From the NCBI GenBank assembly GCA_015680905.1, contig CM027380.1, positions 52,593,001-52,657,000 on the forward strand: a stretch of 64,000 bases of DNA, in the 5' to 3' direction. Each line of letters begins with the position of its first letter. The first letter of the stretch is position 1. Under the pieces are notes generated by a model that was not told where the DNA came from, searched no databases, and saw only the letters and a program-made list of their open reading frames with translations. The position numbers and the translations under genes are program-made. This document shows, piece by piece, positions 1-64,000 of this stretch. The DNA is from Coptis chinensis (lineage: Eukaryota; Streptophyta; Magnoliopsida; Ranunculales; Ranunculaceae).

Positions 1-1023
1 TGCTAAGAAGTTTTGTGAATAAAGGCCAAGATTCAAGGAGAAAAAGCCTTTGTAAAGCCCGATTAGAAGCTAAGAAGTCAGAGTCAATGCGGGCAGAAAC
101 AGCACACAAAAGTCAGTAGAACTTTCGAAGACTGTATCTTTGGACTCAGACCTCGAAATTGGGCCTACCTTATGTCAAATCGACCGGCTCAGAAAGAGCT
201 TTCCAATGGTCCAAACCTTGAACCAATCAGAGGAGCAAAATTAGACAAAAAGCCTGCTGAAGTCAGATCCAACTGAAAAGGGCCCTGTGGACTGAAGAGA
301 TTGGGTTTTGGGCTCGATTTTCTGGCCCAAAACATGGCTCCTCAGCCCATGCACGAAAAAGTGGATATGGTCTCCTCCATTTGTATGGAGAAGACTTAGC
401 TCTTAAGTATATCTAGATCTAGATTAGAAAATTAGGTTAGACTCCATTAATTAGTTCTAATAACTTGTTTTAGATCTAGTTTTTACATTCAATGAATTAG
501 TTTTAGAACAAAATAGATTATTATTTAGAATCACTATTAGTTTTATAATAAAGTATTAGTTTTCATTTCAATTTAGTTATTGATTAAATTCTTATTTAGT
601 TTTAGTTGTTTTAAATTCATAAATTAGGTTGTCTTCATTTTGATTCTTAGACTATTGTTAAAATTAGATTTATAAAGTTTAAATTAGTTATTAAATTATG
701 ACTTGTTATTATTGTTCTTGTGTAAGGAATGATAGTATAATGATATTAGGCTAAAACCTCCATTAGAGGAGGTTAATGAAGTAATGTGAGGATGATTGCT
801 TGTTAGAATAGTTGTTATTTAGAATAGAAATTTCGCATCTTATTACTCTCACCATTGTTCCTTATGTTTGTTCAATTGAATTTGTTTAAGTCTTGAGAGT
901 TAAGAGTGGAACAATTCCGTACTCGATATATTGCATGAATATATATGTGAGAGTAGAAAATAAAATAATTGATACCGTAAGAATGAGGTTAGAGTAATCT
1001 AGTTGTGTTTTTATGGGTTATCA
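1..1023 (+). repeat. 5' LTR (partial) of the outer Athila-like element
   Basis: The sequence matches 23090-24113 along its whole length. It ends GGGTTATCA, followed directly by a primer-binding-site-like motif, which marks it as a 5' LTR. The first part of the LTR lies outside the window. Confidence 0.85.
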
Positions 1024-1025
1024 AA

Positions 1026-1042
1026 TGGCGTCGCTGCCATCT
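1026..1042 (+). other. Primer-binding site, tRNA-Asp-like
   Basis: TGGCGTCGCTGCC begins two bases after the LTR end. It resembles the TGGCGCCGTTGCC core known for Athila/Tat elements, which is complementary to the 3' end of tRNA-Asp. The match is imperfect. Confidence 0.55.
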
Positions 1043-2042
1043 TAATCTCATTCAAGACAAGAATTCAATTGCTTGAATTCAAGGGGCAATCCCCTATTCT
1101 CTACCCACCCACCCTTTTAATTTTTAATTTTTATTTCTTGAATTTTTGGAACTGTTCACTGTTTTAGGCATAGAGGCTGCGGATTCACAGAGGAAAACAC
1201 TGCAGTAAAGGTATTTGTAAATTTTGAAAAATTCTGAAAATTTACAGGAATAATTCTTAAGGCGTTATTGATTTACTGTAATATTGTTAGATTTTTTCTG
1301 GTTGTTTTACCTAGTGAAATAATACGATCTTTACAGTGCTGCATTTCAGTTTTCAAACCGTAAGTTTTTGAAAAACAGACAAGTAAGGTTACTTAGGCAG
1401 TACCAAAAATTCTAAACTTTTTACAGGAGTATCTATCCTAAGTCAGGAGTTTGCAGTAAAAATATGACGAGTTTTTGAATTGTTTTGACCTCCTAACTAG
1501 TGGAGTGTTTCCAATGTGTTTCTGCAGTTTTGTAAACACTTAATTTCTGGAACAACAGCCGATAAGGAGGGTTTGTGGAACTCCAATTACTCTAAATTTT
1601 TTTAAAGGAATACCCATGATCTGTCAGGAGTCTCCAGTAAAATTTTGGCGATTTATGTCTCTGTTTTGATTGGTTAACCATTCGGTTGTTTGTATTGTGT
1701 CCGAAAACTGTTTCACAAACTTTGAAGGGAAGTAAAAGGACTTTTATAGCTCCGATTGATCTGAAATTTTACAATCACTTAATAGACATCTTAATATTGA
1801 CATCTTATTGAATTAAATTGTAAAATTTCAAATTTTTTTTTGAAACCACGACCAGCCCAAAACACTGAACTTATAAATTCCGCCCCTAAGGCCATTTTGG
1901 CCATACTAGATGCTTTATTTCAAAGATTAATTTTTCACGGGTGAGTCCAAATTTTCATTTCTTCAAGTTATTAAGTATTTCTAACATCATATAAACACTG
2001 AGATCGCATTATACAAGATGCTATTCAAGCGTAGCAAGGAGG

Positions 2043-3384
2043 TGATAAGAGCCCCAAAGCGTAGTTTTAACCCCTTAATAATCATCTTTGTTAGACCAAT
2101 TATGTGAATAATAAGTAAGAGTTAATGACCGATTACGTGTTTTATGCATTTCGGGCTTCAAAGTCCATTATGTTGAACTGTGCCACTTTAGCGAGATAAA
2201 GGAGCAAGCGGTGCGTGAGAACTTCCGAATGCCATATCTTTGGACTCGTTTTGTTCGAATTGGGCCTACCTTATGTCAAAACGACCAGCTCGGAAAGAGC
2301 TTTCCAATGGTCTAAGCCTTGACCCAATCAGAGGAGCAGAAGTGGACGAAAAGTCTGTGGAAGCCAACTGCAGCTGAAGAGGCCTTTTTGGACCGAAAGT
2401 ATTATGTTTTGGGCGATTCTGCGGCCCAAAACATGGCTCCAAGCCCATGCACGATTTTGGATCTGGATGTATAAAAACAAAAGCTTCACTCTTTGTTAAT
2501 GGTAGCTAGTTAGACCTAAATTAATATATAGAATTCTAGATCTAGTTTTATTAATAGATTAAGTTTTAGTTCCATTTCAATTCCATTTTTTAGATTAAAT
2601 CTTTGAATGATTGTTCTTGATTGATTAGATTAATAAAATAGTTAGTTGTCAATTTGAATTTTGTCATTTCCATTCTAGATCTAAATTAAATTCTTGTTAT
2701 CATTCCATTCGGTCATTAAATTAGATTCATTATTGTTTAATTAAGTAAAATTCAATTTCTTACATTATGTTTAGTTTAGATTTAATGGGAAATGTTAGGT
2801 TGATGACTCAAGGCTAAAACCTCCATTAGAGGGTTGATGAAGCCTTGATGAAAACTTAGTGGTTAGTATAGAATTGGTTGTAGAATCTATTCCACTCTAG
2901 AAGGTGGTGTTTAAGCCATGAGAATGGGTGGGCGACCTCACATGCTAGTTAGTATCGGTAGAAATGCCATGAACACTAGGGATTAGAACTTCGAAATTTC
3001 GCCCGTAGAGCGTGAGAATTGAGATACAACCTTCTACGCTAGGTTGTTAAGTTGGATTCGAGGTGAATTCAATTCCCTCTATTTCTTTATCTGAATTCAA
3101 ACTATCGTATTTCCATAGCATTAAGTAGCTTAAATTAAAATAATCAATTTCATATTGCATCGTAGTATAATCCCCTCGTAAATCTCTCATTTGATTACTT
3201 AGACTTAGAAAACAATCCGTGCTAGGGAACTAGGAGTGGAGCGAACTTCCTACTCCACTTAGTGCAATCGTTCGAGAGTAGAAAACTTTTGATAAGCGCT
3301 ACAGCAAATAGCGGTTTAGTTTACTTACGTTGTGAATTCATCGTTCATTTAAGTAGGTAAAACTATACATTTTCACGTTTATCA
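2043..3384 (+). repeat. 5' LTR of the nested element
   Basis: Matches 15374-16729 end to end. It carries a TATA-like TATAAAAA at 2470 and the AGATCTAGTTTTATTAATAG-type AT-rich block shared with the other copy. Confidence 0.88.
2470..2477 (+). promoter_or_regulatory. TATA-like box of the LTR promoter
   Basis: TATAAAAA lies about 430 bp into the LTR and is followed by an AAGCTTCACTC-type start region. The equivalent TATAAAAC is at about 15798 in the 3' LTR. The assignment rests on motif and position only. Confidence 0.4.
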
Positions 3385-4073
3385 AATGGGCCTTGCCATC
3401 TTAGTTACACTTTAGCATTGTTTTCATAGTAGAAGTAGTCATTTTTAAGTCCCATTAAACCCACCCACCCTTGTTTGTTTCATCTTTGTGGTTTGCCCGT
3501 TTCAGTATTGACAAATTCGAGAAAATAAATAAGGCGCGACCAGCTAAGAGGCGACCAGCTTAAGTTCTTGGAATTTTGTTTACCAGCGGCGCGCGCATCC
3601 ATACCAAAGCGCGACCAGCTCAAACATGGAACTTCGACAACCCAATCGAGCGACCGCCCTAAAAACTTTGTAATCTGAAAATTACTTTCGGGGCCTTGGC
3701 GCTTCTACTTTCAGCCTTGGTCGCCCGATCATTAAAATTCAGTTTTCCACGGTCTTGATTCAAACTTTGATCTTTCATATTTTTCAGTGTTCTAATCTCT
3801 TATATACGAACAGCGTATACAAAGGCGCTATTCATAAAGCGAAGCAAAGACGCTATCGGTATTCCTTTCTTCCATACCTCGCATTTCGGTTAGAGGTTTT
3901 CTACTAGTATATCGAATTGTTTGGAGTGTTGCATGTTTAGTTAAGCTCAACTTAGTCTTGCATGAGATTAAGGTGCAGTCGAACAAAACAACAAAGCGTA
4001 ATTACGGCAACAAACAAGTCTATCTAGTACACCACCCGACACCTCTAACTACTATCACACACCATACGACATA

Positions 4074-5500
4074 ATGGTGAAGAAAGAGACTCCTCTCTCC
4101 GACTTTTACAAAGCCTTGGCGATAGCCCCAAATCGTGCATCGTTCTAGCGGACCGGTGGGGATTTTTGAATCCCCAAACATATTTAATTTGTTACCCGTT
4201 TTTCATGGGTTAGACCATGAAAAACCTTATCGGCTATCGTAGGATTGAACAAGTCCTTACAACATTCCATCATCCTACGGTAGGTCGCGGAACAAATTAA
4301 AGCGAGGGTATTCCCTTTCACCTTAGCCCGATAAAGGCGGCATCTTGGTTAAGCTGCCCAAAGCGCCTAATTCGTGGACTTCGTGGGCTAAACTTGTTCA
4401 TTTGTTTATGGAACATTTTTACCCTTTAAAGACGGATGAGATGCTTTCCAAGATTCATTTTTTACGGCCGAATCCTCATGAATCATTTTTACGGGGCATG
4501 GAATCGTTTCACCCGATCTCTAATAGAGTGTGCACATCATAACTTAGCTAAAGACCGTTAGTTCGTGCCTTTTTCAAAGGTCTTCTACACCACCATAAAG
4601 AAGTCCTTGACATAATGAATGGGGTAGTTTCCTAAGTAAAGGAGCCTCGGAGGCTTATAAATTTTTAGAAGACCAAACTAAGCGGAATAATAATTGGGGG
4701 TAGTGATGATATCCCATTTCGCTAGTTCTTCTTCAACCGGTAAAAGCCGCCCGGTATGTTTGAGAAGAAAACCGATCGAACTTAAAAATCTAATCGAATC
4801 TCTAACTAAAAAAGTAGAGGCTATTTACGCTCAACAAAAGCCTATCCCGTCATGAATGTAAACTCCAACCCATGTAATTTCTGTTTGAGTCCGAGCACCA
4901 CGGCGATTATTGTCCTCTAGCTTATGAACAACAACCACGGAACAAGATAATGTTTACTCTATTAATAACTATCCTATTCTAGCGCCCCTTGGAACAACAT
5001 CCAACCGGTTGGAGAAATAATCAACAAGTAACACTTCGAGTCTGATAATCAAAGCGTTAGGCAAAGCAAACAATTATAACCAAGCTCCACCTAGGCAAGG
5101 ACAAGGACAAGGACAAGGACAAGGTCAAGGGAATTATAATAATTATAACAACAAAAGCGCCCAACCACGACAAGGTCAAGCACAAGGTCGGAATAATTAT
5201 AATAATTATAATACCAATAAATTATCGTTAGGTTAATAATAATAACTATCACAACCCACCCATAAATAATCAGCGAGAGATAGTTCAGTCCACACCACCC
5301 GTGACTACTACACCTACACAACGGATCGTATCGGCGCCTTTATACAAGTTACCCGACAACTTTTCGGACAATGACTCAATCAAACCAGCCAGATTTTACA
5401 ATCCATAAATCGGGGCATACAACGGTTAGCCCAAGCGAAAGCCCAACCAAAGCGTGTTTCGGGACAAGCAATACCAAACCCTAAAAGCAGCAAACCGCGC
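4074..5500 (+). pseudogene. gag region of the nested Athila-like element (fossil)
   Basis: The start reads MVKKETPLSDFYK-like and parallels the outer element's gag at 16867. A capsid-like stretch with SWTSWAKLVHLFMEHFYPLK is visible at 4345-4542, equivalent to SMDSWANLVQLFMEQFY at about 17170. A low-complexity Q/G/N-rich tail lies at 5090-5250. It is a structural-protein fossil, broken several times. Confidence 0.7.
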
Positions 5501-6049
5501 CTTTGAGGTAAGCGGTAATTCTGAATGCGGAAACTTCTCGTAGGTGACCTAAATGCCATCACCACTCTCGCTCACGAAGAGTGGTTGATAACAAAGTAAC
5601 TATGCCTATAGTTACCCCATCGATACTCCTACACGGATGTCGAACTAGATGCGAAATAGAAGCTGAAGAACCTACCCCTTTGTAGAGGTCCCGGTTAAAC
5701 CACAACCTAAGAACGAGAAAGCCAAGGTTACACTTCAAGTCGAACCATACACTAAATATAGAAGCGAAACCACCGTTCCTCAAAAATTAGCCATGCTAAC
5801 CGGGGATACAAACTTTGAGTAGATTAGGAGCGTTTTCAAGAATCTAACGATAAACCTTTCTTTTTTCGAAGCTATTAAAAGCTCCCTAACCGCTAAGTTT
5901 CTTAAAGAGTTGTGCACTACTAGAAGCGTAAGACCAATATACCTAAAGGCGCCTTTTAAGCTGAGCGGTTCAACTTTATCGAAAATAATGGAATTGTTAA
6001 GTACAAGGACCACAGTAGATCCCTCTTGTAAAATGCACCTTAGGAGATT

Positions 6050-9000
6050 CCCACCGCGACCGCCTTATTAGACACGGGGCGAGTGTTAACTTACTCCCGT
6101 ATTACTTGTATAAACAAATAGGTCTACGAGGAAATGCAACCTACAAAATAGCGTTGCAATTAGCGGACCGAGGTCAATTAAGTATCCTAAAGGTGTAGTG
6201 GAAAAGCGTGCTTGTTAAGGTTCGGGATTTCTACTATCCTGCTGATTTTGTTATCCTCGATCTGAGAGAATTAAGCTAATGACTCTGTACCGATCATCTT
6301 AGGGCGCCTTCTTCTTGGCTGCCAATAAACTTATAAATTGTCGCGATGGAAAGATGTCCTTATCTTTTGGCCATCTTTTCCGTCGAGGTAAATGTTTTTA
6401 AAATGATGAAGCGGTTACCCGGATTCGATGCGTAGATGGGGAGGTTAGCATGATCGAGAGTTTAGCTCAAGATTATTTTAACAACCCGTTTCACGAAAAC
6501 AATATGTACAAATTCCTTTCTTTTGGAACTTGATTTTGTAAATGACTCTACTTAGAGGAAGTCAACACCATCTGGAGTCCACACCAATTGTAGACCGTCG
6601 GTTGCTCCATATCGCGATTCACGAAGACTTGCTACCTAAGCAAGTCTTCATTCACCTGAATAAGGACACTTATGAAACATCAGCGGACATTCCGTCCACA
6701 CGGTCTTAAACCTCTTCCCGGGTTAAAATATATTCAACTTGATCCGGATGGTAGTCACCCGATAATTATATCTTCTCTGTTAACTAAGGATGAAGAGACA
6801 TGTTTAATAAGGGTGATTAGGGAACATCGGTCTGCGATTGGTTGGTCCCTAGCCGACATTAAAGGGAATTGACCCTAATGTTTGCACTCATCGTATCCAT
6901 TTGGAGGATAGCGAAGACTTCTCGCGAACCTCGGCGTCGCTTGAAACCGCCATGAAAGAGGTGGTTAGGGAAGAAGTCTTGCGATTACTTTCGATCGCGG
7001 TATTATATACCCGATCTCCGATAGCGAATGGGTAAGTCCCATTCATGTAGTTCCTAATAAATCGGGGAGTTACCATGTGCGTAGCGGGGAAGGGTGACTA
7101 TGTTGTCACTCAAGGTCTATGAAATGGAGAATCGTATTGATTCTGAGGCGTTTAAATGCTATGACCGCGAAAGGATCACTTTCCTTACCATTTATAGATC
7201 GGATGCTAGAGCGTCTAGGCTGGTCATGCCTTTTATTTTTTACGGATGGCTACTCGGCTATTTTCAGATTATTATTGATATTGATGACCAGAAAAGACAA
7301 CCTTCACATGTCCGCCCGGAACATATGCCTATAAGCGAATGCCTTTTGGCCTTTGTAATGCCCACAGTACCTTCGGTGATGTATGCTTCATATTTTTAGT
7401 GACATGGTAGGCTTTATGGAAGTGTTCATGGATGATTTTTCTATCTATGGAGACTCCTTTCTGAGAATGCTTGTCTAACTTTGTCTAAGGTCTTGACCAC
7501 GGTGTGAAGAAAAGAGCCTCATTTTAAATTGGGAAAAGTGTCATTTCATGGTCAAAAGGGCATAGTACTAGGTCATATTGTATCTAGTGATGGCATCGAA
7601 GTAGATAAAGCCAAACTAGATAAGATAGCGACCCTACCTAAACCCGCGGACTGTCAGGTGAGATTAGAACCTTTCTAGGCCATGCGAGGGGTTTTATAGG
7701 CGTTTCATTAAAGATTTTTCGAAAATAGCTAGGCCTTTAACTAACCTGCTTTTGAAGGATGCAATCTTTGATTTTAATTTTAAGCGTAAACGGGCTTTTG
7801 AAACCTTAAAAGCCGCCTAACCACTGCACCTATTATCTGACCTCAGTTGGTCTAAACCTTTCGAACTCATGTGTGATGCTAGTGACTATCACGGTTAGTC
7901 TTTGTCTTGGGGACGAAACTAGATAATAAGTCCTTTGTTATTTATTATGCTAGTAAAAATATTAAAGCGATGCTCAATGGAATTATTCAACTCTTGAAAA
8001 AGAATTCTTAGCTGTCATTTATGCTTTAGATAAGTTTAGTCCTTATTTGGTTGGTTCTAAAACTTTAGTTTACGGACCATGCAACCCTTAGGTACCTTCT
8101 TGCAAAGAAGGATGCTAGCGAGAGATTAATCCGATGGATTCTTCTCCTGCAAGAGTTCACATTAGAAAAAAAGGACAAAAGAGGGTCAGAAAGCGTGGTT
8201 GCCGACCACTTATCTAGACTTACAAATGGCGATAGTAGTGATTCGAGTCCATACGGGACTCTTTTCACGATGAGCATCGTATGCTATTTTTTCATCACCA
8301 TGGTATCGCGGACATCGTAAATTATTTAGCGGCTGATGTTATGCCTTATAATTGGACAAGAAATGAGCGTAAGAAGTTCTTGGCGAGTCAAGTTATACTC
8401 TTTGGGATGAGCCCTACCTTTTTAAGTATTGTGCGGATCAGATTATTCGTCGTTGCATTCCCGGTGGGAATATAATGAAGTTCTATCGTTACGCCATGAC
8501 AAAAAGTGTGGTGGCCACTTTAAGCGGAATGAAAACAGCCGCTAAAGTTCTTTTAATGTGGATTTTATTGGCCTACCCTTTTTAAGGATGCCGAAGTGCA
8601 TTGCAAGGCGTGTATTAGATTTGCCAACAACTTGGGCGAATCCCTGGCGTAATATGATGCCATTAAATCCAATCTTGATAGTAGAAATTTTTGATGTTTG
8701 GGGTATTGATTTCATGGGCCCTTTCCCTGTTTCCCACGGTTATATTTATATTCTAGTTGCGTGGATTCGTGTCTAAATGGATAGAGGCCCTAGCTTGCGT
8801 AGCAATGACCATAAGACCGTGGTATTTTTATTAAAGAAATATATTTTCTGTCGGTTTGGCATTCCTAAAGCCATCATTAGTGATGGTGGAACACATTTTA
8901 CCTTGAGTTGTTGCATCCCTAGTGAAAAAGTATGGAGTTACACACAAAGTAGCAACTCCTTATCATCCACAAACTAGCGGCCAAGTAGAAGTTTCTAATA

Positions 9001-9450
9001 GGAAAATCAAAAGATTTTAGAAACAACGATAAAACCACGATAGGAAAGGCTGGTGAAGCGTCTATCGGATGCCTTATGGGCATATAGAACTGCTTTCAAA
9101 ACTCCTATAGGTATGTCTCCCTTTAGACTTGTATTTGGGAAACCATGTCATTTGCGGTTGAATTAGAGCACCGTGCTCGTGGGCTATAAAAGCCTTAACT
9201 ACAATATTGATGAGGTAGGTGTCAAGCATGAAGTTACAATTAAATGAGCTTGAAGAAATCCGTGGCGATTCTTACGATCTCGCATGAAGGATTATAAAGC
9301 TAACATGAAGCGTGTTCATGATAAGCATATCTTCGCCAAAGAGTTTGTGGTCGGACAAAGGTTTTGCTTTACAACTCCGTCTACATATTTTCCCGGGAAC
9401 TAAAAACCCGTTAGTGCGGTCCTTTTTAAGTTCTTGAAGTCACCCCTTAC
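6050..9450 (+). pseudogene. protease-RT-RNase H-integrase region of the nested element (fossil)
   Basis: The order is protease, RT, RNase H, integrase, which is the Ty3/gypsy order. Visible marks include a TARGVLTYSRI-like copy of the DLGASVNLLP protease site near 6075. The RT has QIIIDIDDQKRQPSHV near 7270 and FMDDFSIYG near 7430. RNase H follows to about 8250. The integrase has [15 protein letters not shown] near 8700 and a [12 protein letters not shown]-like stretch near 8970. It is broken many times. The Athila family assignment comes from the integrase and protease motifs. Confidence 0.75.
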
Positions 9451-9807
9451 GGGGCAATTACCTTAGTAAATCCAAGGACAACGGTACCTTTCAAGTTAAC
9501 GGTCAGCGGTTAAAACATTTTTCACGAACCACGTCCCACGATATAGAGGAAGTCCTTTTACGGGGACCCTATATATGAGGAATGACCCTTGTCATTGGTG
9601 TACTTCCTTTCACTTCCATTTAATGGTAAGTGCACCATTAAGGTAACGGGCCCTCCCTATGGAGTGTGTGGCTGTAAGTACGGATCCTAAGTCCACGGTT
9701 CACATATTTCCGTTTTCCACTCTTGCATGTTTTTCGGATTTTTTGAGTCATGTTTCTCTATATGGTGTGAATTATGTCTTTCTTTGCTTAATGTTTTTGC
9801 TTATTAA

Positions 9808-9810
9808 AAA

Positions 9811-9889
<79 letters not shown>

Positions 9890-9890
9890 T
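9808..9890. repeat. Microsatellite (A)n-(AT)n-(AAT)n
   Basis: A compound run of A, then about 23 AT units, then about 13 AAT units, just 3' of the pol region. Confidence 0.95.
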
Positions 9891-12800
9891 GTTTTCATTT
9901 TTAGATATAGATATATATCTAAACCCATAGAACTAGCAATCCAACAAGTCTTGGGAATCGACTTTAAAGCGACCCATGTTAAAACAAATTTTGTGTTTAA
10001 AATTTGTTTTGGGAGTCAAGGAACTTCGATCTTTCCATCGGATTGCTCGAACTTTCTATTTGTGTTGCTTAGGTCCATTAGTATAGTTCATTGGGGTTGA
10101 TGTCATCTAATTTAGTGTTCATTCGTTAAGCATAACTTCGTCATGCCGCGCACTTCGAGGCGTTTTCCACTATCTTATATGTCACCCACGGTCGGAATAG
10201 AGTAGTTTATGGATCAATGGATTGGAAATTCTCTCCTGATCATTTCCATATCTCATTCGAGAAAATCGGACCGATAGCGAAGCGGAAATTTAGTTTGAAG
10301 TTCATTTAAAATCGGCGAAAGTCGAAAAATCGAATTGGGCTTGGGCCCAACTTCAGCTTCCCTACTGGCGCCCAGCTCCCTTTCAAAATCCAAATCGCGA
10401 GTTCATCTTCTCCAACCGCTTGTCACAAATTTAAATTCAAACCCTAGCAACCAAAAAAAAAAAAAATAGAATAAAAATAAAAATAGAATACATCAAAATA
10501 GAAAGACATCCAGCCCTTTGTGAAACACCAACACAATCTCCAACCGTTTCCACCAAGAAACCACCCACTAATTCAAGTTTTCAAACCTGCCGCCGTAACG
10601 TAACCACCCGCCACCACCATTGTTTCTCCTTGTTTTCATCAAACTTGCATCCACCTCCATCTACAAACCCCAAATCGGTTCAAACTCAATGGGCTACTGA
10701 CGAAGAATGTTATCGAAGCACTTGGCGTTTGAGGCCGACCATTTCGCACCATTTCTGGCGCCAATATGATTAAGAGGGATTGGAGCGACTGTGGTATTAT
10801 TAGGCGGGGATTTCTATCACTATGATTTGGTAGAACAGTTTTATAAGAAGCGAATTGGGAGGAAATAGGATTTTCATTAGGATAGCGAGGAGCGAGGAGG
10901 AAATGCGAGGCGGTTGTTGGGTGAGCTATTAGGAATCACGCGCTGTAACCAACCTAGATCGACCATTCGGGGAATCGATTATCTGCGGTTCTGTTTTGAT
11001 GAAAGATCACGGTCATAGAGGGTGAATACAATACGATATCTCATTCGTTAAGCGGGCGACCACGAGAACCAATCAGGTTGTAGCTTTCGGTGGATTGGTA
11101 GGAACGATCCTCGGGAAAAGACAAAGTCGGCGACATCGGACTTCGATTAATGCGCGTTCTCTGGATTTTGCAAGCGAATGAGTGTAATTTCTGCATCCTC
11201 GATTTAATTTTGAATGTGATTAGAGGGTGGGGAAGAGCATGGCCTCTTCCGTATTGATCACTAAGATTATGCTCTCATTTAGAACCGCCGCTAAATCTGC
11301 TCCTATTAAGATCAAATTGCATTCTAATGCAAGTATTTATAAGGAATGCATCAAGAGACTTGGCGTTGTCTGAGAGAATAAAGTTGAGTCGAATAATGAA
11401 AGCGAAGATATGACATGGTTGGTTGAGGATAATTTCGATAGTCATACTTCTAATTTAGAGCGAATGATAATCTTTGCAAACTGGTTTTGCGATGCGATTA
11501 TCGTATCTGTGAAGATATCCGACATAGACAAATTGTAATTGAAATAAGCAAAGCGAACTTTCGGACGAGAGTTGAAATGCTTTCGAAAAAGTCGGGGAAG
11601 ATATCTTGTCTAACTTGGAGATTATCCACGGAATCACCAAGCCCGATTATGCGATACTCAAAGGCGAGATGGAAGCCGCGGTAGCTTGTTCGGGGATAGA
11701 GATGCTACGGCGTATGCCACTTTCGTGGATGAGTGCATCTCGGTGAGTCGAGAGGCATGAGTCGTCGTCGTCGCGAGGGCCGGATGGCTCAAGCCATTCT
11801 TCACCTGAGAACCGATCTCCATCTCGGGGACCATCTTCTTTCCTGCGCCTAGGTGTTCACCATCGGTTCGTCTGTTATTTCATTGTTTTTATTGTTTTGT
11901 TAGTGGAATTTTATTTCAGTAGTTAGATTTAAATATTAAGTTGTTTGTTTTAGATTGCTTGGATTTCATATTATTTTAATATAATTTATTTTGATCATCT
12001 TTTCGTAAGGTTGTCTTGGAGTTAGAGTTGAAAATTAGGCCGATATCGGCATAGCTATGATTTTTGTAGTGGTAGCATGATATGTAGGAGAGTTTAGAAG
12101 TTACTATGCTAAACCAAGTTTAAAAGATACCGGGGTTGTTAGGAAATCAAAACTATGGATAGTTTCGTTTTCGGGGTTTGGCGGTTTTCAAGTTAGGAAA
12201 TTGCCTTAAAACAATTTGGCAACTTGCCGATTCGTTTTGGAAACCCGGAACCTATTTAAACTTCCATCTTTCTACACTCACAACCCACACTACACCCCAC
12301 AATCATCTCTCACTTTTACTCCAAGCTTTTTCTTCTTGTTTCTCTTGTCAACTTCGGTTTACGCACTTCTGCCAGCGGCCTTTGAGGAAGCGCCTTTACA
12401 CTTTTGTCAGAAATTTTGTTTAGAGCGCGACCCGCCCTAAAAACACTGTAAATCGAAAAATCTAAAAAGCGCGCCAGCAATCAAGCGACCAGCTCAAACA
12501 CTATAATTTCAAAAACCTAAAAGGCGACTTCGCGCTCTATCACAACAGCGCCAGCCTCCACCCGTAAGCCACGGGGAAATTCAAATTTTTCTGAGGTTTC
12601 TTCCAGGTTTTCGCACCTGTTCTCTGAGTAGTTTTGAGATGACACCTCCTATAGTGATTCTGAGCAGTCATTTGAAGACTTGATGGGAACCGATACCTAT
12701 GGAGCATCGTTCATGGCCGGATCGTGCGATTAGGATGGCGGCATCTTACGGTGAGTGATGGCGACTCTTTTTCACCTAAGCTAACTGAATTCTTCTATAA

Positions 12801-13776
12801 TAATATTACTTTTATTGTACCCAAGAAGGAGAACAAAATTTTCCCTTGCTATTGATGGCACGACTATGAAATTGATAAGCAATTGATAGCTTTGGTTTTG
12901 GGTTGCCATTACGACCACTATGCACCGTGGGGATATATGACGGATAACTTCATACCTATATGAATATGCTTATTTCCATGAGTATTATGGGGGAGGGTGT
13001 TTAAATATCATGGACAAAGACCAATATAACATCACATACGAGTAGCCTATCGCTGAATGTAGAGCGCAACCATGTTGTTCATCATGATGAACATTCTAGG
13101 GAACGGCGGTTTACTTACGCCAATAATATTGGTGGCGTTTTCCTTGCTTTAGGCGAGGGGCGTCGTCGGTATGACATTCCCGAGTTTTTAGTTGCTACTC
13201 TGAGGCGAGGCCATACCTTGAGGCATAAGTACCTTCTTATGCCTGTCTTGGTTTGCCGCATTATCGCGGCTTGCCTACCCATAATGCGTAAGCGATTACC
13301 GCAGTTGGGAAAGGGTCGAAATCATGAGACCCACCAATCGATAATGGTAAAGATCATTCGAGCCATGACTTGGCGGGATGGCAGAATGCAACCACATTTG
13401 GTTGCCCCTTACACCCCATCGGACCAAATAACACTAGAGAGGTTAGCACTAGTTGATGATACGCGGCCGGGCGTGGCAAGTTATTATGGCATGGCGGGGA
13501 TCGCGAAAAGAACCTCATATAGAAGAGGAGGATGGCGAGTAGATCTTTGGGGTGCGGGTAAGTTTTTAGTTAAGTTAGTGTGCGCTTAAGTCCCAAGCAA
13601 TTTCATTACATTAACCCCATAATGGGTGGAACTCTTATAGAGTTGCGTCGGTTTTATTACTATATTAGTATGTTTTAACTTTGTTTTTGCGGATGTTCAC
13701 GAATTTCCACGGCGCTTCAATGGTATTTTTCCTACCCTCTTTATTTAAATGCTTTGAGGACAAAGCATGCTTCTTG

Positions 13777-13785
13777 TTTGGGGGG
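13777..13785 (+). other. Internal polypurine-tract-like motif
   Basis: TTTGAGGACAAAGC...TTTGGGGGG resembles the terminal polypurine tract context (GAGGACAAGC...TTTGGGGGTGG) 1.6 kb further on. The outer element has the same motif at about 21341. Function is inferred only from this resemblance. Confidence 0.35.
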
Positions 13786-15360
13786 CATAGAAACACGTGT
13801 AATTAAGACATCTGTTAGGATATATATATGTATAATATGCACTTGTTTTCTACTTAAAATTTCAAAAATTCAAAAATATAAATAAAAAAAAGTATGCTAT
13901 ACACTTAGGAATATTGGTATTGTTTTCTTTTCTATGCTCTTAACAATTTAGAAGTCTCACATAGCTTTTGCATCGGAATAATTGTTAGAAACTTAGGTTA
14001 ATATGTAGGTAATAATCTTTGCATCTATCTATAAATTTATTACATGAGTATCTATGATTGTTAGCGATAAGTTCTGAAATCTAGGCTAGAGTACTTACTT
14101 ATTCTACAAATCCTGTGAGAATATAGCCTAAAAAGCCTATATATGAAGCGAAACATTTGAGAAATGACACAAGGGAGAAGTAAAATCGGATAGAGATATC
14201 ACACGTCCACTTGCTTGATCACTATGCCATATCTAGCGAGAATTTAGGCCCTTTTTGGATCGATATAGCGAGAAATTCAAACCTATGAATTATGTTCCGC
14301 TAAATAAGCCCCTCACGAGCCTTCCTTTAGCCTTCCATAAACCACAATTCCTTTACCCTGTTACAAAAAACAAAAACAAAAAAAAAAAAAATCAACCTAC
14401 CCAATTTAGAATAAGTCCGAGAATAGAATGATGAAGAAAGAAGAAGAGAAAAAAACTGTGTAAAAAAAAAAATTAGTTAGTTGCTTGAGGAATTAAAGAA
14501 AAGAAGTTTCCATCCAAAGAAAAAAAAAAAATAGAAATAAATAAAACTCCAAAAATAGAATAAAGGAGTCAAAAGCCAAAGAAAAAAGAAAAAAAAAAAA
14601 TATGGCTAAGGATGGAAACAAAGTATAGAAGCAAAAGAAAATAACAAGGTTTTCTCTAAGTTACATAATATGAAGACTCTATTATCTCGGACTTGTCCTT
14701 TTGAATATCCATTTCCTTCCTTCTTAAACCATCTCCTAATCCCATGACACCTAATAAAGACCTCTAGCTCGATTAGGAATAGGTTAGTGTGATAGTAAAG
14801 TGGCAGATGTGTTTGATCGACTCGGCTTCCTTGTTGTCATTGAGATTGTAAGGTAAAGTGTGCCCACCGCACCTTTGGAGCAATGAAAACTTGAGTGGAA
14901 AAATCAGAGTGGTTTTGTCTTGACATTTATGTGAGGACCTACTTAAGGGCGCTTAATCCGAGTTTTCAGAAACGGACACTGCTATTACATTTCATAGTAT
15001 TACTCATTGTTATATGTTTATTTTAGATGATTGATTATTATGCATATATTAGCTTAGGGTTACATTTGGGTTATTCTTATGTATTTGCTAGTGAGATGTA
15101 TAGATAGTTGAGACATGAATGAGAAAACAATAGTTTTATTTCTTAGTCGTTGTAGTATAGATGAAGTTTGTGAGTACCTTCACTGGAAAACTCTCACGAG
15201 GCTATAACTTCGTCCACTAGGGAATTCCTAGTGGTTTAAGGCCTTGTTGCATATGGTCAATGCAATCGCACTCAGTGAAAGCGAGAATAGTTAGAACTCC
15301 ATTTTTTTTGGTCACTTATTCTAATTTCTCATCTTTGCTTGAGGACAAGCAAAATCTTGT

Positions 15361-15373
15361 TTTGGGGGTGGTT
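15361..15373 (+). other. Polypurine tract next to the 3' LTR (nested element)
   Basis: TTTGGGGGTGGTT directly precedes the TGATAAG start of the 3' LTR, where plus-strand priming is expected. Confidence 0.6.
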
Positions 15374-16729
15374 TGATAAGAGCCCAAAACTGTAGTTTTA
15401 ACCCCTTAATAATCATCTTGTTAGACCAATTATGTGAATAATAAGTAAGAGTTAATACTGATTACGTGTTTTATGCATTTCAGGGCTTCAAAGTCCATTA
15501 TATGAATGTATTGCCACTTTAGCGAGATAAAGGAGCAAACAGTCGGTGAGAACTTCGAATGCCATATCTTTGGACTCAGACACCGAATTGGGCCTACCTT
15601 ATGTCAAAACGACCAGCTCGGAAAGAGCTTTCCAATGGTCCAAGCCTTGACCCAATCAGAGGAGCAGAAGTGGACGAAAAGTCTGTGGAAGCCAACTGCA
15701 GCTGAAGAGGCCTTTTGGACCCGAAAGTATTATGTTTTGGGCGATTTCTCGGCCCAAAACATGGCTCCAAGCCCATGCACGATTTTTGGATCTGGATGTA
15801 TAAAACAAAAGCTTCACTCTTTGTTAATGGTAGCTAGTTAGACCTAAATTAATATATAGAATTCTAGATCTAGTTTTATTAATAGATTAAGTTTTAGTTC
15901 CATTTCAATTCTGTTTTTAGATTAAATCTTTGAATGATTGTTCTTGATTGATTAGATTAATAAAATAGTTAGTTGTCAATTTGAATTTTGTCATTTCCAT
16001 TCTAGATCTAAATTAAATTCTTGTTATCATTCCATTCGGTCATTAAATTAGATTCATTATTGTTTAATTAAGTAAAATTCAATTTCTTACATTATGTTTA
16101 GTTTAGATTTAATGGGAAATGTTAGGTTGATGACTCAAGGCTAAAACCTCCATTAGAGGGGTTGATGAAGCCTTGATGAAAACTTAGTGGTTAGTATAGA
16201 ATTGGTTGTAGAATCTATTCCACTCTAGAAGGTCGTGTTTAGCCATGAGAATGGGTGGGCGACCTCACATGCTAGTTAGTATCCGGTAGAAATGCCATGA
16301 ACACTAGGGATTAGAACTTCGAAATTCTCGCCCGTAGAAGCGTGAGAATTGAGATACAACCTTCTACGCTAGGTTGTTAAGTTGGATTCGAGGTGAATTC
16401 AATTCCCCTCTATTTCTTTATCTGAATTCAAACTATCGTATTTCCATAGCATTAAGTAGCTTAAATTAAAATAATCAATTTCATATTGCATCGTAGTATA
16501 ATCCCCCCCAAATGTAAATCTCTCATTAGATTTAAGACTGATTACTTAGACTTAGAAAACAATCCGTGCTAGGGAACTAGGAGTGGAACGAACTTCCTAC
16601 TCCACTTAGTGCAATCGCATCGAGAGTAGAAAACTTTTGATAAACGCTCTAGCAAATAGCAGTTTAGTTTACTTACGTTGTGAATTCATCGTTCATTTCG
16701 TAGGTAAACTATACATTTTACGTTTATCA
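15374..16729 (+). repeat. 3' LTR of the nested element
   Basis: Begins TGATAAGAG after the polypurine tract and ends TTTATCA. It matches 2043-3384 throughout, with a run of about 200 identical bases at 15962-16157. Confidence 0.88.
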
Positions 16730-16866
16730 GAGGCATTCAGGTACTCCTTTTTCCACTCCTCGCCTCTTCTGTCAGAGGAGTTTTAATTCTAGTATAATTA
16801 GGCTTGTTTTTCGTAGACATAAATACCACACGCCTATCTAGAATTTCACACACTACACCTGCATCA

Positions 16867-19800
16867 ATGGCTAAAGAACAAGAAACTCCTCTCTCTGATT
16901 TTTATAAAGCCCTAAACGATGGCCCTAAGTTGTGCATCGTTCTTGCAGACCTAGTGGGGGATTTTCGAATTCCCCCTAATATATTTAACTTGATACCAGT
17001 TTTTCATGGTTTAGACCACGAGAAACCTTACCAGCATATGCGTAGGATAGACCAAGTTCTCACTACATTCCATCATCCTAGCGTAAGTCTGTATCAAGTT
17101 AAACTTAGGGTGTTTCCATTAACCCTAGCCGACAAGGCGGCGTCTTGGTTAACTACCCAAACGCCAAACTCTATGGACTCATGGGCTAATCTTGTTCAAT
17201 TGTTCATGGAACAGTTTTACTGACCACTGAAGACAGATGAAATGCTTCAAAAGATTCATTTCTTCCACCAGAATCCTCATGAATCCTTTTCAGAGGCCTA
17301 GAATCGTTTCACTGATCTTCTCATTGAATGCTCGCATCATAATCTTGCGAAGGACACGCTTGTTCTTGCCTTCTTTAAGGGGCTTTTACATCATCATAAG
17401 GAGGTTCTAGATATCATGACTGGGGGTAGTTTTCTTAGTAAAGGAGCCTCAGAGGTTTATAAATTCTTAGAGGATCAATCTAAGATGAACAACAATTGGG
17501 GAGATAACGAATCTTCCCGCTCCACTTCTTCTTCTTTTGAGGTTAAACCTGATTCTGAGCTTAAAACTCTTATTGATGCCCATACTAAAAAGGTAGATGC
17601 CATCTATATTAAATAACAACCCACTCCTATCATGAACATTAAATCTACTCGTTGTAATGTTTGTTTTAGTCTTGAGCATTCCGACTTCTATTGTCCTCTT
17701 GTCTATGCACAACCACCACCACAACCATCAAACTTCCACCAATTAACTCAACCTCAAGGACAAGGAAACTTAGGTGACCAAAATAGAGGTTTAGTGCACA
17801 TGACCCAGAACTATCAACATCAAGACATGAACGCTCAACAAGCCTTAATGCTAGTTCAACCATCTACAGACAAATTAGTAGTGACCTTGTTGGAAAAACA
17901 AAATCAAATTATGCAACAAAACTCAAACTTGATGAAAGATCAGCATGATCAAAACTCTAATATGATGAAACAAACGATGCAAATGATGCAGTCTTTGTGC
18001 CAAAAGGTTATTGACATGTCTCATAACCAAAATAATAACCAAATAGGCGTGTTTCCAGGTCAAGCAGTGCCTACTCCTAAGTCAACAAACACCGCCTTCG
18101 AAATAAACAGTATTCACTCTAATGGTAATATAAACCAAGGGGACCTACAGGCAATCATTACCCTTCGTTCTGGGAGAGTAGTTGATAACAAAGTAACTAT
18201 GCCTGAAGACCACCTGCAAACATAAGCTGAAATTGAAACCATACCAAATACTGTAATAAAAACTGAAGACCCTACAACTGTAGAAGTACCAGTTAAACCA
18301 CAACCAAAAGGGAAAACATTACAAGACCCAATAATAGAAAGTGATGATCCTACACCTGTAGAGGTTTCAATATGGACACCTAGATGGAAAATGGATAGAG
18401 ATAAAGCAAAGACTAATAATATTGCTAAATATAGAGATAAACCACCATATCCCCAGAGACTAGTTATGTCTAAAAAGGACAAAATTTTTGATGAGATTAG
18501 GGAAGTGTTTAAAAATTTGACTATAAACCTACCTTTTCTAGATGCTATAAAAAGTTTACCTAGACACACTAAGTTTCTAAAAGAATTGTGCACCAATAAG
18601 AGGAAAACCAACATACCCAATGAAGCTTTCTTAACTGAACAATATCCTTCTTTATCTGAACATAACGGAATTGTTAAGTACAAGGACCCTAGTCGTCCTA
18701 CTGTACAATGCACCTTAGGTGATACCTTCATAACAACTGCTTTATTAGACCTGGGAGCGAGTGTTAACTTACTCCCTTTTTATTTATATAAACAACTAGG
18801 TCTAACAAAACTTCAACCAACAAAAATGACTTTGCAGTTAGCCGATCGTTCTATTAAGTATCCCAAGGGTGTAGTTGAAAACATTCTCGTTAAAGTGCAG
18901 GATTTTTACTATCCAACTGACTTTGTTATTCTTGACACATAAGTTGCTCATGATTCTATTCCCATCATCTTAGGGCATCCTTTCTTGGCAACTGCCACTG
19001 CCCAAATCAATTGCCGGGATGGCTCAATGACTCTTTCTTTTGGAAATCTTTCTGTGGAAGTTAACATGTTTAGACAAAAGCAGAGACAACTATGTTTTCC
19101 TGTAGAAGGTGAAGTTAAGTCTATTGAGAGTTTTGTATATCACATTAGTGCTTCCGACAATCTCGTCCCCTCACTAGTAGATACCCCTCTTATGGAAGAA
19201 GACAAAGATCACAATTTTGACTCCTTGAACAAAACAGAATTAGAGACAGAATTTTTCACCCTACCTTCTGACCCTATGAGAGATGGAGTAAACCTCACAA
19301 TAGACGAGATAAATGAATTCCTCAAAGATGGAGATGAATACCATAATTATATGGATGCGAACAATCTAGATGAGGAATTTGATAAGTTTCTAAGAGCCTG
19401 TGATGATCCACTCTCTCAAGCACTGCCTAGAGCACCACCCTACCACCAACTACCTGAGCTAATCCCTTACAGAATCCAATCACTCTTCCCACCCTTTTCT
19501 TCTAACACTTATCCACATTCCAAGTATCTTCCACAACCATCCATTTTTTCACACTCATTCACTTGGCCACCTCTTCGTTGGAGGAAAAAGAAGGTGCATG
19601 CTCGGTTACGTTCTAGATCTATCAGACTTTGCTTTCATTTCACTAAGTTGCGTCGTCAAAAATCTTGGTGCTTGTTTCTGTTTGGGGGTGCATTCCACGG
19701 TAATTATTTATGGAATGATCCACAACTATTTCGGTTATTGATATATGGTAAACTACATGTTCATTATATACATGTGTTAGATAAAGTCTTGAGTATCTGA
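16867..19800 (+). pseudogene. gag-protease region of the outer Athila-like element (fossil)
   Basis: Starts MAKEQETPLSDFYKALNDG. Capsid-like features include IFNLIPVFHGLDHEKPYQHM and FPLTLADKAASWL. A long Gln/Asn/Met-rich linker spans about 17700-18100. A retropepsin active-site motif LLDLGASVNLLPF lies near 18745, followed by KMTLQLADRSIKYPKGVVE, the conserved Athila protease tail. Past 19400 similarity fades and no polymerase domain follows. It is better preserved than its counterpart in the nested element, with only a few breaks. Confidence 0.8.
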
Positions 19801-22800
19801 CTATAAAAGACTCATTTTATTCTTCGGTGTACTTCCTTTCACTTCCATATATTGATAAGTGCACCATTCAGGTAACCGGGCCCTCCCTAGGGAGTGTGTG
19901 TCTGTAAGTACCGGATCCTAAGTCCACGGTTAACATAATTCATGTCTTCCACTCTTGCATATTTTCTCAGTTTTTGAGTAATGTTTCTCTATGGTGTGAA
20001 TTATGCATGTATTGCATTATTGTTTTTATTAGCTCGGATGTTAATTTTGAATTTCGTAGTTAAATTTGAATTTGGTTGTTAAATGTTGTTTGAATTTCAA
20101 TTTTAATATAATATGGTTCTTTTCAAATTGTACATTGTTTTTATTGTTAATCCCACCTTCCCGAATTGTTTGGGGGTGGTATTATTTACTCTAACATGAT
20201 TTGTTATATGATCCTCCATTTTAGAAGTTGTTTTGGAGTGATGGTTGAGAATATTGCCGATATGGGCATGCCTAGGATTAGATGTGGTGGTAGGATGAAA
20301 TCTATAAGAGTTTAGAAGTTACTATTCTAAATTCAGTCTAAGAGATATTAGGTTTGTATTAGAATCAAGAATATGGGTAGTTTCTGTTTCCGATTTTGAA
20401 AATTTCTGTTTCCGGCAATTGCTTTAAAACGTTTTGGAAACTTCCCAATTCGTTTTGGAAACTCAAACCTATATAAACTTCATTCATTCTCCACACAAAA
20501 CTCACATCTCTCACATTCGTCTCTCACCTTTCACTCCCAAATTTTCTTTCTTTTTCCTTCTCACTTCCGCATTTCAGCACCTTGGAGTGCAGCGCCTGAT
20601 GGAGTGCCACTGCTTCTAGCCCTAAGGCACTGTCTGTCAAAATTTAACCTGAGCGCGACCCGCGCCCATCGAGCAAAAGTGAGCACGACTGTCTTTGGCG
20701 AGCTTGGAACTCAAAAATTTTTTTCTGGCGCGACCAGCGCCTACCAAGACAAAAGTGGCCTGGCGCCACAAAAAGTGCCTGGAACTAGAAATTCACCCAG
20801 GCACACCCCGCACCCTACCCAGGCATAGGTTGAGCGCACCCCGCGCCCTGATCCCCGTGGGCACAAAAAATTCCAAATTTTTGTGGGTTGTTCTAGGATC
20901 GTTGCAGCTGTTCTAGAGAGTAGTTTTGTGATGACTTCTCCTATAGTGATGCCGGAGTAGTCTTCCGAACACTTGTTGGGAAGCGAGACTTATGGACATT
21001 GGTTCCGCGAAAGGATCTTGCAGTTAGGATGCGAAGGAACTCATCTCTTTGGAGAGGCAGGATGCGAAGGAACCTCATTTCTTTATAGAAGAGGTTGACA
21101 ACGCTTAAACACTGGAGTTAAGGTTAGTTTTATTTTTTAGTTAGTGTCTGCTTATGTCCCAAGTAATTTGATTCTTGTTAACCCCATAACGGGTGGAACT
21201 CATATCGAGTTGCGTCAGTTTTATTTGTTATATTAGTATGTTATAACCTTGTTTTGCAGATGTTCCAGAATTTTACGCGTTTCAATGGTATTTCTCTACC
21301 CTATATATTTAAATACTTTGAGGACAAAGCATGCTTCTTGTTTGGGGGACATAGAAACACGTGTAATTAAGACATCTGTTAGGATATAGATATGTATAAT
21401 ATGCACTTGTTGTCTAGTTAAAAATTCAAAAATTTCAAAAATATAAATAGATAAAAGTTATGCTATACACTTAGGAATATTGGTATTGTTTTCTTTTTCT
21501 ATGCTCCAAATAATCTAGAAGTCTCACGTAGCTTTTGCATTAGAATAATTTGTAGAAACTTAGGTTAATATGTAGGTAATAATCTTTGCATCTATCTATA
21601 AATATATTACATGAGTATCTTTGATTGTTTGGTAGTAAGTTTCTGAAACCTAGGCTAGAGTACTTATTCTACAAATCCTGTGAGAATATAGCCTAAAGCC
21701 TTATATGAGTGAAACATTTGAGAAATGACACAAGGGAGAAGTAAAATCCGGATAGAGAAATTACACAACCACTTTCTTGATAACTATACCATATCCTAAG
21801 CAAGAATTTAGGCCCTCTTTGGATCGATATAGCCAAAAATTCAAACCTATAAATTATTTTCCGCTAGTCGCCCCTCTGAGCCTTTCTTTAGCCTTTCATA
21901 AACCGCAAATCCTTTACTCTGTTACAAAACAAAACAAAATAAAAAAAATCAACCTACCCATTCTTTGAATGAGTGTGAGAATAGAGATGAAGAATAGAAA
22001 AGAGAAAGACCTTTGAAATCAAGAATTTGTTAGTCACTTCAAATAAGAAAAGAAAGTTTCCATCCAAATAAAAAAAAATATAAAATAAAATAAATAGTTA
22101 GAACTCCAAAAATATAATCAAAGGAGTCAAAAGCCAAAGAAAAAGGAAAATATGGCTAAGGATGGAACAAAGTGTAGAAGCAAAAGTAAAGAACAAGTTT
22201 TCTCTAGTTACATAATATGAAGACTCTATTATCTCAGACTTGTTCTTTTAGAATATCCATTTCCTTCTTTCTTAAACCATCTCCTAATCCCCGCAACACC
22301 AAATAAAGACCTCTAGCTCAATTAGGAATACATTAGCGTGATATTAAGTGGCAGATGTGTTTGATCGACTCCAGCTTTCTTGTGTGTCATTGAGATTGTA
22401 AGGTAAAGTGTGCCCACCGCACACTGGAGTAGCGAAACTTGAGCGGAAAAATCAGAGTAGTTTTTGTCTTGACATTTATGTGAGGACCTACTTAAGGACG
22501 CTATTCCGAGTTTTCAGAAATGGACCTGCTAGTGCTTTTCATAGTATTACTCATTGTATATATGTTTATTTTTAGATGATTGATTATTATGCATATATTA
22601 GCTTAGGTTTCAACTTGATTATTCAGTATCTATTGCTAGTGAGAAATATAGATAATTGGGAGCATAAATAAGGAAACAATAGTTTTATTTCTTAGTAATT
22701 GTAGTATAGATGAAGTTTGTGAGTAACTTCACTGGAAAACTCTCACGAGGCTATAACTCGTCCACTAGGGAATTCCTAGTGGTTTAAGGCTTTGTTGCAT

Positions 22801-22902
22801 ATGGTCAATGCAATCGCACTCGGCGAAACGAGATTAGTTAGAACTCCATTTTTGGTCACTTATGCTAATTTCTCATATTTGCTTGAGGACAAGCAAAATG
22901 CT
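19801..22902 (+). other. 3' noncoding region of the outer element
   Basis: Parallels 9598-15360 of the nested element but is shorter, with the interior of the post-pol ORF area missing around 20940-21100. It holds A-rich stretches at 21920-22160 and a second polypurine-like motif at about 21341. I see no other gene. Confidence 0.6.
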
Positions 22903-22916
22903 GTTTGGGGGTGGTT
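22903..22916 (+). other. Polypurine tract (outer element)
   Basis: GTTTGGGGGTGGTT abuts the TGATAAG start of the 3' LTR, the same arrangement as in the nested element. Confidence 0.6.
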
Positions 22917-24113
22917 TGATAAGAGACCAAAACTGTAATTTTAACCCCTTAACAATAATACTTTTAGACCAATTATGTGAGTAATAAATAAGAGTTAATG
23001 CTGATTACGTGCTTTTATGTATTTCAGGCATTGAAGTCTATTTTGTGTAGAAATGTGCCACTTTGGCGATATAAAGGAGCAAGGGTTGGTTGCTAAGAAG
23101 TTTTGTAAATAAAGGCCAAGATTCAAGGAGAAAAAGCTTTTGTAAATCCCGGTTAGAAGCTGAGAAGTCAGAGTCAATTCGGGCAGAAACAACACACAAA
23201 AGTCAGCAGAATTTCCGAAGACTGTATCTTTGGACTCAAGCCTCGGAATTGGGTCTACCTTATGTCAAAACGATCGGAGCGGAAAGAGATTTCCAATGGT
23301 TTAAGCCTTGACCCAATCAGAAGAGTAAAAGTAGACGAAAAGCTTGATAAAGTCAGATCCAGCTGAAAAGGGCCCTGTGGACTGAAGAGATTGGGTTTTG
23401 GGCTCGATTTTCCGGCTCAAAACATGGCTCCTCAGCCCATGCACGAAAAAGTGGATATGGTCTCCTCCATTTGTATGGAGAAGACTTAGCTCTTAAGCAT
23501 ATCTAGATCTAGATTAGAAAATTAGGTTAGACTCCATTAATTAGTTCCAATAACTTGTTTTAGATCTAGTTTTTACATTCAATGAATTAGTTTTAGAACA
23601 AAGTAGATTATTATTTAGAATCACTATTAGTTTTATAATAAAGTATTAGTTTTCATTTCAATTTAGTTATTGATTAAATTCTTATTTAGTTTTAGTTGTT
23701 TTAAATTCATAAATTAGGTTGTCTTCATTTTGATTCTTAGACTATTGTTAAAATTAGATTTATAAAGTTTAAATTAATTATTAAATTATGACTTGTTATT
23801 ATTGTTCTTGTGTTGGGAATGATAGTATAAAGATATTAGGCTAAAACCTCCATTAGAGGAGGTTAAGAAAGTAATGTGAGGATGATTGCTTGTTAGAATA
23901 GTTGTTATTTAGAATAGAAATTTCACATCTCATTACTCTCACCATTGTTCCTTGTGTTTGTTCAATTGAATTTGTTTAAGTCTTGAGAGTTAAGAGTGGA
24001 ACGATTCCGTACTTGATATATTGCATGAATATATATGTAAGAGTAGAAAATAAAATATTGATAACTGTAAGAATTAAGTTAGAGTAATCTAGTTTAGTTT
24101 TTACGGGTTATCA
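22917..24113 (+). repeat. 3' LTR of the outer Athila-like element
   Basis: 1197 bp, TGATAAGAGACC...GGGTTATCA. From 23090 on it aligns with positions 1-1023. The target duplication cannot be tested because the left end is outside the window. Confidence 0.87.
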
Positions 24114-24660
24114 TGTACCCATAAACCGGGGTACTCTAGATTTTGTCTACTTTTATATTATTAGCAAACTAATAATATATGCATGTTTAGTAATCATTTT
24201 TGTTCGTTCTTTCTCAGTTCATATTTTTATGCATCCTTCTTGTCATATTAGTTGATTTTACTTATCCTTAAATAATTTCATTAATTTTGTCTCAGTTCAT
24301 AATTTTATTCATGATTGTTGTCATATTAGTTGATTACGTGTACAATGGTTGGTTTGGTCTTGTAAATACATATGAAGGTTGTTTGTCATTGTTAATCTGT
24401 TTCTATATCAGCTGACATAAACATCCTGGATAAGGTTGGCCACGATCTCTTTGTGCCATTTGTTTAATAAAGTCTGTTTTTTTTTTCCTTCAGTTTTTCC
24501 ACTACTACTTTCCTCTACCCACAACACCAACGTACCACTTCTGGTTGTTTGCTCTTCCGCTCTCAGGTGTTAATTTCAATAATTGATTTCGATATTAGTG
24601 AGTTAGATTTATTTATTTAATTTTACTAGGGTTTGATTTTTTTGTAAGTCAGAAAAGGAT
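24114..24660. other. Unassigned flank and probable 5' leader of the GRF gene
   Basis: AT-rich sequence without a recognisable gene. From about 24490 a pyrimidine-rich leader ending CTCTCAG before GTGTTAAT looks like an untranslated exon with a splice donor for the gene that follows. Confidence 0.3.
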
Positions 24661-25410
24661 GGCCGAACATAATCCCCCCCCTAATTTTTAAGATGTTATT
24701 GTCGTCTTGACACGTCATGTTTACACGTATCAAGAAGCAACGACAATCCAGGTCGGTAGTACTACAACTGCCCCAATTGGGTGAGCCTTTTTGTTTGTTG
24801 TTACTAATTTGAGTTATTGAAGAATTATATATTGGATTCTAACTGGTGATTTTAACATGTAATTTGGGTTATTTTAGAAGCCTGGGACACTTAAATCGTC
24901 AAATAAATCCCAAAAATCAAGTTGTGATTTTTTCCTATGGGCCGATGAAGCTGTGTTATGTCTGTGTGGAGGTGGTCTTTGTAAGGTATTTGGTATGACT
25001 GGGAATGGAAAAAACAAAAAACGGCGATATTGTATTTGCCCGAGATTAGTTGTGTATGAAAGAATTGTAAGGAATAAATTGTGTATCATTTATTTTTATT
25101 TCTTATTAAACATGTTTATCTAATTGGGTTTTAAACTTCCAACATTTAACTACAGGATCAATCAAAATGTTGTGGGTTTGTCTATTGGGTTGATAGTAGA
25201 ACACCAATCTCAGAACAAGGTTCTAGTTCTACTTCTGAAAGACGTGAATAAGGGTTCAGTTCTACATCTGAAAGGCGTCTACGTATTCGAGAAGCGATCG
25301 ATTGTACGATACAGAACACCTTGGCTGCTGAACTTTGTGTTGCACGAGAAAGTGCTAGTGCATGCCGCGACCTATTACTGCAACTTCATGATTTAGAATT
25401 GGACAAGTAA
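24661..25410 (+). pseudogene. GRF-type zinc-finger, coiled-coil protein gene, decayed
   Basis: The chosen start ATG at 24661 opens MAEHNPPPNF and then meets an in-frame TAA right after a C-run. A later exon (about 24880-25060) carries CDFFLWADEAVLCLCGGGLC and then KKRRYCICPR. A third exon after ACAG at about 25155 carries DQSKCCGFVYWVD, then a Ser/Glu-rich stretch with one more in-frame stop, and a C-terminal helix (ERRLRIREAIDCTIQNTLAA...LHDLELDK) ending at a TAA at 25408. CxCG...RRYxxCPR...CGFxxWxD is the GRF zinc-ribbon signature, known from plant proteins of mostly unknown role and from nucleic-acid enzymes. The small size and C-terminal coiled coil fit the short plant GRF proteins. Exon edges have GT/AG, but the phase between exons 1 and 2 is not clean. 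Probably a pseudogene. Miscalled bases are possible. Confidence 0.5.
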
Positions 25411-25860
25411 TTAACTATTTGTTGCTTAATGTAATTAACTATACATATTTGGTAAAATGTTTGTCATTGGATGACAATGACTTGTTAGAATTGTGTGTCT
25501 TCGGATTACTGAATTGTTGGAATTATTTGTCTTTGGAATGCCATGACTTGTTGGATTTATGTCTTTGAATTACCATGTCTCTGGATTTGTATGATAGGAA
25601 GCCTAGTTTAGAGGCGGCTACCCAAGTAGATACATTGATCTTTCTCATATGTTGCAGATAACGAATGACACGTCTGTATGATACATTGTATGTATCATCC
25701 TTACTTCGGCAGACCAAAGTGCTTGACCCCATCAAGTTTGACATGTTAAGCTAGTATCAAGTTTGATGGGGGTTAAATATCAAACTAGTTACTAGCTTAA
25801 TATCAAGTTTTGAGTATTTAGTTCATGTTTGACATTGTCAAATACCTGTTAAATATTTGA
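25411..25860. other. Probable 3' flank of the GRF gene, no other gene seen
   Basis: AT-rich. It contains loose repeats of CTTGTTGGATT/TTTGTCTTTGGA and of TATCAAGTTTGA. Nothing coding is recognised. Confidence 0.3.
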
Positions 25861-25861
25861 T

Positions 25862-25916
25862 ATATCTCGATTTTTGGGGACACGATATATTGCTCAAATT
25901 TGATATTTTGGTCCTT
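25862..25916 (-). repeat. Fragment of the GGACCAAAATATC-ended MITE
   Basis: Read on the minus strand from 25916 it gives GGACCAAAATATCAAATTTG followed by AGCAATATATCGTG. This matches the left end of the MITE at 27501 over about 55 bp with roughly 85% identity. The rest of the element is absent. Confidence 0.5.
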
Positions 25917-26137
25917 GCCCCAAACTCCAAAGTTCCAAACAAAGGCAGCATAAACTAAATTTAATATTCAGTATAGTACAACATCTTATTTTATTCAAAA
26001 AAATAAATAGACCAATTTGACATCTATTTAGAGGTTAATTAGATTTAGAAGTCTAGTTTCATTCCTTATTAATCAAGTATGGCTTGGATATCTATATATA
26101 TAAAGAGGTCATTGTAGTTTATTTCATTCAACACAAG

Positions 26138-26245
26138 AGCTTCTAGCTTAATTGGTTATGTACATTTCTCCTCATGGGAGATAGAGGTTGCAAGTTCGAA
26201 TCCCACCAAATATTGGTTGGGATTTCTTTCTTGTATAATTATGTG
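26138..26245 (+). mobile_element. tRNA-headed SINE-like element
   Basis: An A-box-like TAGCTTAATTGG (26144-26155) and a B-box-like AGTTCGAATCC (26193-26203) are spaced as in a polymerase III promoter. The surrounding sequence does not fold into a tRNA acceptor stem. It is followed by a TTTCTTTCTTG tail-like stretch. Plant SINEs typically have such tRNA-derived heads. No target duplication was found, so the right end is a guess. Confidence 0.45.
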
Positions 26246-26549
26246 ATGGGCCTTTGGGCTAGGTGAGCCTTTGGGCTAGAGACTGGGTGCTACTACGATG
26301 GGTGGACTGAGAAACGAAAGCAAGTCTTCATGGACAAAGTGGAGGCAGTTGGGTATACTCAAAATGGCGTGCGTATTGGTGAGAGCCTTCGGGCTAGGTT
26401 CCCTTCAGGGTTGATGAGTCTTCAGGCAACATAAGCCCTCGGGTTTAGAGTCCTTCAATGTTACAACATTGCAAACATCGTTGAATTTGATGTTGAATTT
26501 GAATTTGACATTTGAATTTGAATTTGACTTTGATGTTGAATTTGAATTT

Positions 26550-26681
26550 CACTCTAAACGATAATGTCAGACTGCTCAGAATCACTCTAAACGATCTGGG
26601 CAGACCTCTCGGAGTCACTCTAAACGACCTTTTGAGACCGCTTCAAGTTGATCTAAACGACCCTGTAAGATCGTTTGGCTA
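26550..26681 (+). repeat. 33-bp tandem repeat, four units
   Basis: Units start at 26550, 26583, 26616 and 26649. Each contains CTCTAAACGA (TGATCTAAACGA in the last). The period is exactly 33 bp, so one open frame reads an 11-residue repeat around (T/D)LND. A TTGAATTTGAATTTGAC-type low-complexity run precedes it (26480-26548). Confidence 0.8.
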
Positions 26682-26689
26682 TATAGACA

Positions 26690-27080
26690 AGCGATCTGAG
26701 GAGGTTGTGAAGGGCAGTTTCGTCTGTGAACGATATGTGGGGATCATTTTCTATGGTTATGTATGACCTGGATGGGTCGTTAGAACCAAAATCAAAGCAA
26801 ATTTACTATTTGATTTAGTTAATTTCATATCTAAACCAAATTCATATACGCACATAACTTCAACTTCATATTCATATACATACAATCATATTCAAATTTA
26901 AACTCAAATTCATGTTCAAAATCAAATCATATTCATATACATCAAACCATATTCCAAGTTAAAGTCAGTGATTGAGACTAAATTCAAATGAAATTATCAA
27001 ATCTTCAAAACCTATTATAACTATATACTTTTCTCCCTCGAGTTCTACAATTCTTTTATTCAATCTTGTGTGTGTAAGAG
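26690..27080. other. AT-rich stretch, no gene seen
   Basis: Contains loose repeats of TCATATTCATATAC and AAATTCAAA. No coding or RNA feature is recognised. Confidence 0.3.
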
Positions 27081-27084
27081 GCAA

Positions 27085-27340
27085 GATGGTCAATTGTTGG
27101 AAATGGTGTATAAGAGATTCAAGGCTGGAAGTGCTCTCGAGGCATAGTGCATTGGTTCAGAGATTGCAGTTGGACTATACAAGGACCTAAAGCTTCAACA
27201 CATGCTGATTTTGGGAGACAACAAATACTTGATGTAGAAGCTAAGAAAGGAAGGAGCTGGAGCGGGATGGCAGTTTAAAGAAATGATCATTAGGAGCTTT
27301 AAATTGTTTAAGACTGCTTATGTAAACTCTAGTAACTCTA
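27085..27340 (+). pseudogene. RNase H-like scrap of a retroelement or host RNase H family
   Basis: One frame reads SALEA, then CIGSEIAVGLYKDLKLQHML and ILGDNKYL. This matches the helix, Asp-bearing strand and following helix of plant RNase H domains of the RVT_3 type (ALEAE...GL..A...G...V..E.D...L). It is short, has an internal stop and has no neighbouring RT, so only a fragment remains. Whether it came from a LINE or a host RNase H-like gene cannot be told. Confidence 0.4.
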
Positions 27341-27498
27341 TTTTTCTTTTCTGTTGGATTAGGAAAAGTGGTAATTTCTGAGCTCATTAGTTGTGTACAA
27401 ATTTTGGATTATGTAAATGGGCTCTAAAGCATGCCGGTATTGGTCATCCACCTGTGTGGACCTATGAAGTTGTCAATCTTTTAAGAGCTGTTAAATAC

Positions 27499-27881
27499 AG
27501 GGACCAAAATATCGAATTCGAGCAATATATTGTGTACTCCAAAAACCGAGATATATCAGACATATTAGTGGATATATATCCTTCTATTAACCGGCTAAAA
27601 TTTTGTTTTCTATGTCGATAAATTAGAAATATCATCGATTATATCAGAAATTTTGTTGATATATTAATAAAAATCGGCCAAAAATTGGTTAAAGTCAACA
27701 ATTTATATCAGATATATAGTATATATCGGTCGATATATATCAATATATCAGAAATTGTGATATATATCGGGTAAAAAAATTCTATATTCAGTGGAGATAT
27801 ATCGAATATTTACATCTCGTGTACTCAAAAAAAGATATATATTGACAATATTTCCAGAATCTCGACGGTATTTTGGACCTT
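27499..27881. mobile_element. Foldback MITE with GGACCAAAATA ends
   Basis: The left end is GGGACCAAAATATCG. The right end read on the other strand is AGGTCCAAAATACCG. The interior is rich in GATATATCGG-like words that pair with one another. The size of about 380 bp, the terminal inverted repeats and the absence of coding capacity fit a MITE. No clear target duplication could be read. A partial copy lies inverted at 25862-25916. Confidence 0.5.
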
Positions 27882-28226
27882 GGTTTATATATCGAAAATA
27901 TAGAAGGGTTATCACCGAAAAAAAAGAGCACAAAAGAAAGCGAAAATAGAAAATTTCAAGAGTTTCCTTACGAAATATAACAAATCGAAAACTACCATGG
28001 CATGTGCATTGCACATGTATTTTTCTCCCCCTGGTTTAAACCAAAATCTTATGGGACACGCTTCTATTTAGTCCAACCCCACTACAAAACTCACACTATA
28101 TATTCCACGTTCATGTTTTCCAAATAGCTTCATATTTGCCCGTGTTCCATCTTCTGAAACCAGTTAGAAGGTTGCAATATTCAAAAACAAAACTTCCATT
28201 CAATCAAATTAAGTTCTTGAACAGAA

Positions 28227-28403
28227 ATGGGTAAAAACAAAAGAGCAAGTGCAACTTTGGAGATGGGAAAGGGTGTCGTGGAGAGAAATCCAAACGTGAG
28301 GATGAAGGTGTGTCCTAAAGTAGATAAATTACAAAAACTATCTGCTTCTAAATCTACCAAAGCAACCACTCATAAATCTCCAAAATTATCTCATCGGTCA
28401 TAG
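28227..28403 (+). CDS. Possible small basic protein or first exon, unrecognised
   Basis: An ATG opens 58 codons (MGKNKRASATLEMGKGVVER...) ending TAG at 28401, rich in Lys and Ser. The stop overlaps a good splice donor (CATAG before GTAAAATC), so this could be a first exon. Upstream (28080-28200) is a pyrimidine-rich leader-like stretch. I do not recognise the family. It could also be chance. Confidence 0.2.
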   Translation: MGKNKRASATLEMGKGVVERNPNVRMKVCPKVDKLQKLSASKSTKATTHKSPKLSHRS

Positions 28404-29139
28404 GTAAAATCTCTTATAAACTTGTTTTTTTAAACTTTGAAGATTTTGTTGCATATATGGGTTGAAATTTTATATAAATTTCACAAAATCCAACTTGAAA
28501 TGCCATGTTTTGGAAAGATATATATATATATGTGTGTTTGGTCTGCGCAAAGGAATCAAATAGCATATGTGAGAGTGTTAGACCCTTGCGTTATTTTCCT
28601 AACATTTCACAGCACATCCAAAAGGTGGTTCCAGATAAGAAATTTTGATTGGATTGCTCCACTATGCTACTTAGTTGACCTTCCGAGATTACCAATGGGG
28701 TTATGGGCTTCCTTTTGAATATACAGAGAATTTAGGCCACTTATTTGACACACTCACTGCAGAATGTAGAAGTACATTGAACTCCCTTGAAGGGCATCCA
28801 GCAACTGGGTGTGCATGATTTTGATCACTCTCCCTTTTTGTGCCGGTCTTCCTTTTGAAAGGAAGGTTCATAAGCACTCAAACTTAATTGACAAGCGGAA
28901 AATACAATTTGCAATTCTGGGGCAAATTGTCACGCGGTAGTCACTTCTCACAAACTAGTAACAATTATATGTCCGGCCTTCTATTAATGGACTTAGCAGC
29001 CATGGAGATTTTTCTTTCGAGTGCTACCTAAAGAGCATCTTCCGTGGCCCTTAAATGTCATACAGTTGACTCCTTGCGTTATACTGTTCATTTACTGTGT
29101 GTCCCAACATTCTACACCGATATCCTGTTATAATTATTT
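28404..29139 (+). other. Unassigned stretch with a possible coding remnant
   Basis: Around 28695-28805 one frame reads QWGYGLPFEYTENLGHLFDT then LTAECRSTLNSLEGHPA, which has the look of real protein sequence, but I cannot name it. It could be another exon of whatever starts at 28227. A short hairpin (CTTCCTTTTGAAAGGAAG) lies at about 28849. Nothing else is recognised before the LINE. Confidence 0.2.
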
Positions 29140-29184
29140 CACGATTGTAAGCTAGGGTTAGGTAGACCCCCACCTGTATTAATT

Positions 29185-32100
29185 TCAAAGTCGCTCATAC
29201 AATTTTCCATGTGCATCATCCTCTATGAGACTATTAAGTTCTCGACATAAAGGGGGACCATGAAAAGTACAACTATTACAATTAGAGATGTTTAAACCAG
29301 CTAGCCAATCCGCTGGTTTGTTACACTCTCTATAAACATGAGCAAAAGAACAAAATGCAAAGGTGGAAGCTAAGTCTTTGATATGTAAAACAATGTCTAA
29401 ACAGTACCAAGGAGTCTCCACCTCGTTCTTGATAGTCTGGATTGCCCATAGAGAATTGGACTCCACTTTAATGACTTGTACTTCTATCTCCTGACATCTA
29501 ATCAGTCCTCTCTCAATAGCCTTGAGTTCTTGAAATATTACCGATTACTTCCCCCCAGAACCTGAGTAAGCTTCAATCACTGATCCATGTCCATCCCGTA
29601 TCACTCCTCCATACCTTGTACCTAGTTCATTTAGTGCCCCATCTGTATTTAGTTTAAATCTTGGATCAATTTGTGGATGCCATTGGCACCATTTTTGCTC
29701 TTTAGCTTTGAACTGTACCTGTATCCCAAGTGCTTGACATAAACTTCTACTTTCAAGGTTGTCTTGAAGAACACTGATTTGAATCTGGAGATAGATTCTC
29801 ATTTCTCTGATTATTCTACCCAACACCACTGCCGCAGGCTTTGAAGTATTCTTGAACCTCTTTGCATTTCTCTCTTTCCATATTACATCCACTGAAGCAC
29901 ATATGACAGCTGCATATATTTCACCAATCTGGTCTCCTTTCTTACATAGTCTTAGCAATGAAGACCACTCCCTGTTGGATGACCTTGTATCAGTAGCGAT
30001 GCCCAAGACTACTTTGATACCCCTCAGAATCTCCTTAGAGTAGGTACATTCAAAGAATAAATGATTAGAGTATTCTCTGCTTTGGTTTCACAAGCAGCAA
30101 GACGAGTGATTGATTATCTTCTTGTGCACGGGCCTGTCCTGTGTCGGTAAGCTGTTAGAGAACAATTGGCAACATGTAAACGAGTGCCTTGGAATTACTA
30201 GCTTAGCCCATACCATTCTCTGCCATTTGACTTTAGGGCGTATTGGAGATAAAGCTTTGTAGGCACTGCTGGCCGAGAACTGTCTACTAGGATGTGGCTT
30301 CCATATAACTCTATCCTCCCTCAGATGAGAATTAATGGGAGTACTCTTGATGTCTTCCCTGAGTGCCATGCAATTCAAATTATCTACTATGCTGCTCCAT
30401 CTTCCATCCATGATTAATTGACTAACCTTGGCATCCAGCGGAAAATGTATCTCAACAACTACTTGAGGATTATGAATAAGTGGCCTCGATTGGCACTGAA
30501 TGTCATGTCATAGCAAAATCGTATCTCCGGTAGCAATGCTGTATATGATAAACTGCTTTACCTCACTCCTGCTCTTCAGAATACTCCTCCATGACCAAGC
30601 ACAATCCTTTGGTATCTCCATAGTCCAAAAGTACTTATTATACAACAAATTACTCCATACCCAGTCAACCCATACACTCTCTTCTTTGGCTGTTATTCTA
30701 TACACAAGACAACAGTCTGCCCTTCTATTCCAGAGTGACATATTCATAATGCCTAAACCCTCTTCCTCCTTAGTTTTGCAAATGGTAGAGATACTGGCTT
30801 GATGATGACACCTATTTAGTTCTACTCCACTCCATAAGAATCGAGCACAAACTTTCTCTATCTGTTCTATCACTGTCTTTGGTATAATAAAAGTTCTATA
30901 CCAATAGATAGTCATTGCTATAAGAACCAATATGATAAGTTGGAGTCTACCTGCATGTGACAACATTCTAGCTTTCCAATCCTTAAGCTTAGCTGTGACT
31001 CTGTCCACCAATGGTTGGCACTGTTTAATCCCAAGTCTGCTTGCAAAGAGAGGTAATCCCAAGTTTTTAACTGGAGGACTAACCAACTCTACTCCCAAAA
31101 TGGATGCAAGATTCTGAGCCTCATAACTACTAATAGATCCTGTCATCAGAGTAGTTTTATGATTGTTGATCTATTGTCCAGTTGCTTGACCAAAGAGAAG
31201 TAAACACTCCTTGAGTCATTTGATAGACTCCTCTTCCCCTCTACAAAAGAACAACACATCATCTGCAAAAGCTAGATGTGACATATTGGTCTTCTTGCAT
31301 TTGGAGTGAAACTTGATCAGCTTTGCATCAAACTTCTCCTTGACAATACTTTCCAGCACCTCCATGACCAGTACAAATAGATATGGGGAGATGGGATCTC
31401 CCTGTCTCAATCCTCGTTTACCTTGAAAATACCCTTATGGAGCACCATTCACAAGAACTGAATAAGTGGGAGAGCATATACATAGTTTGATCCACTTCCT
31501 AAGATTTTTAGGAAACTGAAATCTCTCAATCATAAACTCTATCGTATCCTAGCTGACCATGTCATATGCCTTTCGGATATCCAGCTTCACAGAACACCTA
31601 GGAGTTCCATGTTTTCTTTCATACCCCCTCAAAAGCTCATGTGATAAAAGAATATTATCTTGGATGTATCTGTCGGGGATGAATGCAGATTGGTTCAGAT
31701 GCATTAAATCATTTATGCATATCTTGAGTATGTTGGTGATGATTTTAGTGACACATTTGTAGATGGTGTTGCACAGGGCTATCGGCCTGAAATCCTCTAC
31801 CTTAGTAGGAGTAGATACTTTAGGTATTAGACAGAGAAAAGTCGAGTTTACTGCTCTTAGAAGGTGGAAGCTACTGAACACATTCTTTACTGCACTTGTG
31901 ACATCCTTACCCACCGTCTCCCAACAAACCTTGAAGAAAAAAGGATTGTATCCATCAGGTCTAGGCACTTTATTGTCCTTCATATCAAACATTGCACTTT
32001 TGACCTCTTCATTTGTGATTTCAGCGTCTAGTTGCCTTGCCAGTGGTTCAGGAATGATATTTCTTATCTTCAATCTGAAAAAAAACTCTACATCTTGTAC

Positions 32101-33342
32101 TGGCATTGCACTTCAGAAGGTGGGTATAATACTCAACTATGATCTTTGCAACTTCATTCTGACCTTTCACTATGATTCCTTGGTCATTTGAGACTGCCCA
32201 TATGCCTTTTCTTGCTAATTTCTCCTTTATGCAACCGAAGAAATATGTTGTACACTTGTCCCCATCTTTCATCCACAATCCTTCACTTTTCTGTTGTATA
32301 TCCACTGCCTCAGCTCTTGCTAAATTATTGTATCTACTCAGACAAACCCTTTCCCTTTCACCCAAATAAATATTCCCCGAATCACTCTGAAGTAGTATCT
32401 ACACATCTTGTAGCTCATGTTTAGCTGTTTCTACCCTTTCATGAAGATGAGAAAAGTTTGCTCTGGCCCAGGGTTTTAACTTCTATTTCAACATTTTCAA
32501 TTTCTGTATCAACACATACATGGGATTATTATATATAGCCATTCTCCACACTTCCTCCAGCATGTCCTTGAAATCTTGTTGATAAACCCAGAAATTGCAG
32601 AATCTAAAAGGGGGAGCTTTTCTTGTATACCACTCCAACTTAAGAGCATTGGTGAATGATCAGAAATTCCATATGGTAAGAACTAAGCAAAAGTGTATGG
32701 ATAGGCTATAGTCCAATCTTTATTCACTAAGCATCTGTCAATTCTTGACATAATGCTTCCTGTCCCAACTGATTTATTCCACTATGTAAAGAAAAACCCA
32801 ATGGAATTTAAGTCTGTCAAACCTAAATTTTGAAGACAGAGGATGAAATCCTGAGCTTCTCTCGGGTGCATGAAGTCTCCTCTTATTCTCTCATTAGCTG
32901 TTAAAATATTGTTGAAGTCTCCTACCACGCACCATGGACCCTGCACTGAAGCACTGATCTTCATAACATCTTTCCACAATTCCAACCTCTCATTGAATCT
33001 ATTACTTGCATACACTACTGTGAGAAGATAACTTTCATTGCTTGGCTTGAATATGATCTTGCAATGGATATACTGTTCAGACTCAGATAAGTTCTGGACA
33101 TACATTAAGAAAGCGTCCTAACATACCCAAATTCTACCAGCAAAACTAGAGGAGTAGTTACTAACACTATTCCATTATGGACAACATATGTTTCTTATAT
33201 CATCAAACTTCTGGGCTTTGACCTTTGTTTCCAGCAGTCCAAAAATACAAATCTTCTTTTCTATTCCGATCTTGTTAATCTCCTTTGCTTTATGTACATC
33301 ATTTGTGCCTCTAACATTCCACACACTTATTGGTGCTATCAT
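29185..33342 (-). pseudogene. LINE ORF2: endonuclease, reverse transcriptase, zf-RVT, RNase H
   Basis: The start ATG at 33342 (MIAPISVWNVRGTND) is the usual opening of plant LINE endonucleases. Endonuclease marks are WCVVGDFNNIL near 32930 and GISDHSP near 32660. The reverse transcriptase has KVPRPDGYNPFFFK near 31960, MRQGDPISPYLFVLVMEVL at 31410 and the catalytic LAFADDVLFF near 31260. A zf-RVT region (WKPHPSRQFSASSAYKAL) lies at 30088-30411. An RNase H domain (LNTDGALNELGTRYGGVIRD...) lies at 30006-29545 and continues to 29185. It copies LINE RNA into DNA at nicked target sites. At least seven frameshifts or stops break the roughly 1300-codon frame, so it is not functional as read. Confidence 0.85.
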
Positions 33343-33358
33343 TTAGTGTTTTTTGTTT

Positions 33359-33361
33359 TTG
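33359..33361. repeat. Left 3-bp target duplication (TTG) of CACTA element A
   Basis: TTG precedes CACTACTAAA, and the same TTG follows TTTAGTAGTG at 38741-38743. Confidence 0.85.
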
Positions 33362-33583
33362 CACTACTAAAGGAAGGGCTTTTTGTGTCACTTTTTAAGT
33401 GACACAAGAAGTCACTTGTGTCACTTTTGAAACTAATTCTGAAGTGACCTATAAGCCCCCGACACATAAAGTTCTACCAAAAGTGACACAAAAGCCTTCC
33501 TAAATGTGTCACTTTTTGTTAATAAAAGTGACACTTAAGAATAGCCTCTTGTGTCACTTTTAAGAAAGAGTGTCACAGTGCTT

Positions 33584-34060
33584 GTCAAAAGTGACACTAG
33601 TTGTATCAGTTTTGGACCAGAGTGGAACATAATTTCGTCAAAAGTAACACATTAAGTATACTAGTTGTGTCACTTTTGGACCAGAGTGAGACATAAGTAC
33701 GTCAAAAGTGACACATTAAGCATACTAGTTGTGTCACTGTTGGACCAGAGTGAGACATAAGTACATCAAAAGTGACACATTAAGCATACTAGTTGTGTCA
33801 CTTTTGGACTAGAGTGAGACATAAGTACGTCAAAAGTGACACATTAAGTATACTAGTTGTGTCACTTTTGGACCAGAGTGAGACATAAGTACATCAAAAA
33901 TGACACTTTAAGTATACTAGTTGTGTCACGTTTGGATCAGAGTGAGACATAAGTACGTCAAAAGTGACACATTAAGTATACTAGTTGTGTCACTTTTAGA
34001 CCAGAGTGAGACACAAGTATGTCAAAAGCGACACAAAAGCCCCTTACTTCTTGTGTCACT
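33584..34060. repeat. 64-bp subterminal tandem array of CACTA element A
   Basis: The phrase (G/A)TCAAAAGTGACAC recurs at 33637, 33701, 33765, 33829, 33893, 33957 and 34021, exactly 64 bp apart. A shorter first unit starts at 33584. Each unit holds one direct and one inverted GTGTCACTTTT-type word, so every unit can fold on itself and offers paired binding sites. Confidence 0.9.
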
Positions 34061-35130
34061 TTTGGGAATCAACTCCATGTAACTCGTATGAAAAAGAAAA
34101 TGACACATAAGAGTGGTCAGTTGTCATTTTTAATATATATTATGTCACTTTTTCAAAAAACGAGACAAATGAAAATAATTATTTTTTTAAACTTTTTCTC
34201 ATTTTTGTATTCGATCGTATTCATTTCTCAACCTACATCCTATACGTCATAACCAAAATCCCATTAACCTGCTTTATGACAGAAACAACATCCACATACA
34301 TTTATCAACACATCACAACCAAAATCACTTTAACCTGCTTTATGATGTGGAAACAATAACCACTTGAGAAGAAAGAAACAACATTCAAAACAATTAATTT
34401 CTATTGATTTCATCGATCAAACCAAGTATTTATCATCTAGTTTGACTCCCAACAAAATAAGTCATTCCAATACCAAAAAAAAAAAAAAAAAAAACTACAT
34501 AGTGCCAATACTATCCTAGCAATATCTTAGCTTGTTGTGCGCACTTCCAACTCCAAAAAACCTAGCTGTTATCTATTCATCTGTTAATCGATCCATGCAT
34601 CCGCATCACAAAGTTCTCATTCCACAATAACTACAAAAAATAAAAGAGCAAGTGAATCAAGAAGGGTACGATATATTACAAAAGTAGGAAAAAAAAATCA
34701 ATAAGAACAGTATATGTTAGCAAAAGAGTCCAACAGTCTTCATGGGAATTTCATATAAAGAACGAAGTTGACCAAAGCAGCATATTTGTCACCTTTCACC
34801 TCAACACAGGCAATCCAGAGAACTAGTTTATCCCACTAATAGAAAAGATTGATTAATGCATGGTGTCACCATAGCGTGTGTGCTTCACATAGTATTGTGT
34901 CAAGCATGTCAATTATTCATGAACAATCATGCCTATAAAGTACTAATATCGAATTCTCCAAGAGAAGAATTGAGAAGTTCCACTAAAATCATCAATTCTT
35001 AACTTTCCATCCTGAAAGCATCAAATAGATTCACATTCAAAAATCTGGCAGTAGCATAGTGATTCTAATTATTATTATTTTTGTAAAGAAAGAATGCATT
35101 CAAAATAAATTAGTGAACAGAGACAATTAC

Positions 35131-35307
35131 CTCATAATCTAACTCCGGAATTCCTAGATTCTCCCTTGTTTTTGCATTGGACATTTCATCAAACTACACA
35201 AATGCATTTCCTCCTACACAGGCATCAAACATGACTACCTCAGAACTATACTCCAAAAGAGGTGCATGGTCTTCATCATTGGACTTGTGTCTAACTGGGA
35301 ATTAACT
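35131..35307 (-). pseudogene. Captured exon 2 of an unidentified host gene
   Basis: On the minus strand an acceptor (TTGTTCAG) at 35308 and a donor (GAG before GTAATTG) at 35131 bound 59 codons. They include VRHKSNDEDHAPLLEYSSEV, VMFDACVGGNAFV and FDEMSNAKTRENLGIPELDY, with two in-frame stops. The frame continues from the exon at 35395-35475. I do not recognise the protein. Composition and splice sites suggest a transduplicated host gene piece. Confidence 0.45.
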
Positions 35308-35394
35308 CTGAACAAAATGCAATCAAATGTGATGATAGTAATAATGTGGACAATCAAAATTCACCACCCATTTCTCATGTAAAAATAGGCATAC

Positions 35395-35475
35395 CGTTAG
35401 GGAGTTGGAAACAATCCGCTCCATCTTCAATTCATCTTAAGTTGCAGTAGCTCAAGCCTCTATTTGTTCATTATG
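35395..35475 (-). pseudogene. Captured exon 1 of the same unidentified host gene
   Basis: 27 codons on the minus strand lie between CGCAG and ACG-GTATGCC. They read HNEQIEA, ATAT and DELKMERIVSNSLT with two stops. The intron to the next exon is 87 bp, short and typical of plants. Confidence 0.4.
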
Positions 35476-37638
35476 CTGCGACAAGTCAAGCATAAAGACT
35501 ACAACAAGTCTTATAACCAAAATTTACATAAACGTAATCGAATGGTCAATGCAGCGGAGGCAACTTACATTGCAGCTCAAAGTTTCAAACCAGAAACTCA
35601 AACCTTACTTGTATTCAATTAAAATCAACCATTCACAACTTCGATCTGCTTTTATAAAAGTGCTTAAGTATAGCAAAGATGATGATATTGAAAAATTGAG
35701 TGGTCTGAACTAGCTAAAAAAAAAAACATTAATCAAGTGCATTCAAGATCGAAGCAAAACTAGTCGGTTCAGAATGTGAGAAGTTGGAAAAACGCAAGCG
35801 AAATGGTGTGGTAGTGCACACCATAAGCACCTAACCATTCCATCACAAAAAAAAAAATAAAAAATAAGAGCAGATGCAACTTTAATAGTAGGTTCCAACT
35901 TGTATTGAATGAAAACATAAATATATACTTCATAGTTCCAAGTGCAAAAGCAAAAGCAGCAACTGTGTATAAAAAGAAAGATAAAGTGAAGTGTTAAACT
36001 ATTCGAGTCCAAGTTGCCAAACTGTGAGACGTGACCCAATAAACTTCTATGCCTATCAACAAATTCATTCTCTATACTACAGCGTACAAACAACTTTAGT
36101 GACAGATACAAGTTTACTTAACAAGGAACATCATTCATACGAGAAGTGAGTCAAGTGACAGAAGGTGTAGTTTTATTATTGATTTAGCAAACATTTACAA
36201 TAAAAAAGTGACTTCCACAAAGGGACGCGCGGTTAGCTCAAATCTAGGCTTCTGGAGAGGACCACATTTAATGTAACATGTTCATGCATGCTCTTAAAAA
36301 CTGGTTTCAACCTTTCAATAAGTCCACTGAAGAAAACATAGAAATTTTTTGTCCACTTAAGCACCTAAGCTTAAAGGCACTTTTATTATTACTCTATCAA
36401 AATTCAAAAGTATGGACGTATGATGTTTGATTATTCTCTTTTCTTTTGTTTCACCACAGGTTATTGGATCTTAGTTACCACCCCAAATGATAATTTTAGC
36501 TCTGTAAATAATTATGAAATTACATTCCATGATTCTGGATACAATATGAATGAAGAAAATAGGAATGTTAAAACATACAATTTTTCTTGATACAAATAGG
36601 ATTGCTAAAAGCTACACTTGAAACAATAAGTGTAATTCAGCTAGTCCTTGGTGTATGCATAATACCACACGACTCTCATTATTAACACTTCATTAAGGAA
36701 ATGCAAGCACTTATATATTACTATATATCAATATGAAAAGTTAGTTATAATCTTATGAGGCTCAAGGAAATAAACCGGAAACTTACAGGCAGCAGAAGTC
36801 TGCATAACTATAATTTATGCAGCGAGCCAGCGAGAGTAGTTAATGTGTGAAATTGAGACTTCAGACAGTGCAGAGTGCACAAGGTAACTTAGCTCGTATA
36901 ACTTGAATTTGATATAAACACTTGCGAAGTCCACTTTATAAAGTAGGTACGCCTTCCTACATAGTATATACTAAGATTAGCATGTATTAACACCCTGGAA
37001 AGCCATTACATCCTTATGAGGGCAGATCACAAGGAAGTCTCCTTTACATAATATATATATGCATTTGTGCAGGAACTAACTAGCAACTAATAAGACTGAA
37101 ACTTGAATGAATACCGAAAGCAAAATTTTGTCTGACATTTTATCAAATAGATATCACGCAACTTGCCTAGCTAGTCAATGCCTTGCATAGTATGCAACAC
37201 ATGAGATCAGTAACATTTATCAGCTCCTTCTCTCCCTCCCTTAAAGCATTCAAGCCCGTATTAGAGGGAATTCTACTAATCTGAAACTAACAAGACAGAA
37301 GATACCCTCATTTTTTTTTTAATTCCATCATTTTCTACTAAAATAAGATCAGTAACAAGTATAACTCATACAAGAAAACCCTCATCTTTCTCAACTGTTA
37401 AAAAATTAATGAAAGCGTTGATCTTGTATCGATTTCCTAATCCAAGTCAGACAAAATTAAATCAAACTCATAATATTTGCTAAGGCATGGACTATTGCAT
37501 TCGTTTTATGTACCTTACACAACATATATATGAGGCAAAATAAAAAGGGATACCTCAGGGGCATTGACTTAACTATGCATTCCTCAATGAAAACTTGATT
37601 AAAGTAGCATATACATAACAATGGTAAGTAAAGCATAC

Positions 37639-37842
37639 CAGGTTGGGCTTGGAAGTAGAAGGAGGTTTGTGAGAGTAGGAAGTGGAACCAGGTATCGGAT
37701 CTTTTATTGGGGAAGTACCTGTTTTTGTTTAGATCAAAGTAGAACCCGGGAAATTCTTGTAAGACAGACACACCAAAAATAAGTTTTCTTTCAACATAAC
37801 AAAAGATTAAACAAAAAACAGACTAGTACCTTGTTGTGGCAT
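37639..37842 (-). pseudogene. Captured first exons of a DCAF4/WDR21-like gene
   Basis: Exon 1 (37842-37830) reads ATGCCACAACAAG and exon 2 runs 37755-37639. Joined at GT/AG they give MPQQEFPGFYFDLNKNRYFP. After a one-base shift at a C-run comes IKDPIPGSTSYSHKPPSTSK and PNL, ending at a donor (CTG before GTATGC). The motif LPGFYYDxxKNRYFPIKGPIPG is the conserved N-terminus of plant DDB1-CUL4-associated factor 4-like WD40 proteins, substrate receptors of a cullin-4 ubiquitin ligase. The intron is retained, so capture was at the DNA level and not from mRNA. The WD40 body was not found in the element. Confidence 0.6.
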
Positions 37843-38740
37843 CTTTCAAACTTTGGCGGGATGTTTGTAGAGAGAAGAGAGAGATTCTGGTAAACGGTTA
37901 GTTATTACCTCGTACCTTTTCCAGTTTCGAGGCGAGCTCGGATATCTCAGTTTGATCCAATTAGGGTTGAAACCGTTTTGATATATCATAATATGTCAGA
38001 GATATCAAGCCACTACAGTCGGTATTTCCCCACCTTAACTATTAGAAAATTAATAGAGGGAGAACCGATTGAGGAGCTTACCAAATTGATCTTTCACTTT
38101 TGAGCTACCCACAATTAAACTGCCGAAAGACGGATCTCATCACAGCACCCGAAAAGTAGGGAAAGGAAAGGCTTACCTCACATGCCCGACCCTAACTGAG
38201 TGAATTGAGGGTGTTGAGAAGGAGGAGAATATTCCACTTTGCACTAGTTGGGCAATAAAAAAACTTCCAGTGCAGATTGGAGTTTGGGGAGTTAGTGTGT
38301 GGGAAGAAGACGGGGTAACAGAGAGAGAGAACTCGTGCCCTTATTTTATTTGAGGGATCGTGGATTTCTATCCTTACTAGGATGATGATGGGCGCTTTAA
38401 AGCCCGTGAGCTCTAGGAAACATTTGCGTGTGTCGCTTTTTGTTCAAATTCAAAATACTATAAAAAGTTGACGTGTAGTTTTATCTGTAAGTGACACATT
38501 AAATTTCTCTACTCGTGGCCCATCTGACCAAAGTGACATAGTAAATATCTCTAAACGTGCCGCTTCTGACCAAAGTGACACATAAACCTGATTTCAATTG
38601 TGTCACTTTCTTAAGAAGTGTCACAACTAGCCAAATGTTCTAAACAAGTGACACATAAGATTTTGGTGTGTCACTTTTTTTCAATAAGTGACACGAGGCT
38701 TAAAAAAGAAGTGACACAAAAAGCCCTTCTTTTAGTAGTG

Positions 38741-38743
38741 TTG
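38741..38743. repeat. Right 3-bp target duplication (TTG) of CACTA element A
   Basis: Pairs with TTG at 33359-33361. Confidence 0.85.
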
Positions 38744-40674
38744 GAACCCTTAGGCCTACCCCTACTCCGCTTACCATGGCGTTTCTTTTTGCTACTTGAA
38801 TTCTGAAGTTGCCTCTACTGGTCGCTCTCTATTCCTTCCTCTACTCCCATATTTCCAGTATCAGTCATATTCGTATCATTCTTTTGGTGTAAAGGAGTAT
38901 CCATGATGGCCAAAGGCTCAGTAACCTTGTCGCTGAAGTAGGGAGTTTCTTCCACTGACAACACATCTTCTGACAGTTCCCCTTCCCCAATGCCTTCTGA
39001 ACATCTAACAAACTCTACCAGTTCTACCTCAAACTCCGCCATAGCAGCTGACTCCTCTGAATTGACTATCTGCTCTAAAGTGTCTACGTAAGATACCATA
39101 GGTAGATTTTGAGGTTAAGGGTGGAATTTGAGCCGAGGGCTCGGAGCTTGGCTTGGGCTTGGCTCGTTTAAGATTGGCTCGAGCTCGCTTGTTTACTATA
39201 TGAGCCGAGCTCGAGCTCAAATTAAAACTCGTGTAACAAATGAGCTTGATGAAGCTCGGCTCGTTTAGCTCAAATAACATATTTATAGTGTAAAATGACC
39301 GAGCGGCTCAGGCTCGGCTCGGGCTTGGCTCGTTTAAGCTCGGATCGAGCTCGCTCGTTTAACTATATGAGCCGAGCTCGAGCTCAATTTAAAGCTCGTG
39401 TAATTAGCGAGCCGAGCTTGAGCATGGTAAAGCTCGGCTTGTTTAGCTCGAATTCCACCCTTAGATTTTGTTGTAGTCTGACATCGGTGTCTACTCCATA
39501 CTCTACTTGAGTATGGTTATGGTCCACTATCATTATCTCATTAGTTGCATCACCTTCAGTAGGACCATTGTTCACTATGTCATTATTCTCCTCCATTTCA
39601 ACCACCTCTGTATTCGGCTGATTTATCTCTACATTTTCAGTGATAACCACTCCTTCGTTAGCACTGTTGCTATTAGTTCCTGAATTATTTGCTGGCTCCT
39701 GCTCTACCACGACTTCCTATTGGCGTTGAACCCATACTGTTCTTCGAACATTGACATTGTTTGTTACAGTCTCTGTACTGCGTGGGACTCTGAAGCACTT
39801 GTCAGTGAGATGACCAAAAGCTTTACAGTTATCACACTTCTTTGGAACCCATGAATACTCCACTCTTACAGTTCTATTATCCCTTTTTTCCATTTCAATC
39901 TCGAAGGACAGAGGTAACTCTGAGGATATTTCAACTTTTATGCAGACTCTTGCAAAAGTAATTCTCTTTTTTTTATGCAGTAGCCTCGTCCATTAGCAGG
40001 GGTTTACCCAATCTACTGGCCACAACACCTAAACCTTCATCTGACCATAGTTCTTTGGGTACATCAAAAAGATTAACCCATATTGGTATGCCTTTGATTG
40101 TTTTCCTCCTCTTCTCAACATCCTGAGACCATGGTGTGACTATAAAGCAATTTCCAGCCATATATATGGGTCCTAACTCCATGACATAAAGTTTATCCTC
40201 CTCATTTGTGAACTTGAAGTAGAACAAATCTGAGTCGGCTATCATTTCAAAGTCCCCTTTTGCTTTCCATTTCTTAGTTAAAAATTGCTTCACAAACGGA
40301 AAAGACATACGATTTTCCAAGAAAAATCCCACTATATAATCTTGCCACATACTGATTCCTCTGGATATGATATCTGTTGGAATTATAGTGACTCCATTAA
40401 CAACCTCAGCTGCATACTGCTTAAGAGGGTTAAAAGCTATAGCTTTACCTTTGTTGAACAACGAACTCCATGAGTTTCTTTGAGTTGGAACCACCTCACA
40501 AGCTTCTTCTTGAGTAGCTAGTGGGACAACTTCAGATGAACTTTGCCCACTCTCTCCATTGTTAGAGAGAGGCGGGAAGTCTTGAACATTTGCTAAAGAT
40601 CTATTCATATTTGATTCCACTAATGAACTCACACTGTTAGCAATGGAGGATTTTACCAAAAGTGGAAAAAACAT
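38744..40674 (-). pseudogene. LINE ORF1: DUF4283 domain plus CCHC zinc knuckle
   Basis: From the minus-strand start at 40674 (MFFPLLVKSSIANS...) a 233-codon open stretch holds a DUF4283-type RNA-binding region (DIISRGISMWQDYIVGFFLE ... KGIPIWVNLFDVPKELWSDE). After a break, a zinc knuckle CDNCKAFGHLTDKC lies near 39800-39840. An acidic linker follows, and then a basic tail (SSSKKKRHGKRSRGRPKGS) at the CACTA junction. With the CACTA and one TTG removed, the ORF1 stop TAA directly abuts the ORF2 ATG. This is the usual nucleic-acid-binding partner of plant L1 ORF2. It is interrupted by a MITE and at least two further breaks. Confidence 0.75.
39118..39461. mobile_element. MITE with AGGGTGGAATT ends inside LINE ORF1
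   Basis: The ends are AGGGTGGAATTTGAGC and, on the other strand, AGGGTGGAATTCGAGC. A 9-bp TAGATTTTG lies at 39103-39111 and again at 39462-39470, the latter directly abutting the right end. The left copy is separated from the element by six bases (AGGTTA). A 9-bp duplication suggests a Mutator-like origin. The inside is GC-rich and made of two copies of a block dominated by GAGCTCG and GGCTCG words (about 39140-39235 and 39300-39410). No coding capacity. Confidence 0.65.
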
Positions 40675-40837
40675 GTAGAGATAGAAGATAGGAACGCTCT
40701 ACCTAATAACTTTTGCTATTCTAGGAAAGGAATAGAGCACTATATAAACTAATGCAACTTAAGTTATTTCGCTGCAGGTCGCCCCTAAAAAGGTCCCCAT
40801 GTCCAAACTCAATTAAGTGGAAACAGTTAGGTTATCA

Positions 40838-42478
40838 TAACTTCTTCTATTATACTTAGTTTGTTTATATTAGGATTTTATTCCCGTCTTTCTTTTGTCT
40901 TTGCATCCGTTTGATTTAATTATTGGTTTCATGCATTCTTATCGATATTTGATTATTTTATGTTGCATCTTTATATGTTGTGCATGTCACAGAGCATGCA
41001 TGAGTTGTGTTAAATGTAACACGCTTGTAAGATTTTTTTTGTTTTTTTTGTCATCGATTTGTTATATGTTGTATGACGGATGATGCATCGTATATATTAT
41101 GCCATGTGTATATATTATCTTATGTAGTATACAATGTTTTTACAAAACTATCCCATGTCTTATGTCTTCCATTACATTGTTCACAACAAATATCTTATAT
41201 CAGGAACTGAGAAAGGAAAAATCTAGAGGGAAAGACAAAGCAAATGAGCAAGAGGAAGAGCAAGAGGTAGTGAGGAACAAAAAGAGAAATGTAACTCCAT
41301 TCCGGAGTGGAATGTCATCTTTGGTAAAGCTTATGGGTGAACACTCTTTTAAAAGTGCAATCAAAGAGTGTCACTTGGAAGACATGAAGAAAACCTTCCC
41401 ACTGTTCAAATGTTGCTATGATTTGAAGCTGTCGAGAAGATGGTTTCGAAGTCTAGTCAAGTCATCAAGACTATCATTGAAGCATTCAAGGCAGAGGAGG
41501 GGTGTTTCATAATACACGGAGTTAGTGTGCAACTAACTCCAAAGGATGTGAGCCTGACTTTTGGGCTTCCAAAGTAGGGCGAGAATGTTGTTGAAGTAGT
41601 AAGTAAACCAGACAAGAAGTTGTTGAGTGAGGATGCACTTGATTTTAAAGTGAAATACTTCAATGCTAGCATCATCTTACTTCTGAAATTCGGAGTGCAC
41701 TAGAAGGAGTTGTGAAGAAAGAAGATAAGGAGTCAATATCCGACTTTGGCAAGTTGATGGTGTTGTTTATGCTCAACTCCGTTATCACACCCCGAATTTC
41801 GACAAAATTCGGAAAAACATTATTTGTCCCCGACTCTTCGATTTCCGAGGTGTGACGCACTCTCCACTCCCAAAAACCCATAAACAGTTTAACAATATGC
41901 GGATAATTAAAACCAATAAAATTTTTAACTTAAACAACAGTCATCTTCATTACCAAAAACAATTTACAAATGAAAATGCAAATAACCTTATCTCAACTGA
42001 AAATCTATATCACCTCAAAGGGAAAACAAAACTTATCCCGAGATGCAATGCTAACGCAAAACCACAAGCAAAGAACCAATCTTCTTCATCACTAAACCTC
42101 GTCAAGACTTATCAACTATGTTCATTTATCGAGCACACCCGATAAGCAAACATGCAAATCGGGTCAACATTATAAACAATCTTTGGTGTGAGTAGCCCTA
42201 AAGTACAACATATAATTATACATATATATATATACAATCCATACGGCAGTTAGTTCCTCCACCGGAGCTTTTTAACTTTCAACGACTAACATAACAACCT
42301 TTTAGTACAATAATTAAAGGCAGGTAGTTCCTCCATCGAGGTTTTAACTTCCAACAACTAATACGACATTCTTAACTACAATAAGTAAGGCAGATAGTTC
42401 CTTCATCGAGGCCTTTAACTTCCCACTAACCACACAACAAACTATACATCTAATAAAATAAGTGTAGTTCCTCCATCG
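40838..42478. repeat. Large direct repeat, copy 1 (pairs with 62396-64000)
   Basis: From TAACTTCTTCT onward the sequence matches 62396 to the window end, through noncoding leader, pseudogene exon, solo-LTR insertion point and the first part of that LTR. The left flanks differ: LINE side here, Athila-like integrase side at 62395. The copies differ mainly by small changes at CAG, CTG and CCG sites. Confidence 0.9.
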
Positions 42479-42500
42479 AGGTTTTAGGTTCTAACTAAAC
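42245..42500. repeat. Tandem repeat of about 70 bp in the solo LTR, four units
   Basis: Each unit contains GTAGTTCCTCCATCGAGG followed by TTTAACTTCCAACAACTAA-like sequence. The same array is visible at 63770-64000 in the second copy and runs off the window. Confidence 0.75.
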
Positions 42501-42792
42501 AAATAACCAACCAAACATATTACCATAATTAGATTATTTCAGCTTTTTTTGCGTGTCCCTAAAATTCACGTCAGATCTATGTCTTACCTAGTTTCCCGGC
42601 TACCACAATCGCTACCCAACTAGAACATGTACATCCACATGCCTCCCCTTATATAATGTACCCACTCGTGCGTAACCACCACGGCGGGATGCCGCGACAC
42701 CAGATAAATCCTCACATGGAAGCCATTATATAAGTAATGCCCCTATTCGCATAAAATATCGCGTCCTCGCTCCAATATTTATAACGGAATAA

Positions 42793-42960
42793 TCAAGCCA
42801 CTATTCGGCTACGATTGCCCAACACATGGGTCAATCAACATCTCATATATATACAACATCTTATATATCAACATCTTATATATCAAGCCACTATTCGGCT
42901 ACGATTGCCCAACACATGGGTCAATCAACATCTCATATATATACAACATCTTATATATCA
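42793..42960. repeat. 90-bp tandem duplication in the solo LTR
   Basis: TCAAGCCACTATTCGGCTAC recurs at 42793 and 42883, and the copies are essentially identical to their ends (ATACAACATCTTATATATCA). Confidence 0.85.
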
Positions 42961-43686
42961 AATACGCCCACACAGGGCAGATCACATGAGTTGTGGTAGT
43001 CAGGTTCTAGGATTTTCGTTACGTAATTTATTCAGGTGTCATACATTAATGACTCATAATAATTCCACTATATCACGTGCAGGTCAATTGCCTTATTGCA
43101 CTAAGCCACAATATATAGAAATATCTCAATTATATCTCATAGTCACTTTCATTCTTTCACGTGCCAATATATTATTGCACTACGCCACAATCCCGTGGGT
43201 AAATATTCACCAATACTATATTAGCATCTCTCATATAAAATAATGGAGTGTATATACATTTCTCCAAGATATTGCATTAATATATATATCCCAGCATATT
43301 ATCTCATGTCACAATGCTTCAACGTATCACATACATTTTTATTATAACGTATTAGGAATATAATATCTCATAATATCTCAATATCGTCACGTGTCAAAAA
43401 TACACAACATCAAGGTCAAATTTTTCTTAGATAATGACCACCAAATTATACAAGCTTCCACAGCATTTTATTACTATATGTGTCCATATAATATACACAT
43501 AAACGAAGACAAATAAACAAATCACCGATCCACAATCAAAGCCCAATATATATATGCTTTACACACTACTCACGTCAAATCTAAATTAGATAATGACAAA
43601 CCAAGTTATACAATCTCAACAATATTTTATTACTATATTTATCCATATAATCAAATATGTGAAAAACTAGAAAAGTCAATATTCCC

Positions 43687-43965
43687 AGTCAATGGTCAAA
43701 GTCAACGGTCAACAGTCAAAGTCAACGGTCTACGGTCAAAGTCAACGGTCAAAGGTCAACACATCCTGGTCAAGGTCAAACTCAACACATCATGGTCAAG
43801 GTCAAACTCAACATGTCATGGTCAAAGTCAAAGTCAACATGTCTTGGTCAAAGTCAAACTGTCATCGTCAAAGTCAACAGGTCCTGGTCAAAGTCAAACT
43901 GTCATCGTCAAAGTCAAACTGTCGTTTCCGTGTTCGACAGGTTCATGGTCATAGCCATGGTTCAT
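43687..43965. promoter_or_regulatory. Dense GTCAA (W-box core) array in the solo LTR
   Basis: I count about 26 GTCAA pentamers in 280 bp, mostly as GTCAAAGTCAAC or GGTCAA. Read on the minus strand these are TTGAC, the core bound by plant WRKY factors. The repeat is decayed and tandem. The open frame it makes (KVNGQQSKSTVYGQSQ...) is a by-product of its periodicity. A regulatory role is inferred. Confidence 0.45.
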
Positions 43966-44019
43966 GGCTAAGGTCAAAGGTGCATGGCTCATGGGCTCCT
44001 GACCACGGTCCTGGTTCGG

Positions 44020-44410
44020 ACCCAACTGGCCAAGCCCAAACCTTAGAACCCGAAAGTCTAAAAGTCCACTTATTTATTTTACCTAACCCAATTAGATCTA
44101 TTTTAAGTCCAATGGACTGGTCCATGCAATATTAGATACGGGCCCAAAAACTTTAGACTGAACTGGCCCAAAACTAATTGGAGAAGGCCCAAACAAAACT
44201 TAATTAAACTGGTCCAAAAATACAAATGAAACGGGCCCATAGACTAATATTAGAACTGGTCCCAAACTTAATTAAATCGGGCCCAAACAAAACAATCTAA
44301 TCCGGCCCAAAACAACTTAACTAAAAACCGGCCCAACCAAACTAAAATAGAATCGGGCCCAACAACAAAACAAGGTCGGCCCAAGGAAACCGACCCAGGC
44401 CCAATTCGGT
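44020..44410. promoter_or_regulatory. Cluster of GGCCCA motifs in the solo LTR
   Basis: About a dozen copies of GGCCCA, many as CGGCCCAAAAC or GGGCCCA, occur in 400 bp. TGGGCC/GGCCCA is the site II/TCP-type element of many plant promoters. They may also be remnants of a short tandem repeat. Confidence 0.35.
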
Positions 44411-45879
44411 CTACAGCAGGTCGTCTTCTCCAAATTTCTCTCCCTCCAGCCACTTTCCAGCCACCAGCCACCACCCACCGGCGCTCAAAACCAAACCTAA
44501 CTAACTCGGTTTTGTACCCCCCGAAAACCCCCATCTTTTTCTACCCTCAAACTCGAGTTCCTCACCTCACATCAGCGCCAGTGCGAATTTCAGCCCAAAT
44601 CGCGCCGCCATTGATGCTCCTCCGGAGCTTCAACAGCCCACCCTCACTACACCACTCAATCCTACAACCACCAACCCATAACACAAACAAATCAGTTCAC
44701 AACAACGAAAAATCCAAACAAAACCCAACCCACAAACAGCCCAACCGTCGGCGCCATTAGCGCCTCCAACCAAGCTTTGGCAGCACCTCTAATCTCCATC
44801 TCGACCACAGTATTCCATCCCCCACTAACCTCCAACAATACAAACCCACAACAACATAAAAACGAGTTCAAAACAGCCATAGACAGGACGCCATTGATGC
44901 TCTGTCGAAGCTTCGACAGTTTACCCAACTCACAAAGTTTGGACAGTTTAATACAAATCCGAATTTAATAAAATTTAATAACACAAAAAAAGCACTAATT
45001 CCGGCCGGGATAATGAATAGTATAAAACGAAACAATATACACCGATGTGTGTAACTACAAATCCGTTGAAATAGCAAAATAGCTACTCACTCAGATGAGC
45101 GACTCGACGAATCCTCCTAGCCGATCGATTCGTCATGGGCCTCCGCCCAAAGAAACCAGCCTCTCTCTCCATTTCCATTTCATTATTTTATTATTCTCTA
45201 AACCCTATTTTCCAGAACAATGTGTTTATATACTTTGGGTCCCAACCAAGCCTCAACACTGCACTTCGAGCCCAAAACCAGTCCACGTGATCTAAATCCA
45301 ATCCAACCGATTTTTAAATAAATAAATTTAATTAATTAATAAATAGATAAAAACGTATTTTAAAAATACGGACGTTACATCCGTCTTCTTCACAAAATCA
45401 AATTTTAGTCTAGCTTCAACATACATGTAATACGTCTATAGTTTCGAAGAAATGAATAAGGTGTTGTGGGCAACAACAATCTCCTCCCACATGATGAAGC
45501 AGATTATAAAACATAGTGTTAAAAGCCCAGTGAGCACTGCTACATGTGTGGTACAACTACTTGTAAGTATTTAACCCACTTTAGTGGTATTATAGGTTTC
45601 ATTATTGAGTGATTAAATAATAACTGTGTTTTTTTTATTTCATTTTTTTCAATGATAGTAATCGGTTCTCATGAAAGCATCTGATGGACTTCACCTCACC
45701 GGTCAAGGATTATGAAACGCAATACCCTAGGTGCGCAAAGTGGAGTCTGAGTGTGCTCAATCACAAGTTCCCACAAGTAGTAGGTGAGGGGATGGACAAA
45801 AAGAGTAAAACAAAGGTAAGTTTTGTATTTGATAAGTTAGCACCTAAAGATGAGCATGTAAGTTGATAACTTGAATTGT

Positions 45880-46215
45880 AAATTGTAAGTCAGTTTTCTA
45901 ACCCACACACTATATAAGGGATAAAGAGAGAGAGTGAAATAACTTTTTCTATGTGAGAAAGTTAGAGTAAACTTTTCTAGGGTTTCCTTGGGAGAGAACA
46001 AAAGAGAGATTTGTGAGAGCATTTTTTGTGAGTGAGAGAGATCATTCCAAGTGAGTGAAGTGAGAGCTCCTCTTTGTAATCCTCTATCTTGTTCATCTAG
46101 TAAATCATTGATCTTGCTGTGTGGATGTAGGCACATTGCCGAACCACGATTAATCCTCCTCTTGTGTGAGTGGGTTCTTTACATAGTCTCTACACTAGTT
46201 TAAGCTTATTTGTTG
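45880..46215 (+). repeat. Possible partial Ty1/copia-like LTR in an intron
   Basis: CACTATATAAGGGATAAAG is followed by AG-rich sequence, then CATTGCCGAACCACGATTAA and TTGTGTGAGTGGGTTC. This succession resembles the TATA, R and U5 portion of copia LTRs. Clear ends and a target duplication were not found. Confidence 0.25.
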
Positions 46216-47305
46216 ATATTGTTGATTGGGTTTAATGCTTAAGTTATTTGTTGGAACTTTTGTCTTGTGTGAAAGATCACTCCTTTGGTGGTTGATCTAG
46301 TTGTAGTTGCACGTTTATGCGATCAGTCGCAACATAAATTATTATACCAATAATATGACATTTATACCAATAATATGGCATATATCAATAAAATTATGGA
46401 TTATATGTTAGTCATGATAAATAATGGGATGTAGTTGTGGAGTATGTAATTTGAACTTCTTAATTGAATTTAAGTGTCCTTTCAGGCTAAAATTCCCTTG
46501 AAAATTAGTAAGGAGCTTAGAGATATCACCGATGATGAACAAATCCTTCTAACCCGATTGTATGAACTGAAAGAGACTGAGACTGCATTAGAGATATGGA
46601 GGAGAAAACTGGTAAAGCCCCGAGCTGAGAATGTGCGACTTTGGAAAAATTACCTTGAGCTGATTGAAACAAAATGGAGCAAGGAATATGATTTTGGTCA
46701 AACAGGTGGGCACATGGAAGAGGGAGGTTTGATGGATGATGATAGCCCTGGCACGGATACTCATGATGAATTCTCCGGTACAAACTCCACACCGATGGAA
46801 GGATCCACCCAAATTGTTGTTAATTTGCAACAAAATGATAGTGACCCAATGATGGTAGAGCCAGAAATTGAAGAGGAGAGGAAAAAAGATTATTTGGGTG
46901 AAACAGGTGCAAATATGGGAGATGGAGGCTTGATGGATCATGACATCCCCAACTTCGATACTCCTGCAGATGAATCTCGTGTTAAATGTCTCAGTACAGA
47001 CTCGATTCCAGTGGAAGTACCCATCGAATGGATTATCTGCAACAAGGAGGTGCCTCGGTGATAGAAGAACCACAACTTCAAGAGGAGGGGCGACAACATC
47101 TTCAAGAAGCAGAAGGTCACCTGATTACGATGGAAGAACCCCTTATTCGGGAGGAAATACAGAAGCGAAAAGTCACAATTAGCCCATCTACAATGGTGAA
47201 AAGAGTGAAGGGGGAGGAGAGAAAGCAAGAAAGATAAGAGAAAAATGATAAATACTTTTTGTTATATACAAGAAAGCGAAAAGGAGACCATAGATAGAGA
47301 AGAAG

Positions 47306-47308
47306 AAG
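47306..47308. repeat. Left 3-bp target duplication (AAG) of CACTA element B
   Basis: AAG precedes CACTACACC, and the same AAG follows GGTGTAGTG at 53216-53218. Confidence 0.8.
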
Positions 47309-48228
47309 CACTACACCATAACAGGCTATTTGCAACGGCAAAAAACCGTTGCGAATAATTTTCGCAACGCTTTTTAAGCGTTGCAAATAGGGCGTCGGTA
47401 AAGTGTTGGAAATATTTGCAACGGTTTTTTGCTGTTGCAAACCAAATTTTCCAACGGTTATTAACCGTTGCAAAGTGAAAATTACTAACGGTTAAAAAGC
47501 GTTGCAAAGCAAATTTTCCAACGGTTATTAACCGTTGCAGAGTGACAATTACTAACGGTTAAAAAGCGTTGCGTAATTTGATTTGTAACGATTATTGATT
47601 GATGCTTTAATATTTATTTTTTGCTTTGCAACGGTTTACAACCGTTACTAATATGTTGATATGATAAAAAAAATTATTTTAATTTTTTTCCTGCCCTTAA
47701 CCTGCACCTCCTGATTTCATATAGAAGCAAATAAAATTACAAATGCTTTTTCATACCATTTGACAAATAAATAAACACAAGCAAACGCTTTGAAAAAAAA
47801 AATATTATATTCATTTAACCATATATATAATTTCAAAAGAGTTTTGAGGGTTACAAATTCAAATTTAATAAGGGTTACAAATTTCTATCACGATTTTCCA
47901 AGCAATCCGAATCTTCAAAAATGCAATAAGAAGCATTGAAGCATTAGTGACAATGGCTTCACTCAATATAAATCCTAGTGCCGCTCCACAAAGCCCATCT
48001 AATTCCAAAAAATCACAAAACAAATAATGAACTCGGAAAAACAATCATATTAATTAAATTCATGCAATAAATTAAATACTTGACCCCAAGATAAAGCATT
48101 TGTTGTCTACTCCCATATCTCAACGACGTAAACAATGATTACATAAAATCGGTGCAAAAAAAATACCTTATATAGTAACTTGACGAGTTGAAAATTGAGA
48201 AAATAGAGAGTGGAGTTTAAATTTTTAC

Positions 48229-48365
48229 CTTGATGAGGAGCTTGAGGTAAGTATGACTCATCAGATTGGGAAGCAATTATTTTGGCCTTCTTCCAAAAGC
48301 CCCACATGTCGGTAATATCGGTTGATCCAATAGATGTGTTCTCGATGGAGACCAGCAATCCTTCT
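48229..48365 (-). pseudogene. Captured exon of an unidentified host gene
   Basis: The exon is bounded on the minus strand by TTTTTTAG and a donor CATCAAG before GTAAAAAT, 137 bp without a stop. It reads EGLLVSIENTSIGSTDITDM then WGFWKKAKIIASQSDESYLP and QAPHQ. The composition looks like conserved protein. I cannot name the family. The intact frame hints at recent capture. Confidence 0.4.
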
Positions 48366-49299
48366 CTAAAAAAGGAAATTCATCTTAGATAATGTTTGTG
48401 ACTTGTGAGAAAAAAAAAAAAAGTTGTTAGTACCTTAATTAGTTCGGCAATCATGACGTACTAAGCCAGCGCATTTAAAGTCCTCAGAATTACATTAGTA
48501 AAACTCCTCACTCGATCACCACTAAGGTAAGAGTATAATAGTCATATTAGACAGAGGTAGAGTTTTCTAAGAGTCTCATGGACAATCCTAGTGAATCCTT
48601 AAACAAACAACATAAACGAAGGGACACCGAGGAGCCTCCCGAAATGACACTAAGCGCTAGGTCTAGGAAATCAGCCAAGTGCCAAACACCAAACTCTAAG
48701 CGAAGCACTAATTAAGGTGGTGAATTGAACGCATCGAGAGGATCGAGCTTCTCTCGATAAGAAAGTTACTTCCAACGATCGATCAATGAAAATACTTAAG
48801 GGCTTAATTGTGCACATAAAACACATACACGTGACGCACACACGCGGCATTAAGCCGGCAATCACAGTTCATAGGAACTCGTTATTAATTAGAGTAGAAC
48901 TCACATTCTAGGAGATCTTTTTCTAGTGGATTATGACCTGATTGGCTTAGTTATAAGATAGAGTACGAAAAGACCACAAAGAAGTATGTTTGCCACCTAA
49001 ATTCTATATCTCGGCAAGTAGTAGTTTTCACCGGATAGGCATTTATGGTTCTCAAGTAGTTTCTATCATGCTACTAACACCACTAGTGCAAGAGAATAGG
49101 CATTTACAAAATCAAAAGTTATATATAGTTATATATTCAAGAAAGGTGGTTGGCCTATCTTTTTTGGGATCTTTGTGATTCTATGAAACTAGTTATATAT
49201 ATTCAAGAATGATAAACAACAAAAACTTCGAAAGTGCACAAAACCGAAAAATAAAACAGATTAAGATACTAGCAGTTCTAATGAGTGGCAATACTCATA

Positions 49300-50505
49300 T
49301 ATTCTACCTTTCTTGTAATTATGTCATCAATCTTGAGGATCATCCTCGCGACTCTGTTGCCAATGTGATAGATACTGGTGCTCACAAGCAAATGGGCTGA
49401 ACCACATTTTCCTCCAAGATATTTGTAATCTGCCCTTTCCTCACATTGATCCCAAAGATTGATCTCACCTGTGCATGTCGGTTCCGAGCTCATCCACGAT
49501 AGCTATTGGGTTCAAACCTGCATTCTCAGCAAGAGTATATGGAATAACTTCAAGAGCCTCCATAAAATGACCGCACACAATAACTTTCCATCCCATGCAA
49601 GACCTTAGCCCAAGCACCAAGTCGCCTCGACAATTTCGATTTCAAGCACCACCACCAAAGAATTAGAAACTTCTTGGTCACCAAACATCGGATCACACAC
49701 AAAGCATCATGTAGACTCCTCTCAGCCTCATCCGGAACCAACCGATTCGACCCACTAACAAGCACCGTCGTTGTCCTTCCCATATCCTTAATACCGGTAA
49801 TCTTCACAATCTTCCCCATCACCAAGAGAAACCTCTTCCACACAATCAAAGACGACCCATCTTCTCCTCGCGAAAATGTTCAATATTCGCAATAGCAAAG
49901 CAATTCAGAGTCTTGGTAATAAACTCAATAGCATCCCTCTCCACATCCTTAACCACCAAAATCTTAGCCTTAGAAAGATAATGCAAAGACAGATCCGAAA
50001 CGCGATCCCTCAAAATACTCTTCAATCAACAAAACATTACACCCCGTCGCCTTTAATCTTCTTAATCATCCCCAAAATATAATTCCTCTCCTCCTTCAAA
50101 AATCCTATCCATTTGCGTATAATCCTAAAACCACAATACTGTTCAATATCGGTCTTGGGTGGCTAAATCTGAAACGAATCACGGCAATCTTAGCATTCTC
50201 AACACGAAGTCGCCCACCAGCAGAATGACTAACCTTCTTATAAAACCAACCCTTTAACCAACTCCGATCGTCACAGCGGTCCCACCAAGTTTCTTAACAA
50301 TCTTAACATCTCTCAAATCAACTAAATCAACTTTCACATTATCCACCACAGATAAAACAACATCAACAGCTAACGGAGCAAGTAAAGTTGAATACTGACT
50401 AACAACTTTACTATTCAAACTAGTACTAGCACTCTTAACTAACGAATCGCGATCCGATAGCTCAACCGGTACAGCCATAGCAGTTAAAATATCAACAGTT
50501 GAGGT
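49300..50505 (-). pseudogene. CCT4: Captured chaperonin CCT subunit delta (CCT4) segment
   Basis: Starting near 50505 the minus strand reads [40 protein letters not shown] and [15 protein letters not shown]. Later come LHYLSKAKILVVKDVERDAI, EFITKTLNC, IVKITGIKDMGRTTTVLV, EAERSLHDALCVIRCLV, EALEVIPYTLAENAGLNPIA and finally RMILKIDDIIT near 49310. These are colinear with plant TCP-1 delta from roughly residue 175 to near the C-terminus. CCT4 is a subunit of the cytosolic CCT/TRiC ring that folds actin and tubulin. No intron is visible in the copied span. Many stops and frameshifts and a missing N-terminal third make it a non-functional transduplicate. The identification itself is very secure. 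Confidence 0.88.
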
Positions 50506-50559
50506 TGAGGTTAGACTTACATTGGGAAGTTGAGGTTAGATTCAAATGATAAACAAAAT

Positions 50560-51065
50560 AAATGGTCACATTCTCCTTTTATGTTGGGCTGCAATTCACT
50601 TTTTTGCTATTTTGGCAGATCGAATTTTTTGGGAACCAAGTTTGTGATATATGATAGCCAGCCTCCTCATGCTGGAGCCACGGTAGCCAAAAGTCGCTCT
50701 AATAGGCTGGTGGGTTTGAAACAAGTCTCTCTAGAGAGTACTGGCTGGTAACTATCCAAGAGCTCGACACGTATGAGTTAAACGCCTTAGGTTCCAGGTG
50801 AGAATTTGTGCAAGTAGATGTATATGGATTCACATGAGAGCTTACTCGTGTCTATAAATGTGTTAAGTCTGTATGACTTTGTTAATATATGTAATTTCCT
50901 TTATGCTTATGTCTTGAATAACAACTAATCCCAATAGTTTAATTATTATGTGGAGCAAGTAGGGGCCCTAGAAGAATGCAGTGTACCATGAATGCGATCC
51001 CCGCCTCTGCAATTGAAGCGAAGGAATGGCTCCCCACACGCATCGAATTTCTACCCAACAACCTT
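50560..51065 (+). pseudogene. Captured Tubby-like protein (TLP) gene fragment with intron
   Basis: The first exon part (about 50610-50811) reads GRSNFLGTKFVIYDSQPPHA, GATVAKSRSNRLVGLKQVS and GNYP, and after a shift LDTYELNALGSR. An intron begins at GTGAGAAT and ends near 50967. The next exon reads GPRRMQCTMNAIPASAIEAK then EWLPTRIEF. This is the middle of the C-terminal tub domain of plant Tubby-like F-box proteins, phosphoinositide-binding membrane-tethered regulators. The split between LGSR and GPRRM keeps the intron, so the piece came from genomic DNA. It lies head to head with the CCT4 piece, starting about 60 bp away. Incomplete and shifted at least once. Confidence 0.85.
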
Positions 51066-53218
51066 GGATTCATTACCACCAATCCCATTTTTCAGATCTA
51101 AATCAACTCGTGTAGATCCTAGCTAACTTTTTCTTGTATATCGAGACATAACTAACTTTTTGAGTCTAACTATGGTCAGATAATTGGGTAACACTTGTTC
51201 ATTTTCGTGAATCAGGTAAAGAGTATGAACAATTATGCCGATTTTAAGAGCTAAAAACATAAAATGAAGATGGAGCTCAGGTACTCTTTGACGGTCATAA
51301 TGAGTATGTTACTATCTAAGTCTTCTTTGCAAATTGGAAGAAAGTGAATTGAACTTTACAAATCAACATCACCGACTTAATATTGGTATAGTCGGTCCCC
51401 GGAAGCATTCTTTGAAAAGGGGTATGCAAAACTCATTAGTACACACAAAAAATTAATAATGCACCAACTAATTGTACCTTTCCACCCTTTAAAAGCTCAA
51501 CAAAGGAGAGAACAACACGTCTTTGCTTATGGTGCTCGATATCCGACTTATATAAAAGCAAAGTTTCACTTGTATCAATAAACCCAGGAACAAAATGGAA
51601 TATACATTTCAGCCATTCCCGAGCATTGAATTTGAATAATGATCTCTACTTAATCGTGAATCTGCCGCCGCTTTAAGTGTAATACTAACTACGATCTAAG
51701 TTTCAGATATACCTCCAGCCAGACATCCCAAAGAAGCAAGTCCAAGGGCTTCTAGAATACCAATTAGCACAAAAGAAGATTTGGGAAGGGATAGCATTTC
51801 CTTCGTCCACGAGTCCAAAGACAATATCTTGCTTAACAAGATGGAAAAGTATATACCAACATACCTGCATATAAGAAGTAAAACATTAGTGAAAGGGCAA
51901 AGGCAACATTTATCTTAACCAACATTCCAATTCCCACCTTGATACAAATACACTTTGTACAATCTAGTTGTCTATGAAACCAAATACACTCAAACTTAAT
52001 TTTCACAACCAAAGAAAAATACCCAAGTCCCAAAATACACTCAAACTTAATTTTCACAATCTAGTTGTCATACCGGCCCCGCTTTTGATCGATGCCAAAA
52101 TCTCAAAGAACCATAGCTTTCTTAAGATCCATCGCCATAATAACCAACAAGATTCTTGGCACATTTCTCAAATTTGAAATTCTAGAAGTAGAAATCAAAC
52201 CCCCAAAAGTGCAATCAAAGCAACAAAGATCATAGATGAATTCAGCCCTAACCCCTCTTCAACTCAAAACTATTTTTACCCTAAAAACATAATAGGAAGA
52301 TGGGCACCACCGGGATTTGGGGTTAGATTTTTTCTGTTACTATTTAGGAGAGAAATCAGAGAATTTGAGAGAGGGAGGAAGGTGCAAATGGCTACAACAA
52401 GTGAGTGAGAGCTTGAACAATAAAAATGAACAAATAAACTAACCGAAAAGGTCTTACCTTGAGAACTGAAAAGTTAGGAAGAAAGGACGAGCTTGAGCAA
52501 ATTTGAACAAATCCACTATTTTTCGAGGATCCGAAAGTGCAAGTAAAGCAAGGATAAGGTGCGGTCGAACTTTCATCTCTTTCAATCCATACCGATGAGC
52601 ATAATCATACCACCGACTTCCTCCAAAATTAACCAAAACAGTTTATTGAATGGCCAACATAGAGTAAAACCAAGAAACCCCATTTCTCATATACTAAACC
52701 CCTAACCCTAGGTTTAGAAATTATAAAATAGAACTAAAAGGGGTGGTAAAATTGCATATTGTGGGCTTCCAAACCCCGTCTCTCTTTCTCCATTTCATCG
52801 CGTGCTCTATAATCTATATGGTGGTTCCGTACACAAGTGTGTTTTTCTTTCAAGAATGGTCTAATGGAACTGTAGAATGAAGGCTTCTCTTTGTTGAAAA
52901 GGAAATAAAGATAAGAAACCCTAACCTAACCCAAATGGGTGAGAGAGAGAAAGAGAGGTTTTCTATTTTGACATACCGACGACGACGATTTTTTGTTTCT
53001 CTATTTTTGAAATTTGAAGTTGTTTTGGTTTTGGATTTGTAACACTTCTCCAACGCTTTTAAGCCGTTAGCAATTAATTCGAAATTCACTCAAATAAACC
53101 AACGCTTTTACAACATTGCCAACGCTTTATTTAGCGTTGGCAATTTACTAACGGTAAATAAAGCGTTGCAAAGCAAAAAAGGTGCGTGTTGCAAATATCC
53201 TATTATGGTGTAGTGAAG

Positions 53219-53693
53219 CAAGGGAGAAAACCAAATCTGTAATTAATGAAGGCACGATGCACAACCCACACTAATGTAGTATATATCTACTCATATGAAA
53301 CTAAGATGGGGAAGTGTAATTGCCTTGTGTGGAAATGCTCGAACTTGGTAGAAGTTGGAATATGGGGTTAGATAAGGATGGATATTTGATCTGTATGTGG
53401 GTGGTTAGTGTGATCTTGGGGGTGTTCTAACATCGGTCTAACGTAGTAGAGCATTGTCCAATGCATTGATGCATTTATCAATGGTTGGATGGAAGAATAA
53501 CTAGGAAAACTGAAATAGTAGACCCCTTGAGCATGTTAAGTTTTATGTTTTTTATTTCCTTGAGCGTGGTATATCTAGGAAAACTACAAAATGAGCCTGC
53601 CTTAGAAGTTTAAGGTGTCTCATGACAGATTTGTTAGTCTAGTTGTCCTTGTATGTTGAAGCTTAAGCTTAAGTATCTTTGTAGGCAACACAT
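53219..53693. other. Flank between CACTA element B and the third LTR element, no gene seen
   Basis: AT-rich. It is probably 3' flank of the plant-mobile-domain-like pseudogene. No coding or repeat structure is recognised. Confidence 0.3.
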
Positions 53694-55548
53694 TGATAAG
53701 CACCCAAAAACTGTAATATTAAACCCCGAGAGACATAGCATTTTGGTCGATTATGTGTTTAATAATCATGTAATAATTATATTTTCGTACTTTTGCAGGT
53801 TTCCGCAATTAAAATGAATATAGTGATAAAACGTGCATCAAAGTACAGGAATGCGGGAATATTTGGAGTTTCCCACTTGACCCAGTGAAGCCAAAGTTTC
53901 CAAAAGAACAGAACCAGTGCGGAACGGGCCCACATATGAAGAAGCAGGAAACTTCCGAAGCTCAAATCGGATAAATCTAGGTGCCGACGTTGGCTAGTGA
54001 AACTGCCAAGTACAAGAATACGGGAATATTTGGAATTCCCGCTCAATCTCCGTAAAGCCCAACAAAAGCCTGACTAGAGCCGAAGTTCCCAAAAGAACAG
54101 AACCAGTGCAGGACGGGCCCACATATAAAGAGGCAGGAAACTTCCGACGCTCAAATCGGATAAATCTAGGTGCCGATGTTGGCAAGTGAAGCTGCTATAG
54201 CGACCCGGGCGACGAACTCTGCGCAAGGACAAATAGTCGTAAAAACGCCAATTTCGGCGCCGCCACTGGACACACTAAGTGGACACACTCTGCGGGCCCA
54301 GAGGGCATGATGAGTCAGCATAGGCAGGTGGCAATTGATGGTTTCAAATTGATACCATCTGTCAAGAAAAAAAGACACGTATCAATTCAAACCTGTTGGT
54401 TTGAATTAACATCAGCTAAAAAACAAAAACGTAAAATAACAAAAGGACAAAATCTAAAACAGATTGAAAGCGAAGTTTGGTTTTCGAACCTTTCAATTAG
54501 CAAAAGAACAAAACCTAAAATATTCACGGGTCGCTTTGTATCAGTTTTATATATATGAAGGCTTCATTAGAACCCTTCAAAGAAATTTATTGCTTTTAGC
54601 TACGTTTAAATTTCTTCAAGATTTACCTTCCGCTATTTGTTTCGCAAAGCCTTAATACAAGAAGTGTTTTACCCTTAATAACAGCTTATTTCCTTCCTTG
54701 TTTAATTTCGTCCGCATTTATTTACTTAATGTATACAAAGCAAGTTTTATTATTCCTACTATGATGATGAAGCTAATCCCCCGTGGGGAGTGGTTATGTC
54801 GCCGTAAAAATCCGGATTGACTCGTTAATATTCTAGAATCACTACTTAGGAATTAGACATAGAATTAACATCCGGTCCCAAAATGACCGAGACTGCACAA
54901 AGTTGAGTGCCGATGTTCAGATAGTTCGCTAATCCCAAAATGTCTCGCTAGCGACTCTGTCGGTCGACAGCCTCTCCAATTTCGGTCCGCCTGATGTGAA
55001 CTGTGCGGGGAGCGAAATAATATACCGTAGAGATGAGGTATTATCGAAACTCCTTATGCTAGTGAAATGCGACCCTAGAGATGTGGGCATGCACTAGGGA
55101 TCAACACTTCGACGCCGCCTCCTAAACGAGACTAACTAGAGATGTAGTGATTTAGTAATAAAACCGTTGAAAAATGATTCTTGCATGAGCATGATTAACT
55201 CTCTCCCTGTTTCTCTACTTTTATATAATCGCCGTAGTAATTTATATTATTTGCATTACCGTTATTTTAATTAAAAACCAACTAAAAAAGAAACCTAAAA
55301 ATCCTACTCACTAAAGTGTACTCCAGTTGTGAACCTATCCGAGCCCTAAGGTTTGGACGATCCCTTACTCGACCTATCCTACCAATCCCACGTGAGTAAG
55401 GTAACTTGACTAAAACGTACGACTATACGGACTTTGGACTTTGGACTTGGACTGTGGACCTCGGACTTTGGACTGTGGACCTCGGACTTAAGAAAATAAG
55501 TAATTATATCAATAAACAAACGTTCGTGTGTAAATTAGCGTTCTATCA
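53694..55548 (+). repeat. 5' LTR of the third Athila-like element
   Basis: 1855 bp, TGATAAG...TATCA, followed by a primer-binding-site-like motif. It contains an internal tandem duplication (53841-54195) and a TATA-like TTTATATATATG at about 54545. Without the 3' LTR its age cannot be judged. Confidence 0.75.
53841..54195. repeat. Tandem duplication of about 170 bp within the LTR
   Basis: Copy 1 is 53841-54007 and copy 2 is 54008-54195. Both contain CGGGAATATTTGGA, AAAAGAACAGAACCAGTGC, ACGGGCCCACATAT and CTCAAATCGGATAAATCTAG. They are about 85-90% identical by eye. Confidence 0.85.
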
Positions 55549-55550
55549 AA

Positions 55551-55567
55551 TGGCGCCGCTGCACGCC
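55551..55567 (+). other. Primer-binding site, tRNA-Asp-like (third element)
   Basis: TGGCGCCGCTGC begins two bases after the LTR end and matches 11 of the first 12 bases of the known Athila/Tat tRNA-Asp site. Confidence 0.6.
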
Positions 55568-56913
55568 GAAGGACTCTGGACATAACGTAATAACTGGAAT
55601 ACATCCATAAAAACCCCCTCCCTTACCTCATCATCTTTTTAATTGTCATTTCTGTTACAATACTAACTATTTACAGTAATTTTTTCTACTAACAAATAAC
55701 TGTGAGCCAAGTTTTGTTTATCTTCATTAGCACACGATTAAGCACTTTCGAGGGAATTTGAAGTACTAAACAGACAAAGAGTCTCTGACGAGATCAATTA
55801 GTAAGCACGCGAAACTAACCTCGAGTATCAACACCGGTTTTCAGGTACTGTGCCACTTTCTTTTCAGTACTCTTTTGGGCTCTTTGGTCCTGTTTTTCTA
55901 GTAAGCATAAGCTTGGGAGTAGTCGATCGCTATAACGAGGAACCGCGGGACGCTTCGTGTTTCAAACTCTTAAACTCCTCAAACTTTGTCGAGGATATTA
56001 TTTGCTATAACCTGCTTTTACCTCAGATATTTGTATGTTGGAATGAGAACTCTGGTGGCATGTAAAGGTGGTTCGTCATCACATATTCACGTAACACAAT
56101 TAATATGATTCGTATATATTTTGATATATGCGTAGCACCAAACCACTTGCTTAGAATATTTTTATATGTGTATGTTACATCAATTCACGTACACGGTATT
56201 CAATTGCATGAGTTCGTTCTTGACATTCCCCTAGCTCACGTATAACTTACACATAGTTGCACGTATAGGCACTATAGATTTGCATGAGTAGACTTTCTGC
56301 GTAAACTAGTATATGTTAGTTAGTTTCTATTTCTAGCATTTATCGTTTTTAATTGCATGTTTCGTAATCACGTCTCCATAATACACTAATTACGTAATAA
56401 AAAAATAAAAAAAAAAAATAAAAAATTAAAAAATCATCGTAATTAAAAATTTCATCTAAATCATCTTAATAACACCCCGCATAATACACCATCATAAATC
56501 ATCATCCTATTCCATCGTGATTAGGAAACTTGAGAAAAAATTGAGGTTGCCTAATTAAAGAACGCTAGCACTAACAACCTCCCTCAATTCTCTCGGGTAA
56601 CTCCGGGTTGGCTGCTGGAATATTCACATCGCTATCCTAGCTTCCCTGCGCCGGGTTAGCAAATACCGTGAAAACGCGTTTAATTTCCCTCCTTCCAAAC
56701 TTCTAAAACCTCCAGTCATTATTCATTCCTTATGAGCACCAAATTAAAATTCATATTTGTATGAGACTCACGGTCCGGTAAACATAAGGAATTAGAACTT
56801 ACATATCATCGCCGAAAAATACAAGAAACAACTGCTTATGTTATCTCCTAGGCATAGTTCCTCCTCAGAATCAACCTCGTCAAACATCTCCGTTTCCATT
56901 ATCTCCTTTAATT

Positions 56914-59900
56914 ATGGCTGAAGAAAACCTCACAGTCGAAAACCCCTTCGATTTCTATTGCGCCTCTGGGGAGGAAGGACTCCGCTTCCTCGCATTAAAC
57001 TCGATGCGATTGTAGGTGATTTTCAGATTCGGCCAAACATTTTCGGTTTTTTCACCGGGTTTACCATGGTTTAGACCATGAAAACCGTATTAATCATCTT
57101 CGCCGGATGCAACAAGTAGTCACCACTTTCCGCCATCCCAACCGCCGTTACTAACGAACAAGTCTTGCTTAGGTTGTTCCCCTTCACCTTAGCCGATAAA
57201 GCTTCAGTTTGGCTCGCCCGGACAAAGCCGCAATCCATTGACACATGGGCCAAACTTGTTCAAGCATTCATGATAAAGTTCTATACTCAAAAGAAAACTA
57301 CAGAAATGCTTCAAAAGATTCAATTCTTTTCGCCAAAGACCCCGTGAATCCTTTTCGGCGTGGAGCAGATTTATCGATCTACTTCTCGAATGTCCCCATC
57401 ATCAACTCGACACCGCCAGTATTAGTCCGTTTCATTTTTTAATGGCCTCTCGACCATCAAAAGGAAACATTAGATATCATGAACGGCGGTTGTTTCATGG
57501 ACAAGGGCGCCATCAAGCATACACTTTTCTTGAAAACGTGCCTCACGGCACCCATCGGGAAAAACCGATTCTTCTAGATCTTCTAAAGACACTCCTACCA
57601 AAGTTACGCCTATGTTCGAGGTCAAACCCGATCCGAATTAAAACTCTAATCGAAGTCTCGAACAAAAGGTCGATGCTCTTTTCGTACAAGTAAATGAACA
57701 AAACCCAAACAGGTCATGGTCGCCAACGCTTCCCCATGCCCCTTCTTTGCTTAAGTCCCGAGCACGCCGATTCTTATTGTCCTTTTGGTATATGAGTGTC
57801 CTCCCCCAACCTTCCTCAAGAGGCTTGTGCTTTCAACATCCCTAACGCACTTTTGGCGACAACATCCGAATTTAGCTTTGGGCACCCCCGCCCAACAACA
57901 AGCTCCTCAGTGGCAAACAACGCTCCCGCATTTCCACCACCGCGAACTACAATTCCTATCGCCAAGGAAATCCTCCACAACCAATTTCAGCAAGGGCAAA
58001 ATAATTTTCCCAATAACGCAAATATGGGATACCAAAACAACCGAAACCTTGTTCCCGCTTAACCAAGGATATGGCTACCAAAATCAACCCAGAATAATAA
58101 CCGCGGAACTAGTTCCCCGCCAGCTTCCTTTGGTATAATCCACACCGATAAATAAAACTTTCCGACATACATGAATCAATGGGAATCAAATCCTAGCTTC
58201 TATCCATCAGCCTCTTCACCGTTAGCTCGGGATAAAGTCAAAAGCGTGTTCCCCGCCAAGCGGTTCCAAACCCTAAGCCTACAAACACCGCCTTTGAACT
58301 CAACAATGCACCAGACCTAGTAATCCAAGTCAGGGTGAGGTAAATGCCATTACCACTCTTCGCTCGGGCCGAACCATCGACAATAATATACGATGCCGAC
58401 GAGGAATCGACGAAGTTAACGACCGACGCCCCGCCTCTTACCTCAAGAACCTATAACGGACGAGGTTGTACCTTTAAAATCTACACCCACGCCCCTAGGA
58501 AAAGATACCACCGATCCTTATATCGCGATTCGCCCAAAAGCTCCGTTCCCTCCCCGCTTGGTAAAGAACAAACGCGGATTTAACATTTTGATGAGATCCG
58601 TGAAACCTTCAAAATTTGACCATAAACTTACCTTTCCTAGACGCTAAAGCATTTGCCCAAGCATGCCAAGTTTTCAAGGACATGTGCACCACCAAACGAC
58701 GCATTTAATGTACCTCAACAAAGCGCCTCATCGAAAGCGGTTTCCCTCGACACTACCAATGGTGTGGTAAAGCACAAGGACCTGTGTCGATTAACTGGTA
58801 CTTTGCACGCCATGCGATAAGTATACCGCCATCGCGACTTTTAGACCTAGGTGCGGAGTGTCAACCTACTTCCCTACTACTTATTTAAGCAGTTAGGTCT
58901 TCATGAATTGAAACCTACCAATATGACTCTCGCAACTCGCGGATCGCTTCTATCAAGTACCCAAAAGGCATAGTAGAGAACGTTATAGTAAAGGTCAAAG
59001 ATTTTACTATCCGCCGATTTTGTCATTCCTCGATAATCAAGTATCTTGTGACTCCATCCCCTATCATCTTGGGACGCCCTTTCCTTGCAATCGCTAACGC
59101 CTCATAAATTGTCGGGATGGTTCAATGACATTGTCTTTCGAACCTTTTCCTCCGAACTCAACGATTCAAAATAATGAAACAGGTTTCCGATCCTATAATG
59201 GAGGGCTTAGATTAGCCTGGTTGATAGTCCGAACATGATTATTTCAAACTCTTTTCCCCAGACCGAGATACACCCGGTTTCTTTCTTTTTGATAACCGGA
59301 GTTTGACGATGACTCGCATATAAAGGATGTCCATGCGTTATTAGAGTCCGTACCACTATTTGACCCTAATGCGCCCGGCAAACTAATTGTAAGAACCGGA
59401 TTCGCTTCTTTTCCATGAAGAGATGATCCCTCACGAATCCTTGATCCCCAATCCTCCAACTCCGGACTTAAACCTCTACCCCCGATTTGAAGCACGCATA
59501 TCTCGATCCCGATGGTAGTCACCCTATAATAATTTTCGCTCACTTGACTACGCACTAAGAGACACGCTTGATTCATGTCATCCGTGGGAACACCGCCCGC
59601 TATCGGATGGTCCTTAGATGATATCAAGGAATAGACCCCAGCATATGCACGCATCGATACATCTTGATGACGGCACAAAGACATCGCGAGAACCACAACG
59701 CCGCTTTAATCCCGCCATGAAGCGAAGTAGTGAGAGAGGAAGTTTTACGTTTATTTGATGCGGTATCATATACCCTATCTCGATAGTGATAGGTTAGTCC
59801 CTGGTCCACGTTGTTCCCAAAAAGTCCGCATTCAAGTTGTACAAAATGAAAATGGTGAGTGCATCTCCACTTTCGATTCCTTTGAAATGGAGAATTTGCA

Positions 59901-62100
59901 TTGACTATCGCGAAACTTAATGCCGTAACCCGTGAAAGATCATTTCCCTCTCCCATTCATTGACCGGATGCTAGAACGCTTAGCCGGTCATGCTTACTAC
60001 CATTTTTTTTGATGGCTATTCCGATACTTCCAAATTGTCATTGATCCCACCATCAAGAAAAGACAACCTTCACGTGTCCTTTGGAACCTTTGCATACGCA
60101 TCTAATGCCTTTTGGCCTTTGTAATGCCCCTGTGCACTTTCCAACGCTGCATGCTTCACATTTTTAGTGATATGGTGGAACGTTATATGGAAGTCTTCAT
60201 GGACGACTTTTTCCATTTACGGAAATTCCTTTTGACGTATTTATTTATCCAACCTTTCTAAAGTATTGACGCTGCGAGAGAAAAAATCTGGTATTTTCAA
60301 TTGGGAGAAGTGTCATTTCATGGTTACCAAAGGACTTGTTCTAGGTCATATTGTTTCAAAAGACGGGATAGAGGTTGATAAGGCTAAAATTGTTAAAATT
60401 TCTTCGCTACCCCTTCCCACGCATAGCCGGGGATATCCGTGCCTTTTAGGCCACCGGGTTTTGAGGAGATTCATTCAGGATTTTTCTAAGGTTGCTCGAC
60501 CCTTAACCAATCTCCGCTAAGGATGCAAAGATTCGACTTCAATTTCAATTGCAAACAAGCTTTTGATACTTTAAAACCGCTCGACTACCGCCCTATTATT
60601 CAACCCCGATTGGTCTCAACCATTCAAACTAATGTGTGACGCTTAGCGACTTTGCTATTGGTTTTGTTAGGTCAACGACGTGACGACAAACCCGTTGTCA
60701 TTTACTACGCTTAGTAAAACTCTTTAACGACGCCAACGTAAATTATACCACAACTGAGAAAGAGTTCCTAGTCATTGCCTATGCTTTGGATAAGTTTGGC
60801 CCCTACCTAGTTGGAACATCGACCATCGCGGTATTACCCAACCATGCCGCAATTCGCACTTACTCAGCGAAAAAGGACGTGAAAAACAACGATTATTCCA
60901 CCGATCCTTCTCTTACGTGGAATTCACCCCGAAATCAAGGACAAGAAAGGAACTGAAAATGTCGAGACCATTTATCAAGGCTGGTTGGTGACATCGATAG
61001 TGATTCAAAACTATCGGTGATTCCTTCCTGCATCTAATACTTGTACTCTATTTTCTCATCTCCATGGTATGGACATCGTTAACTACTTAGTTACCGAGGA
61101 AGTCCCTCCTTTTGGTCACGCCCCGATCATAAAAGTTCTTATCCTTCAGAAAATATTATTTTTCGATGAACCCTACCTCTTTAAGTATTGTTCCGACCAA
61201 CTCATTCGCCATTTTGATTCCGATCGGGAACACACCGACGATATCCTTTGCCATGAACAATCTTATGGAGGTCATTTCATGGAAAGAAAACAGTGGCCAA
61301 GGTGTTACAATGTGGTTTTACTGGCCTACCCTTTTTGATGCACCTAACATTCGCGTGATTTTGCATTCGTTGTCAACACCTAGGTCGAATTCACAAACCA
61401 AATATGATGCCCCTAAGTCCCATCTTGATTGTGGAAATTTTTGATGTTTGGGGCATCGATTTTATGGGACCTTTCCCTATTTCTCAAGGTTTTCTATACA
61501 TTTTAGTCTAGAGACTATGTGTCCAAATGGATTCGAGGCACTCGTGATGTCGCTCAAATGACATAAGACTCGCCGCGGAGATTTGTAAAAGAAAATTTTC
61601 TCTCGCTTTGGTGTTCCTAAAGCTATCATCAGCGATGGGGTACACATTTTTGTAACAAAATTTTTGGTTTTTTAATGAAGAAATATGGAGTTACACACAA
61701 AGTTGCTACTCCATACCACCCACAAACAAGTGGCCAAAGTGGAAGTCTCCAATCGAGAGATAAAGTCTATTCCGAGAAAATCGCCAACCCATCAAGAAAG
61801 GATCGTCTTTCATCGACTTTTATCGGATGCCTGAAGCATAAAGATTTAAGACACTATAGGGATGTCTCCCTTACCGCATTGTTTTTGAAAACCTTGTCAT
61901 CCGCTAGTTGAACTTGAGCACCGTGCCTTCGGGCCATCAAAAGCCCTCAATTACAATATCATCGAGGCAGGAGAAGTTAAAAACTGCAATTAAATGAGCT
62001 GGAGGAGATTCGAGTGATGCTTATGATCTCTCAAATCCTACAAAGCTAATATGAAAAGAGGCACGACAAAGCACATAAGGCGAAGGATTTCAAAATTGGC
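56914..62100 (+). pseudogene. gag-pol region of the third Athila-like element (fossil)
   Basis: gag opens MAEENLTVENPFDFYCASG. A capsid-like FPFTLADKASVWLA and IDTWAKLVQAFMIKFYTQK follow near 57180. The protease, RT with FMDDF box, RNase H and integrase ([10 protein letters not shown]) are in Ty3/gypsy order. It is broken very many times, and part of that may be consensus error. Confidence 0.7.
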
Positions 62101-62395
62101 CAAAAGTTTTAATTGCATAACTCTAGATTACACATCTTTCCTAAAAATTGAAAACACGATGGTCCGTCCTTTCATCGCGGTCACCAGAAACATTATGGGG
62201 CAATCTCTTTGCTTAATCCAAAAGATAACAATTGAATTTCAAGTCAATGGACAACGCGCTAAAACATTACTACACTTAATTACGCCACCAGATGTTGGAA
62301 CGGACTCTTCTTCGAATCCAAAAGATACGACTAGATGTTTTTGCGTTACGTACTAAGTAATCTTGTGTCTATAGAGAGTACGCCATTTTGTAGCT

Positions 62396-64000
62396 TAACT
62401 TCTTCTATTATACTTAGTTTGTTTATATTAGGATTTTATTCCCGTCTTTCTTTTGTCTTTGCATCCGTTTGATTTAATTATTGGTTTCATGCATTCTTAT
62501 CGATATTTGATTATTTTATGTTGCATCTTTATATGTTGTGCATGTCCACGAGCATGCATGAGTTGTGTTAAATGTAACTGCGCTTGTAAGATTTTTTGTT
62601 TTTGTCATCGATTTGTTATATGTTGTATGGCCGGATGATGCATCGTATATATTATGCCATGTGTATATATTATCTTATGTAGTATACAATGTTTTTACAA
62701 AACTATCCATGTCTTATGTCTTCCATTACATTGTTCTGACAAATATCTTATATCGAGGGCTGAGAAAGGAAAAATCTAGAGGGAAAGACAAAGCAAATGA
62801 GCAAAGAGGAAGAGCAAAAAGAGGTAGTGAGGAACAAAAAGAAATGTAACTCCATTCCGGTGGAATGTCATCTTTAGTAAAGCTTATGGGTGAACACTCT
62901 TTTAAAAGTGCAATCAAAAGAGTGTCACTTGGAAGACATGAAGAAAACCTTCCCCTTGTTCAAATGTTGCTATGATTTGGCTGTCAGAAGATGGTTTCAA
63001 GTCTAGTCAAGTCATCAAGACTATCATTGAAGCATTCAAAGGGGAGGAGGGGGGTGTTTCATAATACGGAGTTAGTGTGCAACTAACTCCAAAGGATGAT
63101 GAGCGACTTTTGGGCTTCCAAAGTAGGGCGAGAATGTTGTTGAAGTAGTAAGTAAACCGCAACAAAGTTGTTGAGTGAGGATGCACTTGATTTTAAAGTG
63201 AAATACTTCAATGCTAGCATCATCTTATACGAAATTAGAGTGCACTAGAAGGAGTTGTGAAGAAAGAAGATAAGGAGTCAATATCCGACTTTGGCAAGTT
63301 GATGGTGTTGTTTATGCTCAACTCCGTTATCCAATTTCGACAAAATTAGGAAAAACATTATTTGTCCCGACTCTTGATTTCGAGGTGTGGCACTCCACTC
63401 CCAAAACCCATAAACAGTTTAACAATATGCGGATAATTAAAACCAATAAAATTTTTTAGCTTAAACAACAGTCATCTTCATTACCAAAAACAATTTACAA
63501 ATGAAAATGCAAATAACCTTATCTCGGTGAAAATCTATATCACCTCGAGGAAAACAAAACTTATCTGAGGATGCAATGCTAATGAAACCCTGCAAACAAC
63601 CAATCTTCTTCATCACTAAACACAGCCAAGACTTATCAACTATGTTCATTTAATGAGCACACCCGATAAGCAAACATGCAAATCGGGTCAGCATTATAAA
63701 CAATGCTGGTGTGAGTAGCCCTAAAGTACAACATATAATTATACATATATATACACAATCCATAATGGCGAGTTAGTTCCTCCACCGGTATTTTAACTTT
63801 CAACGACTAACATAACAACCTTTAGTACAATAATTAAGGCAGGTAGTTCCTCCACTGAGGCGCCTTAACTTCCAACAACTAATACGACATTCTTAACTAC
63901 AATAAGTAAGGCAGATAGTTCCTTCACTGAGGCGCCTTAACTTCCCACTAACCACACAACAAACTATACATCTAATAAATAAGGCAGGTAGTTCCTCCAT
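62396..64000. repeat. Large direct repeat, copy 2 (pairs with 40838-42478)
   Basis: It contains the leader, the Lys/Glu-rich first block of the plant-mobile-domain-like pseudogene (about 62755-63330), the solo-LTR insertion from about 63331, and the LTR's 70-bp repeat array to the window end. It runs off the window. Confidence 0.9.
62755..63330 (+). pseudogene. Second copy of the plant-mobile-domain-like pseudogene, 5' part
   Basis: Corresponds to 41203-41782. A Lys/Glu-rich start is followed by a MGEHSFKSAIK region and the VSVQLTPKD region, ending at the same solo-LTR insertion point. Because both copies share the insertion, the duplication came after it. It has frame breaks, many at CAG/CTG positions that differ from copy 1. 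Confidence 0.55.

Follow-up and report, generated by a model that had tools for sequence, protein, structure and literature searches.

The window, that is, the whole 64,000-nucleotide stretch of DNA analysed here, contains a 5,907-bp non-autonomous CACTA element at 47309-53215. This element is very probably a Pack-CACTA that acquired pieces of a CRT-like transporter (CLT) gene, a Tubby-like gene and a CCT4 gene in that order, with each capture cutting into its predecessor. An earlier note had proposed CACTA ends at 47309 and 53215 with an AAG duplication, and both were confirmed. The first bases at 47309 are CACTACACCATAACAGGCTATTTGCAAC and the reverse complement read from 53215 is CACTACACCATAATAGGATATTTGCAAC; the terminal inverted repeats are 28 bp long with 2 mismatches and begin with CACTA, which places the element among the CACTA (En/Spm) elements. 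The same AAG lies on either side, at 47306-47308 and 53216-53218. The CACTA 5' end and a left arm with subterminal repeats occupy 47309-48457 (plus strand), and the right arm with the CACTA 3' end occupies 52067-53215 (plus strand).

The genome searched comprised 935.6 Mb in 116 contigs, and the window sits on C4. When the 5' end was used as query, the best 40 of 949 candidates were scored and almost all matched across the full 601 bases; for the 3' end, the best 40 of 930 candidates were scored. The 949 and 930 first-look candidates indicate that the ends belong to a large family, of which the cargo-bearing copies are a small branch. In the search with the CCT4 piece (22/22 candidates scored), 13 of the 22 rows represented 12 element copies, and the remaining rows were one gene on C8, two partial pieces (C1 and C2), five 47-bp matches lying on the Tubby side of the junction and one 35-bp match. 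The Tubby-side search (31/31 scored) yielded 16 full-length copies, 12 with CCT4 and 4 without it. The copy at C5:78.27 Mb matched the first 577 bases of this query, seven rows without Tubby matched from 51137 to the query end, an eighth started there but was split, and the others started later. Among the CCT4 copies, the first 57 bases of the 5' end were unmatched in that at C5:38.3 Mb, and the left-hand match of that at C6:89.7 Mb began only at 48514. In the copy at C9:18.4 Mb, the CCT4 piece is split by approximately 1.8 kb of other DNA (C9:18418637-18420455).

The search for further copies with the same ends and cargo, which the earlier note had recommended, showed that ends and cargo recur together. 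The 5' end, the cargo and the 3' end were found jointly elsewhere, so that the note's own ground for refutation, ends that do not recur together, did not arise. Target-site duplications of 3 bp were perfect in nine of the ten copies with both ends read, one of the nine being a tandem duplicate of the window copy. The duplications were AAG in the window and at C4:52.66 Mb, TGT at C6:17.7 Mb, CTA at C7:37.3 Mb, CAA at C8:91.9 Mb, ACT at C9:18.4 Mb and ACA at C9:35.0 Mb; for two composite copies, taken at their outer ends, they were AAG (C3:63.8 Mb) and AAC (C6:67.2 Mb). The copy at C5:30.5 Mb, with both ends read, had no target duplication, and the outer right end was absent from it as well. No transposase match was obtained among 17 element frames searched against Pfam (7 + 10). 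PF02992, searched as the TNP2-type transposase expected for CACTA elements, abounds in the genome, and no member was linked to the element family among the best 150 of 2,715 candidates scored, the nearest listed match being approximately 22 kb from an element copy. The element thus carries captured host gene DNA inside CACTA ends and has no transposase of its own among the 17 frames compared with Pfam, as a Pack-CACTA does, and it would presumably be mobilised by a transposase produced elsewhere.

The CCT4 (TCP-1 delta) fragment lies at 49210-50498 on the minus strand, antisense to the element. Three of its five minus-strand pieces matched Cpn60_TCP1 (PF00118), with E values of 2.4e-10, 1e-9 and 2.1e-7, the last below the Pfam cut-off. 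The fragment is 94% identical to C8:2246993-2248281, which belongs to an intact CCT4 gene, the donor (C8:2247089-2248690). The donor is a single open frame of 631 codons, or 534 codons from the methionine of MATAAV, and has no intron; residues 16-535 of the 535 searched align with TCP-1 delta up to its last residue (E 5e-217). The captured piece, earlier estimated at about 360 codons, corresponds to the last ~398 of the 534 codons together with ~93 bp of 3' flank, and the start of the gene is absent. Outside the element copies, the CCT4 piece was found only at the donor gene, as partial matches at broken loci on C1 and C2 and as one 35-bp match; its occurrence beyond CACTA ends in other copies, named beforehand as grounds for refutation, was not encountered. 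The broken partial CCT4 copies on C2 and C1 both match the captured stretch 50007-50487. They were considered as intron-bearing parents and rejected, being broken partial copies.

The earlier observation that the CCT4 piece shows no intron stands, but its evidential value is lost, since the donor gene is itself intronless; the absent intron therefore says nothing on capture through RNA. A reverse-transcribed, processed copy as the source of the piece would agree with an intronless fragment whose beginning lies within the coding sequence and which takes in the 3' end. However, the intronless donor removes the main support for such a source, the match reaches ~93 bp past the stop, no poly(A) tract is present at the junction and the Tubby-like piece has its intron. 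We consider a processed-copy origin extremely improbable and, given the intronless donor, discarded capture of CCT4 by way of RNA.

The Tubby-like fragment at 50514-51127 (plus strand) has kept its intron and has lost its left part where CCT4 now sits. It matched PF01167 with an E value of 1.7e-6, plus a second match of 0.0049 below the cut-off. The exon matches, at 50610-50808 and 50961-51110, are separated in the element and in a Tubby-like gene on C2 as well, which upholds the proposal that this piece was captured from DNA. The gene on C2, at 71.158 Mb, is the nearest Tubby-like place (identity 77% across 202 bp and 71% across 151 bp; both retain the intron); at such identities it is counted as a relative and not as an established donor. 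CCT4 on the minus strand and Tubby-like on the plus strand do stand head to head; they are separated as DNA by 15 bp (50498 to 50514), not by the approximately 60 bp given previously.

The third host gene, previously unnamed, was identified as a CRT-like (CLT) transporter, so that the element holds pieces of at least three genes, as had been proposed. The CLT fragment spans 51128-52035 on the minus strand, with its clearest exon within 51699-51914 (minus strand); the match of 51696-51914 to the Pfam CRT-like family is weak (E 0.0012, short of the cut-off). For this family a single place was reported, with one match from 28 candidates and above the cut-off: a CLT gene at C9:69.998 Mb, which is 49% identical to the element exon over 39 residues. 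A further CLT stretch, to the right of the exon, is present in all four Tubby-less copies read and is collinear with the same C9 gene (identity 67% across 24 residues, all in a single frame; for the one copy aligned at the DNA level, 80% across 81 bases). The C9 gene, too, is counted as a relative and not as an established donor. A Pfam match was absent for two frames adjoining the CLT piece in a Tubby-less copy, and one of these frames presumably resembles a CLT exon.

A fourth captured stretch, block W (48455-49197, plus strand), is non-coding as far as seen. It is 92.5% identical to C2:23157445-23158179, the only match outside cargo copies among the best 40 of 295 candidates. Within the same best 40 of 295, nine places outside cargo copies stop exactly at query position 598, or window 48457, which marks the break point of the left arm. 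Next to the place on C2 that matches block W is a 216-codon open frame for which Pfam gave no hit.

The order of the captures follows from copies with different cargo. Over approximately 4.2 kb, the four CCT4-less Tubby copies resemble one another, and they have no match to the window element left of 50514. When the one at C9:61.47 Mb was compared with the Tubby-like gene on C2, the match reached one more upstream exon; at the junction, the remaining three are almost identical to it in sequence. In the CCT4 copies, this upstream Tubby exon is cut and CCT4 stands in its place. Because of the extra upstream exon, the CCT4-less form cannot be derived from the CCT4-bearing form. Furthermore, alignments of the Tubby-bearing copies with the window pass uninterrupted over the place of the further CLT stretch, which these copies do not contain. 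Since this stretch is present in the four Tubby-less copies read, the Tubby-bearing copies cannot be the older form. The extra CLT stretch and the extra Tubby exon together give the order CLT, Tubby-like, CCT4. The element began with a piece of the CLT gene; part of this piece gave way to a Tubby-like piece, and part of the latter in turn to CCT4, which came along with block W and with a left arm unlike the previous one.

Both borders of the CCT4 piece carry short templated fillers. At the left junction (49198-49209), TAGTTATATATTCAAGAA of 49126-49143 recurs. Nine of the 11 aligned copies have it exactly, the window copy has it with two additional bases, and in the copy at C8:91.9 Mb it is cut off. 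The filler at the CCT4/Tubby junction (50499-50513) is TTGAGGTTGAGGTTA, and GTTGAGGTTAGA recurs at 50504-50515 and 50529-50540. The right filler is present in 11/11 aligned CCT4 copies and the left filler in 10/11. The simplest reading of these common junctions would be that CCT4 was captured once. Fillers of this kind look like template-copying end joining.

The copies at C3:63.8, C5:30.5 and C6:67.2 Mb have common DNA past the right end but different left flanks. This DNA is a repeat (11 long matches) and runs on through the site in all seven other copies read. From an empty site in the right flank of the copy at C7:88.3 Mb we expected an outer right end with AAC next to it. Such an end, with AAC and 2 mismatches, does lie at C6:67227795, and its strand is the predicted one. 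The C6 composite is a 9,544-bp unit (C6:67227810-67237353). The C3 composite (C3:63811256-63820783) has the same outer end and AAG at both ends; 667 of its bases are covered by the repeat match only. The extra DNA, in which the outer right end lies beyond the inner one, amounts to approximately 3.6 kb and is 94.7% identical over 2.9 kb; two frames within it gave no Pfam match. The composite units jumped from the left end to the second, outer right end. In the published Pack-CACTA model, as described in section 9 of PMC8903248 and in passages of PMC13317346, two external ends are used as one element, and composites with two external ends are what this model predicts. Mobilisation of neighbouring insertions as a unit is seen in the C3 and C6 composites, and the window copy moved with its inner ends.

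We lean slightly towards captures by way of paired elements moving as one. Two neighbouring elements would have moved as one unit and lost DNA around their inner ends, and the joining would have been done by repair that copied the short fillers. No donor element with the left arm, block W and a right end of its own was seen among the best 40 of 295 candidates. The locus at which the composites formed was not found among 31 places within 3 mismatches, of which the best match, C2:71.40 Mb, was read and had an unrelated flank. Alternatively, the captures may have arisen by gap repair after excision, in which a broken end copied ectopic DNA through template switching and no paired insertions took part; CCT4 would have been copied first, then a nearby stretch and then a sister element. 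Template switching would give the fillers copied from nearby sequence at both CCT4 junctions, and a single paired insertion would not join block W and CCT4, which match different chromosomes (C2 and C8). Nevertheless, CCT4 copies and CCT4-less Tubby copies have different left arms, which the fusion of two elements explains more simply, and composites with two right ends do occur in the family. We rate direct gap repair as a real possibility, a little short of even, and keep paired elements as the working reading.

The divergence of approximately 6% looks like sequencing error for the most part rather than age. Changed instances in the copies, where one site is counted across copies, were 178/264 for CAG, 116/176 for CTG and 109/407 for CG, compared with 11/297 for CAT, 16/363 for CTT, 3/198 for AAG and 0/66 for GATC. 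Because such counts take one site in many copies, a count by site was added for the CCT4 piece in 11 copies: all 40 CAG/CTG sites vary, with up to seven outcomes per site, and the varying sites are 4/38 for CAT/ATG, 8/51 for AAG/CTT and 20/65 for CAA/TTG. In the eight full copies, the substitutions per site per copy were 0.12 at CAG/CTG, 0.08 at CG, 0.022 at other C/G and 0.016 at A/T, and insertions/deletions were enriched about four- to tenfold at the motifs. Changes that recur at particular motifs, together with indels and substitutions of the middle base, are what base-calling error at methylated cytosines would be expected to produce.

For differences far from motifs, we relied only on the comparison that also used the motifs of the donor gene. 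The between-copy values of 0.8-1.6% and 1.5% were set aside as inflated, since a miscalled site hides the original motif. Against the donor, the 11 copies had substitutions at 0-9 of 774-792 sites away from CG/CHG, at 6-22 of 251-266 sites within two bases of motifs and at 26-61 of 210-222 sites inside them. Summed over the same copies, 392 gap columns comprised 154 away from motifs, 90 near them and 148 inside, and the three majority-shared changes away from motifs are gaps in single-base runs. Each of four other repeat pairs of the window had an excess inside motifs, but one pair (13557-15538) had no excess at neighbouring bases.

If the differences between copies were real mutations, the family would date back several million years and the CCT4 pieces would have decayed. 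Copy pairs do differ by 2.7-5.1% substitutions plus gaps, their frames are broken, and gap columns keep less strictly to motifs than substitutions do (154/392 away). However, 40/40 CAG/CTG sites vary against 4/38 CAT/ATG sites, the excess extends to indels and to bases adjoining the motifs, and A>G and T>C changes, which deamination does not produce, are seen at the middle base of CAG/CTG. An origin in real mutation is thus quite improbable, and the motif-context test led us to abandon dates based on raw divergence. If base-calling error is the cause, the CCT4 frameshifts are not evidence of decay, and the copies are methylated while the donor is not. We infer that the element copies are methylated and silent and that most of their apparent decay is sequencing error. 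Codon positions in the CCT4 piece changed about equally (0.036, 0.043 and 0.036), so that these counts, which errors dominate, gave no sign of selection. In this assembly, where many differences fall at CG and CAG/CTG, it is unsafe to date repeats by divergence or to call pseudogenes within them; if the errors mark methylation, they also provide a crude map of silenced DNA.

The possibility that CCT4 antisense or small RNA made by the element regulates the parental gene was weighed with the same data. Approximately 1.2 kb is near-identical to CCT4 outside CG/CHG motifs and antisense to the element, which speaks for such regulation. However, the copies show the dense CG/CAG/CTG error pattern of methylated DNA, whereas the donor reads cleanly, free of this pattern and intact over 534 codons, with no sign of methylation in trans. 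Judged from these sequence features, regulation of the parental gene would be very improbable.

Gene capture by a CACTA element is a known process, of which this family is a good example. In the descriptions of Pack-CACTA and Pack-TYPE elements (Catoni et al. 2019) given in PMC8903248 and PMC13317346, non-autonomous CACTA ends, captured genic DNA, layered gains and joint mobilisation of neighbours are features in common with the element reported here. Compared with those descriptions, each later capture here trimmed the existing cargo on one side, composites were transposed whole with the inner right end intact, and the element is much longer than the PIF and Mariner examples of PMC8903248 section 9. 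Tgm-Express1 of soybean, as presented in PMC1947982, was studied as one insertion in F3H with chimeric transcripts, whereas the present family, described at the DNA level, involves three genes plus a non-coding block and has 12 CCT4 copies. Pack-MULEs and gene-capturing Helitrons, according to PMC13317346, are also mobile elements with gene fragments, but they belong to other superfamilies; CACTA ends and target duplications of 3 bp set the present element apart.

CACTA gene acquisition has so far been deduced largely from finished products; here, one genome holds the donor gene, successive intermediates, common junctions with filler and transposed two-ended composites. The chances appear evenly balanced that the family is a frozen series of capture stages, running from a single cargo through cargo overwritten once or twice, with composites whose inner right end is still intact before trimming. 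If it is such a series, one-sided overwriting would be a rule set by the end that is replaced, and cargo would turn over instead of accumulating.

The window copy also lies in a tandem duplication. The block 42484-53693 (plus strand), with the element inside, is duplicated approximately 21.5 kb downstream and matches C4:52657010-52668196 at 93.8%; the window end, 62396-64000, matches 40838-42476. Since it has the same flanks as the window copy, the copy at C4:52.66 Mb is a tandem duplicate and no second insertion. Over the duplication as a whole (40838-53693; 62396-64000 on to C4:52668196), the right flank is 99.4% identical in 479 aligned bases and the left flank 93%. A direct repeat of approximately 1 kb was also seen in the window, 1-1023 being 94% identical to 23091-24113, 23 kb apart.
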